A DNA stretch of 64,000 bases from Pelagibius sp. CAU 1746 (GTDB lineage Bacteria > Pseudomonadota > Alphaproteobacteria > Kiloniellales > Kiloniellaceae): NCBI RefSeq assembly GCF_039839785.1, contig NZ_JBDOQT010000002.1, forward strand, positions 496,001-560,000, in the 5' to 3' direction. Positions 1 to 64,000 of the stretch are shown here, in pieces (within the stretch, counting starts at the first letter, position 1; each line of letters starts with the position of its first letter). The notes beneath the pieces are model-generated. The model did no database searches. It was not told the DNA's origin and saw only the letters and a program-made list of their open reading frames with translations. Made by a program: the position numbers and the translations under genes.

Positions 1-1
1 G

Positions 2-403
2 GTCCGCCCCGCGATTGCGGACTGGGGCGGCCTCAAGCTCGGTTTCCTGATCTGCTACGACGTGGAGTTTCCGGAAAACGTGCGCCGCCTCGCCGAGGCC
101 GGTGCCGAGGTCATCGTGGTGCCGACGGCGCTGCCGGAGGGCCCCTACGCAGGCTTCATCGCCACGCAGGTCGTGCCGGTGCGCGCCTTCGAGAACCAGA
201 TCTTCGTGATCTACGCCAACCACGCCGGCCGGGACGCGCGCTTCGGCTACGCCGGCCTGTCGTGCATCGCCGCCCCGGACGGCCGCTGCCTTGCCGCGTC
301 GGACGGCAACGAACCCGCCCTGCTCTTCGCGGAGATCGACCCGGCCGCCTACGAAGAAAGCCGCCGGGCCAACAGCTACCTGGCCGACCTGCGGCGGCCT
401 TAA
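2..403 (+). CDS. Carbon-nitrogen hydrolase (nitrilase superfamily), C-terminal part
   Basis: The reading frame is open from the left edge, so the N-terminus lies outside the window. The visible 133 residues contain the nitrilase nucleophile region ICYDVEFPE, with Cys at about residue 18 of the visible part, followed by PENVRRLAEAGAEVIVVPTA and the typical VRAFENQIFVIYAN segment. Family members hydrolyse nitriles or amides through a Glu-Lys-Cys triad; the Glu and Lys would be upstream of the window. The substrate cannot be read from this part. It ends tail to tail with ppdK, the stops overlapping by four bases. An amidohydrolase of the omega-amidase or aliphatic amidase type is equally possible. 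Confidence 0.85.
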   Translation, partial: VRPAIADWGGLKLGFLICYDVEFPENVRRLAEAGAEVIVVPTALPEGPYAGFIATQVVPVRAFENQIFVIYANHAGRDARFGYAGLSCIAAPDGRCLAASDGNEPALLFAEIDPAAYEESRRANSYLADLRRP

Positions 404-3069
404 GCGTTCTTCCTGGCCAGCGCCGCCTGCGCTGCCGCCAAGCGGGCGATGGGCACGCGGTAGGGCGAGCAGGAGACGTAGTCCAGAGGCACGGTCTGGC
501 AGAAGGCGATGGAGGCCGGGTCGCCGCCGTGCTCGCCGCAGATGCCCAGCTTGATGTCCGGGCGGGTGGTGCGGCCGCGCTCGGCGCCGATCAACATCAG
601 CTCGCCGACGCCTTCGGGGTCCAGCGAGATGAAGGGATCCTGGTCGATCAGGCCACGCTGCTCGTAGGCGCCCAGGAAATTCCCGGCGTCGTCGCGGGAC
701 AGGCCGAAAGTGGTCTGCGTCAGGTCATTGGTGCCGAAGGAGAAGAACTCGGCGCCCTCGGCGATCTCGGCGGCCCGCAGGCAGGCCCGCGGCAGCTCGA
801 TCATGGTGCCGACGAGGTACTTGATCTCGACGCCTTCCGACTTGCGCACGTCCTCGGCCACCTTGTCGACCAGTTCGCGCAGCACCTCGAACTCCTTCTT
901 CACGGAGATCAGGGGGATCATCACTTCGGGTTCGACGGAGGTGCCGGTTTCCTTTTCCACCGCGGCCACGGCCTCGAAGATGGCGCGGGCCTGCATCTCG
1001 TAGATTTCCGGATAGGTGATACCCAGGCGGCAGCCGCGATGGCCGAGCATGGGATTGGTCTCGACCAGCTTCAGCGAGCGGGCGCGGACATGTTCCACCG
1101 TCAGGCCCGACGCCTCGGCCACCTCCAGCACCGCCGCATCCTCGTGCGGCAGAAACTCGTGCAGCGGCGGGTCGAGCAGGCGAATGGTGACCGGACGGCC
1201 GGCCATTTCCTTGAACAGGGCGATGAAATCCTCGCGCTGGTAGGGCAGCAGCTTGTCCAGCGCGCGGCGGCGCTGCTCGCTGCTGTCCGCGAGAATCATC
1301 TCGCGCATGGCGACGATGCGCCCGGCATCGAAGAACATATGCTCGGTGCGGCACAGACCGATGCCCTCGCAGCCGAACTTCACCGCCACCTTGGCTTCCT
1401 GCGGCGTATCGCAGTTCACCCGCACGCCCATGGTGCGGTACTTGTCGGCCCACTCCATGACGGTGGCGAAGTCTCCGGAGAGCTCCGGCTGCACCGTCGG
1501 CACGGCGCCCTGCATGACCTCGCCGGTCGAACCGTCGAGGGTGATAAGATCGCCCTCCTTGAATTCCAGGTCGCGCACCCGCATGACGCCGCTCTTGTGG
1601 TCGATGCGCAGTTCGCCGGCACCGGCCACGCAGGCGCGGCCCATGCCGCGCGCCACCACGGCGGCGTGGCTGGTCATGCCGCCGCGCGTGGTCAGAATGC
1701 CGGCCGCGGCGTGCATCCCGTGGATGTCCTCCGGCGAGGTCTCGGTACGGCAGAGGATGACGCGCTCGCCGTCGTTGGCCTGCGCCTCCGCGGCGTCGGC
1801 GGTGAAGACGATCTTGCCCGAGGCGGCGCCCGGCGAGGCCGGCAGGCCGCGGGCGATGACCTTGCGCTCGGCCTTGGGGTCGAGCGTCGGATGGAGGAGC
1901 TGATCGAGCGAGTTGGGGTCGAGCCGCTGAATCGCCTCGGCCTCGGTGATGAGGCCCTCGCCGACCATGTCGACGGCGATCTTCAAGGCCGCCGGCGCCG
2001 TGCGCTTTCCGGTGCGGGTCTGCAGCATGTAGAGCGTGCCGCGCTGCACCGTGAACTCGAGATCCTGCATCTCCTTGTAGTGCCGCTCCAGCACATGGCG
2101 CACGTCGTCGAGTTGTTTGAAGACCTCCGGCATCACCTCTTCCATGGCCGGCAGCTTGGAATTGTTCAGCTCCTTGCCGCGCAGGGTGAGATTCTGCGGC
2201 GTGCGGATACCCGCCACAACGTCTTCGCCCTGGGCGTTGACCAGATACTCGCCATAGAAGGCATTGTCGCCGGTGGAGGGATCGCGGGTGAAGGCGACGC
2301 CGGTGGCGCAGTCGTCGCCCATGTTGCCGAAGACCATGGCCTGCAGGTTCACCGCCGTGCCCCACTCCGCCGGAATGCCGTTCAGGCGGCGGTAGGTGAT
2401 GGCGCGCTGGTTCATCCAGGAGCCGAAGACGGCGCCGATGGCGGCCCAGATCTGGTCCTTGGGGTCCTGCGGGAAGGGTTCGCCGGTCTCAGCCAGCACC
2501 TTGGCCTTGTAGTCCTCGATGACCTTGGCCCAGTCGTCGGCGGAAAGCTCGGTATCGAGCATGTAGCCGCGGTCTTCCTTGGCCAGTTCGAGGATCTCCT
2601 CGAAATGGTGATGGTCGACGCCCAGCACCACGTCGCCGAACATCTGGATGAAGCGGCGGTAGCTGTCGTAAGCGAAGCGCTGATCGTTGGCCGCCCTGGC
2701 CAGGCCCTGCACGGTCTCGTCGTTGAGGCCGAGGTTCAGGACCGTGTCCATCATGCCCGGCATGGAGGCCCGCGCGCCGGAGCGCACGGAGATCAGCAGC
2801 GGCGCCTTGGTGTCGCCGAACCTGGCGCCGACGGTTTCCTCGATCTTGGCCAGGGCTTCGTTGACCTGCGCCTCCAGGTCGTCCGGATAGCGCCGTTCGT
2901 TGGCGTAGAAGTAGGTGCAGACTTCGGTGGTGATGGTAAAGCCGGGCGGCACCGGCAGTCCGAGAGAGGACATCTCCGCCAGGTTGGCGCCCTTGCCGCC
3001 CAGCAGTTCCTTCATTTCGGCCCGGCCGTCGGCGGCGCCGCCGCCGAAGCTGTACACCCACTTGGTCAT
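400..3069 (-). CDS. ppdK: Pyruvate, phosphate dikinase
   Basis: An 889-residue protein, full length for the family. It interconverts pyruvate, ATP and phosphate with phosphoenolpyruvate, AMP and pyrophosphate in the cytosol, linking gluconeogenesis and C3/C4 metabolism. The N-terminal ATP-grasp part begins KWVYSFGGG. The swivelling phosphohistidine domain has GGMTSHAAVVARG with the His near residue 468. The PEP/pyruvate TIM barrel ends with FGTNDLTQTTFG and GICGEHGGD, Cys near residue 845. The ATG at 3069 was chosen because homology starts there; an in-frame start 51 bases upstream is possible. It lies downstream of glyQ-glyS on the same strand, an arrangement I recall from other alphaproteobacteria, so cotranscription is likely. 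Confidence 0.97.
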   Translation of the reverse strand: MTKWVYSFGGGAADGRAEMKELLGGKGANLAEMSSLGLPVPPGFTITTEVCTYFYANERRYPDDLEAQVNEALAKIEETVGARFGDTKAPLLISVRSGARASMPGMMDTVLNLGLNDETVQGLARAANDQRFAYDSYRRFIQMFGDVVLGVDHHHFEEILELAKEDRGYMLDTELSADDWAKVIEDYKAKVLAETGEPFPQDPKDQIWAAIGAVFGSWMNQRAITYRRLNGIPAEWGTAVNLQAMVFGNMGDDCATGVAFTRDPSTGDNAFYGEYLVNAQGEDVVAGIRTPQNLTLRGKELNNSKLPAMEEVMPEVFKQLDDVRHVLERHYKEMQDLEFTVQRGTLYMLQTRTGKRTAPAALKIAVDMVGEGLITEAEAIQRLDPNSLDQLLHPTLDPKAERKVIARGLPASPGAASGKIVFTADAAEAQANDGERVILCRTETSPEDIHGMHAAAGILTTRGGMTSHAAVVARGMGRACVAGAGELRIDHKSGVMRVRDLEFKEGDLITLDGSTGEVMQGAVPTVQPELSGDFATVMEWADKYRTMGVRVNCDTPQEAKVAVKFGCEGIGLCRTEHMFFDAGRIVAMREMILADSSEQRRRALDKLLPYQREDFIALFKEMAGRPVTIRLLDPPLHEFLPHEDAAVLEVAEASGLTVEHVRARSLKLVETNPMLGHRGCRLGITYPEIYEMQARAIFEAVAAVEKETGTSVEPEVMIPLISVKKEFEVLRELVDKVAEDVRKSEGVEIKYLVGTMIELPRACLRAAEIAEGAEFFSFGTNDLTQTTFGLSRDDAGNFLGAYEQRGLIDQDPFISLDPEGVGELMLIGAERGRTTRPDIKLGICGEHGGDPASIAFCQTVPLDYVSCSPYRVPIARLAAAQAALARKNA

Positions 3070-3165
3070 CGCGTGCTTTCCGTTTTCCTGCCAGTTAGTG
3101 CCTTGGGGAATAAGCCCCATCGCGTAGTCCTGATCCGGGGACGGCTTGTCGCCGCCTCTTCGTGG

Positions 3166-5256
3166 TTAGCCTTCGATCTTCGAGAAATCCGCCACCGCGG
3201 CAAGCGTGGCGCCGATGGCGCTGAGGAGATTCAACCGATTCTCCCGCAAGGACGCGTCCTCCGCGTTTACCGTCACCGCGTCGAAGAAAGCGTCGACCGG
3301 CTGGCGCAGCCGCGCCATGGTCTCCATCGCCATGGTGAAGTCCTCCGAGCCCAACGCGCTCTGCGCACCCTCGGCGGCATCGGAGAGGTGAGAAAAAAGG
3401 ATTCTCTCCTCTTCCTGCGCCAGAGCGCCCGCTTCGACCGCGCCTTCGTAGCCACGCTTATCCTTCTTTTCCTCAATGCGCACGATGTTGGCGGCGCGGC
3501 GGTAAGCGACCAGCAGGTTGGCGCCATCGTCCGTTTCGAGGAACGACTTCAGCGCGTCGACCCGCGCCAAGAGGCGGACGAGGTCGTCCTCAACCTCGGC
3601 AGCCATGACCGCGGTGATGAGGTCATGGCGCACCCCCTGGTCGCGCAGCACCACTTTCAGGCGCTCGCCGAAGAAGTCGAGCAGTTCGCCAGCGACGTCC
3701 GGCGCCGAGAGGCCGGCATATTTGCCCTGGGCAGCGGCGAAGACTTTGATCAAAGGCAGACGCAGCTTGTTTTCGACGACGAGCCGGATGACGCCCAGCG
3801 CGGCGCGGCGCAGCGCATAGGGGTCCTTGGAGCCCGTCGGCTTCTCGTCGATCATCCAGAAGCCGACGAGGGTGTCGATCTTGTCGGCCAGGGCGACGCA
3901 GACGCTGACCGGCGCCGAGGGGCAGGCGTCGTTGGGGCCCAACGGGGCATAGTGCTCGGCCACGGCTTCGGCCACCGCCGGCGCCTCGCCGTCGTTCAGC
4001 GCGTAGTAGCGGCCCATGACGCCCTGCAGCTCGGGGAACTCGCCGACCATGCCGGTGACGAGGTCGGCCTTGGCCAGCCGCGCGGCCGAGCGCGCCTCGT
4101 CGCGGTCGGCGCCGGGCACGTAGGTGCTGATCTCGGCGGCCAGGCTCTCCAAGCGCGAGACCTTCTCGGCGACGGTGCCGAGCTTGGCATGGAAGACGAT
4201 GTCCTTCAGCGCCGGCACACGCGCGGACAGCGGATTTTGGCGGTCCTGGTCCCAGAAGAAGCGGGCGTCGGCCAGGCGCGCGCGCAGCACGCGCTCGTTG
4301 CCGGCGACGATGGTCTTGGCGCGCGCGCTGTCCGGCGCGGCCTCCATGTTGGCGACGACCAGGAAACGATCGGCCAGGCTGCCGTCCGGCGTCTCGGTCG
4401 AGAAGTACTTCTGGTGCGCGCGCATGGTGGTGGAAAGCACCTCGGCCGGCAGGTCCATGAAGCCTTCGTCGATGCGGCCGATCAGCACCTGCGGCCACTC
4501 GACCAGCCCCGTCACCTCGTCCAGCAGGCCGTCATCGGCCTTCAGCGCGATGCCCGCGCCCTTGGTCAGCGCTTCGGCCTGCTGTGCGATCGTCGTGCGC
4601 CGCTCGGCGGGGTCCAGCACCACCTTGGCCTCGGCCAGCTTCGCGCGGTAGTCGGCGAAGCCGGACACCTCGAAGGCGTCGGCCGCCAGGAAGCGGTGGC
4701 CCCGGGTCGTATTGCCGAAGGCGACCTCGCGCCCCTCGGCCATGGCCAGCGCGCCCTTCAACGGCTTGCCGTCGAAGACGGCGAGGATACCATGCAGCGG
4801 GCGCACCCAACGCTGCGTGTCGGTCGCCCAGCGCATGGACTTGGGCCAGGGCAGATCGGTCAGGGCCTTGGCCAGAATCTCCGGCAGCACCTCGGCGCTG
4901 GGCCGCCCGGCAATCTGCCGCACGACGAAATAGAAATCGCCCTTGTCGGTCTGGCGCAGCTCGGCTTCCTTATCCAGCGACTTGATGCCGTTGGCCTTCA
5001 TGAAGCCCTGGATCGCCTTGGCCGGGGCGCCGTACTTCGGGCCCTTCTTCTCCTCGGTCAGGTCGGGCTGCTGCGCCGGCAGGCCGTCGACCACCAGCGC
5101 CAGGCGGCGCGGCGTCGCATAGGCCTCGGCCTTGTCGAAGGAGAGGTTGGCGGCCTTCAGCCCCTCGGTGACCAGGCGCTTCAACTCGCCGGCGGCGCGC
5201 GCCTGCATGCGCGCGGGGATCTCTTCGGAAAAGATCTCGACCAGCAGCTCGGCCAT
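3166..5256 (-). CDS. glyS: Glycyl-tRNA synthetase beta subunit
   Basis: A 696-residue protein that, with GlyQ, forms the bacterial alpha2beta2 class II glycyl-tRNA synthetase; the beta subunit carries tRNA-recognition and HD-like domains. The start [18 protein letters not shown] is the usual beginning of Gly[20 protein letters not shown] and the [12 protein letters not shown] region are also typical. Its ATG overlaps the glyQ stop by one base (TGATG on the minus strand), so translation is probably coupled and gives equimolar subunits. The stretch to ppdK is about 100 bases with no clear terminator. Length and order leave little doubt. Confidence 0.97.
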
Positions 5257-6179
5257 CAGCCCGCGTCCCCCTGGGCATCGGAGGTTTGGGTCGCGACCCA
5301 GGCCTCGCAGCAGGCCTTGGCCAGCGCGCGCACGCGGCCGATGTAGGCCTGGCGCTCGGTCACGGAGATGACGCCGCGCGCGTCCAGCAGGTTGAAGACG
5401 TGGCTGGCCTTCATGCACTGGTCATAGGCCGGCAGCGGCATGGGCCGGCCCTCGCGCCCGGCGAAGGCGAGGATCGCCTGGCACTCGGCCTCGGCGTCCT
5501 TGAAGTGCTGGAACAGGATGCCGGTGGACGCGGCCTCGAAGTTGAAGGCGGAGAACTGCTGCTCGGCGGCCAGGTAGACGTCGCCGTAGGTCTTGCCGCC
5601 CTGGTCCTTGGGCACGCCGTCCCAGTCCAGGTCGTAGACGTTCTCGACGCCCTGCACGTACATGATGAGGCGCTCCAGCCCGTAGGTCAGCTCGGTGGAG
5701 ACCGGGTTGCAGTCGATGCCGCCGACCTGCTGGAAGTAAGTGAACTGGCTGACCTCCATGCCGTCGCACCAGACCTCCCAGCCCAGGCCCCAGGCGCCCA
5801 GGGTCGGGCTTTCCCAGTCGTCCTCGACGAAGCGGATGTCGTGCGCCAGCGGGTCGATGCCGATGGCCCTCAGCGAATCCAGGTAGAGCTCCTGGCTGTT
5901 GGCCGGCGAGGGCTTCAGGATGACCTGGAACTGGTAGTAGTGCTGCAGCCGGTTGGGGTTCTCGCCGTAGCGCCCGTCGGTGGGCCGGCGCGAGGGCTGC
6001 ACGTAGGCCGCCTTCCAACTGCCCGGCCCCAGCGCGCGCAGGGTGGTCGCCGGATGGAAGGTGCCGGCCCCGACCTCCATGTCGTAGGGCTGCAGGATGA
6101 CGCAGCCCTGGCGCGCCCAGAAGTCCTGCAGGCGGAGGATCAGGCGCTGAAAGCAGGTGTCCGGATTGGCGTGTGGCAT
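5256..6179 (-). CDS. glyQ: Glycyl-tRNA synthetase alpha subunit
   Basis: A 307-residue catalytic subunit of the heterotetrameric glycyl-tRNA synthetase, charging tRNA-Gly. The N-terminal [34 protein letters not shown] and [18 protein letters not shown] segments are diagnostic; [13 protein letters not shown] belongs to the class II active site. It is the first gene of the glyQ-glyS(-ppdK) run on the minus strand. The 205 bases upstream to the divergent LysE-type gene must hold its promoter, but I do not see a convincing -35/-10 pair. Confidence 0.98.
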
Positions 6180-6384
6180 AGGGGCTCAGGCGGTTTGAAA
6201 CGCCGCGGATTGCTGCACCGCGAAGCGCGGCGCACCTTAGCGGGGGGCCCACCCCGAATCAAGCCGTGGGATTCTCCGGTTTCGCCCGGAATGGCGGGCG
6301 GTTTCGGGCAGGCCCGGCAAGCCCGCTGGATTTCGCCGCGGCAAGACGCCACAGTGGCGCTTTGCCCCGCCCGGAGCCGTCCTC

Positions 6385-7020
6385 ATGTCCCCCGAATTGT
6401 CCCTCGAATTCCTGGTCACCTGCCTCGTCGTCGTCATCGCCCCGGGCACGGGCGTGATCTACACCCTGGCCAGCGGCCTGGGCCTGGGCGCCCGGGCCGG
6501 CGTCATCGCCGCCCTGGGCTGCACCCTGGGCATCGTGCCGCATATCGCGGCCTCGGTCCTGGGGCTGGCCGCGGTGATCCACGCCAGCGCCCTGGCCTTC
6601 CAACTGCTGAAATATGCCGGCGTCGCCTACCTGCTCTACCTGGCCTGGAGCGCCTGGCGGGAAAGCGGCGCCCTGCCGCTGCCCGATCAGGCCCGGGGCC
6701 AGGAGGTCTCGCAGCGCATGGGGCGCATCCTCGGCCGGGGCATCACCCTCAACCTGCTGAACCCCAAGCTGTCGATCTTCTTCCTCGCCTTCCTGCCACA
6801 GTTCGTCGACCCCGCCGCCGGCGGCCTCGCCTGGCAGATGGCCGGGCTGGGCCTGGTCTTCATGGGGCTGACGCTGGTGGTCTTCATCGGCTACGGGCTG
6901 CTGGCCGCCTTCGCCCGGGCCCAGGTGGTCGGGCGCCCCGGCGTCATGACCCTGCTGCGGCGCGGATTCGCCCTCGCCCTGGGTGGCCTGGGACTGCGCC
7001 TGGCCTTCGCGGAAGGGTGA
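6385..7020 (+). CDS. LysE/RhtB family amino-acid exporter
   Basis: A 211-residue integral membrane protein of the LysE family, which exports amino acids or related small molecules across the inner membrane. About six hydrophobic segments are visible. The N-terminal LVVVIAPGTGVIYTLASGL matches the conserved PGP/PGT loop of the family, and LNLLNPKLSIFFLAFLPQF is its hallmark central motif. It is transcribed away from glyQ, and a minus-strand gene begins close downstream. The substrate cannot be told from sequence; homoserine, threonine or leucine export are family precedents. Confidence 0.92.
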   Translation: MSPELSLEFLVTCLVVVIAPGTGVIYTLASGLGLGARAGVIAALGCTLGIVPHIAASVLGLAAVIHASALAFQLLKYAGVAYLLYLAWSAWRESGALPLPDQARGQEVSQRMGRILGRGITLNLLNPKLSIFFLAFLPQFVDPAAGGLAWQMAGLGLVFMGLTLVVFIGYGLLAAFARAQVVGRPGVMTLLRRGFALALGGLGLRLAFAEG

Positions 7021-7048
7021 GAATCAAACGATGCCCAGGGGCTGAGGA

Positions 7049-7330
7049 TCAGCTCTTGCGGCCGCAGTCGCAGGTGCTGCCGGCCTGGACGTAGGCGCCG
7101 CAGGAAGGACACTGCACCAGGTCTTCGACCTGCCCGCCTTGAGATTTGCCCTTGGCGCCGTCCTTCGGGGCGCCGGCCTTGCGCGCCGGCTTGCCGCCCT
7201 GCGACTCGCGCAGCCGCGCCTCTTCCTCGCGCGCCTTCTGCAGGCGGCCGAGGAACTTGAAGCCATACCAGACGGCGGCGACGACCGCGGCGAGGACGAT
7301 GAGTTTCTGAATCGAGGGCAATCCGAACAT
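7049..7330 (-). CDS. Small membrane-anchored zinc-ribbon protein
   Basis: A 93-residue protein of unknown function. Residues 8-28 form one hydrophobic helix (LIVLAAVVAAVWYGFKFLG), followed by a charged Lys/Arg/Glu-rich linker. The C-terminus has CPSC and CDC motifs about ten residues apart (CPSCGAYVQAGSTCDCG), a compact probable zinc site on the cytoplasmic side. The preceding minus-strand gene is sppA 57 bases upstream, so it may be the last gene of a DUF2007/methyltransferase/sppA run. The combination of one helix and a terminal zinc ribbon is seen in several alphaproteobacterial hypotheticals; a role in envelope proteostasis next to SppA is only a guess. Confidence 0.8.
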   Translation of the reverse strand: MFGLPSIQKLIVLAAVVAAVWYGFKFLGRLQKAREEEARLRESQGGKPARKAGAPKDGAKGKSQGGQVEDLVQCPSCGAYVQAGSTCDCGRKS

Positions 7331-7387
7331 GGCGGCATTAAGCGGCGCGGAAGCGGGAAGGTCAACCAGCCGCGGCGCCGAAGGCCG

Positions 7388-8275
7388 CTAAAGACCGAAA
7401 CGGGACCAGAGGGCGCGTTCCTCCACGGCGGCGAGCAGACCGGCGGCCCAGTCTTCCGGCGCCGGGAAACCGCCGCCCCAGCCCACAAGCCCGCCGTCGG
7501 CCCGGCCCCGCCCCAGCCCCAGGCGGCGCAGCAGGCGCTTCGGCCCCTGAATGCGGCGCAGGCGGACCCGCTTGCCGAAACGGTCGCGGAGCACCTGGCG
7601 CATGTCCCCCAGGGAATCGGCGAGGCCCAGTTCCACGGCCTTGCCGCCGGCCCAGAACTCGCCGCTGAACAGTTCCTCCTCCGCCGCCTTCAGGCGCTGG
7701 CCCCGGCGGTCGCGGACCATCTCCTTGAAGACCTCGTGCAATTCCTGCTGCAGCGCCTTCAGCCGCGCCACGTCTTCCGGGTTCTCCGGCTTGAAGGGGT
7801 CCAGGGTCGACTTGTGCTCGCCGGCGGTATAGACGCGGCGCTCGACGCCGACCTTTTCCAGCAGATCGGGAAAGCCGAAGCCGGAGGTGATGACGCCGAT
7901 GGAGCCGACGATGGAGGTCGGCTGCACGAAGATCTCGTCGGCGGCGCAGGCCAGCCAGTAGCCGCCGGAGGCCGCCACGTCCTCGCAGAAGGCCAGGACG
8001 GGCAGATCCTTCTCCTGCGCCAGATCGCGCACCCGCTTGGAAATGAGGGCCGACTGGGCGGGCGAGCCGCCCGGCGAGTTGATGACCAGCGCCACGGCCT
8101 TGAGGCGCGGCTGGGCGAAGGCGCGCTCGATCAGCGGCTCCAGGCTGGCCAGGCTCATGCCGCTGCGCAGCGGGCCGAAGCCGCCGATCGTGCCGCTCAT
8201 GCGCAGCACTGCCACTTCCGGGCGCGGCCGGCGCAGCCATTCGAAAGTCACCAAGCTCCAAATCCTGCCAAACAT
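7388..8275 (-). CDS. sppA: Signal peptide peptidase SppA-like serine protease (S49)
   Basis: A 295-residue S49 protease. INSPGGSPAQS near residue 65 belongs to the crotonase-like fold. The nucleophile Ser lies in EDVAASGGYWLACAADE near residue 103, and a candidate general-base Lys is in GEHKSTLDPFKPEN near residue 154. The 51-52 residue spacing agrees with the Ser-Lys dyad of short Bacillus-type SppA. VGSIGVITSGFGFPDLLEKVG is also typical. The N-terminus is only weakly hydrophobic, with no clear signal anchor, so it may be cytosolic or peripheral. The role would be degradation of cleaved signal peptides or membrane stress proteolysis. It sits downstream of a tRNA methyltransferase gene on the same strand. 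Confidence 0.93.
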   Translation of the reverse strand: MFGRIWSLVTFEWLRRPRPEVAVLRMSGTIGGFGPLRSGMSLASLEPLIERAFAQPRLKAVALVINSPGGSPAQSALISKRVRDLAQEKDLPVLAFCEDVAASGGYWLACAADEIFVQPTSIVGSIGVITSGFGFPDLLEKVGVERRVYTAGEHKSTLDPFKPENPEDVARLKALQQELHEVFKEMVRDRRGQRLKAAEEELFSGEFWAGGKAVELGLADSLGDMRQVLRDRFGKRVRLRRIQGPKRLLRRLGLGRGRADGGLVGWGGGFPAPEDWAAGLLAAVEERALWSRFGL

Positions 8276-8414
8276 GCCAGTAACAGCGTCCTCAATACTC
8301 TGATCCGAACAATGGACTGCCGGGCGGGGCCTGCATTCCCTGCGATTCCATCTGTAAGACTCTCAGCCCGGGGCGCAAATGCCAAGAACAGTCTGCCACC
8401 GCTTCAGAGCGCTT

Positions 8415-9161
8415 TTAGAGTGCAAGGCCCTGGGCGTCGCGCAGCACCGCCTCGGCGGCTGCGGTGTAGCAGCCCTCGGCGTCGTGCAGCGCCAGGCCGG
8501 GCAGGACCCGCAGCGGGCCGCCGCTGCCCTTCAGGCCCTGGACCAGGATCCGCTTGGCCCCCTCGCCCTGACGCGGCCAGAGCGGAAAGACCGTCAGGTC
8601 GCCGCAGCTCCGCGACAGACAGGCGAGCAGACGGTCCAGGCGGTCGGCGCGGTGGATCACCGTCAGGCTGCCGCGCGGCCGCAGGCGCGACAGGGCGCAG
8701 TCCAGCCAGGTCTCCAGCCCGGCCGGCCCCTCCACCGTGGCGAGCCGGCGCAACTCGTGGGCCGAGGCCCGCGTCGAGCCCGCCTCCAGGTAGGGCGGGT
8801 TCAGCATGACGTGGTCGAAGCCGCCCGAGAGCAGCGCCTCCGGCGGCGCCGCCACGTCACCGGAGAGAATGCGGAACTGCGTTTCGTAGCCGTTGAGCGC
8901 CGCGTTCTTCTGCGCCAGTTCGGCCAGCAGAGGCTGCAGTTCCAGGCCGGTCACCCGAATGCCGGGCACCCGGGCCAGCAGACAGAGGCCGGCCGTGGCC
9001 ACGCCGCAGCCCAGGTCGGCCACCCCCTCGCCCGCCTGGGCCGGCACCGCCGCGGCCAGCAGCACCGGATCGATGGCCGCGCGGTAGCCGTCGGCGGGCT
9101 GGCGCAGGCGCAGGCGCCCGCCCAGAAAGGCGTCCTCGGTCAAGGGGTGCAAGGGGGTCAC
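8415..9161 (-). CDS. tRNA1(Val) adenine-N6 methyltransferase-like protein (TrmN6/YfiC type)
   Basis: A 248-residue class I SAM-dependent methyltransferase. The SAM-binding DLGCG lies near residue 45 with the acidic VTGLELQP strand after it, and the N6-adenine motif NPPY lies near residue 121. The N-terminal LTEDAFLGGRLRLRQPADGYR precedes IDPVLLAAA, a layout shared with YfiC-type enzymes. The probable start is GTG at 9161, because it overlaps the stop of the DUF2007 gene in a four-base GTGA junction; reading further upstream gives non-homologous sequence. The likely reaction is N6 methylation of adenine 37 in tRNA-Val, but other N6 adenine targets (rRNA, protein N5-glutamine) share the motif. 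Confidence 0.88.
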   Translation of the reverse strand: MTPLHPLTEDAFLGGRLRLRQPADGYRAAIDPVLLAAAVPAQAGEGVADLGCGVATAGLCLLARVPGIRVTGLELQPLLAELAQKNAALNGYETQFRILSGDVAAPPEALLSGGFDHVMLNPPYLEAGSTRASAHELRRLATVEGPAGLETWLDCALSRLRPRGSLTVIHRADRLDRLLACLSRSCGDLTVFPLWPRQGEGAKRILVQGLKGSGGPLRVLPGLALHDAEGCYTAAAEAVLRDAQGLAL

Positions 9162-9376
9162 GGGCTGTAGACCTCCTCGCCGGCGTCGCGCAGCACCAGC
9201 CGGGCCCGCAGATAGTCGTCGTCGCTCACCATCAGGCGGCGCGGCAGGATGCCGATCGACCCCTCGATGATGCTGGTGTGGAGGTCGAGCACCAGCGTTT
9301 CGATCCCGGCGTCGGCCAGCAGGGCTTCGAGCCAGGAGAGCTTGACGATGTCGTTGGTGCGCAACAATTCCTTCAT
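9158..9376 (-). CDS. DUF2007 domain protein
   Basis: A 72-residue protein: MKELLRTNDIVKLSWLEALL, then LHTSIIEGSIGILPRRLMV and a DDDYLRARLVLRDAGEE tail. This is the usual DUF2007 pattern of putative signal-transduction or metal-binding proteins, with no experimentally fixed function that I know. It is translationally coupled to the following methyltransferase gene by a four-base overlap, an association seen in many alphaproteobacteria, so a role in RNA modification or its regulation is possible. Confidence 0.88.
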   Translation of the reverse strand: MKELLRTNDIVKLSWLEALLADAGIETLVLDLHTSIIEGSIGILPRRLMVSDDDYLRARLVLRDAGEEVYSP

Positions 9377-9433
9377 GGCAAGAAACGTTATAGCGCCTTT
9401 CGTCGCAGCGGGTACCCACTAAGGGTATCGGGC

Positions 9434-9461
9434 TTGACCGCCCGGCGGTTAAACCTATGCT
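9434..9461 (+). promoter_or_regulatory. Probable sigma70 promoter of the prenyl synthase gene
   Basis: TTGACC at 9434-9439 and TATGCT at 9456-9461 are separated by 16 bases, about 160-170 bases before the prenyl synthase start. It is the best -35/-10 pair in the divergent gap between the DUF2007 and prenyl synthase genes. No other signal was recognised in this gap. Confidence 0.5.
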
Positions 9462-9632
9462 GCCACAAAGGTCCGCGCCTGCTTCGCGGAAGCTGTCTGG
9501 GCGCCCGCGGGCCGGGTTGCCGGACGGCTGCCGGGAGGTGGAGATCGGGCTGGGTTGCCGGGCGGAACGCTTGGTGGTTGGCGGCTGTCGTGAGAAGCTG
9601 CGATCGCAGGAAGCGAGCCCAATTTGGGTTAC

Positions 9633-10676
9633 ATGAAGCGTGAGGGGACCGTCTTGGCGCTAGCCGCCGAAATCGACAAACAGGCGAAAGGGTCGGCGAA
9701 GAGCGGCCTGGAGCCGCTAAGCGCCCTGGTGACGGACGATCTGCAGGCGGTGAACCGCCTGATCGTCGAGCATATGCAATCGCCGGTGGCCCTGATTCCG
9801 CAGCTCGCCAGCCACATCATCGCCGCCGGCGGCAAGCGGCTGCGCCCCATGCTGACCCTGGCCTCGGCCCGGCTCTGCGGCTACGAGGGCGAGCGCCATC
9901 TGGGCCTGGCCGCCTGCGTGGAGTTCATCCACACCGCCACGCTGCTGCACGACGATGTGGTCGACGCCAGCGACCTGCGCCGCGGGCTGGCTACGGCCAA
10001 CGCCGTCTGGGGCAACAAACCCAGCGTCCTGGTCGGCGATTTCCTGTTCAGCAGGGCCTTCCAGCTGATGGTGGCCGACGGTTCCCTGGACGTGCTGCGC
10101 ATCCTCTCCAACGCCTCGGCGGTGATCGCCGAGGGCGAAGTGCTGCAGTTGATGACCGCCAACGACACGACCTCCGACGAGGCCGCCTATATGCAGGTCA
10201 TCGAGGCCAAGACGGCCGCGCTTTTCGCGGCCGCCTGCCGGGTCGGCGCGGTGGTGGCGGAGCGGCCGGCGGCGGAGGAGGAAGCCTTGGAGCGCTTCGG
10301 CAGCTGCTTCGGCGTCGCCTTCCAACTGGTCGACGACATCCTGGACTACTCCGCCCTGCAAGGCGAGCTGGGCAAAGCCGTGGGAGACGACTTCCGCGAC
10401 GGCAAGATCACCCTGCCGGTTGTCCTCGCCTTCCAGCGGGCCGACGAAGCCGAGCGCGCCTTCTGGCGGCGCTGCCTGGAGGAGCAGGACCACCGGGACG
10501 GCGATCTGGAACAGGCCATCGAATACATGCAGCGCCATGACGCCCTGGCCGACGCCATGGGCCGGGCCCGCGACTACGGGGAAACGGCGCGCCGGGCCCT
10601 CGACGGCTTCGCCGACGGCCCGGCCAAGCAGGCCCTGCTGGATGTGGTGGAGTTCTGCGTCGACCGGGCCTATTGA
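9633..10676 (+). CDS. ispB: Polyprenyl (octaprenyl-type) diphosphate synthase
   Basis: About 347 residues. It condenses isopentenyl diphosphate units onto an allylic primer to make the ubiquinone side chain. The first aspartate-rich motif is LLHDDVVDAS near residue 107 and the second is QLVDDILDY near residue 235. GGKRLRPMLTLASA and GDFLFSRAFQLMV are also family signatures. The ATG at 9633 is used; a TTG at 9624 has a better placed AGGAAG and would add three residues. Chain length cannot be read with certainty; the small residues before the first motif agree with a long-chain (C40-C50) enzyme. The gene is preceded by its own promoter. Confidence 0.93.
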   Translation: MKREGTVLALAAEIDKQAKGSAKSGLEPLSALVTDDLQAVNRLIVEHMQSPVALIPQLASHIIAAGGKRLRPMLTLASARLCGYEGERHLGLAACVEFIHTATLLHDDVVDASDLRRGLATANAVWGNKPSVLVGDFLFSRAFQLMVADGSLDVLRILSNASAVIAEGEVLQLMTANDTTSDEAAYMQVIEAKTAALFAAACRVGAVVAERPAAEEEALERFGSCFGVAFQLVDDILDYSALQGELGKAVGDDFRDGKITLPVVLAFQRADEAERAFWRRCLEEQDHRDGDLEQAIEYMQRHDALADAMGRARDYGETARRALDGFADGPAKQALLDVVEFCVDRAY

Positions 10677-10719
10677 GGCCCCCTGGCCTCGGCCTCCCGC
10701 CACTTCAGGAACGAAGTCC

Positions 10720-10989
10720 TCAGTGTTCCTCCTGCCCCAGGAGATCCTCCTCCAGGGCCTGACGCCACTCGCCCAGCCAGCTCAGCTCGTCGAGGAACAC
10801 CATCAGCTTCACGCAGAGCGCCACGGGATGCGGGATCCGGGATTTCCCGGAGGCCCAGCGGCGCACCGTACGGTCGTTCACTTTCAGTTCCCGGGATAGG
10901 GCCGTCTGCCAGCGCCCAGACCCGTAGAGGCGGGTGCAGAGCTCACGGAGCTGCTCGGCCGACATGCCGTCTTCGTCATCTGTCACCAT
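10720..10989 (-). CDS. Small helix-turn-helix DNA-binding regulator
   Basis: An 89-residue protein. MSAEQLRELCTRLYGSGRWQ leads into ALSRELKVNDRTVRRWASGK, a clear Xre/Cro-like helix-turn-helix with TVRRWASGKSRIP as the recognition region. The C-terminal LCVKLMVFLDELSWLGEWRQ could dimerise. The ATG at 10989 is chosen for its good GAGGGA ribosome site seven bases upstream; an in-frame start 72 bases earlier would run through the putative operator DNA. No toxin partner gene is adjacent, so this is more likely an orphan, autoregulated repressor than an antitoxin. Upstream lie four copies of a 13-base motif (11039-11166), which makes it the best candidate binder. Confidence 0.82.
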   Translation of the reverse strand: MVTDDEDGMSAEQLRELCTRLYGSGRWQTALSRELKVNDRTVRRWASGKSRIPHPVALCVKLMVFLDELSWLGEWRQALEEDLLGQEEH

Positions 10990-11038
10990 AAAAAATCCCT
11001 CAAGGGCGGCGATGCCGCTTCGGCGCCTGAGCAAGCTA

Positions 11039-11166
11039 GGGCAAATTATCCAGTTCCGCAAGAGGAAACGGGCATTTTGTCCAAAACAACAAAGCCACGT
11101 TGGCTATTATGCCCTATTTATGCGTGCAGAATCGCATTTATGGAAGAGAAAGCGGGCATAATAGCC
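11039..11166. promoter_or_regulatory. Four copies of a 13-base operator-like motif GGGCAWWWTRKCC
   Basis: The copies are GGGCAAATTATCC (11039-11051), GGGCATTTTGTCC (11070-11082), the reverse complement of GGGCATAATAGCC (11102-11114) and GGGCATAATAGCC (11154-11166). Centres fall at 11045, 11076, 11108 and 11160, giving steps of 31, 32 and 52 bases, close to three, three and five helical turns. The ends GG...CC and the inner A...T are dyad-symmetric. The first copy contains GATAAT on the minus strand, a possible -10 of the HTH gene. The last two form a 13-base inverted repeat. Short TATTTATG and CATTTATG strings lie between them. Confidence 0.65.
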
Positions 11167-11227
11167 TATTTATGGCTTAATAGCGGCAGTATCTGTAAGT
11201 ATTTTTCCTTGGAAAGATCTTTTTTCA

Positions 11228-11256
11228 TTGACTCGGCTCCGCGGCGTATGTATATT
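11228..11256 (+). promoter_or_regulatory. Near-consensus sigma70 promoter for candidate small RNA
   Basis: TTGACT at 11228-11233 and TATATT at 11251-11256 with a 17-base spacer. This is the strongest promoter-like pair seen in the window, in an AT-rich stretch of an otherwise GC-rich sequence. Transcription would begin near 11263 and meet a terminator at 11371-11400. A longer transcript into the pentapeptide gene would need read-through. Confidence 0.7.
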
Positions 11257-11262
11257 CTAGTC

Positions 11263-11400
11263 ATCGTTCGGAAACAGAGACAAACCCATATCGCATTCCT
11301 GATCTAAGTACTCCGCATCGCATCTCTTGTCTCGTACTTGAAACCGACCGACATCGCATATTCAAGAATTGGGGGTCGATTTATTCGACCCCCTTTTTTT
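11263..11400 (+). ncRNA. Candidate intergenic small RNA, about 138 nt
   Basis: A near-consensus promoter ends at 11256 and a rho-independent terminator ends at 11400, with no convincing coding frame between them. The predicted transcript contains the heptamer AUCGCAU three times (11290-11296, 11317-11323, 11353-11359). The second copy lies in a loop closed by AAGUAC (11306-11311) with GUACUU (11334-11339). The third lies in a loop closed by CUUGAA (11337-11342) with UUCAAG (11361-11366). These two stems share bases and so compete. I cannot match it to a known family such as 6S, SRP or AbcR. Either a trans-acting RNA or a leader of the downstream pentapeptide gene is possible. Confidence 0.6.
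11371..11400 (+). terminator. Strong rho-independent terminator
   Basis: A nine-base perfect stem, GGGGGTCGA (11371-11379) with TCGACCCCC (11385-11393), a five-base loop and seven T residues (11394-11400). The T run exists only on the plus strand, so it ends plus-strand transcription before the pentapeptide gene. Confidence 0.9.
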
Positions 11401-11489
11401 GACCTGAAGGTGGAAACGGGGGCGCCTTCGACTGGAGATCGTTTCAACGCCCCGGCACTGCCGGGCGAAGACAGGTGAGGACATAGGTA

Positions 11490-11993
11490 ATGACCAACCT
11501 ATCTGAGAACGTGACCCGCGACCGTCCGCCGCAAAAGGTTCTGATCGGCGCACGGCTGACGCTGGAGAAGCTGCAACCGGTCCTGGAAGCCCATGCCCGC
11601 TACCGCGCCGGACGGGCCGATGGCCGCCGGACGGTGCTGCTGCGCTGCAATCTCAGGGGCCTGGACCTCTGCGGCATCGATTTGAGCGGCGCCGACCTGG
11701 TCGAGTGCGACTTCCAGGGGTGCAACCTGACGGGGGCCCGCTTCGAGGACGCGACGCTGACCGGTTCCAGCTTCGTCGACAGCCTGCTGAACGCGGCGCG
11801 CTTCACCGGCGCCGACCTGAGCCGTGCCGATTTCCATATGGCCGACCTGCGCGGCAGCGACCTCAGCGAGGCCAACCTGTCGGAGGCGCGCCTGGAAACG
11901 GCGGCCCTGGGCAGCAGCCCGGAATCGGGGCTGCCGACCACCATCGACACCCGGATTCTCGACCGCGTCATGGCCCGGCGCCGGCGCCACTAG
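11490..11993 (+). CDS. Pentapeptide-repeat protein
   Basis: A 167-residue protein. Residues about 50-140 consist of A(D/N)LXX-type pentapeptides such as LDLCGIDLSGADLVECDFQG and ADLSRADFHMADLRGSDLSE, which fold as a right-handed quadrilateral beta-helix. The N-terminal 45 residues are helical and charged (LTLEKLQPVLEAHARYRAG), and the C-terminus ends in a basic VMARRRRH. No signal peptide or membrane segment is seen, so it is probably cytosolic. Qnr-like proteins of this fold bind gyrase, but this one is short and has no clear relation to them; function unknown. It is the last chromosomal gene before the tRNA-Pro element. Confidence 0.88.
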   Translation: MTNLSENVTRDRPPQKVLIGARLTLEKLQPVLEAHARYRAGRADGRRTVLLRCNLRGLDLCGIDLSGADLVECDFQGCNLTGARFEDATLTGSSFVDSLLNAARFTGADLSRADFHMADLRGSDLSEANLSEARLETAALGSSPESGLPTTIDTRILDRVMARRRRH

Positions 11994-12198
11994 GCCGGGG
12001 CGCCCGCGCCAAGGCGCGCCGGTCAATCGCCGGGCGGCCATGCCGCAATCCATCGCATTTAAGGAAAAGGCCCGGAAACACTCCGCATCTCCGGCCTGCG
12101 CGAGAGTCCCAGGCAATTCTGGGCGGTTTCTGGCGCAGGCCGGCGCGAAGAGGCGGATCGCTGGGACAGCATCCCAAGGTCCGCTCCAGGTGCCGGAT

Positions 12199-12243
12199 TG
12201 GTCGGGGAGAGAGGATTCGAACCTCCGGCCCCTACGTCCCGAA
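12199..12243 (-). repeat. Displaced copy of tRNA-Pro 3' end (att-like direct repeat)
   Basis: Identical to 13761-13805 over 45 bases; the match breaks at base 46 (G instead of C) and is lost shortly after. It covers the 3' end, acceptor 3' strand, T-arm and anticodon stem 3' side, but has no 5' half, so it is not a functional tRNA. It marks the left boundary of the element. Confidence 0.9.
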
Positions 12244-12250
12244 GGTAGGT

Positions 12251-12335
12251 TGTCGGAAATGTAGAACGGCGGAAAACCTAGGTTTTCCGCCATTTCTTAT
12301 CCAGATTGTCGGACATTGTCGGACATTATCCGACA
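12251..12335. repeat. TGTCGGA repeats and a 24-base perfect palindrome at the left end
   Basis: TGTCGGA occurs at 12251-12257, 12307-12313 and 12317-12323, and its reverse complement TCCGACA at 12329-12335. A perfect 24-base palindrome lies at 12268-12291, each half being GGCGGAAAACCT. The repeats begin eight bases inside the displaced tRNA copy and recur at the other end of the element, as expected of recombinase arm-type or excision-factor sites. The palindrome has no T run and so is a poor terminator. Confidence 0.6.
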
Positions 12336-12615
12336 CTTTCTGCACCCATAATGGGCCTTTCACCCACAATTTGCGCCATAGAATAAAACAAGAACATATG
12401 TCATTGTAGGCTGCACTGTCTCCGAGCGGGCGGCTTCTCCATGAGCCCTTTAGTGTCGCAAATACGACGTTCGGTCGAAGAGAGTGTCTTGGAGGCAAGA
12501 TGCTCTGTCGAGCTGACTGGATTTGCTGCTCAAAGTCGCGGAATGAACAGGCTTGACAACCTGACAGCAGGCATGCGCCCATTTTCCACTCAGGGGTGTT
12601 GTAGGTGGGGGAATT

Positions 12616-13470
12616 ATGCAAGCTCAGGACGTTCTCTATCCAGAGCCCGTAATAATCAGATACGAGGGACTGGACGCGGAGCGGCACCAAGTGGACTTAG
12701 CGTTGTTGGGTCAATCCCTGCAAGGCGCGTCCAGGCTAATCGGCATCTCCGCGCACATCACGTTAACTGGCCAATATGTCAGGCGCTCGCCAGCCTTCTC
12801 CGTGCGTGTTCTGGCTGGTCAGCCAATCGACGGATGCTATCAGGTCCCGATCTACCTGGTCGGCGCTGTACCCCTTCTACCACTGCTAAGCTCGGCAGGC
12901 CGGGAGGCCGGAAAACGAGCGGTAGAAGCCACCGTGAACTTTATTCTGTCTAAGCTCGGCGGAAACGAGAGTGAGGCGGAGATGGCTATGGAAACGGCAC
13001 AACTTGCCATCCGATCCAACACTGATGTCACGCTCAAGGCAATGGAACTAGCGCAGTCGCTTGCTAAAGCAGGTGAGGATCAGCTACCAGCCGCTAGGCA
13101 GTACGCCGCACCAATTGGGACGTCTGCCAAGACCGCAACTATTGGAGAGCCCAACAAGGCTTTTGTTGTTGATGAGGATGTGCGCAAGCGGCTGGACGAG
13201 AAGCCTGATGAGGTCATTGGCCCGACACAGACCTTTACTGTCCAAGTTTCCGAGCTAGACGTTGTATCTGGCTCTTGCAAGGTAGCACTGGAGCTCGAAG
13301 GGCCAGATTCGCGGCTGGACTGCGACATCGCTGACCCCGTGGTGAGGAGCCCACATAGCCCCTACTCAGAGGCCCTGGACTCGCAGGATTGGATCAAGGT
13401 CGTGGCCAAGCCCCACATAAAGGACGGCGAAGTCGTGAAACTGACCATCTCAGATACTTTGAGCGAGTAG
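12616..13470 (+). CDS. Uncharacterised cargo protein of the tRNA-Pro element
   Basis: A 284-residue protein that I do not recognise with confidence; from memory it resembles an unnamed family (possibly DUF7946/7947). The N-terminal 80 residues look beta-rich: VIIRYEGLDAERHQVDLALL, then LGQSLQGASRLIG and HITLTGQYV. A hydrophobic VPIYLVGAVPLLPLLSS follows near residue 78. Residues 95-155 are helical, with many Ala and Glu. The C-terminal 90 residues again look beta-rich (TFTVQVSELDVVSGSCKVAL, WIKVVAKPHIKDGEVVKLTI). There is no signal peptide and no catalytic motif that I can name. A GGGGG run precedes the ATG. It is the only gene in the element, so it may be a selected cargo, for example a defence or fitness factor. 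Confidence 0.75.
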   Translation: MQAQDVLYPEPVIIRYEGLDAERHQVDLALLGQSLQGASRLIGISAHITLTGQYVRRSPAFSVRVLAGQPIDGCYQVPIYLVGAVPLLPLLSSAGREAGKRAVEATVNFILSKLGGNESEAEMAMETAQLAIRSNTDVTLKAMELAQSLAKAGEDQLPAARQYAAPIGTSAKTATIGEPNKAFVVDEDVRKRLDEKPDEVIGPTQTFTVQVSELDVVSGSCKVALELEGPDSRLDCDIADPVVRSPHSPYSEALDSQDWIKVVAKPHIKDGEVVKLTISDTLSE

Positions 13471-13709
13471 CAGACGGCGCCCGGTCTGCGAACCCTACGA
13501 TACATACCCTCAAGTTTTCAGAAGCCATGCATCACACCGGCAACCAAGTTGCCGGACAAGCCTGCCCGTCATGAGTATGGCGCACATTGACAAGGCGGAT
13601 CGCACCGGCCCCTGTGCCGATGCTGCAAACATTTTTGGATCGCAGGACTAAAAGTGCAAACCGAGCCGAATTGCGCAAGGTTGCACCCACAAATCGCTTT
13701 TTGTTCTAG

Positions 13710-13728
13710 TTCCGACATGGTGTCGGAA
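13710..13728. repeat. Inverted TGTCGGA pair at the right end of the element
   Basis: TTCCGACA (13710-13717), a three-base gap and TGTCGGAA (13721-13728) form an eight-base inverted repeat about 35 bases inside the tRNA boundary. It carries the same heptamer found four times at the left end, so both junctions share a recognition-like motif. The rest of 13471-13760 shows no gene. Confidence 0.6.
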
Positions 13729-13760
13729 GCGAAAAAAGACAAGCGCCGTAACCACTTAAG

Positions 13761-13837
13761 TGGTCGGGGAGAGAGGATTCGAACCTCCGGCCCCTACGTC
13801 CCGAACGTAGTGCTCTACCAGGCTGAGCTACTCCCCG
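13761..13837 (-). tRNA. tRNA-Pro, anticodon CGG
   Basis: The 77-base minus-strand sequence folds as a complete tRNA. The acceptor CGGGGAG pairs with CTCCCCG; the D-arm contains GCTCAGCCTGGTAGAGC; the anticodon stem CTACG/CGTAG encloses loop TTCGGGA, giving anticodon CGG for CCG codons; the T-arm is GGAGG-TTCGAAT-CCTCT; ACCA is encoded at the 3' end. Its 3' half is the integration target of the neighbouring element, which lies on its 3' side, and the duplication leaves the gene intact. Confidence 0.97.
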
Positions 13838-13846
13838 GCGCGGCGG

Positions 13847-13875
13847 GTTATAGCGGCTCCCCTGGCGCATTGCAA
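13847..13875 (-). promoter_or_regulatory. Promoter of tRNA-Pro
   Basis: On the minus strand TTGCAA (13870-13875) and TATAAC (13847-13852) are separated by 17 bases, with the -10 ending nine bases before the mature tRNA 5' end. Good spacing and quality for a stable-RNA promoter. Confidence 0.75.
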
Positions 13876-14155
13876 TCCCGCCGAACAGCCTCCGGCCAAT
13901 TCGCCGGCGCGCGGCTCCTCCTCTCCCCCAAATGGTTAATCGCGGTTAGCCAAAACACCCCCGCTGCGGCGCCTCGTCTTTTCCACGCGCCCCGCACCAC
14001 TGCCCTGTTGACCTGGGGGCGATAATCGGGCGGGATGCTGGCGGCTCCGGACCGCCTTGGCGGCCACTTCCAGACCTGGGCCGCATGCGTCGGGGGAAAA
14101 TCAACTTCGCGAACGAGGGTCCGGTGCCAGACCGAAAATCTGCTCGTGAGGCCAA
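13876..14155. other. Intergenic stretch before the TAXI receptor gene
   Basis: No coding frame with family resemblance, no tRNA-like structure and no clear terminator was found. It must contain the promoter of the TAXI receptor gene at 14156, but no good -35/-10 pair stands out. Confidence 0.5.
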
Positions 14156-15196
14156 ATGAAGGTGGGTCACTGGACGGCCGCCGCCCTGCTGGTCGCGGCG
14201 GCCTGCACGGCTGGCGCCTGGGGGCTCGGCGCCTTCGGGACGGCTGCGGCGCAGGAACTGACACTGTTCCGGATCGGCACCGGCAGCATCGGCGGCACGT
14301 ATTATCCTATCGCCGGACTTGTGGCCCAGGCCATCAGCAACCCCTCGGGCAACTGCGAGAGGGGCGAGACCTGCGGCGTGCCGGGCCTCGTCGCGGTCGC
14401 CCAGTCATCCAGCGGTTCCGTCACCAACGTCAAGGACATCGCCGCCGGCCGGATCGAGTCGGGCTTCGTGCAATCCGATGTCGCCTTCTGGGCCTATAGC
14501 GGAACGGAGGCCTTCCGGGACGAAGGCCGTCAGGGCAATCTGCGCGCCATCGCCAATCTCTATCCCGAGTCCTTTCACATCGTCGTGCGCCGCGACAGCG
14601 GCATCGGCTCCGTCGCCGACCTGCTCGGCAAGCGCGTGGCCTTGGACGAGGTCGGCTCCGGCACCCTCGTCGGCGCTCAACTGGTGCTCAACGCCTTCGG
14701 CCTGACGGACGACACCATCCACGTCGCCTACCTGAAGTCCGACGACGCCATAGAGCGGCTTGTCGCCGGGGACCTCGACGCCTTCTTCCTCGTCGCCGGC
14801 TATCCGGCAAAGGTCATTCAATGGGCAAACGAGAACACGGAAATCGATCTGGTGCCGATTTCCGGGCCCGAGATCAGCACCCTGGTGGAGGGCAATCCCT
14901 TCCTGCACATCGATGAGATCCCCGCCGGCGTCTACGATGGCGTCAGCGGCGTAAAGACCGTGTCGGTCGCCGCGCAGTGGATCACCCGCGACGACGTCAG
15001 CGCCGAAACCGTCTACGGCATTCTCCAATCGTTATGGCGCGGCGACGCGCGGCGCCTGCTCGACCGCGGCCACGCCAAGGGCCGGGTCATTCGTCTGGAA
15101 ACGGCTTTGGAAGGCATCGGAATTCCGCTGCACGACGGCGCCTTGCGCTTCTACCGGGAAATCGGTCTCACCCGGCGCAGCGACGCGAGCCGGTAG
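14156..15196 (+). CDS. TAXI-family TRAP solute receptor
   Basis: A 346-residue periplasmic binding protein. A signal peptide covers about residues 1-33 with probable cleavage after TAAA-QEL. FRIGTGSIGGTYYPIAGLVA is the TAXI hallmark near residue 39; RRDSGIGSVADLLGKRVALD and GSGTLVGAQ follow. TAXI receptors capture organic acids or amino acids and normally hand them to a fused 4TM-12TM TRAP permease. Here the genes downstream are instead a DctP receptor and separate DctQ/DctM permease subunits, so this receptor either works with a permease elsewhere (one is at 22286-24922) or shares this one. A 237-base gap separates it from the dctP gene, arguing for separate transcription. Confidence 0.9.
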   Translation: MKVGHWTAAALLVAAACTAGAWGLGAFGTAAAQELTLFRIGTGSIGGTYYPIAGLVAQAISNPSGNCERGETCGVPGLVAVAQSSSGSVTNVKDIAAGRIESGFVQSDVAFWAYSGTEAFRDEGRQGNLRAIANLYPESFHIVVRRDSGIGSVADLLGKRVALDEVGSGTLVGAQLVLNAFGLTDDTIHVAYLKSDDAIERLVAGDLDAFFLVAGYPAKVIQWANENTEIDLVPISGPEISTLVEGNPFLHIDEIPAGVYDGVSGVKTVSVAAQWITRDDVSAETVYGILQSLWRGDARRLLDRGHAKGRVIRLETALEGIGIPLHDGALRFYREIGLTRRSDASR

Positions 15197-15433
15197 CCTA
15201 TCTGAGGCCACCGCGCCCCGGTATACGGCGCGGAATCGACCACCTCTCCGCGACCCCGAAATCCCCTTTGAGTTGCTGTGCTTTGCACTTGTTCGGCGCG
15301 AAGCCATGGGCTAGCTTCGATGAGCTTTGGTGCAACTGCGAAATCGAACCCGGTTGTCCCAAAGGGGGAAACGAACAATGCCCGTCAAACAAAAATCATG
15401 GCGGGTGCGAAATGAACGGGAGGACTTATTCGA

Positions 15434-16495
15434 ATGCGCATCCGCAGGACGATGAAGCTCGCCGTCTCGGCGCTGACGTTGGGGGCCGTCCTGGCCTTTG
15501 GCAGCGTCGGCGACGCCACGGCCCAGGACAAGCGTGTCCGCTGGAACATGGCGAGCGCTTACGGCAGCAAACTCACTCAGCTCGGCACCCTCGGCGTGCG
15601 GCTGTCCGAGCAGATGGAGGCCGTCTCCGGCGGCTCGCTGCGTTTCAAGTTCTTCGAGCCCGGCGCCCTGGTTCCGGCCCTCGAGATGTTCGATGCCATT
15701 TCGGCCGGTTCCATCGATGCCGGCTGGTCGACCCCGGGGTACTGGACCGGCAAGAACGAGGCCTTCGCCCTCTTCGCCGCCGTCCCCTTCGGACCGAGCG
15801 CCGGCGAATACCTGGGCTGGTACTATCATGGCGGCGGCAAGGAGCTTTTTGACGAGCTCTACGCCGAGTACGGCATCAAGTCCGTCATGTGCGGCGTCAT
15901 CGCGCCGGAAGCTTCCGGCTGGTTCCGCAAGGAGATCAAGAGCACCGACGACCTCAAGGGCCTGAAGATGCGCTTCTTCGGCCTGGGCGCAAAGGTCATG
16001 GAAAAGATGGGCGTCTCCACGCAGCTGCTGGCCGGCGGCGACATCTTCCCGGCGCTGGAGCGCGGTTCGATCGACGCCACCGAGTTCTCCATGCCCGCCA
16101 TCGACCTGAACCTCGGCTTCTATCAGGTCGCCAAGCACTACTACTTCCCGGGCTGGCACCAGCAGTCGACCCTGTTCGACCTGATGATGAACAAGGAGAA
16201 GTACGACGCGCTCTCCGACACGCAGAAGGCGCAGATCGAAGCCGTTTGCGGCGCCAACATCACCGCCGGCCTGGCCGAGGGTGAAGCCATCCAGGGCGCG
16301 GCTCTGGCGGAATTGAAAGAGAAGGGCGTCACCATCCACCGCTGGCCGCCGGAAATCCTGGACGAACTGCGGGTCGCCTGGAACGACGTCGCGGCCGAGC
16401 TGGCCGCCTCCAACCCCACCTTCAAAAAGGTCTGGGATTCGCTCTCTGCCTATCGTGAGCAGTACAAGATCTGGGGCGACCTGGGCTATCTGTGA
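15434..16495 (+). CDS. dctP: TRAP transporter DctP-family substrate-binding protein
   Basis: A 353-residue periplasmic receptor with a signal peptide over about residues 1-30 (cleavage near ATAQ-DKR). WNMASAYGSKLTQLGTLGVR, FDAISAGSIDAGWSTPGYW and the LKGLKMRFFGLGAKVMEKMG block are typical of the DctP family; the conserved Arg in KMRFFG usually binds the substrate carboxylate. The protein resembles the subgroup receiving 2-oxo acids or longer carboxylates, but the ligand is not readable. It is followed by a hairpin region and then dctQ and dctM, forming a complete TRAP system. Confidence 0.93.
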   Translation: MRIRRTMKLAVSALTLGAVLAFGSVGDATAQDKRVRWNMASAYGSKLTQLGTLGVRLSEQMEAVSGGSLRFKFFEPGALVPALEMFDAISAGSIDAGWSTPGYWTGKNEAFALFAAVPFGPSAGEYLGWYYHGGGKELFDELYAEYGIKSVMCGVIAPEASGWFRKEIKSTDDLKGLKMRFFGLGAKVMEKMGVSTQLLAGGDIFPALERGSIDATEFSMPAIDLNLGFYQVAKHYYFPGWHQQSTLFDLMMNKEKYDALSDTQKAQIEAVCGANITAGLAEGEAIQGAALAELKEKGVTIHRWPPEILDELRVAWNDVAAELAASNPTFKKVWDSLSAYREQYKIWGDLGYL

Positions 16496-16596
16496 TCCGG
16501 ACGCTTCAGCGTTCCGGATCGGCGATTAGGTCTTTGACCGGATAGATCCTGAATTGGTTAGCGCCGGAGGCTCTTCCACGAGACTCCGGCGTTTTC
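16494..16596 (+). terminator. Two hairpins between dctP and dctQ (leaky attenuator)
   Basis: The first hairpin (16494-16520) starts inside the dctP stop codon: GATCCGGACGC folds with GCGTTCCGGATC around a TTCA loop, with one bulge. The second (16562-16591) pairs CGCCGGAG with CTCCGGCG and is followed by TTTTCCATTTT. Together they fill the 156-base gap. Such hairpins commonly stabilise the receptor mRNA and partly terminate it, so that more receptor than permease is made. Confidence 0.65.
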
Positions 16597-16651
16597 CATT
16601 TTCGGGGCGACCCCGCAAGACCCTGAAGTCCGCAAGATTGGGGAAAATGGC

Positions 16652-17272
16652 ATGGAACTCCTGATACGCGTCAGCGATGCGCTGGACCGCGTCATCATCA
16701 AAGTCGGCAAGATCGCCGCCTGGGCGGGACTCTTCCTCATCCTGATGACCATCTTCGACGTGGTAACGCGGCGTTTCCTCGTATTGGGATCGACGAAACT
16801 GCAGGAGGCCGAGTGGCACCTGCACGTGATCCTTTTCGTTTTCTGCCTGGGTTACGCCTATCTGAAGGACGCCCACGTGCGCATCGACCTGCTGCGCGAG
16901 AACCTGAGCGAACGCACCCAATGGTGGATCGAGGTCGCCGGCTGCCTCCTGTTCCTGCTGCCCTACTGCGGGCTGGTCATCTGGTTCGGCATCGACTTCA
17001 CCGCACGCTCCTACGCCACCAATGAGATTTCGGCCTCGGCCACCGGCCTGACCCACCGTTGGCTCATCAAGGCCGTCGTGCCTATCGGCTTCGGGTTTCT
17101 CGCCCTCAGCGGCATCACCGTGCTGCTGCGCAAACTCATCGAGCTTTTCGGCCCCGAAGATCTGCGCAAGAGGGTTCATGAGATCGAAGAAGCGGAAGTC
17201 GAACACCTGGACGACATCGTCCCGCCCGAACTGCGCAAGCATGACGGCCGGCACGACGGGGAGCGGAAGTGA
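16652..17272 (+). CDS. dctQ: TRAP transporter small permease DctQ
   Basis: A 206-residue membrane protein with four hydrophobic helices, starting near residues 25, 60, 98 and 145. EAEWHLHVILFVFCLGYAYL and KDAHVRIDLL are the conserved core of the DctQ family. It is the small subunit that pairs with DctM in the inner membrane. The C-terminal 45 residues are charged and cytoplasmic (EEAEVEHLDDIVPPELRKHD). Its stop overlaps the dctM start, so the subunits are translationally coupled. Confidence 0.93.
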   Translation: MELLIRVSDALDRVIIKVGKIAAWAGLFLILMTIFDVVTRRFLVLGSTKLQEAEWHLHVILFVFCLGYAYLKDAHVRIDLLRENLSERTQWWIEVAGCLLFLLPYCGLVIWFGIDFTARSYATNEISASATGLTHRWLIKAVVPIGFGFLALSGITVLLRKLIELFGPEDLRKRVHEIEEAEVEHLDDIVPPELRKHDGRHDGERK

Positions 17273-18642
17273 TGGACTTCTACATCGAGGATTACCTTCC
17301 GCTGTTCATGTTCGCGGCGCTGGGCATCCTGCTGTTCAGCGGCTACCCGGTGGCCTTCATCCTGGGCGGCGTCGGCCTGACCTTCGGCTTCATCGGCATG
17401 TACTTCGAGGTCTTCAGCTTCATCCAGTTCTTCAACCTGCTGCCGAGGATCTGGGGCGGCATCGCCGAGAACCTGGTACTGACCGCGATCCCCATGTTCA
17501 TCTTCATGGGCACCATGCTGGAACGCTCCGGCGTGGCCAGCGATCTGCTGCACTGCCTGCAGGTGCTGCTGCGCCGCGTGCCCGGCGGCCTGGCGCTGTC
17601 GGTCACTCTGATGGGCACCATCATGGCCGCGACCACCGGCATCATCGGCGCCTCGGTGGTGATGATGACCTTGCTGGCCTTGCCGGTGATGGTTCAGCGC
17701 AGCTACAACCTGCCCCTGGCCACCGGCACCATCGCCGCCTCAGGCACTCTGGGAATCCTGATTCCGCCGTCGATCATGCTGGTGATCATGGCCGATCTGC
17801 TGGCCCGCTCGGTCGGCAACCTCTTCGTCGCGGCAATCATCCCCGGCTTCATGCTGGCCGTCTTCTACATGATCTACATTCTGGTGCTCTGCGGCTTCAA
17901 GCCGAAGCTGGCGCCGCCTCTGCCGAAGGACGAGGGACCGGACACCACCGTCGGCATCGTGATCATGGTGCTGCGCTCCTTCATCCCACCGCTCTTCCTG
18001 GTCTTCCTGGTGCTGGGCTCCATCCTCTTCGGCTGGGCCACGCCGACCGAGGCGGCAGGCGTCGGCGGCGCCGGCGCGATCCTGCTGGCTCTCCTGAACC
18101 GGCGGCTCAGCTTTTCGGTCATGAAGGACGTGCTGGAGCGTTCGGCGCTGACCGGCGGCATGCTGTTCGGCATCTTCCTCGGCGCGACCTGCTTCTCCTA
18201 CGTCTTCCGGGCTCTGGGGGGCGACGACATCGTCATCGAGCTGGTGGAGAGCATGGGCTTCGGGCCCTGGGGCCTTCTGCTGATCCTCATGGCCATCGTC
18301 TTCTTCCTCGGCTTTTTCTTCGACTGGATCGAGATCACGCTGATCGTCCTACCGGTCTTCTCGCCGATCATCGCGGCGCTGGACTTCGGCAACCATGTCG
18401 AACCGCTGGAGGTCACCTACTGGTTCGCCATCCTGCTGGCGGTGAACCTGCAGACGTCCTTCCTCACGCCGCCTTTCGGCTTTGCGCTCTTCTATATGAA
18501 GGGGGTGGCGCCGCCGCAGGTGAAGATGCAGCAGATCTACAAGGGCATCATTCCCTTCGTCCTGCTTCAGCTTATCGGGCTGGGCCTGATCATGGCCTTC
18601 CCCGACATCGCGCTCTGGCTGCCCAGGGTTCTGCTGAACTAG
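17272..18642 (+). CDS. dctM: TRAP transporter large permease DctM
   Basis: A 456-residue inner-membrane protein with about 12 hydrophobic segments. It forms the sodium-coupled translocation channel of the TRAP system. AIPMFIFMGTMLERSGVASD, GIIGASVVMMTLLALPVM and ASGTLGILIPPSIMLVIMA are family signatures. The ATG at 17272 shares one base with the dctQ stop; a GTG one codon earlier gives a four-base overlap and is equally possible. It ends 25 bases before a strong bidirectional terminator, closing the TRAP operon. Confidence 0.95.
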   Translation: MDFYIEDYLPLFMFAALGILLFSGYPVAFILGGVGLTFGFIGMYFEVFSFIQFFNLLPRIWGGIAENLVLTAIPMFIFMGTMLERSGVASDLLHCLQVLLRRVPGGLALSVTLMGTIMAATTGIIGASVVMMTLLALPVMVQRSYNLPLATGTIAASGTLGILIPPSIMLVIMADLLARSVGNLFVAAIIPGFMLAVFYMIYILVLCGFKPKLAPPLPKDEGPDTTVGIVIMVLRSFIPPLFLVFLVLGSILFGWATPTEAAGVGGAGAILLALLNRRLSFSVMKDVLERSALTGGMLFGIFLGATCFSYVFRALGGDDIVIELVESMGFGPWGLLLILMAIVFFLGFFFDWIEITLIVLPVFSPIIAALDFGNHVEPLEVTYWFAILLAVNLQTSFLTPPFGFALFYMKGVAPPQVKMQQIYKGIIPFVLLQLIGLGLIMAFPDIALWLPRVLLN

Positions 18643-18667
18643 AAGAGCCTCCCTCACGGGCAAAAAG

Positions 18668-18702
18668 AAACGGCGCCGGTCCCTTGAAGACCGGCGCCGT
18701 TT
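18668..18702. terminator. Bidirectional rho-independent terminator
   Basis: A 14-base perfect stem, AAACGGCGCCGGTC (18668-18681) with GACCGGCGCCGTTT (18689-18702), around a seven-base loop. The A-rich left flank (CAAAAAGAAA) gives a T run on the minus strand, while the plus strand ends in only three T. It separates dctM from the convergent DUF2336 gene. Confidence 0.88.
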
Positions 18703-18736
18703 CGCATTCCCCTGCGAAGAGAGTTGCCGCGCGGCC

Positions 18737-19861
18737 TCAGGCGGCGAGCTGGCGCAGCTTGTTCATCAGATAGTCGATGTCGTCCTGGGACATCTTGGAA
18801 GCCGGGTCCTCGAACTGCGTGAGAAGCCGCTCGATGATACGGGCCACGAAGCGTTCGCGATCGTTGCGCCCGCCGTCGTAGTCCTCCTCTTCCAGGATCT
18901 GCACCGCGGCACGCACCGCGCTGAACAGCCGTTCCGGCATCTTGGCTTTCTCGTAGATCGAGGTCAGGCCGAGATCGCCGCCGTCATGGATCAGCTTCCG
19001 GGCGTTCATCAGCGGCACGTTGGCCAGGCGCGCCAGGGCCGCCTCGAAAAAGGCCATGTCGCCGACGCAAAGCGCGCGGATGATCAGCGAGGGGGTCAAA
19101 CGGCCGTTGACATGGATCTGGTAGACCAGCTCCTCCAGATCGGCGCCCGAGGCGCCGCGGCTCAGCAGGCTCACGGTGGCCCGCTCGCGCGTCTGCAGGA
19201 TCAGGTTGGCCGCCGCATCGGCCGGCAGGTCGTGCTTGCTGACCAGGTAGTTCTCCAGCTTCTGGGCCATGGCCGAGACAAGCTGCTCGGAGATGGCCGG
19301 CGGCAGCACCGGCCGACGCGAGATCGACTCGGCGACCTCTTCGCTGGCGTTGTAGTCGATGAGGACGCGCCCCAGGGCTTCCTCCGTCAACTCGGCGCCT
19401 TCGTTGGCGACCAGGCGGGCCACGGCGGTCTCGTTGCCGGTGTCGATCAGGGCGTCGGCAACGGCCGTGGAGACCGTGGCGCGCTGGGCGATGGCGACCT
19501 GCTTGGCGGCGGCATTTTCACCACGCACGATCTCGATCAGGTCGTCGTCGGTCAGCACTTCGGAGTACTTCAGTACCGGCAGCGACACACTGTCGACGTC
19601 CTTGGCCAGCGACAGGGCGAGGTCGTGCGGCAGGTCCGGAGTGCTCTTCAGGTTGGCGGCCAGCGCCTCGCGCACCAGCACCTCGGCATCGTGGGCCAGC
19701 TTGCGGAAGATCTCCTCCGCCAGGCGGCGCTCGGCCTCGGTCATGCGCGGGTATTTGCGGTCGTATTGCGCCGCGATCTTCGAAGTCGTCTCCGCCCGGA
19801 CATCCGGCGACGGATCCGCCATCAGGCGGGCGACGTCTTCCTGGGAAAGGCTTCCTGTCAT
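18737..19861 (-). CDS. DUF2336 domain protein
   Basis: A 374-residue largely helical cytosolic protein of the DUF2336 family, frequent and often multicopy in alphaproteobacteria. MTGSLSQEDVARLMADPSPD and the PDVRAETTSKIAAQYDRKY block are typical. Repeated short helical units such as DALIDTGNETAVARLVANEG and EALGRVLIDYNASEEVAESI suggest HEAT-like packing. No catalytic motif is visible. The ATG at 19861 follows GAGAGAGAC; a TTG 15 bases upstream is an alternative. DUF2336 proteins have been linked to signalling and motility in some species, but nothing here fixes the role. Confidence 0.88.
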   Translation of the reverse strand: MTGSLSQEDVARLMADPSPDVRAETTSKIAAQYDRKYPRMTEAERRLAEEIFRKLAHDAEVLVREALAANLKSTPDLPHDLALSLAKDVDSVSLPVLKYSEVLTDDDLIEIVRGENAAAKQVAIAQRATVSTAVADALIDTGNETAVARLVANEGAELTEEALGRVLIDYNASEEVAESISRRPVLPPAISEQLVSAMAQKLENYLVSKHDLPADAAANLILQTRERATVSLLSRGASGADLEELVYQIHVNGRLTPSLIIRALCVGDMAFFEAALARLANVPLMNARKLIHDGGDLGLTSIYEKAKMPERLFSAVRAAVQILEEEDYDGGRNDRERFVARIIERLLTQFEDPASKMSQDDIDYLMNKLRQLAA

Positions 19862-20063
19862 GTCTCTCTCGGTCAAGCCTCAACGAAGGCGGCACGCGGC
19901 GGGGAGCGGGCTAGCGCCCCCGTGAAGCGCCCCAACAGGGTGATTATCGGAGACCCGCGTTAATTCATGCTTAAAGCGTCACGGCGCCGGCATGAGCGTC
20001 CCGGCGGCCTGAAAACCGGCCGGCGGCAACGCGGCACAGGGTAAAGGCGGGGTTAACGGCAGC

Positions 20064-20822
20064 CTATTGCCGGGCCAGCAGGGCGCGGGCAACGCCTTGG
20101 ATCTGCGTGTCCAAGGAAATATCCAGGAACGACGTCACTTCCAGGTCGCGGTCCTCGAAGACATCGCCGTCCGGCAGACCTTGCTGCCAGGCCTCGACCT
20201 TGCGGTCGCGGGCCAGCAGCAGTTCGGCGATCTGCGGCTTGTAAAGCCGGATCATGGCCGAGACCCAGCGGTTGACCGGCCACGACGGCTGGGCATGGTC
20301 GATCTTGAAGACGTCCAGCAAACGGATCACGTCCGCGGCCTTGTACCAGACCTCGCCGGTGACCCAGCGGTTCACGGTGAAGAGGCGGAACGGCAGGCCA
20401 GCCGGCGTCATGGCGATGGCGATCAGGTGGCTGAGCGCGTCGTTGGGATCCTCCGGCGCCTCGTAGCCGGGCACCTTCGCCGGCTTGATGCCGGCCGGCA
20501 TGCCCTTGGGACGGACGAAGGTATGGAAGTGCCCGTGCTCGCCCTCGAAGCGCTGATCGGAGGCATGGGCGTGGTAGTAGTACTGGCCGTGGGTTTCGTG
20601 GTCGTAGACGTCGCCCGGCGGGTAGTGGTCCCACTCGTAGAAGGTGCCGTGGTTCTTCAGCAGCTCGCCGACGATGTTGTCGCCGGTCTTGGAGAGGATC
20701 CGAATAACCTCCATGGCCTCCGCTCCCGCCTCGGCCATGTCCTCCAGGGCCTCGGTCGGCAGGCTGTCCAGCGCATAGTCGCAATCCAGCGCGGCGTCCC
20801 GGATGTTAGCTTCGCTTCGCAT
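20064..20822 (-). CDS. Conserved hypothetical protein (possibly DUF6969-type)
   Basis: A 252-residue soluble protein without signal peptide. The central GTFYEWDHYPPGDVYDHETH and YYYHAHASDQRFEGEHGHFHTF carry many His and Tyr, suggesting a metal- or ligand-binding pocket. LIAIAMTPAGLPFRLFTVNR and WVTGEVWYKAADVIRLLD follow. I recall similar alphaproteobacterial proteins listed as DUF6969 but am not certain. It lies downstream of the SUMF1-like, UspA and TRAP genes on the same strand, 67 bases after the SUMF1-like gene, and could be the last gene of that run. Function unknown. Confidence 0.82.
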   Translation of the reverse strand: MRSEANIRDAALDCDYALDSLPTEALEDMAEAGAEAMEVIRILSKTGDNIVGELLKNHGTFYEWDHYPPGDVYDHETHGQYYYHAHASDQRFEGEHGHFHTFVRPKGMPAGIKPAKVPGYEAPEDPNDALSHLIAIAMTPAGLPFRLFTVNRWVTGEVWYKAADVIRLLDVFKIDHAQPSWPVNRWVSAMIRLYKPQIAELLLARDRKVEAWQQGLPDGDVFEDRDLEVTSFLDISLDTQIQGVARALLARQ

Positions 20823-20889
20823 GACGTCGCTAAACTAAGGAGACTTGCCGCTCCTTGCCAGCAAACTCTCTTTCACGTCGTCGTGATTC

Positions 20890-21783
20890 TTACCCCGGCT
20901 CCATCACCAATCGGAAACCAATCAGGATATGCTTAAGTCCGCCCGGCCGGCCGTGCCCGGCCGCCGGGCGGCAGACGCCGCAGCCGCGGTCGTCCCAGGA
21001 GCCCCCCTTGACCAGGAAACGCCCGCTCCGGCCACCGGAGCCGGCCGGGGTCGCGGTCCACTCGAAGACCTGTCCCGCCGCGTCCAGCAGGCCGTAGGGG
21101 CTGGCTCCGCCCGGGAAACTGCCGACCGGCAGGGTGTCGAAGGCCCCCTGTTTTTCTCCAGGGCCGTCGTGGCTGTTGAGCTTGCGCGGGTCCCAGGCGT
21201 CGCCCCAGGGGAAGCGGCGCCCCTCGGTTCCGCGGGCGGCCTTCTCCCACTCCAGGGCTGTCGGCAGGCGCCAGCGCCGCCCGGTCTCGGCAGAGAACCA
21301 GGCCGCGAAGGCCTCGGCATCACCGTGGGAGACCAGGACCACCGGATGCGCCTCCCGGCCCGGCGGCGGCCGGCCGTCGCGCCAGGCGTGCCGGCGGGTC
21401 CGCTCGTAGGGGTGGATCAGACCGTAGCCCTGCCACTCCTCAGCGCTGACGTCGGGCGGGCGATGGCCGCTGGCGGCGACGAAGGCGGCGTAGAGGCGGT
21501 TGGTGACCGGCGCGCGCATGATCGAGAAGGCCGGCAGTTCGACCTCGCGCCGCGCGCCCTCCCCCTCGTACCAGCGCTGCTTCCGGGTGACGCTGTGGCC
21601 GTAGGCGGCCTCGTCCAGAAGGTAGGCGGCTTCGCGCTCGGCTCTATCGGAACCGGTGATGAACGGCCCCGCCGGCACTTCGACGGCCTCCGGCAGCAGC
21701 CCGGCGGCCAAGTCGGCGCCCGTGGCCGGAAACGGCACGGCGGCGGCGAGGAGGCAGAGCAGGCTCAGGCTGCGGCGGATCAT
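20890..21783 (-). CDS. SUMF1/FGE-fold secreted protein
   Basis: A 297-residue protein with a signal peptide (about residues 1-22, ending FPATGA). The formylglycine-generating-enzyme fold is clear from VPAGPFITGSDRAERE, APVTNRLYAAFVAASGHRPP, RWRLPTALEWEKAARGTEGR, RFPWGD, GLLDAAGQVFEWTAT and VKGGSW. The paired cysteines of true formylglycine enzymes are not conserved: after GGSW the sequence reads DDRGCGVCR, with a CxxC out of register. It is thus more likely a non-sulfatase member of the fold, of unknown activity, in the periplasm. It follows a universal stress gene by 59 bases. Confidence 0.88.
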   Translation of the reverse strand: MIRRSLSLLCLLAAAVPFPATGADLAAGLLPEAVEVPAGPFITGSDRAEREAAYLLDEAAYGHSVTRKQRWYEGEGARREVELPAFSIMRAPVTNRLYAAFVAASGHRPPDVSAEEWQGYGLIHPYERTRRHAWRDGRPPPGREAHPVVLVSHGDAEAFAAWFSAETGRRWRLPTALEWEKAARGTEGRRFPWGDAWDPRKLNSHDGPGEKQGAFDTLPVGSFPGGASPYGLLDAAGQVFEWTATPAGSGGRSGRFLVKGGSWDDRGCGVCRPAAGHGRPGGLKHILIGFRLVMEPG

Positions 21784-21842
21784 GGCCGCAAGCTTACGCC
21801 GCAGGCCGCGCCCGGACGGATCACATTTCGGTGGGCGGCGGC

Positions 21843-22271
21843 CTACTCGCGCACCACGGTGACCGAGCAATCGGCATGCCGGACCACCCGCGCCGCGTTG
21901 GGACCCAGGAGATAGTCCTGAAGCTCCGGCCGGTGCGAGGCCATGACGATCATGTCGATGCGGTGTTCCTTGGCGAAACTCAGTATCTCTTCGTAGATCG
22001 TGCCGTGGCCGACGATGTGCTGGACCTGGATGCCGTCCGGCACCCGTTCCTTGACGAAGGCGTGAAGGCTCTGGTTCGCGGCCTCCATGGCCTTTTCCTG
22101 GTAATCGACCGGGAAGAAGGACGAGACGAAGCTTTCGCCGAAGTCCGGCACGATGGTCATGACGTGCAGGCGGCTGCCGAAAGCCTTGGCCATCTCGATG
22201 GCGGTGCTGACGGCCTTCTCCTGGGTCTCGGGATTGCCCAGGTCGACGGGCAAGAGGATATCCTTGAACAT
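21843..22271 (-). CDS. Universal stress protein (UspA family)
   Basis: A 142-residue single-domain Usp. It begins MFKDILLPVDLGNPETQEKA and contains VMTIVPDFG, VGHGTIYEEILSFAKEHRID, MIVMASHRPELQDYLLGPNA and a final VRHADCSVTVV. The nucleotide-binding GxxG...G(S/T) motif is only partly kept (LLGPNA rather than LLGSVS), so ATP binding is uncertain. Only 14 bases separate it from the upstream fused TRAP permease gene. UspA genes beside TRAP permeases are known (TeaD beside the TeaABC ectoine transporter), so it may modulate the transporter. Confidence 0.92.
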   Translation of the reverse strand: MFKDILLPVDLGNPETQEKAVSTAIEMAKAFGSRLHVMTIVPDFGESFVSSFFPVDYQEKAMEAANQSLHAFVKERVPDGIQVQHIVGHGTIYEEILSFAKEHRIDMIVMASHRPELQDYLLGPNAARVVRHADCSVTVVRE

Positions 22272-22285
22272 TTTTGCGCGTCCCC

Positions 22286-24922
22286 CTAAACGGTCGCCTC
22301 GGCGGGCTGCCTGGCCCGCCGACCGCGCTGCATGAAAACGATAAGCACCAGCACCAGCAGCGCCGGGATGTACATCAGCTCCTTGGGTAGCTGGTCGAGC
22401 GGCTCTTTCACCGTGACGATCTCCTGGTCGAACTCCAGACCTGCCGCCTCCGCCGGCGAGTCGAAGCCGGCATTGTCGACCAGCACTTTGTCTCCGTCGA
22501 TGTAGAGATCGAGGCCGGCGGCGCTCAGGCGTTCCTCGCCGGTCGCCCCCTCGCCCAGCGGCAGCAGGGCGACGAAGCTGCGCGGTTCGCCCACGGCATC
22601 GAGGCCTTCGACCCGCAGACGCAGGATCTCACCGGCCTCCATGCGGTCGGCGACCTCGATGATATGGCTCGGCGTCACGTCGTGGTCGGGCGGCGAGATC
22701 ATGTCCATCCAGAAGCCCGGACGGAACAGCGTGAAGGCGATGAGCAGCAGCAAGACCGTCTCGTAGGCGCGGTTGCGGGCGAAGAAGAAGCCCTGGGTCG
22801 CCGCCGCGAAGATCATCATGGCCGCCGTCGCGACGATAAAGACCAGAATGCCGCCCCCCCAACCGACGTTGATGAGCAGCAAGTCGGTGTTGAAGATGAA
22901 AAGGAACGGCAGCGCCGCCGTGCGCAGACTGTAGAAGAAGGCGACGAAACCGGTCCTGATCGGATCGCCCCCGGAAACCGCCGCGGCGGCGAAGGAGGCG
23001 AGGCCGACGGGCGGCGTCACATCGGCCATGATGCCGAAGTAGAAGACGAAGAGGTGCACGGCGATCAGCGGAACGATGAGGCCCGCGTCCTGGCCGAGCT
23101 GTACGATGACCGGCGCCAGCAGGGCCGAGACCACGATGTAGTTGGCCGTGGTCGGCAGGCCCATCCCGAGGATGAGGCTCAGTACCGCCGTCCAGAGCAG
23201 AATCAGCAGGATATTGCCGAGGGAGAGGATCTCCACCAGGTCGGCCAGCACCAGGCCGACGCCGGTCTGGGAGACGGAACCGACGATGATGCCGGCGGTC
23301 GCCGTGGCAATGCCGATACCGATCATGTTGCGGGCGCCGGACACCAGGCCGTCGTAGAGTTCCGCGAAGCCCTGACGCAACCAGCTGACGTAGGCGCCCT
23401 GGCCGCGAAACAGCGCGAAGAGCGGGCGCTGGGTGACGACGATGAAGATCATGAAGGCGGTCGCCCAGAAGGCCGAGAGCGCCGGAGAGAGGCGCTCGAC
23501 CATAAGGCACCAGATGAGCACCACCACCGGCAGGATGAAGTGGATGCCGGACTTCACCGTCGGCCCCGGCTTGGGCAGGGAGACAATGGGCGCGTTGGGG
23601 TCGTCCAGTTCCAGGTCCGGATACCTGGCGCAGAACCAGACGATGCCGGCGTAGACGACCGCCAGCAGGACCGCGACGATATAGCTGGCCGAATCACCCG
23701 CCGCGTCGAAAATCCAGCCCATACCGTAGTAGACGACGGCGGCCAGCACGGCGGTGCCGAAAAAGCCGATCAGGATGCCCATGACGGTCACCATCCAGGG
23801 CTTCGGCTCGGTCGCGCGCGGCAGGCCTTCCATGCCGGCCTTCATGGCCTCCAGGTGCACGATGTAGACCAGCGCAATGTAGGAAATCAGCGCCGGCACG
23901 AAGGCGTGCTTGACGACCTCGAAGTAGGAGATGCCGACGTATTCGACCATCAGGAAAGCGGCGGCGCCCATCACCGGCGGCATGATCTGGCCGTTGACCG
24001 AGGAGGCCACCTCGACGGCGCCCGCCTTTTCCCGCGAGAAGCCGACCCGCTTCATCATCGGAATGGTGAAGGTACCCGTGGTCACCACATTGGCGATGGA
24101 GGAACCGGAGATGAGGCCGGTCATGGCCGAGGCGACCACCGCCGCCTTGGCCGGACCGCCGCGGTAGTGGCCGAGCAGCGAGAAGGCGACCTTGATGAAG
24201 TAGTTGCCGGCCCCGGCCTTGTCGAGCAGCGCGCCGAAGAGCACGAAGAGAAAGACGAAGTCCGTCGACACGCCGAGTGCGACGCCGAACACGCCCTCGG
24301 TCGTGATCCACTGGTGGTTGACGACGCCGGCCAGGGAAACGCCCTTGTGGGCGATGAGATCCGGCATGTACTGGCCGAAGAAGGTGTAGATCAGGAAGAT
24401 CGAGGCAATGATGGTCAACGGCGGGCCGAGAGCGCGGCGCGTCGCCTCCAGCAGGATCACCATGCCGATGCAAGCGACCACGATGTCCTGGGTGTTGGGG
24501 TTGGCCGGGCGCAGCGCGATGGCATCGTAGAACCAGAAGAGATAGCTCGCACAAAAGGCGCCGACCACAGCCACCACCCAGTCCTGGGCCGGGATATAGT
24601 GGCGCGGCGAACGCTTCAGCGCCGGGTAGGCGAGGAAAGCGAGGAAAATCGCGAAGCCCAAGTGGATCGAGCGTGACTCGGTGTTGTTGAGCACCACGGG
24701 CAGGCCGGTGATCTCCGCCACCACGAAAGGCAGCGGCGAGGCGATCCAGACCTGGAACAGCGACCAGGCGGCGGCAACCCAGAGGATCACCTGAAGGGAA
24801 ATGCCCGTCGGTGCGCGGCCGCCGGTGTCGGAGGAAGCGACGAGATCCTGCAGATCCTCATCGGACAGAGGGCCGCCCGAACCCTCCGTTGCGCTCGCGC
24901 CGGTCTTCGGATCATCTGCCAT
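22286..24922 (-). CDS. TRAP transporter, fused 4TM-12TM permease
   Basis: An 878-residue inner-membrane protein in which DctQ-like and DctM-like parts are fused, as in TAXI-type systems. Many hydrophobic segments run from residue 45 to 740. GTFTIPMMKRVGFSREKAGA, VASSVNGQIMPPVMGAAAFL, MGLPTTANYIVVSALLAPV and ADVTPPVGLASFAAAAVSGG are typical. The C-terminal part after residue 740 is a periplasmic DUF3394-like extension with a PDZ-like stretch (NAGFDSPAEAAGLEFDQEIV) and then a last helix. The TAXI receptor gene lies just upstream on the same strand. The substrate is probably an organic acid or amino acid; unresolved. Confidence 0.94.
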   Translation of the reverse strand: MADDPKTGASATEGSGGPLSDEDLQDLVASSDTGGRAPTGISLQVILWVAAAWSLFQVWIASPLPFVVAEITGLPVVLNNTESRSIHLGFAIFLAFLAYPALKRSPRHYIPAQDWVVAVVGAFCASYLFWFYDAIALRPANPNTQDIVVACIGMVILLEATRRALGPPLTIIASIFLIYTFFGQYMPDLIAHKGVSLAGVVNHQWITTEGVFGVALGVSTDFVFLFVLFGALLDKAGAGNYFIKVAFSLLGHYRGGPAKAAVVASAMTGLISGSSIANVVTTGTFTIPMMKRVGFSREKAGAVEVASSVNGQIMPPVMGAAAFLMVEYVGISYFEVVKHAFVPALISYIALVYIVHLEAMKAGMEGLPRATEPKPWMVTVMGILIGFFGTAVLAAVVYYGMGWIFDAAGDSASYIVAVLLAVVYAGIVWFCARYPDLELDDPNAPIVSLPKPGPTVKSGIHFILPVVVLIWCLMVERLSPALSAFWATAFMIFIVVTQRPLFALFRGQGAYVSWLRQGFAELYDGLVSGARNMIGIGIATATAGIIVGSVSQTGVGLVLADLVEILSLGNILLILLWTAVLSLILGMGLPTTANYIVVSALLAPVIVQLGQDAGLIVPLIAVHLFVFYFGIMADVTPPVGLASFAAAAVSGGDPIRTGFVAFFYSLRTAALPFLFIFNTDLLLINVGWGGGILVFIVATAAMMIFAAATQGFFFARNRAYETVLLLLIAFTLFRPGFWMDMISPPDHDVTPSHIIEVADRMEAGEILRLRVEGLDAVGEPRSFVALLPLGEGATGEERLSAAGLDLYIDGDKVLVDNAGFDSPAEAAGLEFDQEIVTVKEPLDQLPKELMYIPALLVLVLIVFMQRGRRARQPAEATV

Positions 24923-25046
24923 GCTTAGTCCCCGCTCTTAGAGGCGGCCTCCCGGCCGGGCGCCCCTCGTCCCCAAGAAATCACGCCGCCCGGTTTGCCC
25001 GGCTTCGACATCGGCGCGCAAATTTTCTAAGTGAAAGCCTCAAACG

Positions 25047-25079
25047 AAAAAGCGGTGGGCGGGACTGGTCCCGCCCACC
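25047..25079 (-). terminator. Terminator between TAXI receptor and fused permease
   Basis: A 12-base perfect stem, GGTGGGCGGGAC (25054-25065) with GTCCCGCCCACC (25068-25079). On the minus strand it is followed by GC and five T. It lies just after the TAXI receptor stop and before the permease start, so most transcripts would end with the receptor and only read-through reaches the permease. Confidence 0.8.
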
Positions 25080-25101
25080 TGGCCTGAGCAATGGGCGGAA
25101 A

Positions 25102-26079
25102 CTACATCCAGCCCTTTTCCTTGTAGTACTTCACGGCGCCCGGGTGCAGCGGCGCCGAGAGGTTGTTGGTGATCATGTTCGACTCTTTGAGGTTCGAGAA
25201 AGCCGGGTGCAGCTTCTTGAAGCGGTCGAAGTTGTCGAACACGGCCTTGACCACCTTGTAGACGGTGTCCTCGTCGGTCTTGGTGGACGACACGAAGGTC
25301 GCGCCGACGCCGAAGGTTTCGACGTCCACGTCGGTGCCGTCATAGGTGCCGCCGGGGATGACCGCCTTGGCGTAATAGGCGTTGTCCGAGACCAGCTTGT
25401 CGATGGCCGCTCCCGTCACCGGAATCAGCACGGACTCGCAGGACGTGGTGGCTTCCTTGATGGTGCCGCTCGGATGGCCGACGGTGAAGACGATGGCGTC
25501 GACCTTGTTGTCGCAGAGCGCGGCGGCCTGTTCCGCCGACTTCAGCTCGGCAGCGAGCTTGAAATCGCTCATCTGCCAGCCAAGAGCACCCATCAGAACC
25601 TCCATGGTGCCGCGCGCGCCGGAGCCGGGATTGCCGACGTTGACGCGCTTGCCCTTCAGGTCGTCGAAGGTCTTGATGCCGGAATCCTTCCGCGCCACGA
25701 CGGTGAAGGGCTCGGGGTGCACGGAGAAGACCGCGCGCAGGTCCTTGTTGGCGCCGTTGGGGAACTTGTCCGGCGTATCGCCGTTGTAGGCGTGATACTG
25801 CCAGTCCGACTGGGCGACGCCCATGTCCTGCTCGCCGTTGGCGATCGCGTTCAGATTGGCCACGGAACCGCCGGTCGACGGCGCCGTGCACTTGATGTCC
25901 TTGTTGCCGCGATTGACCAGTTTGCACACCGACTGGCCGACCACGTAGTAGACGCCGGTCTGGCCGCCGGTGCCGATGGTGATGAACTTCTCCTCCGCTT
26001 GCGCCGAGGCCGCAGCGCCCGCCAGCAGGGCAGCCACCGACAAGCCGGCGACAGTGGATTTCAAAGGCATGAATTTCAT
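25102..26079 (-). CDS. TAXI-family TRAP solute receptor
   Basis: A 325-residue periplasmic binding protein with signal peptide (about residues 1-28, cleavage near AQA-EEK). ITIGTGGQTGVYYVVGQSVC is the TAXI hallmark. STGGSVANLNAIANGEQDMG, VARKDSGIKTFDDLKGKRVN and NPGSGARGTMEVL follow. Cys residues at the GQSVCKLVNRGNKDIKC segment may form a disulfide. The ATG at 26079 is preceded by GGGAG; an ATG three codons later is also possible. It forms a system with the fused permease and UspA downstream. It is a different protein from the TAXI receptor at 14156, and the two probably bind different ligands. Confidence 0.93.
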   Translation of the reverse strand: MKFMPLKSTVAGLSVAALLAGAAASAQAEEKFITIGTGGQTGVYYVVGQSVCKLVNRGNKDIKCTAPSTGGSVANLNAIANGEQDMGVAQSDWQYHAYNGDTPDKFPNGANKDLRAVFSVHPEPFTVVARKDSGIKTFDDLKGKRVNVGNPGSGARGTMEVLMGALGWQMSDFKLAAELKSAEQAAALCDNKVDAIVFTVGHPSGTIKEATTSCESVLIPVTGAAIDKLVSDNAYYAKAVIPGGTYDGTDVDVETFGVGATFVSSTKTDEDTVYKVVKAVFDNFDRFKKLHPAFSNLKESNMITNNLSAPLHPGAVKYYKEKGWM

Positions 26080-26481
26080 GGGTTGTTTACTCCCGGTTCC
26101 AACACTTTGGATTGAAAATGTTACGACAGCCACCGCCATGACGGCCGATCGTTGTCCTCCAGAAGACGACTAGTAGTGCGACCTAGAAAATCCCGCCGAC
26201 GGCCTGGCGACGAAGCAGCGGTGACGAAGCCCCAAACCCGGGGGTTCGTCATGCCATTCCGGCCTGGCGTGGAAAGCAGAGCTAGTCAGAACGCGATTCC
26301 CTGTGTCTTTGGTTCGGTGTTCAGACCACCGTTATTTTGCTATTGAACACTTACCCTTAGCGGAATGTCCACCCCGTTCTGGCCCGATAGCGCAAACAAA
26401 CGATCAGGAAGCGACATGGCGGCGCTCTGGCGCAACCGCGGCACTAGATCATTCGCCTGGCGTGATTTAAGGTCCGCCATC
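26080..26481. other. Divergent intergenic region
   Basis: It separates the minus-strand TAXI receptor from the plus-strand DUF2946 gene. The translation is open upstream of 26482 to an ATG at 26365, which would add 39 residues without family resemblance. No convincing promoter pair, repeat or RNA structure was recognised. Confidence 0.5.
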
Positions 26482-26928
26482 ATGCGTCGCCCCGGCAAAG
26501 CCATACGTTTCCTGCGCCCCGCGGCCAGCCTGCTGGCGCTGGCGCTCGCGGTCGTGGGATTGCTTGGCCACGGCCTGGCGATGCTTCTGGTCGGCCAACT
26601 GGCGCAGGCCCCGCAGGCCTCCGTTGCGGCGCAGCAAACATTCGCAGCTTCCGTCGAAATCTGCACCACAGAGGGACTGCGCAAGCTGGCCCGCGCCGAC
26701 GGGCCCGGCAGAGGCGACGACCCGCCGGCCGGCCCGGGGCACGGCAAGGTCGACGCCTGCCCGGTCTGCACCGCTTTCGCGCAGAATGGCCCGGCGGACC
26801 TGCCGGCCGCGGCGGCGCCGGAGCGCCGCACCCTCCGCCCGGCCGTCCCGCGCCCGCCGCTGCAAGCTGCCGCCGCCACACCGGAATGGCTGCCGGCGCA
26901 GTCGCGCGGACCGCCCGCCGCGGCTTGA
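26482..26928 (+). CDS. DUF2946 family protein
   Basis: A 148-residue exported or membrane-anchored protein. A hydrophobic segment (LLALALAVVGLLGHGLAMLL) follows a basic N-terminus (MRRPGKAIRFLRP). The family Cys pattern is visible: ICTTEGL near residue 60 and DACPVCTAF near residue 94, with His and Gly-rich sequence before it. The C-terminus is Pro/Ala-rich. DUF2946 proteins are usually found next to copper-handling genes, and here the next gene encodes a PCuAC copper chaperone. The CPVC and the upstream Cys could bind copper. The exact role is unknown. Confidence 0.85.
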   Translation: MRRPGKAIRFLRPAASLLALALAVVGLLGHGLAMLLVGQLAQAPQASVAAQQTFAASVEICTTEGLRKLARADGPGRGDDPPAGPGHGKVDACPVCTAFAQNGPADLPAAAAPERRTLRPAVPRPPLQAAAATPEWLPAQSRGPPAAA

Positions 26929-27037
26929 GCGGCCACCGCCGCTCCCCTCACCCTGCCAGAACCAGAGGCGCCCCACGCCCCGCCCTTCGCGGTGGCCGGA
27001 CGCGGCGCCGTGACAGACCGACAAAGGAAGATTTCAA

Positions 27038-27601
27038 ATGCAACGTGTTCTTTCCGCTGCCTTCGGCGCGGCCCTCCTCCTCTCCACCGGTGTCCTCGCG
27101 ACCGGCCCCTTTGCCGTGACCCCGGCGGCGGCGCACGACGTCAAGTTCGCCGACTTCACCATCGAGCATCCCTGGGCCCGGGCTTCCGCCGGTCCGGCGC
27201 GCAACAGCGCCGCCTTCATGATCATCCACAACGGCGGCGGCGCCGACCGGCTGATCGCGGCCTCGGGCGACGTCGCCGAGCGGGTCGAACTGCATACGCA
27301 CAAGATGGAAGGCAACGTCATGAAGATGCGCCAAGTCGAGGCCGTCGACATCCCGGCCGGCGGCATGGCGGCGCTGCAGCCCGGCAGCTTCCACGTCATG
27401 CTGATCGGTCTGCGCGAAGCCTTGAAGGAAGGCGACAGATTCCCCCTCACCCTGAGCTTCGAGAAGGCCGGATCCGTCACCGTCGAGGTCGCCGTCGAGG
27501 CGATCAGCAGCATGGGCCAGCAGGGCGGTCAGGACGGCATGGGCCAGGGCGGTATGGGCCAGGGCAACATGAACCACGGCAATATGCCGAAATCGAACTA
27601 G
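27038..27601 (+). CDS. PCuAC copper chaperone
   Basis: A 187-residue periplasmic protein. The signal peptide covers about residues 1-32 (AAA-HDV). The Cu(I)-binding motif of the family is present: ELHTHKMEGNVMKMRQVEAV provides the His and Met ligands, and GSFHVMLIGL the second pair. It loads copper into the CuA or CuB centre of cytochrome oxidases. The C-terminal 25 residues are Met/Gly/Gln/His-rich (GQGGMGQGNMNHGNMPKSN), a possible extra copper-binding tail. GGAAG precedes the ATG. It forms a pair with the DUF2946 gene 109 bases upstream. A cbb3 oxidase operon, a plausible copper client, lies 26 kb away. Confidence 0.95.
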   Translation: MQRVLSAAFGAALLLSTGVLATGPFAVTPAAAHDVKFADFTIEHPWARASAGPARNSAAFMIIHNGGGADRLIAASGDVAERVELHTHKMEGNVMKMRQVEAVDIPAGGMAALQPGSFHVMLIGLREALKEGDRFPLTLSFEKAGSVTVEVAVEAISSMGQQGGQDGMGQGGMGQGNMNHGNMPKSN

Positions 27602-28452
27602 CCGCCCGCCCCCATCAGCCGGCGCGCGGTGGCGGCATCGGCCAGCGGACGGCCGAAGGCCGCCGCCGCCGCCGCGCTGGCGGCCACGAGTTCCGCGTTG
27701 TCGCGGGCCTGGCGCCCGGACGGCAGCAAGAGATTGTTCTCGAAACCGACCCGGGCGTGGCCGCCCAGCGTCGCCGCCGCGGTCACGCAGGCGGTTTCCT
27801 TCGGCCCGAAGGCGCAGATCGCCCAGGGCAGTTTCGCCGCCTCCGGCCAGGCCTCGATCTCGCCGAGGAACGGCAACAGGTCGTTGGGCACCGAGCGCTG
27901 GCCCGGCGCGTAGCGCCCCAGCACGAACAGCAGAAAGGCCGGGCCCGGCGGAACCACGCCCTCGGCCTGCAGTCTGCCGAAGCGCTCGACGTCCTCGGCC
28001 GCGTAGAGAATGTACTGCGGCAGGATGCCGGCGCCGACCAGCCAGGCGAGAAACTCGCGGGCTTCGTCTTCGCCGCCCTCCGGCACGAGTTCGCGAATCG
28101 CCAGGCTCACCGCCTCGGGCCGCAGGTCGCGCACCATGGCCATCTGCTGCTGCGCGGTGAAGATACCCACCGCCTCGCTGGTCACCTGGATGACCATCCT
28201 GTCGCCCACCGCCTCGCGCACCGCCGCGGTGGCTTCGCGGTAGGCGCCGACGTCCAGGCTGTGCTTCTGCTCGGCGTCGCGCACGTGCAGATGGATCATC
28301 GAGGCCCCGGCGGCCTGGGCCGCCAGCGCGGTCTCGGCCAGTTCCGCCGGGGTGATCGGCACGGCCGGATGGTCGGCCCGGGTCTTGCGCGCGCCGTTGG
28401 GCGCCACCGCCAGGATCAGCGGCGCCCAGTCGACCGAGGGGATGTCGCTCAC
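27598..28452 (-). CDS. BKACE family (DUF849) beta-keto acid cleavage enzyme
   Basis: A 284-residue TIM-barrel zinc enzyme. APLILAVAPNGARKTRADHP, ITPAELAETALAAQAAGASM and MIHLHVRD (the HxH zinc ligands near residue 47) define the family. VQVTSEAVGIFTAQQQ and GGHARVGFENNLLLPSGR complete the barrel. BKACE enzymes cleave a beta-keto acid with acetyl-CoA to give a CoA ester and acetoacetate. The GTG start overlaps the aminotransferase stop in a GTGA junction, so the two are cotranslated. An aminotransferase supplying a keto acid would fit, but the substrate is unknown. Confidence 0.9.
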   Translation of the reverse strand: MSDIPSVDWAPLILAVAPNGARKTRADHPAVPITPAELAETALAAQAAGASMIHLHVRDAEQKHSLDVGAYREATAAVREAVGDRMVIQVTSEAVGIFTAQQQMAMVRDLRPEAVSLAIRELVPEGGEDEAREFLAWLVGAGILPQYILYAAEDVERFGRLQAEGVVPPGPAFLLFVLGRYAPGQRSVPNDLLPFLGEIEAWPEAAKLPWAICAFGPKETACVTAAATLGGHARVGFENNLLLPSGRQARDNAELVAASAAAAAAFGRPLADAATARRLMGAGG

Positions 28453-29789
28453 GCCGCCGACCCCACCTCGGCCAGCACGCTGTCGACCGCGCGGCCCAGC
28501 TTGTCGACGATCTCGTCGAGGTGCGGCCGCTGCACGATGAAGGAGGGCGCCAGCAGCACGTGGTCGCCGCGCCGGCCGTCGACGGTGCCGCCGGCGGGAT
28601 AGCAGACCATGCCCTCGGCCATCGCCTGCTTCTTGATCAGGGCATTGACCTTGAGGGCCGGGTCGAAGGGCTCCTTGGTGGTACGGTCCGCCACCAGCTC
28701 CAGCCCGATAAATAGGCCGCGCCCGCGGATGTCGCCGACGTGGTGGTGGTTGCCGAAGCGCGCTTCCAAGGCCTCGCGCAGGGCCGCGCCCTGGCGCTGC
28801 ACGTTGTCCAGCAGGTTCTCGGCCTCGATGGTCTGCTGCACGGCCAGTGCGGCGGCGCAGGCGGTCGCATGGCCGATATAGGTGAAGCCGTGCTCGAAGG
28901 CGCCGGAGCCCTGAGCGATGGTGTCGTAGATCCGCCCCGAGCAGAGCACCGCGCCGATCGGCTGGTAGCCGCCGCCCAGGCCCTTGGCGCAGGTCAGGAT
29001 GTCGGGGGCGATGCCGTCCTGCTCGCAGGCATAGAGACTGCCGGTGCGCCCCATGCCGCACATCACCTCGTCGAGAATCAGCAGCACGCCGTACTGGTCG
29101 CAGATTTCGCGGATGCGCTTGAAATAGCCGGACACGGCGGGCACCGCGCCCAGGGTGGCGCCGACCACCGGCTCGGCGATGAAGGCGGCGACCTTCTCCG
29201 GCCCGACCCGCAGGATCTCCGCCTCCAGGCTGTCGGCGACGCGGCGGCCATAGGCTTCCTCGCTCTCGTCATGCGCCTGATGGCGGTAGGCGTAGCAGGG
29301 CTCGATGTGGCTGGCCGGGCTAAGCAGCGGCTGGTAGGGCGCGCGCCGGGCCGCGTTGCCGCCGACCGAGAGCGCGCCCAGCGTGTTGCCGTGGTAGCTC
29401 TGCTGGCGGGCAATGAAGTGGTAGCGGTCGGGCTCTCCGTTCTCCAGGTGGAACTGGCGGGCCAGCTTTAGCGCCGTCTCGTTGGCTTCCGAGCCGCCGG
29501 AGACGAAATAGACCCGGGCCAGGTCTCCGGGCGCGCGCTCGATCAGGTACTCGGCCAGGGCCTCCGAGGCCTCGGTGGTGAAGAAGGCGCTGTGGGCGTA
29601 GGCGATCTTGTCGACCTGGTCCTTGATGGCCTGGATCACCGCCGGGTGCCCATGGCCCAGGCAGGACACCGCCGCCCCGCCGGAGGCGTCGATATAGCGC
29701 TTGCCCGCGCTGTCGAAGAGATAGGGACCCTCGCCGCCGACGGCGACGGGATAGCTGGCCTTGCTATGACGCGGAAAGACGAAGCTCAC
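28449..29789 (-). CDS. Class III aminotransferase
   Basis: A 446-residue PLP enzyme of the omega-aminotransferase type. DASGGAAVSCLGHGHPAVIQ opens the domain. YFVSGGSEANETALKLARQF and SYHGNTLGALSVGGNAARRA surround the phosphate-binding region. ILDEVMCGMGRTGSLYACEQ has the PLP Asp, and CAKGLGGGYQPIGAVL has the Schiff-base Lys. The GTG at 29789 fits the homology start and has GAGAG upstream. It would transaminate an amine or omega-amino acid to an aldehyde or keto acid. The 3' end overlaps the BKACE gene by four bases, suggesting a two-step catabolic unit. Confidence 0.92.
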   Translation of the reverse strand: MSFVFPRHSKASYPVAVGGEGPYLFDSAGKRYIDASGGAAVSCLGHGHPAVIQAIKDQVDKIAYAHSAFFTTEASEALAEYLIERAPGDLARVYFVSGGSEANETALKLARQFHLENGEPDRYHFIARQQSYHGNTLGALSVGGNAARRAPYQPLLSPASHIEPCYAYRHQAHDESEEAYGRRVADSLEAEILRVGPEKVAAFIAEPVVGATLGAVPAVSGYFKRIREICDQYGVLLILDEVMCGMGRTGSLYACEQDGIAPDILTCAKGLGGGYQPIGAVLCSGRIYDTIAQGSGAFEHGFTYIGHATACAAALAVQQTIEAENLLDNVQRQGAALREALEARFGNHHHVGDIRGRGLFIGLELVADRTTKEPFDPALKVNALIKKQAMAEGMVCYPAGGTVDGRRGDHVLLAPSFIVQRPHLDEIVDKLGRAVDSVLAEVGSAA

Positions 29790-30045
29790 GGTGGTTGCTC
29801 TCAAAGCTCGATGAAGGGGCGAATTACGACTGGAACGGCAGTTTAGGACGATATTGAACGGGCTGTCACGGCGCCCGCCGTGCTGATCGCGAAGGCCACC
29901 CCTGCGCCGCACGCAGGCCCCCTCACGGCGGCGTGCGGTCAGGCTGCGCATTGTCCTCGCCCCAAGGGGCCAGTAGGATGCGCCCGGCCGCCGGCATCGC
30001 CGCCGGGGCGCGGTGAAGGGCAACGGCAAGGGGGCCGATAGTTCT

Positions 30046-30561
30046 ATGAATCTGAAAGAGCACATCCGCGGCATTCCGGATTTCCCGAGCCCCGGCATCC
30101 TGTTCTACGACATCTCGCCGCTGCTGGCCCATGCCGATGCCTGGCAGGCCACCGTGGACCGGCTGGCCGAGATCGTCCACGAGCATGAGCCCGACGTTCT
30201 GGCGGGGATCGAATCCCGCGGCTTCCTGGTCGCCGCGCCGCTGGCGCTGAAGCTCAACAAGGGCTTCGTCATGGTGCGCAAAAAGGGCAAGCTGCCCGGC
30301 GCCACCCTGCCCTACACCTATGACCTGGAGTACGGCAGCGACACCATCGAGATCCAGGCCGACGCCCTGCAACCGGGCCAGAAGGTCTTCCTGGTGGACG
30401 ACCTGCTTGCCACCGGCGGCACCATGAACGCCGCCGCTCAGCTGCTGCGCTCGGCCGGGGCGGAAGTGACCGGCGCCGCCTGCATCATCGAGCTGACCTT
30501 CCTCAAGGGCCGCGCCAACCTGGACATCCCGGTCTCCACGCTGCTGGCCTACGACAGCTAG
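30046..30561 (+). CDS. apt: Adenine phosphoribosyltransferase
   Basis: A 171-residue purine salvage enzyme making AMP from adenine and [24 protein letters not shown] is the typical APT N-terminus. [16 protein letters not shown] and [20 protein letters not shown] follow. The PRPP motif is [17 protein letters not shown] near residue 108. The ATG at 30046 is preferred because homology begins there. The gene stands alone, between the divergent aminotransferase and the histidine kinase genes, with no strong terminator recognised after it. Confidence 0.97.
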
Positions 30562-30818
30562 CAGCGCTGGAAGAGGGCCCGGGCGGCCCCGGCCGCCCCC
30601 GGCCGCCCCCCTGGGCCGGAAGGCCGCGGAGGGAATGCCGCTCAACCGCGGCGTTCTCTTTAGGATCACTTAACTCTACTAGTCTATCAGTGCTTGCTTG
30701 CACGTCTTGACGGACAAGCAGACCTTCCGGCCTGCCCGAATCACCGGCAGGTTGTGGCGCCTTGCCCGTCAGATGTCCGGCCCCTCAGGGGGCAAGCGTC
30801 TATGGATTCGCCGGGGCA

Positions 30819-33020
30819 ATGGTAGAAGAGACCACCACCTTTTCCTTCGCAGCGGTCATGTTGGTCGCGGCCATGGCGCCGGCGATGCTGGCGGTCATGG
30901 CCCTGACCACCGCCCGGCAGGTGGAGGAGCGCCCGGCCCAGATGTGGTGGGCGGCCGGCCTGGGCTGCGAGGCCCTGCGGCTCAGCGCTCTCAGCGCCGC
31001 CTCAACCTTCGGCCCGGAGTATTTCCAGGCCGTCCATGAAGGCGGCCAAGCCCTCATCTCCCTGCTGCTTCTGGGCGGCGCGCTGCGCTTCCTCGGCTAC
31101 AACGATCACCTGCGCGCCCTGCTGGTCGCCGTCGGGGTGATCTTCATCGGCACCGCGAGCTGCCTGATCTATCCAACGGTGCCGCGGATCGTCATCGTCG
31201 CGCTGAACCTCTGCGCCGCCGGCGGCGTCGGCGTTGCCGGCATTCTGTTCTGGCGCCACTACCGCAAGCAGGGACGCTTCGTCTTCATTCTCTGTGCCGG
31301 GACCCTGTTGATCTTCGGCACCTATCTGCTGACCCAGCTCGGCCGGGGCATCCTCGACCCCCGCCTGCTGGCCATCGACCCGAACGGCGACTGGCGGGTG
31401 GTCCTGCACACCGGCCTGGTGCTGTCCTGCATGATCTGCATGATCTTCGCGGCGCTGAACGCCGCCCAGCAGGCCAAGGCCACGGCGGAGAGAAAGGCGG
31501 AGGGCCAGGCCCGTCTGATGAACGCCATCGTCGAGAACATCCCGGTCGGCGTCTGCCTCTTCGACCAGGATCTCAAGCTGGTCGCCTTCAACAGCGAGTT
31601 CTCGAAGCTGCTCAACATTCCACGCGACCTGCTGGAAAGCGGCGCCACCTTCCAGGATCTGGTGCGCTACAACGCCGCGCGCGGCGAGTACGGACCCGCC
31701 CTGACCGAGGAAGAGGTCGAGCGCCGCACCGAGATCATGATGACCAGCCTGCAGGCGCGCATGGAGCGCATTCGCCCCGACGGCACGGTTCTGGAGAACC
31801 GCAACCGCAGACTGGCCAACGGCGGCTACGTGATGGTCTACACCGACATCACCGAGACCAAGCGGATCGAAGCCGCCCTGCGGCAAAGCGAGCAGCGCTA
31901 CGCCCTGGCGCTGAGTGGAGCGAACGAGGGCATCTGGGAATGGGGCGACGCCGTGCAGGGCGTCTATGTATCACGGCGCCTTCGCGAGATCGTCGACATC
32001 AAGGGCAGCGACCCGGTGATCCCGGTCGACACCTGGCTGGGCCGCATCCATCCGGAAGACCTGGAGGAAATGCAGGAGCGGATGCGCGAGCACCTGCGGG
32101 GCCACAGCGAGTACTACGATCACGAATACCGCATGCGCGGCGACGACGGAGGGTACCGCTGGGTGCACTCCCGTGGCCTGGGCGTGCGAGACGAAAGTGG
32201 GCACGTCTACCGCATGGCGGGCTCGCTCAGCGACGTCACCGAACGCAAGCGGGCGGAGCACGAGCTGCTGCGGGCCAAGGAAACGGCCGAGATGGCCAAC
32301 CGCACCAAGGGCGAATTCCTGGCGACCATGAGCCACGAACTGCGCACGCCGCTGAACGCAATCATCGGCTTCTCCGAGTTGATCATCCAGGAGGTCTTCG
32401 GCGCCATCGGCCACGAGAACTACCGCGACTACATCCAGAACATCCACGAGAGCGGCAATCACCTGCTCACCATCATCAACGACATCCTGGACGTCTCGAA
32501 AGCCGAAGCCGGCATGATCGATCTCTACGAAGAGAACGTCGACCTGCGCGAGGTCATCGCCTCGGGCCTACGCCTGATCGGGCCGCGCGCGAGAGAGAAC
32601 CACATCGCGCTGACCACCGACTACGACGAGCCGCTGTCCATGGTGAGCGCCGACGCCCGGCGCCTGAAGCAGATCCTGATCAACCTGCTGTCCAACGCCG
32701 TGAAATTCACGCCCGCCGGCGGCCACATCACCGTTCGCGCCTGGGCCACGCCCGGCCTCGGCGCCGGGTTCCAGGTCACCGACACCGGCATCGGCATCGC
32801 CGAGAACGACTTGGAACGCATGCTGGAGCCTTTCACCCAGGTCGAATCCGGCCTCAGCCGCAAGCACGAGGGCACCGGCCTGGGCCTGCCGCTGTGCCGC
32901 GCCCTCATCGAGGTGCACGGCGGCGAATTGAAGCTGGAAAGCACGCTGGGCGAAGGCACCTGCATCACCGTGACCCTGCCGCTCACGCGCATCAGCGAGA
33001 AGACCGTCGACGCCGCTTGA
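30819..33020 (+). CDS. Membrane-bound PAS histidine kinase (orphan)
   Basis: A 733-residue sensor kinase. Residues about 8-210 hold roughly seven hydrophobic helices. A first PAS domain starts near 237 (MNAIVENIPVGVCLFDQDLK), a second near 360 (ALSGANEGIWEWGD) ending SDVTERKRAE. The dimerisation H-box ATMSHELRTPLNAI carries the phospho-His near 506. ATP-binding motifs follow: N box LINLLSNAVKFTPAGG, G1 VTDTGIGIAEND, G2 HEGTGLGLPL. No receiver domain is fused and no response regulator gene is adjacent, so it is an orphan kinase. The input signal is unknown. An upstream TTG could add 19 residues but is less likely than the ATG at 30819. Confidence 0.93.
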   Translation: MVEETTTFSFAAVMLVAAMAPAMLAVMALTTARQVEERPAQMWWAAGLGCEALRLSALSAASTFGPEYFQAVHEGGQALISLLLLGGALRFLGYNDHLRALLVAVGVIFIGTASCLIYPTVPRIVIVALNLCAAGGVGVAGILFWRHYRKQGRFVFILCAGTLLIFGTYLLTQLGRGILDPRLLAIDPNGDWRVVLHTGLVLSCMICMIFAALNAAQQAKATAERKAEGQARLMNAIVENIPVGVCLFDQDLKLVAFNSEFSKLLNIPRDLLESGATFQDLVRYNAARGEYGPALTEEEVERRTEIMMTSLQARMERIRPDGTVLENRNRRLANGGYVMVYTDITETKRIEAALRQSEQRYALALSGANEGIWEWGDAVQGVYVSRRLREIVDIKGSDPVIPVDTWLGRIHPEDLEEMQERMREHLRGHSEYYDHEYRMRGDDGGYRWVHSRGLGVRDESGHVYRMAGSLSDVTERKRAEHELLRAKETAEMANRTKGEFLATMSHELRTPLNAIIGFSELIIQEVFGAIGHENYRDYIQNIHESGNHLLTIINDILDVSKAEAGMIDLYEENVDLREVIASGLRLIGPRARENHIALTTDYDEPLSMVSADARRLKQILINLLSNAVKFTPAGGHITVRAWATPGLGAGFQVTDTGIGIAENDLERMLEPFTQVESGLSRKHEGTGLGLPLCRALIEVHGGELKLESTLGEGTCITVTLPLTRISEKTVDAA

Positions 33021-33033
33021 GGCGGCCTCTTGC

Positions 33034-34305
33034 TCACAGATCCTGGCGCTCCTCCGCCGCGCAGAGGACCTCGGCGAAAGCCAGCAGATCCTCGTCGGCG
33101 CCGGCCGGGGCAATCAGCGAGAGGGCCAGGGGACAGCCCTCGACCCGCGCCAGCGGCAGCGAGACCTGCGGCAGGCGGGCGAGGCCGGCAATGGCGGTCA
33201 GGCTCAGTACGGCGCCGCGGTGCGACTGCAGTTCCGCCGCCGTGCTCTCGCAACGCGGCGCGACACCCGGCGCCGCCGGCAGGCAGAGCAGGGCATCCTC
33301 CCCCAGCATCTCGGCCAGCCGCGCGGCCAAGGTCTCGCGCGCCACGCGCGCCGGGGCGGCCTGCGCCTCGGTGACCGAAGCCGCCCAGTCGAAGCGCTCA
33401 CGCGATTCCGGCCCGAAAACGGGGTGCGTCCCGGCGATCCAGGCGCCATGCGAGTCGATGACCTCGCGCGCCTGAATATGGCGGAAGCGCAGCATCCAGC
33501 TCTCGGGGTCATTGTCGATCACCGCGACCTTCTCGGCGCGGCTGAGACGCTGCTCCAGGCGCTCGACCAGCGGCGCCAGGGCTGCCGCCGCCGCGGGGGT
33601 GGCCAGGGCAAAGGCGTCCTCGGCGACCAGCAGGCGGCGCCAGCGCCCCGCCTCACCTTGCCGCGCGCCGCCGAGCAGCACCTGCCCAACGCGGCGCAGC
33701 AGGCCGGCCTCGCGCGCGAACCAGCCGACGGTGTCGAAGCTGGGCGCCAGCGGCATGACTCCGGCCAGCGAGACGCGTCCATGGGTGGGGCGCAGGCCGA
33801 AGATGCCGCAGTAGCTGGCAGGAACGCGCACCGAACCGCCGGTATCGCTGCCCAGCGCGAAGTCGACCAGGCCGCCGGCCACCGCGGCGGCGGAGCCGGA
33901 GGAGGAGCCGCCGGGGATGCGGCCGGGCGCGTTCACGTTGGTGGGTGTGCCGTAGTGGAAGTTCTGACCGTTGAGGCTGTAGGCCAGCTCGTCGGTGACG
34001 GTCTTGCCGGCCAGTTCGGCCCCGGCGTCCAGCAGCGCCTGCACCGCCGCCGCGTGAGCGGCCGCGGGGGCGTGGCTGCGCGCCCAGTCCGGATTGCCGC
34101 AGCCGGTGACGTAGCCGGCCACGTCGAAGATGTCCTTGGCCGCAAAACGCAGGCCGCTCAGCGGGCCTCCGTCACGGCCGGCGATGTGCGGCTGCGGCGC
34201 CGGCACGAAGGCGCCCAGCGCATCCCATGGCGGCCGCCCCGCGTCCAAAGCTGCAAAGGGATTGCCAGCACCTTCGTCGCCGGCCGCTTCATGCCGATCG
34301 GTCAT
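33034..34305 (-). CDS. Amidase signature family enzyme
   Basis: A 423-residue amidase. LSGLRFAAKDIFDVAGY contains the catalytic Lys near 57. RIPGGSSSGSAAAVAGG carries the cis-Ser and is followed by FALGSDTGGSVRVPASYCG with the nucleophile Ser near 155, a complete Ser-Ser-Lys triad. It is shorter than GatA-type enzymes and resembles stand-alone bacterial amidases, including allophanate hydrolase-like AtzF forms. GGGGGAG precedes the ATG. It converges with the histidine kinase gene (13 bases between stops). A second, distinct amidase gene lies 535 bases upstream and runs the other way. Confidence 0.9.
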   Translation of the reverse strand: MTDRHEAAGDEGAGNPFAALDAGRPPWDALGAFVPAPQPHIAGRDGGPLSGLRFAAKDIFDVAGYVTGCGNPDWARSHAPAAAHAAAVQALLDAGAELAGKTVTDELAYSLNGQNFHYGTPTNVNAPGRIPGGSSSGSAAAVAGGLVDFALGSDTGGSVRVPASYCGIFGLRPTHGRVSLAGVMPLAPSFDTVGWFAREAGLLRRVGQVLLGGARQGEAGRWRRLLVAEDAFALATPAAAAALAPLVERLEQRLSRAEKVAVIDNDPESWMLRFRHIQAREVIDSHGAWIAGTHPVFGPESRERFDWAASVTEAQAAPARVARETLAARLAEMLGEDALLCLPAAPGVAPRCESTAAELQSHRGAVLSLTAIAGLARLPQVSLPLARVEGCPLALSLIAPAGADEDLLAFAEVLCAAEERQDL

Positions 34306-34355
34306 CGTCTCCCCCACTCCCGGCGCCCCGCGGCCCCGGCCATGAACGGCCCCGG

Positions 34356-34649
34356 CTAGGTCGCCGTCTCGTCGAACTCCGGTTCCTGGCTCTCCGGCTT
34401 CGGATGCTTGCGCCGGATGATGATATCGCCGTTTTCCAGCACTTCGGGCAATTCGTACTGCGGAATGCTCTCCACCAGCAAGCGCAAGGCCTGCATCATC
34501 TGCTCAAGGCCCTCGCGCGCCATTTCGCCGGGAGTGTCCTTCGGCGACTCCTCCTGCCGCAGGTCTTCCGCCTGTGCCAGCGGCGGCGTCACCAGCAGGG
34601 CGGCGCCCAACACTGCCGCAGGCATCGGCGATTTCCATAAGCTTCGCAT
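34356..34649 (-). CDS. Small secreted hypothetical protein
   Basis: A 97-residue protein with signal peptide (PAAVLGAALLVTPPLAQAED, cleavage after AQA). The mature part is charged and helical (EMAREGLEQMMQALRLLVES), then IPQYELPEVLENGDIIIRRK and an acidic tail. Short exported proteins with this PEVL-NGDIIIRRK block recur in alphaproteobacteria, I believe, but have no assigned function. It lies 50 bases upstream of an amidase gene on the same strand and could be coexpressed with it. Confidence 0.82.
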   Translation of the reverse strand: MRSLWKSPMPAAVLGAALLVTPPLAQAEDLRQEESPKDTPGEMAREGLEQMMQALRLLVESIPQYELPEVLENGDIIIRRKHPKPESQEPEFDETAT

Positions 34650-34839
34650 TGTCTTGCTCCTCGCTATCCCCCGAAGATGGGGAGTGGCAGGCCCTGAACC
34701 AAGCTATCACAGCATTATGGCGGAGAAAGTGGCTGCATTGCGGCGGCGCTCGACAGCAGCCGGCCGCCGTGCGAGGAATGACTCCCCCTCCCTTTTCGAG
34801 TCCACCCTCCTTCCTTCGATCCGCGAGGCGCCTTTCCCG

Positions 34840-36252
34840 ATGAATGACGACATTGCCCTGATGACCGCGACGCAACTGGTAAAGCTCTACCGCGCCGGGG
34901 AGCTGTCGCCGGTGGACGCGACGCAGGCGGCCCTTGACCGTATCCAGCGCTACGACGGCAAGCTCAACGCCTTCAACCTGGTCGCCGCCGAGAGCGCCCT
35001 GGCCGCCGCCGCGGAATCCGAGGAACGCTGGCGGCTGGGCGCGCCGCGCGGGCCGCTGGACGGCGTCCCTACCTCCATCAAGGATGTATTGCTGACCAAG
35101 GGCTGGCCGACGCTGCGCGGTTCCAAGGCGGTTTCCCGCGACCAGGCCTGGGAGGAAGACGCGCCCTCGGTGGCGCGGCTGCGCGAGCACGGCGCCGTCT
35201 TCCTGGGCAAGACCACGACGCCGGAGTTCGGCTGGAAAGGCATCACCGATTCGCCGCTGGACGGCATCACCCGCAATCCCTGGAACCCGGCGACCACGCC
35301 CGGCGGATCCAGCGGCGGCGCCTCGGCGGCGCTGGCCGCCGGCATGGGCGCCCTGGCGCTGGGCAGCGACGCCGGCGGCTCCGTGCGCATCCCCGCCGGC
35401 TTCACCGGGGTCTTCGCGCTGAAAGCCACCTTCGGTCGGGTGCCGGCCTGGCCGCTCAGCCCCTTCGGCACCCTGGCCAACATCGGCCCCATGACCCGCA
35501 GCGTCGCCGACACCGCGCTGCTGTTGAACGTGATGAGCGAGCCGGACCCGCGCGACCCCTACGGCCTGCCCTACCACGGCACCGACTACACCAACGGCCT
35601 GGGCGACGGCATCGCCGGCCTGAAAATCGCCTACAGCCCGACGCTGGGAGGGCACGAGGTGGACCCGGAGATCGCCGACCTGGTCGCCGGGGCCGTGCAG
35701 GTGCTGGCCGGCCTCGGCGCCGAGATCGTCGAGGCCGAGCCCGATTTCACCGGCGCCGACGAGGTCTTCCGCATCCACTGGTACGCCGGCGCGGCCAAGC
35801 TGCTGCAGCGCTTCGACGCCGCGGCCATCGCCGGGATGGACCCGGGCCTGCAGGAAGTGGCCGAGGAGGGCCGCAGCTACGGCCTGCTGGACTACATGGG
35901 CGCGGTAGCGCGGCGCGAGGCCCTGACGGCGGCGGCCAACCGCTTCCACGAGGATTACGACCTGCTGGTGACGCCCTGCCTGCCGATCCCCGCCTTCGAG
36001 GCCGGCGAGGAAGTGCCGCTGGGCAGCGGCATGACGCGCTGGCCCGAATGGACGCCCTTCACCTACCCCTTCAACCTGACCATGCAGCCGGCCGCCAGCG
36101 TGCCCTGCGGCCTCACCGCCGCCGGGCTGCCCGCCGGGCTGCAGATCGTCGGACCGCGCTTCGCCGACGGCCTGGTGCTGCGCGCGGCGCGCGCCTACGA
36201 GCAGGCCGCGCCCTGGCCCTTCCCCGATCTGGAAGAAACGCTGAAAGATTGA
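34840..36252 (+). CDS. Amidase signature family enzyme
   Basis: A 470-residue amidase. TATQLVKLYRAGELSPVDAT and LDGVPTSIKDVLLTKGWPTL contain the catalytic Lys near 79. PWNPATTPGGSSGGASAALA holds the cis-Ser, and LALGSDAGGSVRIPAGFTGV the nucleophile Ser near 178. It is close to GatA length, but the absence of gatB and gatC neighbours and the MGALALGSDAGGS context suggest a stand-alone amide hydrolase. No strong ribosome site precedes the ATG at 34840; an earlier in-frame start would give a non-homologous extension. Substrate unknown. Confidence 0.92.
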   Translation: MNDDIALMTATQLVKLYRAGELSPVDATQAALDRIQRYDGKLNAFNLVAAESALAAAAESEERWRLGAPRGPLDGVPTSIKDVLLTKGWPTLRGSKAVSRDQAWEEDAPSVARLREHGAVFLGKTTTPEFGWKGITDSPLDGITRNPWNPATTPGGSSGGASAALAAGMGALALGSDAGGSVRIPAGFTGVFALKATFGRVPAWPLSPFGTLANIGPMTRSVADTALLLNVMSEPDPRDPYGLPYHGTDYTNGLGDGIAGLKIAYSPTLGGHEVDPEIADLVAGAVQVLAGLGAEIVEAEPDFTGADEVFRIHWYAGAAKLLQRFDAAAIAGMDPGLQEVAEEGRSYGLLDYMGAVARREALTAAANRFHEDYDLLVTPCLPIPAFEAGEEVPLGSGMTRWPEWTPFTYPFNLTMQPAASVPCGLTAAGLPAGLQIVGPRFADGLVLRAARAYEQAAPWPFPDLEETLKD

Positions 36253-36261
36253 CGGCGCAAG

Positions 36262-36300
36262 CAGGCGCTTCGGGCAGGCGCTTCAGGCAGGCGCTTCAGG
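36262..36300. repeat. Three 13-base tandem repeats
   Basis: CAGGCGCTTCGGG (36262-36274), CAGGCGCTTCAGG (36275-36287) and CAGGCGCTTCAGG (36288-36300) fill the gap between two convergent genes. A fourth identical CAGGCGCTTCAGG lies at 36349-36361 inside the retropepsin-like gene, where it encodes part of FLKRLE on the minus strand. Local duplication or slippage is the simplest cause. Confidence 0.85.
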
Positions 36301-36303
36301 GGG

Positions 36304-36873
36304 TCAATAGGAGAGGATCAAGGTGTCGCCGCGCACCTGGTAGCTTTCCAGGCGCTTCAGGAAGGACATGCCGAGCAGCGAGATGCCCGACGACTGCTCG
36401 CCGACCGAGGCGGGCAGGTCGTAGAGCTCCAACTGGCCGATGCGCAGAGAGCGCAGCGTCACCGGCGCGGCGCGCACTTCGCCCGCCGCGGTGCCATAGC
36501 GCTCCGAGAAGGTGAGGCGCTGCGCCGGCCAGCCGAGCCGCTCGGCGTCTTCCGGGGTCAGGTAGATGGAACTGGCCCCGGTATCGACCATGAAGCGCAA
36601 CAATTCGCCGTTGACTGCGGCATCGACCATGAAGTGACCGTGCGCCCCGGCGTGCAGCACCAGCTCCGAATAGGCCCCCGCAGTGGTGCCGCCGAATTCC
36701 ATGCCGCCACCGCCGGGGGTCACGTCCTCGACCGCGATGACCCGCGCGCCGGGCTCTTCCTCCTCGACGACGAACATCACCACCAGGCCCGTAACGACCA
36801 CCGCCACCGCCAGCCGCAGGCTGTGGGTCAGCAGGCCGCTGGCCGCGCCACCGTCTTCGTGCAAGCTGCTCAT
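36304..36873 (-). CDS. Retropepsin-like aspartic protease (clan AA)
   Basis: A 189-residue protein of the single-domain bacterial aspartic protease family. An N-terminal hydrophobic anchor (LRLAVAVVVTGLVVMFVVEE) near residues 18-38 places the rest in the periplasm. The active-site block is FMVDTGASSIYLTPEDAERL near residue 95, preceded by HGHFMVDAAVNGE. The C-terminal SSGISLLGMSFLKRLESYQV is the second conserved part. It should dimerise to form the catalytic site. The physiological substrate is unknown. It begins 169 bases from the divergent gamma-glutamyltransferase-like gene. Confidence 0.9.
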   Translation of the reverse strand: MSSLHEDGGAASGLLTHSLRLAVAVVVTGLVVMFVVEEEEPGARVIAVEDVTPGGGGMEFGGTTAGAYSELVLHAGAHGHFMVDAAVNGELLRFMVDTGASSIYLTPEDAERLGWPAQRLTFSERYGTAAGEVRAAPVTLRSLRIGQLELYDLPASVGEQSSGISLLGMSFLKRLESYQVRGDTLILSY

Positions 36874-37042
36874 GGTCCTGATCCCTGATCGCTCCGCCGG
36901 GTCGCCCTGGCTTGGCCATGGTGAGCCCAAGCCCTTAACGCTTTTCTTAGCTTCTTGGTTAACGGGGGAGTCCCTTGAAGGAGCCTGAAGCGTTGCAAGA
37001 GCCGCGGAAAATCGCCACCCTCTGGCCTCACTTCGCGGGAAA

Positions 37043-38626
37043 ATGCGGAATTTCATGGGCAAAGAAGGGCAAAGGCAGCGGCGCGGCGCCGTGGCCTGCG
37101 GCCATCCGGCGACGGCGGCGGCGGCCGACGAGATCCTGGCCGAAGGCGGCAACGCCTTCGATGCGGTGCTGGCCGCCTTCTGCGCCGCCTGCGCGGCCGA
37201 GCCGGTGCTGGCGTCGCTGGGCGGCGGCGGCTTCCTGCTGGCCCAACCCGCAAACCGCGAGCCCCTGCTCTACGACTTCTTCGTGCAGACTCCCAAGCAG
37301 CGGCCGGACCCGGCTGCGCTGGATTTCTATCCGATCCTCGCCGACTTCGGCACGGCGACCCAGGAGTTCCAAATCGGCGTCGGCGCCGTGGCCGTGCCCG
37401 GCGCCGTCGGGGGCCTTTTCGCCATCCACGACGATCTCGCCAGCCTGCCGATGACGCGGATCGTCGAACCGGCGGCGCGCCTGGCGCGCGAGGGCGTCGA
37501 ACTGCGCCCCATCGACGGCTATCTCTTCGACGTGGTCTCGCCGATCCTGAAGGCCACGCCGGAAGCGCGCGGCCTGTTCCTGAACGACGAGGGCCGGCTG
37601 CTCGCCCCCGGCGAACGCCTGCGCCAGCCGCGGCTGGCCGACAGCCTGGAGGCCCTGGCCGGTGAGGGTGCGCGCCTGTTCTACGAAGGCGACTTCGCCC
37701 GGCGTCTGGTGCGGCTGTGCCGGGAGTCCGGCGGCCTGCTGGACGAGGCCGACCTGGCGGAATACCGGGTCGAGCGACGCAAGCCCTTCGTCTGCGACTA
37801 CCGCGGCCACCGGGTGACGACCAACCCGCCGCCCTCGTGCGGCGGCATCCTCATCGCCTTCGCCTTGGCGCTGCTGTCGAAAGCGGAGCCGGCGCGCCTC
37901 GGTGCCGGCACGCTGGAGGGACTGGACCTGCTGGCGCGGGTCATGAGCCAGACCAACAAAGCGCGCATCGAGGCCCACCTGGCCGAGGGGGCCGAGATCG
38001 CCGCCGGGCGGCTGTTCGAACCCGCCTTGCTGAAACGCTATCAGGACGAGGTCGGCGGGCACCCCGGCTTCAGCCGCGGCACCACCCACATCAGCGTCGT
38101 CGACGGCGACGGCAACCTGGCGGCCATGAGCCTCTCCAACGGCGAGGGCTGCGGCACCCTGCTGCCCGGCTGCGGCATCATGCTGAACAACATGCTGGGC
38201 GAGGAGGACCTGAACCACGGCGGCTTCCACCGCTGGCCTGAGGACTGCCGCCTCTCCTCCATGATGGCGCCCAGCCTCGCGACCAGCGACGAGGGCGCGC
38301 TCTACGCCATCGGCTCCGGCGGCTCGAACCGCATCCGTACCGCCGTGCTGCAGGTGCTGGTGAACCTGCTGGACCACCGTATGGACATGGCCGCGGCGAC
38401 CGAGGCGCCGCGCCTCCATGTGGAAGGGGAGAGCGCCAACCTGGAAGGCGGCCTGCCGGAGGCCGCAGCCGCAGCCCTTTCCGGGCAGGGCTACCGCACC
38501 ATCGCCTGGCCGCGCCATAACCTCTTCTTCGGCGGCGTGCACGGAGTGGCCCTCAGCGCCGACGGCGCGCTGTCCGCTGCCGGCGATCCGCGCCGCGGCG
38601 GCGCCGCCCTGGTCAGGGCAGCGTGA
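37043..38626 (+). CDS. Gamma-glutamyltransferase family enzyme
   Basis: A 527-residue Ntn-hydrolase of the gamma-glutamyltransferase family. GAVACGHPATAAAADEILAE and GGNAFDAVLAAFCAACAAEP open it. The autoprocessing site RGTTHISVVDGDGNLAAMSL gives the nucleophile Thr near 347, and GSGGSNRIRTAVLQVLVNLL is the substrate-binding region of the small subunit. Typical GGTs use glutathione or gamma-glutamyl compounds. No signal peptide is visible, so it should be cytosolic, unlike the periplasmic E. coli enzyme; a related acylase or gamma-glutamyl hydrolase is an alternative. Confidence 0.92.
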   Translation: MRNFMGKEGQRQRRGAVACGHPATAAAADEILAEGGNAFDAVLAAFCAACAAEPVLASLGGGGFLLAQPANREPLLYDFFVQTPKQRPDPAALDFYPILADFGTATQEFQIGVGAVAVPGAVGGLFAIHDDLASLPMTRIVEPAARLAREGVELRPIDGYLFDVVSPILKATPEARGLFLNDEGRLLAPGERLRQPRLADSLEALAGEGARLFYEGDFARRLVRLCRESGGLLDEADLAEYRVERRKPFVCDYRGHRVTTNPPPSCGGILIAFALALLSKAEPARLGAGTLEGLDLLARVMSQTNKARIEAHLAEGAEIAAGRLFEPALLKRYQDEVGGHPGFSRGTTHISVVDGDGNLAAMSLSNGEGCGTLLPGCGIMLNNMLGEEDLNHGGFHRWPEDCRLSSMMAPSLATSDEGALYAIGSGGSNRIRTAVLQVLVNLLDHRMDMAAATEAPRLHVEGESANLEGGLPEAAAAALSGQGYRTIAWPRHNLFFGGVHGVALSADGALSAAGDPRRGGAALVRAA

Positions 38627-38881
38627 AATTCAGAGATGGCGCCCCGCCTGGACGGCCCGAGGCCGGAGTACCGCGCCGGTGGCGAGATCGATCCTCGATC
38701 AGGGAGACACGCCTGATCGAGGACAATGCGATCCCTCGCCAAAGGCCGGAGCGGTGTGTCCGCGTCCGCCCGAACGCGGGTTGTCCAAGAGCAGATCAGG
38801 GTCGGCTGGAATCGCCGAAGGCGATCCACCGGCCCTGTGGATCTGCTCTATACTTTTGAAATAGATCGCATTCACACGCAA

Positions 38882-38908
38882 AGGCGGAACCACAGGGTGG
38901 TTCCGCCT
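38882..38908 (-). terminator. Hairpin after gcrA
   Basis: AGGCGGAACCAC (38882-38893) pairs with GTGGTTCCGCCT (38897-38908), a 12-base perfect stem with a three-base loop. On the minus strand only a short T stretch follows, so it may terminate gcrA weakly or protect its 3' end. The rest of 38627-38881 shows no supported gene. Confidence 0.65.
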
Positions 38909-38922
38909 CATCGCGATCCGAT

Positions 38923-39384
38923 CTAGGCCGCTTCCGAGTCGCTGCGGTTGCGCACGATATAGGCCCGCGCGCAGTGCTCGTCGCAGTAGGGCTTGCCGGG
39001 AACCGCGGGCTCTCCGCAGAAATGGAAGTCCTGGTCGCCGGGATCGCCGATCGGCCAAAGGCAGCTCGGCCCCTTGCCGCCGGACCGCGCCACCGGACGG
39101 GCCGGACGCCGTGCCGGCGCAGGCGCCACCGGGCGCTCCTGCACCTGCCTGGGCGCCACGGACACCTGCGCTGCCGGCTTCGGCATGGCCGCCGCCACAC
39201 TGCGGCGCACTGGCGGTGTGGCGCCGCGCTTGATCGGCGAGGGACGCGCTTTCAGCTTCATCCGGTGCGCTTTGCCGACGACGGAATTCTTGGATACCCC
39301 CAGCAGGCGGCCGATCTCCGACGCACTCCGCCCTGCTTCCCAGAGCCGCATGAGTTCCGCAACGCGTTCTTCTGTCCAAGTCAT
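38923..39384 (-). CDS. gcrA: GcrA cell-cycle regulator
   Basis: A 153-residue protein. The N-terminal MTWTEERVAELMRLWEAGRS plus SASEIGRLLGVSKNSVVGKA is the GcrA helix-turn-helix. The C-terminal SCLWPIGDPGDQDFHFCGEP and YCDEHCARAYI are the zinc/sigma70-contacting domain. The middle is a Pro/Ala/Arg linker. In Caulobacter GcrA binds sigma70 and activates promoters marked by CcrM methylation at GANTC. A ATG immediately after AATCGC starts the gene. The upstream 200 bases are AT-rich, with TATATT- and TATAGT-like strings but no single clear promoter. Confidence 0.96.
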   Translation of the reverse strand: MTWTEERVAELMRLWEAGRSASEIGRLLGVSKNSVVGKAHRMKLKARPSPIKRGATPPVRRSVAAAMPKPAAQVSVAPRQVQERPVAPAPARRPARPVARSGGKGPSCLWPIGDPGDQDFHFCGEPAVPGKPYCDEHCARAYIVRNRSDSEAA

Positions 39385-39581
39385 GCGATTGCCTCTATGC
39401 TAATGGCTACATCTTGCGGCACATACTATATATCGTCGCTATGACGATGGTACGCACAATATAGCGGTGCGGCATGACTGTCCAGGCTGAAATCTGTGGA
39501 AAACTGCGGTTTTCTGTGGGCCGCGGCGCTGCCCCCTTGTTCCCCAATTGCTTACTGCAACCGCTAACAGCGGACCCGGGC

Positions 39582-40187
39582 TCAGTCGAATTCGATGGCC
39601 TGCCAGCGTTCGCCGGCACCCTTGTTGTTATACCCCTCGAACTTCACCACCCATCCCAGATCCGGGGCGAACCAGGTCCGTTGTTCGGCCCGCCAGTCCT
39701 TACCCACCAGTTCGGAGCGGCGCAGCAGGACATAGGTGTCGAAGGTGCCCGCGGGCACGGAGACGCGCTCGGCCCCCAGCACCTCGATACGATCGCGCCA
39801 GGCCTCGCCGCCCCAGCGCCGGGTGAAGCTCACCGCCTTGCCCTTCTGCAGCGGAAAGATCTGACCCAGGACACCGCCGTCGGGCGGGATGCCGGCGGCC
39901 ACGCAGTCCATGCAGATGTGGGCGAAGCTGGCGAAGGAGCGGCCTTCCCAGATCCAGGAAACGATCAGGCCGTTGGTGCGCCCGACGACCCCTTCGACCC
40001 GCTTGCCGTCGTCCATGTTCTCCCAGACCATACGGGTGCCTTCCGGCAGGGCCTTGAAGGGCGCCGGAGGAAGCTCGAGGCTCTGGGCCCGCAGAGGGGT
40101 CGGCCCGGCGACGGCCAGGACCGCCAGAACCAGCAGCAGAAGGCCGCGGAGGGCCGGGAGACGGGCCGGAAAACGGAACAAGCGCAA
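39582..40187 (-). CDS. Secreted hypothetical protein
   Basis: About 201 residues. The start is uncertain: a TTG at 40187 with GGGGAG six bases upstream gives a good signal peptide (MRLFRFPARL then LLLLVLAVLAVAGPTPLRAQ); a GTG at 40259 would add 24 residues. The mature protein is beta-rich: WENMDDGKRVEGVVGRTNGL, FASFAHICMDCVAAGIPPDG with a CxxC, FTRRWGGEAWRDRIEVLG and the final WFAPDLGWVVKFEGYNN. The end resembles DUF3108-like secreted proteins with a tandem beta-sheet, but I cannot name it firmly. Function unknown. Confidence 0.8.
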   Translation of the reverse strand: MRLFRFPARLPALRGLLLLVLAVLAVAGPTPLRAQSLELPPAPFKALPEGTRMVWENMDDGKRVEGVVGRTNGLIVSWIWEGRSFASFAHICMDCVAAGIPPDGGVLGQIFPLQKGKAVSFTRRWGGEAWRDRIEVLGAERVSVPAGTFDTYVLLRRSELVGKDWRAEQRTWFAPDLGWVVKFEGYNNKGAGERWQAIEFD

Positions 40188-40477
40188 GGGAACTCCCCGA
40201 AGAAACGGCCGCCGCCGGGACTGCCGGCCGCGGCGGCTGGAGACTAGCCTATCGGACACCGGGGATGAAAGCCTCGCAAAGGGCGTAACCTCCGCTCAGC
40301 CGCCGGGTCGACGGCGCGTTCGCCGCCCCGGCACGCAGCCCTTCGGCCGCGGGAGCGGGACCCGCAGGAATCCTTGCCGCTGGCCTTGACGGGCCGCATC
40401 TGATAGGAAACCGCCGCTGCGGGCGCGGCTGCGTGCATAAGGGCGCCGCCACCCCAGACTTGCAGGGAACCAGCGAC

Positions 40478-41047
40478 ATGACCGAACCGCGCTTTGCCTC
40501 TTCGCCCCTCGGGATCGCCATCGGCGTCGCCGCCATGGTGTTCATCGTCGGCCTGTCGAACTATGCGGTGCAGTTCCCCATCAACGACTGGCTGACCTGG
40601 GGGGCGCTCACCTATCCCGTCGCCTTCCTGGTGACCGACCTGACCAACCGCAGCCTGGGGCCCAAGGCCGCCCGCCAGGTGATCTATGCGGGCTTCGCCC
40701 TGGCCGTGGTGCTGTCGATCTGGCTCGCCACGCCGCGCATCGCCATTGCCTCGGGCAGCGCCTTCCTGGTCGCCCAACTTCTGGATGTCGCGGTGTTCAA
40801 CCGCCTGCGCGCGGGCGTGTGGTGGCGGGCGCCGGTCGTGTCCTCCACGCTCGGCTCCATCGTCGATACGACGCTGTTCTTCTCCGTCGCCTTCGCCGGC
40901 ACCGGCCTGCCCTGGGTCACCTGGGCGCTGGGCGATTTCGGCGCCAAGATGGCGATGGCCGGCTGCCTGCTGATCCCCTTCCGCCTGCTGATGCCGGCAC
41001 TGCGTCCGCACTTCGCCTCCGGCGAGGCTCCGACCGCGTCCAACTGA
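40478..41047 (+). CDS. Queuosine precursor transporter (VUT/YhhQ family)
   Basis: A 189-residue membrane protein with about six helices. FPINDWLTWGALTYPVAFLV and TDLTNRSLGPKAARQVIYAG are the conserved YhhQ segments, and SGSAFLVAQLLDVAVFNRL and SSTLGSIVDTTLFFSVAF complete the pattern. The family imports queuosine precursors such as preQ0 or preQ1 for tRNA modification. The ATG at 40478 follows AGGGAACC. It is a single gene with no queuosine biosynthesis genes in the window. Confidence 0.93.
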   Translation: MTEPRFASSPLGIAIGVAAMVFIVGLSNYAVQFPINDWLTWGALTYPVAFLVTDLTNRSLGPKAARQVIYAGFALAVVLSIWLATPRIAIASGSAFLVAQLLDVAVFNRLRAGVWWRAPVVSSTLGSIVDTTLFFSVAFAGTGLPWVTWALGDFGAKMAMAGCLLIPFRLLMPALRPHFASGEAPTASN

Positions 41048-41084
41048 ACGGCGACCGACGAAACGTCCGGCCGCAACGGATGCG

Positions 41085-41390
41085 TCAGCACACCCGGTTG
41101 TCCGGGTTCTCGCAGGGGTGAATTTCGAAGGGCCCGAAGGCGCTGTCGCGGTAGGCGTCGAAGGTGCGCTTGTCGAGGCAATGCACCTTGGCGAGGATGA
41201 CCAAGTCGCCGTTCACCGAACGCTCGGCGACCTGGCTCAGGAAAGCCACCTCGCAATCGTACTCGCGCTGCATCTGCTCGGTCAGTTCGCTCTGCCAGCC
41301 GTCCTGCTGCGCCCCGGCCGGCTGCGCGGCCAGCGGCAGCGCCAGACAAAGCGCCCAAGCCGCAACCGTGGAACTCAATCTCGCTGCCAT
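41085..41390 (-). CDS. Small secreted hypothetical protein with four cysteines
   Basis: A 101-residue protein with a signal peptide (LSSTVAAWALCLALPLAAQP, cleavage near AGA-QQD). The mature part has QMQREYDCEVAFLSQVAER, LAKVHCLDKRTFDAYRD and a C-terminal EIHPCENPDNRVC, so four Cys that could form disulfides. A strong AAGGAGGAG ribosome site precedes the ATG at 41390. No known family was recognised. Confidence 0.78.
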   Translation of the reverse strand: MAARLSSTVAAWALCLALPLAAQPAGAQQDGWQSELTEQMQREYDCEVAFLSQVAERSVNGDLVILAKVHCLDKRTFDAYRDSAFGPFEIHPCENPDNRVC

Positions 41391-41508
41391 GACCGCAGCT
41401 CCTCCTTCCCAAAGCCGCCGAACCAAGTGATCCGGGGGCAGCATCGGCCGCCGCCGCAACGCGGTCATTGACCTGCCTCAAACCCGCCGGCCTTGGGAGC
41501 AAGCTCCG

Positions 41509-42798
41509 TCAGGCAGAGCGGAGACGCGGATAAAGGCGCCTGGCACCGCGATAGCTCCAGGCCGCGACGATCGCGATGGCGATGGCCGAGAACGGCTGGG
41601 CCAGCGGCATCAGCCAGTTCTCATGCGCCAGCATGACCACCGCCAGGTAGCTCCAGGCCGCCAGCAAGACCGGGATCGCCGGCAGCGCCAGGACCGCGCT
41701 GACCCGCAGCACGGCTAAGGCCGCCGCCATCGCGAGCAGGCCGGACACCAGGGCTGCGGCGTAGAGCGGCAGCGTCTTCACCGCGTCGCGCTGCAGCAGG
41801 TTGCGCACCGCCGTCGCGGTCACCACCACTTCCGGCGTGGTGGCGCCGTCGTCCGCCCGGACAAGGCTCTGCATCGCCGGCAGGCGGCAGCGCGCGGCGG
41901 CGCGGTCGGCGTTGTGCACGTTCAGGAAGCGGGCGGCCGTCACCTTGCGGATACGCGGCACGTCGCTGCGCCCGAACAACACCACCCGGTTGTCGAAATG
42001 CTTGCGGAAGAAGGTCTCGTCGCCGTCCTCCGCACAGGCATGGAGATCGCCCAGGGAGAACATCGGAATGCCGCCATCGCCGCCCTGGAAGTTCAGCAGC
42101 ATGGCGTTGTCGTCCGAACCCGGCACCGCATAGCGCCCGAGCATGAGGGAGTCGCCGTTGAGCAGATGCGGCCGCTCGCCGATGACGCGGGCCGCCAGTT
42201 CAAGCGCCAGCGAGGGGTTGAGGCTGACGGTCCCGGTGCTGTCGCGGCTGCTCTCGTAGAGCGCCGCGCGGCGCAGCACGCCGTCGCCGTCGGCATGGAG
42301 CGCGATGCGGCGCAGGTTGCGGTCGCCGCCGACGGCCTCGACATAGCCGGGCAGCGGGCCAAGCCGCTCTGGGGCCGGAGCGCGGCGGCCGAGCACGATG
42401 CGGCCCTCTTTGCCGGCGCTTGCGAGCACGGCCAGATAGTCGGCGTCATAACCTTCGCGCAGGAGCGCGCCGGAAGTGGCGAAGGTTTCGTGCTGGGCGA
42501 CGATCAGCGCGCCGCCGGCCAGGACGCGGTCCATCACCGCAGCGATCTGCGGCGTCCACAGTTCCTGCGGCAGGCGGTCGAAAGGCGGACGCAGCGCGGT
42601 TTCCCGGTCCAGCGCCACCACGACCACGGGCGATCCTCCCGGCGGACGCGGATGGGTGCTCTGTCCATAAACCTCCTGCCGCGCGCGCAGCAACAGGTCG
42701 TAGGCGGCGCCTTCCAGATCGCGCGGCAGCGGCTGAACGGCCAGATAGGCCGCCAGGCAGGCAATCACCAGTGCCACAAGCGCGTCAGTCCAACGCAT
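41509..42798 (-). CDS. CHASE2 domain membrane protein without output domain
   Basis: A 429-residue protein. A first helix (DALVALVIACLAAYLAV) near residue 4 leads to the extracellular CHASE2 domain: YDLLLRARQEVYGQ, VVVVALDRETALRPPFDRLP, VMDRVLAGGALIVAQHE and DNRVVLFGRSDVPRIRKVTA. Three C-terminal helices follow (VSGLLAMAAALAVLRVSAVL, IPVLLAAWSYLAVVMLAHEN, PFSAIAIAIVAAWSYRGARR). CHASE2 sensors normally continue into a cyclase, kinase or GGDEF domain, but here the protein ends 12 residues after the last helix, and no output domain gene is adjacent. It could be a truncated receptor or work through an unlinked partner. Confidence 0.85.
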   Translation of the reverse strand: MRWTDALVALVIACLAAYLAVQPLPRDLEGAAYDLLLRARQEVYGQSTHPRPPGGSPVVVVALDRETALRPPFDRLPQELWTPQIAAVMDRVLAGGALIVAQHETFATSGALLREGYDADYLAVLASAGKEGRIVLGRRAPAPERLGPLPGYVEAVGGDRNLRRIALHADGDGVLRRAALYESSRDSTGTVSLNPSLALELAARVIGERPHLLNGDSLMLGRYAVPGSDDNAMLLNFQGGDGGIPMFSLGDLHACAEDGDETFFRKHFDNRVVLFGRSDVPRIRKVTAARFLNVHNADRAAARCRLPAMQSLVRADDGATTPEVVVTATAVRNLLQRDAVKTLPLYAAALVSGLLAMAAALAVLRVSAVLALPAIPVLLAAWSYLAVVMLAHENWLMPLAQPFSAIAIAIVAAWSYRGARRLYPRLRSA

Positions 42799-43228
42799 CG
42801 CCTCTCGGGCCCTTCTCGATCGGCGCCGCGGCGGAGCCACCCCCGCCGCCGGCCGCACAACATAACCCTGAATTAAATCAGGCCGCCGGAACAAAACAAA
42901 TATGGGGCGAATCTCTAAATGCCCCAGGGACGCTTACCGGAGCGTTAACCGCGCCGATGTCCGGCAGCGTAAGGCAAGGAACTTCAAATGCTTGGGCGTG
43001 GCGCCGGGCATGGCAGCAGGGTGCGGCGGCGCGGGAAACCGCGCAACCGGGAATAAATCCGCCAGGCGTGGGTCTATCGGGAAAATGCTTGCCTACTTCC
43101 GGGGCGATGTTCTTGCGGGCGTGCCCTTCCCTCACAGCCCGTAGCGGCGGCCGGCGCAGCTCTCTCCCCTAGCGCCGGCCGCCTCCCCGCCCCGGAGGAA
43201 TTCCTTATCCCAACCGGAGAATTGTCAG
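42799..43228. other. Intergenic region between CHASE2 and lipoprotein genes
   Basis: A 430-base divergent gap. The part near 42870-42910 is AT-rich (AATTAAATCAG, AACAAAACAAATATGG) and probably carries promoters. No tRNA, clear terminator, supported gene or GGAAC-N16-CGTT EcfG site was found. Confidence 0.45.
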
Positions 43229-43483
43229 ATGACCAAGTCGCTTCTTCTCTCGTCCTTCACCGCCGCCAGCCTGGCCCTCGGACTCGCCGCCTGCGACGAG
43301 CAGCAGACCTCGGACAGCGGCAGCGCCGTGCCGATGCAGCAGCAAGGCGCCATGCCCAGCGGAGAGGGCGCCGATCCGCAGACGCAGCAGCCCCAGACGC
43401 AGCAGCCCCAGGCCAGCGGGACCCTGCCGATGGAGCCGGAGACGACGGCGCCGGAGACCGAAGGCTCCGCCAGCGGTCAATAG
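43229..43483 (+). CDS. Small Gln/Pro-rich lipoprotein
   Basis: An 84-residue protein. The signal peptide ends in a lipobox LGLAAC with Cys at residue 22, so it is probably lipid-anchored. The mature part is low-complexity, with a tandem PQTQQPQTQQPQ encoded by two 15-base direct repeats and acidic/Ser/Thr C-terminal sequence. GGAG lies before the ATG. It precedes the ECF sigma factor gene by about 280 bases. It may be an envelope protein of the same regulon, but that is inference. Confidence 0.75.
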   Translation: MTKSLLLSSFTAASLALGLAACDEQQTSDSGSAVPMQQQGAMPSGEGADPQTQQPQTQQPQASGTLPMEPETTAPETEGSASGQ

Positions 43484-43764
43484 CCGCCCGCTCCGCCGGA
43501 ACGGACATGGTGATCTCGCCGGGCGCAGCAGCCGCCGGCCCGCTGGCGACCGCACAGGGGCCGGCGCCGCGCCGCCGACGACAGCCGCAGGATGCGCGGA
43601 AGGGTCTTGCCATGATTGCGGCAGAGACCGACATAATTCGCCACAAATCGACCCCGTTAAGGTTCCACGACAGCCCCCGGCGGCCTGCCTACCTTGAAGC
43701 GATGCGGGGCGGCGCGATGCCGTCCGCACGAAGCGACAAGGTGGCAACAACGGAGGCAAGAAGC

Positions 43765-44346
43765 GTGGCAAGAGCGGACGAGACGGTTCTGGAACATATC
43801 CCCGCCCTGCGCCGCTATGCGCGCTCCCTGGCCGGCGATGCCGCGGAAGCGGACGACCTGGTGCAGGAGAGTCTGAGCCGCGCCCTGGCGCGGCGTCAGA
43901 AGGCGGGCGCACAGGCAGGCGAAATCCGCAATCTGCGGGCCTACCTCTTCACCATCCTGCACAACGCCCACGTCGATCGCCTGAACGACCGGCGGCGCTG
44001 GAGCTACAGCGTTCCCGAGGAGGTGCTGGAAAACCGGCTCGCGCGCCCGGCGCCGCAGCACGGGCAGCTGGAACTGAACGATCTGGCGATGGCGCTGCAA
44101 CGCCTGCCCGAGGAGCAGCGCCAGGCGGTTCTCCTGGTCGGCTACGAAGGCATGGCCTACAAGGACGCGGCCCAGGTTCTGGACGTGCCCATCGGCACGG
44201 TGATGTCGCGCCTGTCGCGCGGCCGTGAAGCGCTGCGCCGCATGATGGCCGGCGCGCCCCTGGCCAATCTGCGGCCGGTCGGCGACCCGGGCAAGGGATC
44301 CAAGAAGGCGCCTCTCCCCTGCGCCAAGCTGCGGAAGGCCAGATGA
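43765..44346 (+). CDS. ECF-type RNA polymerase sigma factor
   Basis: A 193-residue sigma70-family ECF factor. Region 2 is LRRYARSLAGDAAEADDLVQ with ESLSRALARR, and NLRAYLFTILHNAHVDRLND follows. Region 4 is LQRLPEEQRQAVLLVGYEGM with AQVLDVPIGTVMSRLSRGRE, the helix-turn-helix for the -35. The start is GTG at 43765, which has GGAGG at good spacing; ATG codons at 43702 and 43717 are possible. It is followed with a four-base overlap by an anti-sigma gene. The target promoters are unknown, and no consensus site was seen upstream. Confidence 0.93.
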   Translation: MARADETVLEHIPALRRYARSLAGDAAEADDLVQESLSRALARRQKAGAQAGEIRNLRAYLFTILHNAHVDRLNDRRRWSYSVPEEVLENRLARPAPQHGQLELNDLAMALQRLPEEQRQAVLLVGYEGMAYKDAAQVLDVPIGTVMSRLSRGREALRRMMAGAPLANLRPVGDPGKGSKKAPLPCAKLRKAR

Positions 44347-45359
44347 CGCCCAGATGGCACGATAACGACAACGGCATTCCCGAGGAGGAACTGCAAGCCT
44401 ACGTCGACGGCGAACTCGACGGCCGGCGGCGCGCGGCCATCGAGGCCTATCTGGCCACCAACGCCGCCGAGGCGGTGCGGATCGCCGCCTACCGCGCTCA
44501 GAACGTCGCGATGCATGCGCTTTTCGATCCGGCACAAGGCGGCGGCGCGGTGCCGCCGCGGATCACGGAACTCGCCCGACAATTGGACAAGGAGCTTGGC
44601 GGAGCTGCGAAAGCGCGGCGGCGCGGCCGCCTCCTGCGCAACCGGCCCGCCGTTGCGGCGGCGGCGGTGCTGCTGTTCTGCGCCTCGGCGGCGGGCGGCT
44701 TGGCGCTGCACGGCAGCCGCTGGCAGGGCGATCCCCTGGTCGCCTTGGCACGCCAGGCCGGCGGCGGACAAGCCGGCGCCGCCTCGCCGCTCCAGCTCGC
44801 CAGCTCCGTGCCGCAAACCGGCGCCGAAGCCCAGGCCGGCGCCGAGAGCGCGCTCCAAGTCACCGCCTGGCTGGCCGCCCTGCCCGGCAGGGCGCCGGCC
44901 CGCCTGCCGGACCTGCAGGCGCTCGGCTTCGAGCTGGCCGCAGAGCGGGTCATCGCCACCAACAGCGGCCAACCGGCCGCGCAGTTGCTCTACCAGAACG
45001 GCGAAGGCCAGCGCGTGACGCTCTACATGCGCGCCGGCGGCAAGGCGGGCCGGACCGGCTTCACCGTCTTCCGCGAGGGCGCGTCCACCCGCTACGTCTG
45101 GCAGGATAGCCACATGGCCTATTCCCTGGTCGGCAAGATGGCGCAGGACCGGCTGCTGCGCATCGCCGAAGCGGTGAGCCGCAGCCTGCAGCAAGCCGCC
45201 GAGAAGCCCTTAGTGCCGGAAACGGCCACGCCGCCGGCGGGCCTCGAATCAGCCGTGCAGTCCGAAGGCGACATGCCCGCCACACCCCTGGAAGAAGACG
45301 GCCTGACACCCGACGGGCCGCTGCCTGAGCCGAGCGAAGAAGCCGCGAAGGAAACCTGA
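44343..45359 (+). CDS. Transmembrane anti-sigma factor
   Basis: A 338-residue protein. The N-terminal cytoplasmic part has the anti-sigma pattern EEELQAYVDGELDGRRRAAI with a helical region after it, but no HxxxC zinc motif is visible. One helix (AVAAAAVLLFCASAAGGLAL) spans about residues 103-122. The periplasmic part has LQALGFELAAERVIATNSGQ, LLYQNGEGQRVTLYMRAGGK and RYVWQDSHMAYSLVGKMAQD, a fold often found in alphaproteobacterial anti-ECF factors. The C-terminus is acidic and Pro-rich. It overlaps the sigma gene by four bases (ATGA), so the two are coexpressed. Confidence 0.92.
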   Translation: MTPRWHDNDNGIPEEELQAYVDGELDGRRRAAIEAYLATNAAEAVRIAAYRAQNVAMHALFDPAQGGGAVPPRITELARQLDKELGGAAKARRRGRLLRNRPAVAAAAVLLFCASAAGGLALHGSRWQGDPLVALARQAGGGQAGAASPLQLASSVPQTGAEAQAGAESALQVTAWLAALPGRAPARLPDLQALGFELAAERVIATNSGQPAAQLLYQNGEGQRVTLYMRAGGKAGRTGFTVFREGASTRYVWQDSHMAYSLVGKMAQDRLLRIAEAVSRSLQQAAEKPLVPETATPPAGLESAVQSEGDMPATPLEEDGLTPDGPLPEPSEEAAKET

Positions 45360-45408
45360 GGCCTTCAAGCGGCCTTCGACGAGGTCCACGCCGAGCAGGG
45401 AAAACCGG

Positions 45409-46245
45409 TCACGTCTTCATGAAGGACCGGAAGCGTTCCTCCAATTCGCCGAAGCCGATCGCGCCGGAAAGAGCGTCAAACGATCCCCGTTCCGCAATCT
45501 CCCCCGCCGCCGCGAGAAGGCTGCCATAGGCCAGGCGCGCAAAGGCGCTGCCGACGCTGATGCGCTTCACGCCGGCTGCGGCGAGGTCCTGTACGGTGAA
45601 GGCCGCGCCCGGCAGTCCCATCACGACGTTGACCGGCTTTTGAAGCGCCGCGCAGACGCTGCGAATGTCGTCGAGGCTCCGTAGACCCGGCGCATAGAGC
45701 ACGTCGGCGCCGGCGGCCTCGAACGCCTGCAGGCGCCGGATGGTGTCGTCCAGATCGGGACGGCCCCAGAGGAAGTTCTCGCTGCGCGCCGTCAGCACGA
45801 AATCCCGCGGCAGGCCGCGGGCGGCCTCGGCCGCCGCCGCGATCCGCTCCACCGCGAGCGGAAAATCGAAAATGGGATCGTCGCGGCGATTGGTATAATC
45901 CTCGATGGAGCAGCCGGCGAGCCCGGTCGCCGCGGCGGCGCGGATCGTCTCGGCCGCGCTTTCGGGCGAGTCGCCGAAGCCCTTCTCCAAATCGGCGGAG
46001 ACCGGCAAAGCCGTGGCTTCGGTCATGGCGCGGCAATGGGCCAGAACCTCCTCACGGGCCAACAGGCCTTCCGGGCGCCCCAGCGAAAAGGCAAGTCCGG
46101 CACTGGTGGTTGCGAGAGCCTCGAACCCGAGAGACGCCAGCAACCGCGCGCTGCCGACATCCCAGGGGTTCGGAATTACGAAGGCGCCGGCGCGCTGGTG
46201 CAGCGCCCGAAAAACACCCGACTCGGTCGTTTGCGGTGCAGTCAT
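45409..46245 (-). CDS. Isocitrate lyase/PEP mutase superfamily enzyme
   Basis: A 278-residue TIM-barrel enzyme. FVIPNPWDVGSARLLASLGF, ALATTSAGLAFSLGRPEG and VSADLEKGFGDSPESAAETI carry the metal-binding Asp/Glu residues; SIEDYTNRRDDPIFDFPLAV and LTARSENFLWGRPDLDDTI follow. The KKCGH-like Cys loop of isocitrate lyase is absent, so it belongs to the PEP mutase/2,3-dimethylmalate lyase-like group. No phosphonate genes lie nearby, so the reaction is probably a C-C bond cleavage of a 2-hydroxy or 2-oxo acid. Its exact substrate is unknown. Confidence 0.88.
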   Translation of the reverse strand: MTAPQTTESGVFRALHQRAGAFVIPNPWDVGSARLLASLGFEALATTSAGLAFSLGRPEGLLAREEVLAHCRAMTEATALPVSADLEKGFGDSPESAAETIRAAAATGLAGCSIEDYTNRRDDPIFDFPLAVERIAAAAEAARGLPRDFVLTARSENFLWGRPDLDDTIRRLQAFEAAGADVLYAPGLRSLDDIRSVCAALQKPVNVVMGLPGAAFTVQDLAAAGVKRISVGSAFARLAYGSLLAAAGEIAERGSFDALSGAIGFGELEERFRSFMKT

Positions 46246-46342
46246 GATCCCAGCCTAGCGCGAACCTCCTGACAGCGCCCTGTCAGCAGTCTCGCCGCAG
46301 AAGTAAGCGCCGCAACGGGCCGCCGCCGCGGCCGGTTGCGGG

Positions 46343-46567
46343 TCAAGCCTGCCACGGCATCTTGCGGCTCTCAGCCACGGCTTCGTCAAAATCCAGCCCG
46401 ATATCGGCGATCATATGCGGCCCGACCTTCAGCAGTCTCCGCATTTCGCCGCGTACTCCCTGCCGGTGCCGCAAGGCCCCCAACCTTGCATTAACTTTCC
46501 TGAACCATTCCGTGAGAGACCGGCACTCCCCAAGGGGCGCGCGACGCAGGTGCAAGGTTCCACTCAT
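46343..46567 (-). CDS. DUF1127-like small protein
   Basis: A 74-residue basic protein. LRHRQGVRGEMRRLLKVGPH followed by MIADIGLDFDEAVAESRKMP and WQA is the DUF1127 pattern (a helical, Arg-rich body, then IGL...A..E..K.W). Small DUF1127 proteins are conserved in alphaproteobacteria; some bind RNA and affect phosphate or stress responses. A very strong AGGAGGAG ribosome site precedes the ATG. No membrane segment is present. Confidence 0.85.
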   Translation of the reverse strand: MSGTLHLRRAPLGECRSLTEWFRKVNARLGALRHRQGVRGEMRRLLKVGPHMIADIGLDFDEAVAESRKMPWQA

Positions 46568-46687
46568 TTTCTCCTCCTGCGGCTGCTAAAAGCGTATCGG
46601 CAGCGTCCATTGAGCACCTCCCGGGATCCGGCTTCAACTCAAGCTATCTGACTGTTAGGATCAGAAAAACTAACTCAAGAGACAACC

Positions 46688-47599
46688 ATGCAACTGCCCC
46701 CGCTGAACGCCCTGCGCGCCTTCGAGGCGGCCGCCCGCCATGGCAGCTTCGCCGAAGCGGCGGACGAGCTCTGCGTGACCCGCGGCGCCATCAGCCGCCA
46801 CGTGAAGCTGCTGGAAGAGCACCTCGGGGTCCGCCTGTTTCGCCGGCTGCCCAAAGGCATCGAACTGACCGAAGCCGGCCGCCGCTTCCTGCCGGCGCTG
46901 ACCGGGGCCTTCGAGACCATCCGGCACGGCGCCCAGCGCGCCGCGGCCGAGCGCACCGACCTGCACATCATCTGTCCGCCCACCACCTCGATCCGCTGGC
47001 TCATCCCCCGGCTGCCGAAGTTCCGGGCCCAGTGCCCGGACATCCGTGTCCGGCTGACGACGGAGTTCTTCGAGCCGGAAAGTTTCCGCAACGGCGACTT
47101 CGATCTCGGTTTCGGTCTCTCGACCTATCGGACGCAGCGGCCCGGCATGGAGGTGCTGCCCTTCCTGCCCATGTCCATCGTACCGGCCTGCGCGCCGCAG
47201 TTGCTCGAGGGCGACATCCCCCTCAAGCAGCCGAGCGACCTCGCCAACTTCACCCTGCTGCACGAAACGGCGAGCCGCCACGATTGGAAATGCTGGTTGA
47301 AGACCTTCGCCGTCGAGGGCGTCGATCCGGAAACCGGCGATGTCTTTCCGAACCTGGACATGGCGGTGACCGCCGCCCTCATGGGCGCCGGCGTGGTCAT
47401 GGGCGACCTGCTGCTCACCCACCACGAATTCCAGACCGGCCAGTTGGTGATGCCCTTCCCGGATCTGCGCTGCAAGACCGACTGGGGCGACTTCTGCCTG
47501 ATCGGTGCCGCGGCGAGATGGCACGACCCCAAGGTCGAGGCCTTCAAGGCCTGGGTCCTGGAAGTCGCCGCGGAGGACCGCCGGGCGCTGTCGCTCTAG
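46688..47599 (+). CDS. LysR-type regulator (GcvA-like)
   Basis: A 303-residue regulator. The N-terminal helix-turn-helix is LPPLNALRAFEAAARHGSFA with EAADELCVTRGAISRHVKLL, the usual GcvA-like start. ITEF-type effector domain features include TTSIRWLIPRLPKFRAQCPD and the VVMGDLLLTHHEF region. It lies divergently from the DUF1127 gene and convergently with the GST gene, its stop overlapping that of the GST gene by four bases. The divergent DUF1127 gene is a possible target, but the effector is unknown. Confidence 0.93.
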   Translation: MQLPPLNALRAFEAAARHGSFAEAADELCVTRGAISRHVKLLEEHLGVRLFRRLPKGIELTEAGRRFLPALTGAFETIRHGAQRAAAERTDLHIICPPTTSIRWLIPRLPKFRAQCPDIRVRLTTEFFEPESFRNGDFDLGFGLSTYRTQRPGMEVLPFLPMSIVPACAPQLLEGDIPLKQPSDLANFTLLHETASRHDWKCWLKTFAVEGVDPETGDVFPNLDMAVTAALMGAGVVMGDLLLTHHEFQTGQLVMPFPDLRCKTDWGDFCLIGAAARWHDPKVEAFKAWVLEVAAEDRRALSL

Positions 47600-48288
47600 G
47601 CGGCCGCCGGGCGCGGCGCCTTGGCGCCCAAGCCGTCGTAGAGCTTCAGCAGCCGGTCGAACCAGGCGGCGACGGGATCGTCCGCGGGCAACAGGTCCTG
47701 CGGCGAGGAACAGCGCGCCCACTGCAGGGCGCCGAAGACGATGTAGTCGCTGTAGGACGGCGCAGCGCCGCCCAGGAAAGCCAGATCCTTCACGCTGAGA
47801 CGCAGCGGCAGCAGCGCGGCGTGGAGGTTCTTCATGTTCTCCTCCTTCGCCGCCGCGTAGTCCTCCAAGCTGACGCCGAGCGCCTTCTCGCGGGTCTCGC
47901 GGAAATAGCCGGCGTCCTTCGGATCGACGATCTTCACGATGTCGGCAATGATCAACCGCACCAGCGCCGGATGCACCACTGCCTCGGTCCAGCGCTTGAT
48001 GAAGAAGGCGGCACCCTTGGCGTCGCCACTGCCGAACAGCGCCGGGCGGTCGGCATAGGCCTCGTCCAGATAGCAGGCGATCTCCCAGGAGTCGGAAATG
48101 ACCTTGTCGCCGTCCAGCAGCACCGGCACCCGGCCCTGCCCGGAGGACGCGATGACGTCCTTCTCGGTGAAACGCCAGGGAACGGTCTCCACCGCCAGGC
48201 CCTTGTGCGCCAGGGCCATCTTGGTACGCCAGCAGTAGGGACTGAACCGCAGCGACGGGTCGGCGCCCGCCAGGTCGTACATCTTCAC
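47596..48288 (-). CDS. Glutathione S-transferase family protein
   Basis: A 230-residue GST-like protein. The N-terminal thioredoxin domain has DPSLRFSPYCWRTKMALAHK with a possible catalytic Cys, then GQGRVPVLLDGDKVISDSWE, the cis-Pro and glutathione gamma-glutamyl-binding segment. The helical C-terminal domain has FLGGAAPSYSDYIVFGALQW. It resembles beta-etherase/MAPEG-unrelated GSTs that act on glutathione conjugates. The GTG at 48288 has GGGAG at good spacing; an ATG two codons later is possible. Confidence 0.9.
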   Translation of the reverse strand: MKMYDLAGADPSLRFSPYCWRTKMALAHKGLAVETVPWRFTEKDVIASSGQGRVPVLLDGDKVISDSWEIACYLDEAYADRPALFGSGDAKGAAFFIKRWTEAVVHPALVRLIIADIVKIVDPKDAGYFRETREKALGVSLEDYAAAKEENMKNLHAALLPLRLSVKDLAFLGGAAPSYSDYIVFGALQWARCSSPQDLLPADDPVAAWFDRLLKLYDGLGAKAPRPAAA

Positions 48289-48667
48289 GTTCCAACTCCC
48301 CGCGGACAGCCGCCCGCCGCAATCTTCGGCGCCGCCGGCCTTCCGCTGCCGGCGGCGGAAGGCCACAGCCTCCGGTCGTTTATCTTCTCGCGACTACATA
48401 CTTCCGCTCGCAGCCGGTCGGACGAAAGCGGCAAGCGAAGGACGGCCTGCGAAAGTAGAGAACCTCGCCACGCCCCACAACCTGGTTGTGCAACGGCGGT
48501 TGAACGGCGGAAAACGAATGCCCTGCTGATTGTAATTCGTCGAAAAACACGCCGTTTCAGATCGCTGTTCACAGATTGTTAGAATTATCCATGACAGTGA
48601 TGTGGATATCGAATTGATGGCAACCGCAAATCGATTTCAGTAGCCCGAACCGTTGAGGTACTTTCAT
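48289..48667. other. Divergent intergenic region before the chemoreceptor gene
   Basis: About 380 bases between the minus-strand GST gene and the plus-strand chemoreceptor gene. The right 150 bases are AT-rich and must hold the receptor promoter, but no unambiguous sigma70 or sigma28 site stood out. No gene or RNA was recognised. Confidence 0.45.
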
Positions 48668-50647
48668 ATGGCCGTACGAAACCTTCTCAGCAAGCTTCAG
48701 CAGTTTCGCATCTCCGCGCGCATCGGGCTGCTTTCGGCGATCAGCGCTCTCAGCGTCATCGTCCTCGGCGGCGCCTACCTGTTCGGCGACATCAGCCTGG
48801 GAAGCGCCTTTCACGCCCAAGGCGACAGTTCGCACCTCGCGCAGTATGCGCAGGAGGTGGAGTCCGGCGCCCTGCAGATGCGCCGCGCTGAAAAGGATTT
48901 CCTGATCCGCAAGGACATGAAGTACCTGGAGAGGTACGAAGAGGCGACGACGGAAGTGCTGAGCGATCTGGATCGCATGGCCGCACTGGAAGTCGCGGCC
49001 TCGATCCGCGCGGAAATCGGCCGCCTGCGCGAAGGCATCATCGCGCACGCGGAGCAGTTCCGCAAAGTCGCGGCGCTGCAGGAGCGCATCGGCCTCGACG
49101 AGAAAAGCGGCCTGAAAGGCAGCCTGCGCGCCGCCGTTCACGCTGTCGAGACCAAGCTGCAGGAAGCGCGCCTCGATGCTCTGACCGTCAAGATGCTGAT
49201 GATGCGCCGGCACGAGAAGGACTTCATGCTGCGTGGCGCGGAGAAATACATCGGCAGTATCGACGAGCGCCGCCAGGAGTTCGACCGCCTGCTGACCGGC
49301 ACGCCCCTGTCCCAGAGCTTCAAGGACGAGGTTTCCGGCCTGATGGACAAATATCAGGCGGACTTCCATGCCTTTGCCGAGGGGTCCCTCGAACTGGAGG
49401 CGGAGATCTCGCTGCTCAGCGATATCTTCGGGCGGATGAACGACGACTTCGACCGGGCATTCTCAGCCGCGGCCGAAGGCCTCGTCGCCGCCGAGCAGTC
49501 GCTGGAAGCCTCGCGGGTCCTGACCCGGAGCATCTTCCTTGTCATCGGCGTCACCGTGCTCGTCCTGGCCATCGGCCTGGGCGTAATTATCGGCAGAAGC
49601 GTCAGCGGGCCGCTGTTGAAAATGACGGAGACGCTGAAAGCCCTGGCCGCCGGCGACACCTCGCTGGAAGTGCCTTCCCTGGAGAACAAGGACGAAATCG
49701 GCGACATCGCCCGCGCCGTGGTGGTCTTCAAGGAAAACGCCATCGAGCGCGAACGGCTGGAGGCCGAGCAGGCCGCTCAGCGCGCCGCCAACGAGAAACG
49801 GGCCAAGGCCGTCGAACAACTGATCGCGGACTTCGACACCATGGTCGGCGAGGCCCTGGGCGTCGTATCCGCAGCCTCGGCCGAGATGAACGAGTCCGCC
49901 GATTCCATGGCGAAGATCGCCGCGACCACGAAGGAACGCTCCGGCGCCGCCACCAAGGCCGCCGACTCGGCCTCCTCCAACGTTCAGATGGTCGCCGCGG
50001 CCGCCGAGGAGCTGCACGGCGCCATCGGCGAGATCGGCCGCCAGGTCAGCCGCTCGACCGACATCTCCAGCCAGGCCAAGCAGGAATCCGACCGTACCAG
50101 CGAGACCATGTCCGAGCTGGCCACCGCCGCGGAAAAGATCGGTGCGGTGGTGAACCTGATCCAGGATATCGCCGAACAGACCAACCTGCTGGCCCTGAAC
50201 GCCACCATCGAGGCGGCGCGCGCCGGGGAAGCCGGCAAGGGCTTCGCGGTGGTCGCCAGCGAGGTGAAGACCCTGGCCAATCAGACCGCCAAGGCGACCG
50301 AGGAAATCTCACAGCAGATCTCCGCCATGCAGACCTCCACGGGCCAGGCCGTCACGGCGATCAAGCAGGTCAACGGCACCATCGACCAAATCGCCGAGAT
50401 CGCGACGACGATCTCCAGCGCCGTCGAGGAACAGGGCGCGGCGACCCAGGAGATCGCCAAGAACGTCCAGGAGGCCGCCGCCGGCACCGAGGACGTGACC
50501 CGCAACATCACGGAGGTCGATGCCGCCACCGGACAGACCACCGACACCGCCGGCCGGGTTTCGGCTCTCTCCGCCGATCTCACCACTCAGGCCGAACGTC
50601 TGCGCCGCGAGATCGAGACCTTCCTGTCTTCGGTGAAGGCGGCCTAG
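48668..50647 (+). CDS. Methyl-accepting chemotaxis protein with HBM sensor
   Basis: A 659-residue chemoreceptor. A first helix (IGLLSAISALSVIVLGGAYL) lies near residues 19-38. The periplasmic sensor (about 40-285) is all helical and carries two similar motifs, QMRRAEKDFLIRKDMKYLER and MMRRHEKDFMLRGAEKYIGS, the sign of a helical bimodular (HBM) domain. A second helix is near 290-312, then HAMP. The signalling tip contains EQTNLLALNATIEAARAGEA near 505. The ATG at 48668 follows GAGG by nine bases. HBM receptors bind organic acids or polyamines. No chemotaxis genes are adjacent. Confidence 0.93.
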   Translation: MAVRNLLSKLQQFRISARIGLLSAISALSVIVLGGAYLFGDISLGSAFHAQGDSSHLAQYAQEVESGALQMRRAEKDFLIRKDMKYLERYEEATTEVLSDLDRMAALEVAASIRAEIGRLREGIIAHAEQFRKVAALQERIGLDEKSGLKGSLRAAVHAVETKLQEARLDALTVKMLMMRRHEKDFMLRGAEKYIGSIDERRQEFDRLLTGTPLSQSFKDEVSGLMDKYQADFHAFAEGSLELEAEISLLSDIFGRMNDDFDRAFSAAAEGLVAAEQSLEASRVLTRSIFLVIGVTVLVLAIGLGVIIGRSVSGPLLKMTETLKALAAGDTSLEVPSLENKDEIGDIARAVVVFKENAIERERLEAEQAAQRAANEKRAKAVEQLIADFDTMVGEALGVVSAASAEMNESADSMAKIAATTKERSGAATKAADSASSNVQMVAAAAEELHGAIGEIGRQVSRSTDISSQAKQESDRTSETMSELATAAEKIGAVVNLIQDIAEQTNLLALNATIEAARAGEAGKGFAVVASEVKTLANQTAKATEEISQQISAMQTSTGQAVTAIKQVNGTIDQIAEIATTISSAVEEQGAATQEIAKNVQEAAAGTEDVTRNITEVDAATGQTTDTAGRVSALSADLTTQAERLRREIETFLSSVKAA

Positions 50648-52818
50648 GCCGACCCCGCTCCATCCTGCGTTTTCGCCTTGCCGCAGACCAGCAGGGCGAA
50701 GGCGTAGGACAGGGCCACCTCGTGCAGTTTGTCGAAGCGGCCCGAGGAGCCGCCGTGGCCGCCGGTCATGATGGTGTTGAGCAGCAGCAGGTTGCCGTCG
50801 GTCTTGGCGGCGCGCAGCCTGGCCACCCACTTGGCCGGTTCCCAGTAGGTGACGCGGGGATCGGTGAGGCCCGCGGTGGCGAGGATCGCCGGGTAGTCCT
50901 TGGCCTCGACGTTGTCGTAGGGCGAATAGGCGGCGATGCTCTCGTAGGCCTCGGCGCTCTCCAGCGGATTGCCCCATTCCGGCCACTCCGGCGGCGTCAG
51001 CGGCAGATCCTTGTCGCACATGGTGTTCAGCACATCGACGAAGGGCACCTCCGCGACGATGCCGCGGAACAGATCCGGGCGCATGTTGGCGACGGCGCCC
51101 ATCAGCATGCCGCCGGCCGAACCGCCGTGGCCGACGATCTGCCCCGCTGTGGTAAAACCGGCGTCGATCAGCCCCTCGGCGGCGGCGATGAAGTCGTGGA
51201 AGGTGTTGACCTTCTTCTCCCGCTTGCCGTGCAGGTACCAGCCGTAACCCTTGTCGGTGCCGCCCCGGATGTGAGCGATGGCATAGACGAAGCCACGGTC
51301 GATGAGGCTGAAGCGGTTGGTCGAGAAGCCCGCCGGGGTGCTCATGCCGTAGGAGCCGTAGCCGTACAGCAGCAGCGGCGCCGAGCCGTCCAGCGGCGTC
51401 GTCTTGCGGTAGACGATGGACACCGGCACCTCCTCGCCGTCGTGACCGCGCGCCAGGATGCGCCGCGCCTCGTAGTCGGCCGGGTCGTGGCCGCTGGGCA
51501 CCTCCTGCTCCTTCAGCAGCTCGCGCGCCCGCGCGGCCATGTCGTAGTCGAAGACCTGCTGCGGCGTGGTCAGCGAAGAATAAGCGAAACGCAGGGTCGC
51601 CGTATCGTAGAGGTAGCCCGGCACCAGGCCCAGGGCATAGGCCTCCTCGTCGAAGGCGATGGCGTGCTCCCCACCAGTGGTCGCGCCGGACGGCAGGGCG
51701 GTGACGATGATCCGCGGCAGGCCGTTCTCGCGCTCCAGGCGGACCATATAGTCCTTGAAGACCAGCAGGCTGAGGATCAGGCGCCCTTCCCGGTGCGGCA
51801 CCAGGTCGCGCCAGTTCTCCCGCCCCGGCGCGTCGAGGGGCGCCTCGGCGATCTTGAAGTCGATGGCGCCGCCGGCGTTGGTGAGGATCAGGAAGCGTTC
51901 GCCGTGGTCGCTGACCTCGTACTCGATGTCCCGCTCGCGCGGCGCGATGAGCAGGGGGGCGCTTTCCGGCCGTGCCGCGTCGATCACCCGCACCTCAGAT
52001 GTGGTGTGATCGTGCGCCGAGATGACGACGAAGCGATCGCTTTCGGTCTTGTGCAGGCCGACGAAGAAGCCGGGATCGGGTTCCTCGTAGACCAGCTCGT
52101 CGGCCGCCGGATCGCCGCCCAGGCGGTGGCGGTAGACCTTGGAGGGCCGGTGCTCGGCATCCAGGGTGACGTAGAACAGGGTCTGCCCGTCGTTGGCCCA
52201 GACCAGGCTGCCCTGCGCCTCTTCGATGGCGTCGGGCAGCAGCTCGCCCGAGGCCAGGTCTTTCACGGTGATGCGGTAGCGCTCGGAGCCGTTGCGGTCG
52301 ACGGCATAGGCCAGCAGGCGGTGGTCGGGGCTGTGCTCGCAGCTCGCCACACGGAAATAGGGTTCACCCTCGGCCTCGCGGTTGCCGTCCAGCAGCACCT
52401 CTTCCCCTTCCCGCTTCCCGCCATGGGCCGCGGAGGCCGGGGCGCCGGCCGGGCAGCGGCAGAACACCGGATGCTGGCCGCCGGTCTCGAAACGCTGATA
52501 GTAGGCGTAGGCCCCGTCGGGGCTGGGCACCGAGCTGTCGTCTTCCTTTATGCGCCCCTTCATCTCCGCGAAGAGCTGCTTCTGCAGCGCGTCGGTGGGC
52601 GCCATGGCCGCCTTGGTGTAGGCGTTCTCCGCCTCCAGGTAGGCACGGATCTCCGGATCCAGGACGGCGGGGTCGCGCATCACCTCCCGCCAGTTGTCGT
52701 CGCGCAGCCAGGCGTAAGGATCCTCGCGAAGGATGCCGTGCAGCTCGATTCGCTTGGGCCGGCGGGGGGCGACGGGCGGTTCGGCGGAGGGAGAGGGGGC
52801 AAATCTATCGGACGGCAC
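50644..52818 (-). CDS. ptrB: Oligopeptidase B (S9 family)
   Basis: A 724-residue S9 serine peptidase. The N-terminal PKRIELHGILREDPYAWLRD and seven-bladed propeller precede the alpha/beta hydrolase. The nucleophile Ser lies in VGHGGSAGGMLMGAVANMRP near 567; LLYGYGSYGMSTPAGFSTNR and IAHIRGGTDKGYGWYLHGKR precede it, and MTGGHGGSSGRFDKL carries the His. Enzymes of this group cleave small peptides after Arg or Lys in the cytosol. The GTG at 52818 is the only sensible start. Its stop overlaps that of the chemoreceptor gene by four bases. Confidence 0.93.
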   Translation of the reverse strand: MPSDRFAPSPSAEPPVAPRRPKRIELHGILREDPYAWLRDDNWREVMRDPAVLDPEIRAYLEAENAYTKAAMAPTDALQKQLFAEMKGRIKEDDSSVPSPDGAYAYYQRFETGGQHPVFCRCPAGAPASAAHGGKREGEEVLLDGNREAEGEPYFRVASCEHSPDHRLLAYAVDRNGSERYRITVKDLASGELLPDAIEEAQGSLVWANDGQTLFYVTLDAEHRPSKVYRHRLGGDPAADELVYEEPDPGFFVGLHKTESDRFVVISAHDHTTSEVRVIDAARPESAPLLIAPRERDIEYEVSDHGERFLILTNAGGAIDFKIAEAPLDAPGRENWRDLVPHREGRLILSLLVFKDYMVRLERENGLPRIIVTALPSGATTGGEHAIAFDEEAYALGLVPGYLYDTATLRFAYSSLTTPQQVFDYDMAARARELLKEQEVPSGHDPADYEARRILARGHDGEEVPVSIVYRKTTPLDGSAPLLLYGYGSYGMSTPAGFSTNRFSLIDRGFVYAIAHIRGGTDKGYGWYLHGKREKKVNTFHDFIAAAEGLIDAGFTTAGQIVGHGGSAGGMLMGAVANMRPDLFRGIVAEVPFVDVLNTMCDKDLPLTPPEWPEWGNPLESAEAYESIAAYSPYDNVEAKDYPAILATAGLTDPRVTYWEPAKWVARLRAAKTDGNLLLLNTIMTGGHGGSSGRFDKLHEVALSYAFALLVCGKAKTQDGAGSA

Positions 52819-53220
52819 GGAATGGGCCCTCGTTTTCTATTAGCACGCACTTGAATACGGCCCCGGCCCCGGGCCGGCCCTGAGCCGGTCCCGGTAGGCC
52901 AAGACGCCGCGCGGCTTTCTGTCGCAGCGGTCATTTCCGATGTAGCATTCTATGGTCGCGCCGGGCAAAGCGTGGTTTTCCTCGGTGCCGGGGCCAGCGG
53001 AGCGAAAAGCATGGAAAATGGCCTCCCCGGGCATTTGACCTGGATCAATGGCAGTCACCTGGGGGGCTGCCATGAGAAGACCCGCTTGGGGACACTTGCA
53101 GGACGGACGCGGCCACTCGGCCCACCGCCGGCCCACCGCCGGGCCGCGCCGACAGGACCACGTTTTCTTGCTAGTTTGCTATACTGTTATCCATACCGGG
53201 AACCTTAACTGGGGCATCTG
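52819..53220. other. Divergent regulatory region before the cbb3 operon
   Basis: A 402-base gap between oligopeptidase B (minus) and ccoN (plus). It holds the FNR-type box described separately. The promoter of ptrB is not obvious. A short frame at 52972-53208 covers the box and has no resemblance to a protein family. Confidence 0.6.
53035..53048 (+). promoter_or_regulatory. FNR/FixK-type box upstream of ccoN
   Basis: TTGACCTGGATCAA matches the anaerobox TTGAT-N4-ATCAA with one mismatch (TTGAC). It lies 173 bases before the ccoN ATG. With a class II arrangement (centre at about -41.5) transcription would start near 53083. cbb3 oxidase operons are classically induced at low oxygen through this type of site, which supports the assignment. 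Confidence 0.75.
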
Positions 53221-54882
53221 ATGAGCAATTCAACCGAGGCAGCCGGCACGTCGGCCATGACCCTCCTTATGGGGTTGGTCCTGGCGATCGCCGGAATCAT
53301 GGGGCTGTTCCTCGTCGCCAATGCGCACGACGGGGCCATGGCGTTCCACGGCTATCTCTTCGTCGCGTTCTGCGCGCTGGGCATCTTCTGGATGATCAAG
53401 CGCCACTACGACGAGGCGGCGGGGCTGGCCGAGATCGAAGGCGACGTCCGCTACAACAACGCCGTGGTTCAGGCAGGCGTCATCGCCTCGCTGTTCTGGG
53501 GCGTGGTCGGCTTCGCCGCCGGCCTCACCGTGGCGCTGCAGCTCGCCTTTCCGGAGCTGAACTTCCATCTGCCCTGGACCAACTTCGGGCGCCTGCGGCC
53601 GGTGCACACCTCGGCGGTGATCTTCGCCTTCGGCGGCAACGTGCTGATCGCCACCTCCTTCCACGTGGTGCAGCGGACCTGCCGCGCACGCCTGGCCGGC
53701 GAATGGGCGCCCTGGTTCATCTTCTGGGGTTATCAGCTGTTCATCGTGCTGGCGGCCAGCGGCTACGTCCTGGGCGTCACCCAGTCCAAGGAATACGCCG
53801 AGCCGGAATGGTACGTCGATCTCTGGCTGACCATCGTCTGGGTCGTCTACCTGCTGGTCTTCCTGGGCACCCTGATGAAGCGCCGCGAGCCGCACATCTA
53901 CGTGGCCAACTGGTTCTACCTGGCCTTCATCGTGACCATCGCGATGCTGCACATCGTCAACAACCTGGCCGTCCCGGTGTCGCTGACCGGCTCCAAGAGC
54001 TACGTGCTCTTTTCCGGCGTTCAGGACGCCCTGACCCAGTGGTGGTACGGCCACAACGCGGTGGGCTTCTTCCTCACTGCGGGCTTCCTCGGCATCATGT
54101 ACTACTTCGTGCCGAAGCAGGCCAACCGGCCGGTCTATTCCTACCGGCTGTCGATCGTGCACTTCTGGTCGCTGATCTTCCTCTACATCTGGGCCGGTCC
54201 GCACCATCTGCACTACACGGCGCTGCCGGACTGGGCGCAGACCCTGGGCATGACCTTCTCGATCATGCTGTGGATGCCGTCCTGGGGCGGCATGATCAAC
54301 GGCCTGATGACGCTCTCCGGGGCCTGGGACAAGCTGCGCACCGACCCGATCCTGCGCATGCTGGCGGTTTCCGTTGCCTTCTACGGCATGAGCACCTTCG
54401 AAGGGCCGGTGATGTCGATCAAGGCGGTGAACTCGCTCAGCCACTACACCGACTGGACCGTCGGCCACGTGCACTCCGGCGCGCTGGGCTGGGTCGGCTT
54501 CGTCAGCTTCGGCGCCCTCTACTACCTGGTGCCCAAGCTGTGGAACCGCGAGCGGCTCTACTCCCTGGCCCTGGTCAGCCTGCACTTCTGGGTCGCGACC
54601 ATCGGCATCGTGCTGTACATCACCGCGATGTGGGTCTCGGGCATCCTGCAGGGCCTGATGTGGCGGGCCTACGACAGCCTCGGCTTCCTGGAATACTCCT
54701 TCGTCGAGACCGTGGAGGCGATGCATCCCTTCTACGTGATCCGCGCCCTTGGCGGCCTGCTTTACGTGCTGGGAGCGGTGATCATGGTCTACAACTGCTG
54801 GCGGACGATCCGCGGCGACATTCGCGAGGAGCGTCGCATCGGCGCCCCGGCGGCCGATCCGGCCGTCAGTGCGGCCGAGTAA
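53221..54882 (+). CDS. ccoN: Cytochrome c oxidase cbb3 subunit I
   Basis: A 553-residue catalytic subunit with about 12 helices. [20 protein letters not shown] and [20 protein letters not shown] carry a conserved His, and [40 protein letters not shown] and [20 protein letters not shown] provide the heme b, heme b3 and CuB ligands. It reduces oxygen at low concentrations and pumps protons at the inner membrane. It is the first gene of ccoNOQP-ccoGHIS, all on the plus strand. Confidence 0.98.
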
Positions 54883-54895
54883 GGGGGAGCACATC

Positions 54896-55624
54896 ATGGC
54901 GTTCAAACACGAGATCATCGAGAAGAACTCGATCCTCCTCCTGGTCCTGACGCTGGTCGTGGTTTCGATCGGCGGCCTGGTGGAGATCGCACCGCTGTTC
55001 TACCTGGAGAGCACCATCGAGAAGGTGAAGGGAATGCGCCCCTACACCCCGCTGGAGCTGGCCGGGCGGAACATCTATGTCCGCGAAGGCTGCTACAACT
55101 GCCACAGCCAGATGGTGCGTCCGCTGCGCGACGAAGAGGAGCGTTACGGCCACTATTCCCTGGCGGCGGAAAGCATGTACGACCATCCCTTCCAGTGGGG
55201 CTCCAAGCGCACCGGGCCGGACCTGGCCCGTGTCGGCGGGCGCTACTCGGACAACTGGCACGTCGCCCACATGGCCGATCCGCGCAGCGTGGTGCCCGAA
55301 TCGATCATGCCGGGCTACCCCTTCCTGGCGGAGACGCCGCTGGTGGTGCACGACGTCGCCGCGCACCTCGCCACCAACCGGACCATCGGCGTCCCCTATT
55401 CGGACGAGATGATCGAGATGGCCGAGCAGGATCTGGTCGCCCAGGCCAACCCCGACGCCGACGGCGCCGACGCGGTGCTTGAGCGCTACCCGGGGGCCGT
55501 GGTCTCCAACTTCGACGGCAAGGCCGAGGAGTTGACCGAGCTGGACGCGATGATCGCCTACCTGCAGGTGCTGGGCACCCTGGTCGACTTCGAGGCCTAC
55601 CAGCCCGAAGCAAACTACCGCTAG
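54896..55624 (+). CDS. ccoO: Cytochrome c oxidase cbb3 subunit II
   Basis: A 242-residue membrane-anchored monoheme cytochrome c. One N-terminal helix ([20 protein letters not shown]) leads to the heme site [14 protein letters not shown] with CxxCH near residue 66. The heme is completed by a Met in the [10 protein letters not shown] region. [12 protein letters not shown] and [20 protein letters not shown] are typical of CcoO. It passes electrons from CcoP to the catalytic subunit. It begins 13 bases after ccoN. Confidence 0.97.
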
Positions 55625-55636
55625 GAGGCAGGCGAG

Positions 55637-55786
55637 ATGCAATACGAGCAAGTCGCGCACTTCGCGTCCACCTATGGCCTGATCTATTTCATCATCCTGT
55701 TCGCCGGCGTGCTGGCCTACGCCTTCTGGCCGAAGAACAAGGAGAAATTTGAGGAAGCGGCCCGCCGGCCGCTCGAGGAGGACTGA
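55637..55786 (+). CDS. ccoQ: Cytochrome c oxidase cbb3 subunit IV (CcoQ)
   Basis: A 49-residue protein, as usual for CcoQ. It has one helix (TYGLIYFIILFAGVLAYAFW) followed by the typical PKNKEKFEEAARRPLEED tail. An AGGAGG-like AGGAGGCAGGCGAG precedes the ATG. CcoQ helps keep the complex stable and may help protect it from oxygen. It lies between ccoO and ccoP with only two bases before the ccoP start. Confidence 0.95.
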   Translation: MQYEQVAHFASTYGLIYFIILFAGVLAYAFWPKNKEKFEEAARRPLEED

Positions 55787-55788
55787 TC

Positions 55789-56658
55789 GTGGCACACAAC
55801 AAGGAAGTCGATCAGGTTTCGGGCACCGAAACCACGGGCCACGAATGGGACGGCATCAAAGAGCTGAACACCCCGCTGCCCCGCTGGTGGCTGTGGACCT
55901 TCTACGCCTCCTGCCTCTGGGCCCTGGCCTACTGGATCGTCATGCCGGCCTGGCCGCTGGTGAGCAGCTACACCAAGGGCGTCATCGGCTACTCCTCGCG
56001 CGAGCAGTTTGCCCAGTCCCTGGCCGATGCCCGCGCCGCCCAAGCCGTCTATCTGGACCGCATCGAACAGGCCTCCCTGGAAGAGATCGTCAACGACCGT
56101 GAGCTGCTGGACTTCGCCCAGGCGGGCGGCGGCTCGGCCTTCGCGGTCAACTGCTCCCAGTGCCACGGGCTCGGCGCCGCCGGCTCCGCCGGTTTCCCGA
56201 ACCTGAACGACGACGAATGGATCTGGGGCGGCACCCTGGAAGCGGTGCACCAGACGATCCAGTACGGCATCCGCTCCGATCACGACGAGACCCGCTTCAA
56301 CGAGATGCCGGCCTTCGGCAGGGATGAGATCCTGGACCGGGAACAGATCGACGATGTGGCCGAATACGTGCTGTCGCTGTCGGGATCGGAGACCGACCCC
56401 GCCGCGGCCCAGCGCGGCTCGGACATTTTCGCCGAACAGTGCGCCGCCTGCCACGGCGACGACGGCACCGGCCTGCAGGAGCTGGGCGCGCCAAACCTGA
56501 CGGATGCCATCTGGCTCTATGGCGGCGACAAGGCCGCCGTGGTGCAGAGCATCACCAACAGCCGCTCGGGGATGATGCCGGCCTGGACCGGCCGCCTCGA
56601 CGACACGACCATCAAGCAACTGGCCGTCTACGTCCACTCCCTGGGCGGCGGCGAGTAG
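55789..56658 (+). CDS. ccoP: Cytochrome c oxidase cbb3 subunit III
   Basis: A 289-residue diheme cytochrome c. The N-terminal helix (WLWTFYASCLWALAYWIVMP) anchors it, and two CxxCH sites follow: CSQCHGLG near residue 122 and CAACHGDDG near 219. TTGHEWDGIKELNTPLPRWW is the typical start. The start is GTG at 55789, which follows the ccoQ stop by two bases. It receives electrons from soluble or membrane cytochrome c and hands them to CcoO. Confidence 0.97.
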   Translation: MAHNKEVDQVSGTETTGHEWDGIKELNTPLPRWWLWTFYASCLWALAYWIVMPAWPLVSSYTKGVIGYSSREQFAQSLADARAAQAVYLDRIEQASLEEIVNDRELLDFAQAGGGSAFAVNCSQCHGLGAAGSAGFPNLNDDEWIWGGTLEAVHQTIQYGIRSDHDETRFNEMPAFGRDEILDREQIDDVAEYVLSLSGSETDPAAAQRGSDIFAEQCAACHGDDGTGLQELGAPNLTDAIWLYGGDKAAVVQSITNSRSGMMPAWTGRLDDTTIKQLAVYVHSLGGGE

Positions 56659-56684
56659 GTCTCTGGAAAGGGTAGGGACAGCAT

Positions 56685-58181
56685 ATGGCTGATCATGCGG
56701 TTGTGCAGGAAGCCACCGCGAAACCGGCAGACAGAAGAGAAGGCGTAGAACGCTCAGACGCTGAACCGGTCAACAAGAAAGAGCGGCGCTCCCTCTACCA
56801 GAAGCGGATAAAAATCTATCCGCGGCTGGCCAGGGGGAGCTTCCGCCGCCTCAAGTGGGGCGTCATGGCGGTGACGCTCGCCATCTATTACCTGACACCC
56901 TGGATTCGCTGGGACCGCGGGCCGAACGCGCCCGATCAGGCGGTACTGATCGATTTCCCGGGACGGCGGTTCTATTTCTTCTTCATCGAGATCTGGCCTC
57001 AGGAGGTCTACTACCTCACCGGCCTGCTGATCCTGGCCGCCATCGGGCTGTTCCTCATCACCTCCCTGGCCGGGCGGGTATGGTGCGGCTACACCTGTCC
57101 GCAGACGGTCTGGACCGACCTCTTCATCGCCGTGGAGCGCATCTTCCAGGGCGATCGCGCCTCGCGCATCCGCATGGACAAGTCGCCGTGGAGCGGCGGC
57201 AAGATCTGGCGCAAGGCGGCGACCCACGTCGCCTGGGTAGCGATCGCCGCCGGCACCGGCGGCGCCTGGGTCTTTTACTTCGCCGACGCGCCGACCCTGG
57301 CGCAGCAACTGGTGACCTTCGACGCCCCGGCGGTGGCCTACGTCACCATCGCCACGCTGACCGCAACCACCTACCTTCTGGGCGGCCTGGCCCGCGAGCA
57401 GGTCTGCACCTACATGTGCCCCTGGCCGCGCATTCAAGGCGGCCTCTTGGACGAAGAGTCCCTGGTCATCACCTATCACGAGGACCGCGGCGAACCGCGC
57501 GGCGCGCGCAAGAAGGGCACCCATCCGACCGACCTGGGCGACTGTATCGACTGCAACCAGTGCGTCGCCGTCTGCCCCATGGGCATCGACATCCGCGACG
57601 GCCAGCAACTGGAGTGCATCACCTGCGCGCTCTGCATCGACGCCTGCAACGACGTGATGGACAAGGTCGGCTTGCCGCGCAACCTCATCTCCTACGACAC
57701 CTTGGCCAACGTGGAGCGGGTGCGTGCCGGCGAGAAGCCGCGCCTGCACCTCATCCGGCCGCGCACCCTGATCTACAGCGGCATCATCGCGGTGGTCGCC
57801 CTGATCATGCTGTTCACCCTGGTGACGCGCAGCGACCTGGACGTGAACATCCTGCGCGACCGCAATCCGCTCTTCGTCACGCTGTCGGACGGCTCCATCC
57901 GCAACGGCTACACCGTGAAGATCATCAACAAGCAGCACGCCGAGCGTCACTTCACCCTGGCGGTGGAAGGCCTGCCCGGCGCCAGCATCGATGTCGTCGG
58001 CAACGACGTCACGGCCGCCGACCTGCAGGTCAGTCCCGACGACCTGGAAAGCTACCGGGTCTTCGTCTCCGCGCCGCGCGACAGCCTGGAGGACGGCTCC
58101 GCCGACTTGCGGTTCCTCATCACCGACAAGGCCGACGGCGCCCAGGTGACCTACGACTCCGTCTTCAGAGGACCGAAATGA
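56685..58181 (+). CDS. ccoG: Cytochrome c oxidase accessory protein CcoG (polyferredoxin)
   Basis: A 498-residue membrane polyferredoxin. Several helices carry GRVWCGYTCPQTVWTD and EQVCTYMCPWPRIQG, and two 4Fe-4S clusters are given by DCIDCNQCVAVCPMGIDI and CITCALCIDACNDVM. The C-terminal part is periplasmic and Ig-like. CcoG (FixG/RdxA) takes part in copper reduction for cbb3 assembly. It starts 26 bases after ccoP and overlaps ccoH by four bases (ATGA). Confidence 0.97.
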   Translation: MADHAVVQEATAKPADRREGVERSDAEPVNKKERRSLYQKRIKIYPRLARGSFRRLKWGVMAVTLAIYYLTPWIRWDRGPNAPDQAVLIDFPGRRFYFFFIEIWPQEVYYLTGLLILAAIGLFLITSLAGRVWCGYTCPQTVWTDLFIAVERIFQGDRASRIRMDKSPWSGGKIWRKAATHVAWVAIAAGTGGAWVFYFADAPTLAQQLVTFDAPAVAYVTIATLTATTYLLGGLAREQVCTYMCPWPRIQGGLLDEESLVITYHEDRGEPRGARKKGTHPTDLGDCIDCNQCVAVCPMGIDIRDGQQLECITCALCIDACNDVMDKVGLPRNLISYDTLANVERVRAGEKPRLHLIRPRTLIYSGIIAVVALIMLFTLVTRSDLDVNILRDRNPLFVTLSDGSIRNGYTVKIINKQHAERHFTLAVEGLPGASIDVVGNDVTAADLQVSPDDLESYRVFVSAPRDSLEDGSADLRFLITDKADGAQVTYDSVFRGPK

Positions 58182-58687
58182 TGGCGCAGAACAGCGACTT
58201 CGTTCTGACCGGCAGACATGTCTTCTTCGGCGTGGTGGCGATGTTCGGCGCGATCATCGCGGTGAACCTCGTCTTCGTCTATCTGGCGCTCGACACCTTC
58301 ACCGGCGTGACGCGGGAGAACCCCTACCAGGACGGCCTCGCCTACAACAAGGTGCTGGAGGCGCGCGAAACCCTGCACGAACTGGGCTGGCAGGGCAGCG
58401 TCACTTTCTCCAAAGCCGGCTCCAAGGCCGGCGGCGGCACCGACAGCGTGACCGTTACGCTGACCGACGGCGCCGGCGAACCGCTCAGCGGCCTGATCCT
58501 GTCAGGCAGGCTGCGCCGGCCGACCCATGAAGGGATGGACCAGACGCTGGCCTGGCGCGAGGACTCCCCCGGCACCTACGGCACCACGGTGGCCTTGCCG
58601 GGGCGCGGCAACTGGGACCTGGAGGTCACCGCCAGCGACGGCCGCAACCCGCCCTTCGAAATGAAGACAAGGCTATGGTTCGAGTAA
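58178..58687 (+). CDS. ccoH: Cytochrome c oxidase accessory protein CcoH (FixH)
   Basis: A 169-residue membrane protein with one N-terminal helix (FFGVVAMFGAIIAVNLVFVY), then TFTGVTRENPYQDGLAYNKV, the FixH hallmark, and a beta-rich periplasmic domain ending GNWDLEVTASDGRNPPFEMK. It is needed for stable cbb3 assembly. The ATG overlaps the ccoG stop by four bases, and its 3' end overlaps ccoI by 13 bases. Confidence 0.95.
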   Translation: MMAQNSDFVLTGRHVFFGVVAMFGAIIAVNLVFVYLALDTFTGVTRENPYQDGLAYNKVLEARETLHELGWQGSVTFSKAGSKAGGGTDSVTVTLTDGAGEPLSGLILSGRLRRPTHEGMDQTLAWREDSPGTYGTTVALPGRGNWDLEVTASDGRNPPFEMKTRLWFE

Positions 58688-61080
58688 GCCCGCAGGCAGC
58701 CCCCGCAAGCGACGGCGGCGTCAACGCGGCGGCCCGCCCCAAGCCGGACGCAGGCGGAACCGCCGCCCTGCTGGGGTGCTGCCCCGGCGGCGGCATCGCC
58801 GCGGCCGCCGAGGAAGCGGCGCCGGGCCTGCGCCTGGAGGATTTCGCCGGCCACATCGTCGCCCAACCCGACGGCAGCGAGGAACTCACCCTCGTCGTGC
58901 AGAACCTGCACTGCCCGAGCTGCATCCGCGCCATCGAAAACGCGGTCGAGGGCGCGGCGGGCCTGAAGAAGGCGCGCGTCAACCTCAGCACCCGGCGCCT
59001 GAAACTGCAGTGGGACCCGGCGGAGACCGGCGCCGAGCCGCTGCTGGCCGCCGTCGCCGCCAGGGGCTACCGGCTGATTCCCCTGGACGCCGGCCAGATC
59101 GAAAGCGCCGAAGCGGGGGAAACCCGCGAACTGCTGCGCGCCCTGGCGGTCGCCGGCTTCGCCGCCGGCAATGTCATGCTGCTCTCGGTTTCGGTATGGA
59201 GCGGCCTGGCCGAGGACATGGGCCCGGCGACGCGCGCGCTGATGCACTGGGTCTCGGCCCTCATCGCCCTGCCCGCCATCGCCTATGCAGGCCGGCCCTT
59301 CTTCCGCTCCGCGCTGCTGGTGCTGCGCAGCGGCAGCACCAACATGGACGTGCCGATCTCGCTCGGCGTCATCCTGGCCGCCGGCATGAGCCTTTCGGAA
59401 ACCCTGCGCCACGGCGACCACGTCTACTTCGACGCCGCGGTGATGCTGCTGTTCTTCCTGCTGGTCGGCCGTTTCCTGGACCTGCGGCTGCGCGGACGCG
59501 CCCGCTCGGCGGCGGAGAACCTCACGGCTCTCCGCGCCACGGCCGCCATGGTGGTCGACGCGGAAGGGCGGCTCGTCAGCCTGCCTCTCAACCGCCTGCA
59601 GCCCGGCATGACCGTGGCCGTGGCTCCGGGCGAGCGCATCCCCGTCGACGGCCTGGTCAGCCTTGGCCGCTCCGAGGTCGATACTTCGCTGCTGACCGGC
59701 GAGAGCCTGCCGCGCCCGGCCGTGCCCGGCAGCGAGGTCTTCGCCGGCACCGTGAACGGCGACGGCGCCCTGCGCGTCACCGTCACCAAGACCGCCGATG
59801 CGAGCCTGCTGGCCGAGATCGTGCGCCTGATGGAGACCGCCGAGCAAAGCCGCGACCGCTACGTGCGCCTGGCCGACCGGGTGGCGCGGGTCTACGCCCC
59901 GGCGGTGCACATCCTGGCCGGCGCCACCCTGGCCGGTTGGCTGGTCTTCTCCGAGATTCCCTGGCAAGGCGCTCTGCTGCACGCCATCGCCGTTTTGATC
60001 ATCACCTGCCCCTGCGCCCTGGGCCTCGCCGTGCCCGCCGTGCAGGTCGCCGCCGTGGGGCGCCTCTTGAAGCGCGGCGTGCTGGTGAAATCCGCCGATG
60101 CCCTGGAGCGCCTGGCCGCCGTCGACACCCTGGTCTTCGACAAGACCGGCACCCTCACCAGCGGCCGGCCGGAACTGCAGAACCGCCAGGACATCCCGGC
60201 CGAGGACCTGGCACTGGCCGCCGCCATCGCCGCCGAGAGCCGCCACCCCCTGGCCCGCGCCCTCTGCCGGGCGGCGGGCGAGATCGCGCCGCGGCGGGTC
60301 AGCGTCACCGAACACCCCGGCGACGGACTGGAGGCGGAGGTCGAGGGCCAGACCCTGCGTTTGGGCCGCCGCGGCTGGTGCGGCGTCGCCGAGGACGCCG
60401 GCGACAACGGCCTGGAGAGCGCCGCCATGGAGTTGTGGCTCGCGGGGCCGGGCCGGACGCCGCGGCGCATCGCCTTCCGCGACGCCCCGCGCAGCGATGC
60501 AGCCCAGGTGATCGCTCACCTGCAGGCGCACGGCTTTCAAGTGGAGCTTCTGTCCGGCGACCGCAGCGCGGTGGTCGCCGAACTGGCCGGGCAGCTCGGC
60601 ATCGCCGCCTGGCAGGGCGACTGCCGCCCGGCCGACAAGATCGCCCGCCTGCACGAACTGGCCGCCGAGGGCCGCAAGACCGCGATGATCGGTGACGGCC
60701 TCAACGACGCCCCGGCGCTGGCCGCCGCCTTCGCCTCGCTGTCCCCGGCCGAGGCCGCCGACGTCAGCCAGATCGCCGCCGACATCATCTTCCAGGGCGA
60801 GCGCCTGGCGCCCATCGCAGAGGCGCTGGATACCGCGCGCCGCGCGCGCCGCTTGGTGCTGCAGAACTTCGGCCTCGCCTTCTCCTACAACGTCATCGCC
60901 GTGCCCATCGCCGTGGCCGGGCTGGTCACGCCGCTGATCGCCGCGGTGGCCATGTCGGCCTCCTCCATCGTGGTGACCGCCAACGCCATGCGCCTCAACC
61001 TCGGCAGCTTGAAGATCGCGGCGCCGCGCGCCGCAACCGGCGCCGGCACGGAGAACTGCGCCCCGGAGGCGGCGGAATGA
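58675..61080 (+). CDS. ccoI: Copper-translocating P1B-type ATPase CcoI
   Basis: An 801-residue copper pump for cbb3 assembly. The N-terminus has a Cys pair in LLGCCPGGG near residue 35, then a heavy-metal domain with NLHCPSCIRAIENAVEGAAG. LLTGESLPRP is the TGES loop, the membrane motif is TCPCALGLAVP, DKTGTLTSGRPE carries the phosphorylated Asp, HPLARALCRA the HP motif, and GDGLNDAPALAAAF the hinge. About eight helices fit P1B ATPases. FixI/CcoI exports Cu(I) to the periplasm for the cbb3 copper centre. It overlaps ccoH by 13 bases and ccoS by four. Confidence 0.97.
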   Translation: MVRVSPQAAPASDGGVNAAARPKPDAGGTAALLGCCPGGGIAAAAEEAAPGLRLEDFAGHIVAQPDGSEELTLVVQNLHCPSCIRAIENAVEGAAGLKKARVNLSTRRLKLQWDPAETGAEPLLAAVAARGYRLIPLDAGQIESAEAGETRELLRALAVAGFAAGNVMLLSVSVWSGLAEDMGPATRALMHWVSALIALPAIAYAGRPFFRSALLVLRSGSTNMDVPISLGVILAAGMSLSETLRHGDHVYFDAAVMLLFFLLVGRFLDLRLRGRARSAAENLTALRATAAMVVDAEGRLVSLPLNRLQPGMTVAVAPGERIPVDGLVSLGRSEVDTSLLTGESLPRPAVPGSEVFAGTVNGDGALRVTVTKTADASLLAEIVRLMETAEQSRDRYVRLADRVARVYAPAVHILAGATLAGWLVFSEIPWQGALLHAIAVLIITCPCALGLAVPAVQVAAVGRLLKRGVLVKSADALERLAAVDTLVFDKTGTLTSGRPELQNRQDIPAEDLALAAAIAAESRHPLARALCRAAGEIAPRRVSVTEHPGDGLEAEVEGQTLRLGRRGWCGVAEDAGDNGLESAAMELWLAGPGRTPRRIAFRDAPRSDAAQVIAHLQAHGFQVELLSGDRSAVVAELAGQLGIAAWQGDCRPADKIARLHELAAEGRKTAMIGDGLNDAPALAAAFASLSPAEAADVSQIAADIIFQGERLAPIAEALDTARRARRLVLQNFGLAFSYNVIAVPIAVAGLVTPLIAAVAMSASSIVVTANAMRLNLGSLKIAAPRAATGAGTENCAPEAAE

Positions 61081-61280
61081 GCGCCCTCTTCTATCTCATC
61101 CCGGCGGCGCTGCTGCTGGGCCTGCTCGGCCTCGGGGCCTTCCTCTGGTCGCTGAAGAGCGGCCAGTTCGACGACCTGGACGGCGCCGCCCACCGCATCC
61201 TGCTGGACGACGAAGACGACACGCCGCTGCCGCCCGAGGGCGGCGACTCCAAGACATCGTCGGAAAACCCGGCCGCCTAA
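61077..61280 (+). CDS. ccoS: Cytochrome c oxidase maturation protein CcoS
   Basis: A 67-residue protein with one helix (LIPAALLLGLLGLGAFLWSL) then KSGQFDDLDGAAHRILLDDE, the conserved CcoS signature. The C-terminus is acidic and low-complexity. It is needed for heme b and copper insertion into cbb3. Its ATG overlaps the ccoI stop (ATGA). It is the last gene of the operon; its stop overlaps that of the convergent DUF2189 gene by four bases. Confidence 0.95.
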   Translation: MSALFYLIPAALLLGLLGLGAFLWSLKSGQFDDLDGAAHRILLDDEDDTPLPPEGGDSKTSSENPAA

Positions 61281-62056
61281 CGCCCCACCGTGTCGCGGTA
61301 GGCGTGCCAGGTGGCGTGGCCGACCAGCGGGAAGGTGATGATCAGACCCAAGTAGAGCGTCACCAGACCGCCCGCGGTCAGGAAGGCGATCAGCCAGGCC
61401 CAGATCAGCATCGGCTTGATGTTGCGCCACACGGCGATGAGGCTGGTCATGATCGCGGTCATGAAGTCGACGTTGCGGTCCATGAGCATGGGCACCGAGA
61501 CGACGCTGATAGCAAAGACCGCCGCCGCCAGGATCGCGCCGGCGCCGGTGCCGACCACCAGCAGCGCCACGCCCTGCGAGGTCAACAACAGCGTCGGGAT
61601 GGCCTCGGCCAGCGGCGGAAACTCGGTCGAACCCAGGAAAAGCGCCAGCAGGAGCATCGCGGCCCGCATCCAGATGAGCAGCAGCGCCATGAGCACGATG
61701 CCGAGAAAGGCCAGGCGCATGGGCGAGCGGGTGGCGACGAAGAGCGCAGACATCAGGGAAATCGGCTCGCCGGTCTCCAGCCGGCGGCTGGTCTCGTAGA
61801 GGCCGACGGCCAGCATGGGGCCGACCAGCATGAAGCCCGCCATCAGCGGAAACAGCAGGTACTCCAGTTCTACGAAAAAGACGCCCGCGGTGATCGCAAA
61901 GCTGATAGCCGTAAAGATCGCGCCGTAGGACAGACTGACGCCCGGCGCGCGCTTGATGTCCTCCCAGCCCGCCGCCAGCCAGGCCCAGGGCCGGTCCAGC
62001 GGCACCCGATTCACCGGCGGACACATTTGATGAAACTCTTTACCCGTCGCTACCAT
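61277..62056 (-). CDS. DUF2189 family membrane protein
   Basis: A 259-residue protein with about six helices. RPWAWLAAGWEDIKRAPGVS and LSYGAIFTAISFAITAGVFF start the family pattern, PLMAGFMLVGPMLAVGLYET is its hallmark, and the C-terminal GLVTLYLGLIITFPLVGHAT with WHAYRDTV ends it. The function is unknown; DUF2189 genes are often near cytochrome oxidase genes in alphaproteobacteria, I believe. GGAGGGAACTC precedes the ATG at 62056. Confidence 0.9.
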   Translation of the reverse strand: MVATGKEFHQMCPPVNRVPLDRPWAWLAAGWEDIKRAPGVSLSYGAIFTAISFAITAGVFFVELEYLLFPLMAGFMLVGPMLAVGLYETSRRLETGEPISLMSALFVATRSPMRLAFLGIVLMALLLIWMRAAMLLLALFLGSTEFPPLAEAIPTLLLTSQGVALLVVGTGAGAILAAAVFAISVVSVPMLMDRNVDFMTAIMTSLIAVWRNIKPMLIWAWLIAFLTAGGLVTLYLGLIITFPLVGHATWHAYRDTVGR

Positions 62057-62260
62057 GAGTTCCCTCCGGACACCTGTTCTGTTTTCTGCGCGCGGGTTTT
62101 CTCCCGCGTCGCTCTTCCCCCGCCGGGCGGTCCATACCCGGGCAGGAGGCCGCGCCCCACCGGCGGCGGACAGGCCCCCGACCGGGCCCTGGAACATGAT
62201 AACGCGCGAGGGGAACGACCGGAAGTCCCGCCTGGAGGGGCGCCGCCGGCCCGGAATTCC

Positions 62261-62773
62261 CTAGATTCGCTGTCCGGGAGACTGGCGCCTTCCCAGCAGG
62301 GAGAAGGTACCCTCGGATTCATAAGGGGCGCTGCGCCGGACCAGGCTGTCGAAGTAGGCGGTCCCGGAGATGCGGTAGTCGAGATCGCCGCGCTCGGCCA
62401 GCAACTGCATCTGGCGGACCAACTCCACCAAAGTGGTCGAGGCGACCACGGAGAGCCGCCCCTCGCCGAGGCGCGGCACCGTGATCTTCTCGTTGGAGAA
62501 GCCGCGGGCGAAGTCCTCGCCGTTGACCTCGAGATCGAAGGTCAGGCCGTCCAGCGGCAGGTCGAAATCGTTGGGGTTGCCGACCCGCAGGTCGATCTCG
62601 AAGCGCTGCTCGAAGACGCTGCTCTCCAAGAGGCGCAGATCGACGACGCGCACCTCAGGGGCGACCGGCGCGGCACCGCTGCAGGCGGCGAGCGCCAGCA
62701 GCAGCGCCGCCGCCGCCCAGCCGCCGAGACCGGGCACCGCTGCCCGCAGCCCCCTGGTCAGGACCCGCTTCAA
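62261..62773 (-). CDS. LEA14-like (WHy domain) lipoprotein
   Basis: About 170 residues. The likely start is TTG at 62773, because it overlaps the AsmA-like stop in a four-base TTGA junction; the translation before that is not homologous to anything known. The signal peptide ends LLLALAACSG, a lipobox with Cys near residue 31. The mature part has the LEA14/WHy fold: VVDLRLLESSVFEQRFEIDL, RVGNPNDFDLPLDGLTFDLE and VNGEDFARGFSNEKITVPRL. Such proteins are periplasmic or outer-membrane, with a possible role in stress or lipid transport beside AsmA-like proteins. Confidence 0.85.
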   Translation of the reverse strand: MKRVLTRGLRAAVPGLGGWAAAALLLALAACSGAAPVAPEVRVVDLRLLESSVFEQRFEIDLRVGNPNDFDLPLDGLTFDLEVNGEDFARGFSNEKITVPRLGEGRLSVVASTTLVELVRQMQLLAERGDLDYRISGTAYFDSLVRRSAPYESEGTFSLLGRRQSPGQRI

Positions 62774-64000
62774 TTCCCGAAGAGACCCTTCTTCAGATCC
62801 AGCGGCGAGCTGGAGCCGCTGTCGCCGTCGCCCGAGCCGCCCGGCACCAGGCCTTCCAGCAGTCCCTTGGCACCTTCCTCGTTCTGCAGCTTCTCCATGA
62901 CGGCGCCCGGGTCCTTGATCTGCTCCTTCAGGGCACCGGCAAGGTCGGGCTTGTAGGAGAGGTCGCTCCACGGGCCGGAAACCTTGATCGGCACCGCCAC
63001 ACCCGCCAGGTCCGACTGGCCGCCCTGGCCTTCCAAGGAACCGACGAGCTTCGGCTTGACCGTGTAGTCGACGGTGCGCGGCGGCAGCGGCACCGTGCCG
63101 GCACCGGTCATGCGCACCAGCGGCGCAACCATCGTGAGGTCGTCGTTGGTGACGATGCCCTTGGCGATCTTGAAGGTGCCGGAGAGTTCCGCGAAGTCGG
63201 TGGCCTGGGCCTCATCGAAAGAACTCTCGATGGCGGCCACCGAGATGTTGCGCATCATCGCCGCCAGGTTGATCCCCTTGATCGCGCCATCGCGGAAAAC
63301 CACCGCGCCGTTGCCGTTCAGGTTGGAGACCAGCTCGCGCTGTGTGCCGCCGCTCGACTTCACCGAGACTTTGCTCTCGGTAGTGCCGAGGATGCGGTCG
63401 AACTTGGCGAGGTCGTTGAGAAAGGGACCGGCCTGGAAGTTCGCCAGATCGAAGTCGGCGGCCAAAGACGGCTTGCCGCTGCTGCCGTCGACGGTGATCT
63501 TCCCTTTGCCGGCACCGTCGTAGAGCTGCATTTCCGCCAGATCCGCGGTCAGCTTGCTGTCCTTCAGGATCACGGCGAGGCTGCTTTTTCCGATCTTCAC
63601 GTCCTTGAAAAGGATGCCGCCGGCGTTGAAGGCCAGGTCAGCGTTCAGCAGGCCCAGGGCCGAAACGTCGATGGGATCGTCGCTCCAGTCGCCGCCGCCA
63701 GCCGTCCCGCCGCCGCTGCCGCCGCTCGCGCCGCCGCCCGAACCGCCGGCCGCCGCGCCTTCCTGCTCCGGCGGCAGGTAGGGATTGACGTTCAGTTCCT
63801 CGACGTTCAACTCGGCCTTGATGAAGGGCTTGGCCCCCGTCGCGTCGACGGAAAAGAGGCCGTCGCCGTTGATCTCATCCAGCCGTATCTTGGCATTGGT
63901 CAGGGCGACCTTGGCCCCCACCATCTCCAGTTCGCCGGCGATGTTGAAGGGCCCCAGTCCGTCGCCCGGGAAGTCCAGCGGCTGGCCGGCCCAGGCCGCG
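62770..64000 (-). CDS. AsmA family protein, C-terminal part
   Basis: The gene runs off the right edge; about 409 residues of its C-terminus are visible. The AsmA-like repeats include GPFNIAGELEMVGAKVALTN, MQLYDGAGKGKITVDGSSGK, LASFAADFDLANFQ-type units and the terminal block VPLPPRTVDYTVKPKLVGSL with LAGVAVPIKVSGPWSDLSYK. A Gly/Ser-rich linker (GGSGGGASGGSGGGTAGG) separates two parts. AsmA/YhdP-type proteins span the periplasm and help outer-membrane lipid homeostasis. It precedes and overlaps the LEA14-like lipoprotein gene, suggesting a shared envelope role. Confidence 0.88.
   Translation of the reverse strand, partial: AAWAGQPLDFPGDGLGPFNIAGELEMVGAKVALTNAKIRLDEINGDGLFSVDATGAKPFIKAELNVEELNVNPYLPPEQEGAAAGGSGGGASGGSGGGTAGGGDWSDDPIDVSALGLLNADLAFNAGGILFKDVKIGKSSLAVILKDSKLTADLAEMQLYDGAGKGKITVDGSSGKPSLAADFDLANFQAGPFLNDLAKFDRILGTTESKVSVKSSGGTQRELVSNLNGNGAVVFRDGAIKGINLAAMMRNISVAAIESSFDEAQATDFAELSGTFKIAKGIVTNDDLTMVAPLVRMTGAGTVPLPPRTVDYTVKPKLVGSLEGQGGQSDLAGVAVPIKVSGPWSDLSYKPDLAGALKEQIKDPGAVMEKLQNEEGAKGLLEGLVPGGSGDGDSGSSSPLDLKKGLFGN

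Follow-up and report, generated by a model that had tools for sequence, protein, structure and literature searches.

A predicted small RNA of the genus Pelagibius: conserved loop motifs and a constant pentapeptide-repeat neighbour

Does the intergenic interval in front of a pentapeptide-repeat gene in Pelagibius produce a functional RNA, and would such an RNA act on distant messengers, on the gene next to it, or on both? To our knowledge, small RNAs are little charted outside a few model alphaproteobacteria, and a limited look at the literature brought up none described from Pelagibius. The interval lies in a 64,000-nucleotide stretch of the genome of Pelagibius sp. CAU 1746, hereafter the window. 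Its neighbours are a gene for a polyprenyl synthetase (9624-10676) and a short one for an HTH-like protein on one side, and the pentapeptide-repeat gene on the other. The original prediction, made from the letters of the window, had proposed a non-coding RNA gene here, with a near-consensus promoter, a strong terminator, three AUCGCAU heptamers and two mutually exclusive stems. We compared the locus across genomes that are denoted by G-numbers, G000 being the window's own genome.

The predicted transcript is framed by two signals, both of which were found as proposed and are kept in all eight Pelagibius genomes (Table 1). The promoter TTGACT-N17-TATATT scored 10/12 and was the top of four promoter-like sites between 9000 and 14000, where shuffled sequences gave a mean of 1.2 sites (sd 1.1). 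TTGAC and the 17-base spacer are retained throughout the genus, the spacer sequence itself diverging, and the -10 element reads TATATT in five genomes, TATAGT in two and TATCCT in one. The terminator consists of a stem of nine pairs (11371-11393) followed by seven T, with a hairpin energy of -18.4 to -20.5 kcal/mol in the eight genomes and with 21 of its 33 alignment columns invariant. Judged from the promoter position only, the RNA would start near 11263. The RNA of the window is predicted to fold more stably than all of 200 shuffled sequences (z -2.86), and z ranges from -2.0 to -4.1 in the remaining seven genomes. A peptide-coding reading of 11263-11400 was rejected: no conserved reading frame was found across the eight transcripts, and the indels of 1 and 2 bases among the aligned RNAs, which are not divisible by 3, together with the absence of ATG from six of the eight transcripts, argue against a peptide.

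Table 1. Features of the locus and of one candidate target gene (window coordinates unless another sequence is named)
Feature	Position	Strand	Basis
Gene for a small HTH-like protein (89 aa), divergent from the RNA	10720..10989	-	Homologue search
Operator-like site 1, 11/13 against GGGCAWWWTGCCC	11039..11051	.	Same place in 8/8 genomes
Operator-like site 2, 12/13 against GGGCAWWWTGCCC	11070..11082	.	Same place within 3 bases in 8/8 genomes
Operator-like site 3, 11/13 against GGGCAWWWTGCCC	11102..11114	.	Same place within 3 bases in 8/8 genomes
Operator-like site 4, 11/13 against GGGCAWWWTGCCC	11154..11166	.	Same place in 8/8 genomes; weak (9/13) in G001
Sigma-70 type promoter, TTGACT-N17-TATATT	11228..11256	+	Motif scan and conservation, 8/8 in the genus
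Predicted non-coding RNA, about 138 nt	11263..11400	+	BLAST, alignment, covariance model; start inferred
Predicted clamp helix, 5' arm GAGACAA	11277..11283	+	Flank permutation test; in the window's centroid fold, not in its minimum-energy fold
Loop motif UCCUGAUCU	11297..11305	+	8/9 columns invariant across the eight genomes; G004 ends in C
Loop motif CGCAUCGCA, overlapping the middle heptamer	11314..11322	+	9/9 columns invariant in 8 genomes
Predicted clamp helix, 3' arm UUGUCUC	11327..11333	+	Flank permutation test
Motif GCAUAUUC before the terminator	11356..11363	+	6/8 columns invariant
Intrinsic terminator and T run	11371..11400	+	Kept in 8/8 genomes, one compensatory pair
Gene for a pentapeptide-repeat protein (167 aa), possibly transcribed by read-through	11490..11993	+	Pfam PF00805
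Lipoprotein-like gene, candidate target	L155:1498-2100; own genome C2:705639-706238	- (L155)	Complement of UCCUGAUCU at the gene start

Which parts of the transcript does the genus preserve? AUCGCAU does occur three times within 70 nt of the RNA (starting at 11290, 11317 and 11353), as had been pointed out. The whole window holds nine copies of ATCGCAT against 8.65 expected, so that only their clustering stands out, and two more copies lie near the locus outside the transcript (11131 and 12052). The proposed role of the triple heptamer as a functional repeated motif did not survive the comparison, and we rejected it as a unit: exact copies number three in two of the eight genomes, two in one, one in four and none in one, and the first heptamer is present only in G000, G007 and G004. 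Across the eight-genome alignment, UCCUGAUC and CGCAUCGCA are invariant, and so is most of GCAUAUUC. The first loop motif takes the form UCCUGAUCY in the alignment, the RNA of G004 having C instead of the last U of UCCUGAUCU. Elsewhere, invariant columns are few, with 3/34 in the 5' flank, 0/8 between the two loop motifs and 5/33 in the 3' flank. Promoter, loop motifs and terminator are kept in all eight genomes and much else diverges, which bears out the proposal of a non-coding RNA gene. We consider it highly probable that the locus makes a transcribed, functional RNA.

The RNA element was found in all eight Pelagibius genomes, with no credible copy in the other 53 of the 61 genomes of the order. 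Among 98 related genomes, BLAST returned the interval from the eight Pelagibius genomes with E-values of 8e-112 to 6.9e-6, and matches outside the genus started at a chance-like E of 0.0285. A covariance model recovered the eight genomes with 116-134 bits, having been trained on these same eight sequences, and the next best match among the 61 genomes of the order reached 32.6 bits. The search of the order used strict filters, by which weak matches can be lost; it gave matches of 20-33 bits in eight non-Pelagibius genomes (G031, G015, G010, G026, G018, G021, G029 and G028). Six weak-match alignments from five non-Pelagibius genomes were inspected and consist mostly of the terminator, none containing both loop motifs. 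Those in G015 and G010 have short pieces in common with the RNA (UGAUCCAA and GCAUAUUC), and the genomic contexts of the two weak matches inspected in this respect, L059 and L060, differ from the Pelagibius locus. An order-wide pattern search yielded one extra match, in G030, with surroundings that look coding-like by eye. The same kind of search through 385 genomes of the class, a sample with no other Pelagibius genome, returned the own genome only. Plasmid and phage records held no match to the RNA, and none of 79 stretches of viral contigs that fit the pattern fitted the covariance model. As far as sequence comparison can tell, the RNA family is very likely restricted to the genus. The conservation partly reflects relatedness because the family is shallow, comprising one genus and eight genomes.

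Of the structure proposed originally, the stems AAGUAC/GUACUU and CUUGAA/UUCAAG are both present in the window sequence but are not conserved across the genus. Standard pairs fill 45.8% and 66.0%, respectively, of their cells in the eight-genome alignment, and we rejected the two mutually exclusive stems as a conserved structure since 119 and 155 of 500 column shuffles reached the same pairing. Both stems beat slid versions of themselves, which is expected since they were read from one of the sequences.

Folding and permutation models suggest that the loop flanks likely co-vary as a clamp helix closing the motif loop. In this helix, the sequence 5' of UCCUGAUC would pair with the sequence 3' of CGCAUCGCA; the arms are GAGACAA/UUGUCUC in G000, GAGAGAUC/GAUCUCUC in G002, and GCACUGAAGA/UCUUCAGUGU in G005 and G001. 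The clamp is part of the minimum-energy fold in seven of the eight genomes, the exception being G000, where this fold contains the stem AAGUAC/GUACUU extended to 7 pairs. The centroid fold of G002 retains the terminator only. The summed pairing energy of each genome's own flanks was reached by 22 of 40320 partner permutations, a test that ignores relatedness, and ranks 2 of 120 in a version with five lineages. A foreign flank beats the own flank in four of the eight genomes: the flank of G006 gives -12.4 with its own partner and -19.5 with that of G002, and the flank of G000 gives -13.5 and, with that of G003, -17.5. RNAalifold recovered only the terminator from the plain eight-genome alignment because the position of the clamp arms changes from lineage to lineage, so that they fall into different columns. 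The folding models leave the loop motifs largely single-stranded, but G006 has the GAUC of its first motif in a helix, and in other genomes short pairs reach into the motifs.

We favour, with moderate confidence, a joint reading in which the locus encodes a genus-specific small RNA that acts in trans with Hfq and is also the attenuated leader of the pentapeptide-repeat gene, expressed by read-through. From the sigma-70 promoter, transcription would run for about 138 nt to the strong intrinsic terminator and yield a non-coding RNA. The clamp helix might close a loop of about 40-50 nt and thereby display UCCUGAUC and CGCAUCGCA in a mostly unpaired state. RNAs bound by Hfq typically carry an A/U-rich stretch followed by a terminator with a U tail, and the Pelagibius RNA would have this Hfq-type layout 3' of its loop; the genome encodes an Hfq gene (PF17209, E 7.9e-32). 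The loop would most likely pair in trans with messenger RNAs, Hfq taking part. The pentapeptide-repeat gene would probably also be expressed, by polymerases that now and then pass the terminator, so that one RNA could serve as small RNA and as attenuated leader. The divergent HTH-like protein would probably sit on four phased sites, perhaps tuning the locus. The original prediction had named neither UCCUGAUC nor the likely clamp helix, the constant pentapeptide-repeat gene or the operator-like array that the RNA shares with the HTH-like gene.

Homologue searches matched the HTH-like gene in all eight Pelagibius genomes, the match in G004 crossing a stop codon, and in one of 15 other genomes of the family. 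The protein has no Pfam match; among phage families, its best matches are of unknown function and weaker ones are transcriptional regulators. The four operator-like sites begin about 189, 157, 126 and 74 bases 5' of the -35 element in all eight genomes. Successive sites are 31-33, 30-32 and 51-53 bases apart, close to 3, 3 and 5 turns of the helix, which is the phasing expected if a single protein occupied the whole array. Mono-shuffled regions contained a mean of 0.12 such sites, and the count is descriptive since the consensus GGGCAWWWTGCCC was drawn from the sites themselves. We infer that the HTH-like protein probably binds these sites, and as their predicted binder it may tune the locus.

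A candidate for trans action is a lipoprotein-like gene with the complement of UCCUGAUCU at its start. It encodes 200-207 aa and is present in all eight Pelagibius genomes; matches were also found in all 15 other genomes of the family, some of them weak and possibly paralogues, and the protein belongs to no Pfam or NCBIfam family. The complement is an exact 9-mer in five genomes and has one base changed in three, giving a G-U pair in G000 and the loss of one end in G005 and G001. Predicted duplex energies between the loop and the gene start range from -17.2 to -27.0 in the eight genomes, with -25.4 in G000, where the best of the window's 43 gene starts reaches -23.8. Upstream of an ATG, the complement of UCCUGAUCU was found at 57 places, four of which are the RNA's own complement. 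Of the other 53, all examined, a loose ORF filter retains 12, and five of the 12 are the lipoprotein-like gene; the filter had been loosened after a stricter version had dropped three of the five lipoprotein places. A permuted control seed gave 23 places, of which four pass (two of these being one place common to G005 and G001); a control-seed match identical in G002, G006 and G003 fails the filter. We claim no significance for the lipoprotein target because there was one control seed and seeds differ in frequency. With thousands of genes, such a match can arise by chance, and by its sequence the gene start is a weak candidate, a lead. A search with ATGCGATGCG gave 61 places in the eight genomes, six of them the RNA's own complement. 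The remaining 55 were examined: five places are common to two genomes and none to three, and one shared place (L047 and L191, in G000 and G007, the closest pair) precedes a gene start by 33-34 nt. As a separate observation, the exact complement AGATCAGGA occurs at two more likely gene starts, those of a LysR-like regulator (L128, G002) and of a 200-aa protein (L339, G006).

The 167-aa pentapeptide-repeat gene lies on the same strand, 34-89 nt past the T run, in all eight Pelagibius genomes. The homologues in the other seven genomes are 54-89% identical to the protein of the window, that of G007 being the one at 89%; Pfam was run on three of the eight proteins. In all eight genomes, an intrinsic terminator stands between the promoter and a downstream gene on the same strand, as in 5' UTR-derived small RNAs. 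A scan for sigma-70-like promoters found no site above 8/12 between the terminator and the gene in any of the eight. The pentapeptide-repeat gene, having no recognisable promoter of its own, may therefore rely on read-through from the promoter at 11228, the RNA possibly being its attenuated leader. Beyond this gene, the two copies of a 50-base direct repeat (98%), at 12199-12248 and 13761-13810, correspond to the 3' part of a tRNA-Pro gene (minus strand, 13761-13837). They enclose about 1.5 kb, including a gene for a DUF7946/DUF7947 protein (12616-13470), and the segment 12199-13810 has the appearance of a small element that integrated at the tRNA-Pro gene.

Could the RNA be a purely cis-acting leader, an attenuator or ligand-sensing element whose loop binds a protein or ligand and lets the polymerase pass the terminator? 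The same-strand gene downstream in every genome, without a recognisable promoter, would fit such an element. So would G011, a genome of another genus (87% complete with 8% contamination), which brings together an HTH-like gene related to that of Pelagibius, two sites of the operator-like kind and a pentapeptide-repeat gene of greater length (at least 335 aa). A long stretch separates the two genes of G011, and the RNA covariance model finds no match in this genome. However, we found no antiterminator pairing with the 5' arm of the terminator, the arm that was tested: in each of the eight genomes, between 88 and 288 of 300 shuffles paired equally well, and the place of the best pairing is common only to G000, G007 and G004. 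Regulated read-through is thus left without a visible mechanism. The terminator is also strong in all eight genomes, and two mostly exposed invariant strands resemble pairing seeds. We regard an exclusively cis-acting element as unlikely.

Alternatively, the RNA might be a stand-alone small RNA gene, with the pentapeptide-repeat gene as an unrelated neighbour under a promoter that escaped recognition. The RNA has a strong promoter and terminator of its own, and the scan was blind to promoters of other sigma factors. Against this, the gap of 34-50 nt in four of the eight genomes leaves scant room for a second promoter, and the order of HTH-like gene, RNA and pentapeptide-repeat gene is constant in all eight, which makes an independent RNA gene rather improbable in our view.

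The joint reading of small RNA and leader could be extended to a three-part switch. The HTH-like protein and four operators would set the promoter, the transcript would mostly be terminated and sometimes read through, and the RNA would pair with the start of the lipoprotein-like gene near a two-component regulator, perhaps co-transcribed, linking the two loci. In G000, a response-regulator gene with Response_reg and Trans_reg_C domains lies, on the same strand, directly 3' of the lipoprotein-like gene. Next comes a frame that matches no family and may encode the sensor for this regulator. We consider the complete switch a long shot.

That no functional RNA is made, and that the interval is conserved only as DNA for a promoter, operators and a terminator of the neighbours, would suit the shallowness of the family; it is very improbable, since the invariant motifs lie inside the interval from promoter to terminator, where a predicted loop with pairing flanks would carry them. 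Type III toxin-antitoxin loci (ToxIN and its kin) are described as an ordered promoter, repeat-bearing RNA, intrinsic terminator and ORF (PMC5086642). The Pelagibius locus resembles them in this order, but it lacks genus-wide tandem repeats, the three heptamers being confined to two genomes, as well as a ToxN-like protein, no endoribonuclease family being among the Pfam and NCBIfam matches of the pentapeptide-repeat protein, so that an RNA antitoxin paired with this protein as toxin is hardly credible.

Present throughout the genus, with two loop motifs that hardly vary and a constant partner gene, the RNA provides a directly testable case of a leader that possibly doubles as a trans-acting RNA; apart from this question, the finding is of an ordinary kind. 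The original prediction had matched the RNA to no known family, in agreement with Rfam, where tRNA alone exceeded the gathering threshold in the window. Five sub-threshold matches fell within 11190-11500, the best with E 0.38. The sole bacterial small RNA among the five, RF00519 (suhB / MmgR), is likewise a small alphaproteobacterial RNA, but its match (E 0.38) reached 16.8 bits where the gathering score is 41, and covers the 3' half with the terminator.

Among characterised RNAs, RusT of Caulobacter crescentus is an Hfq-bound small RNA for which targets and Hfq binding were measured (PMC11005374). It is alphaproteobacterial and uses a conserved exposed stretch for target pairing, in which the predicted Pelagibius RNA would resemble it (PMC11005374). 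A pentapeptide-repeat protein is just one among the genes listed there as deregulated by RusT (PMC11005374). As an analogy, UpsM is the closest working model for the Pelagibius RNA. This 5' UTR-derived small RNA of the dcw cluster in Rhodobacteraceae has been proposed to be both leader and trans-acting RNA, and read-through and Hfq-dependent cleavage were shown for it (PMC5089854). By that account, UpsM and the Pelagibius RNA are alike in being alphaproteobacterial, in having an own promoter and an intrinsic terminator inside a long leader (268 nt in UpsM and about 227 nt in Pelagibius, if the start is at 11263), and in occurring in one group only (PMC5089854). The downstream gene is described as having no promoter of its own for UpsM, and has no recognisable sigma-70-like one in Pelagibius (PMC5089854). 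It is mraZ in the former and the pentapeptide-repeat gene in the latter, and the two systems are likened by layout, not by sequence (PMC5089854).
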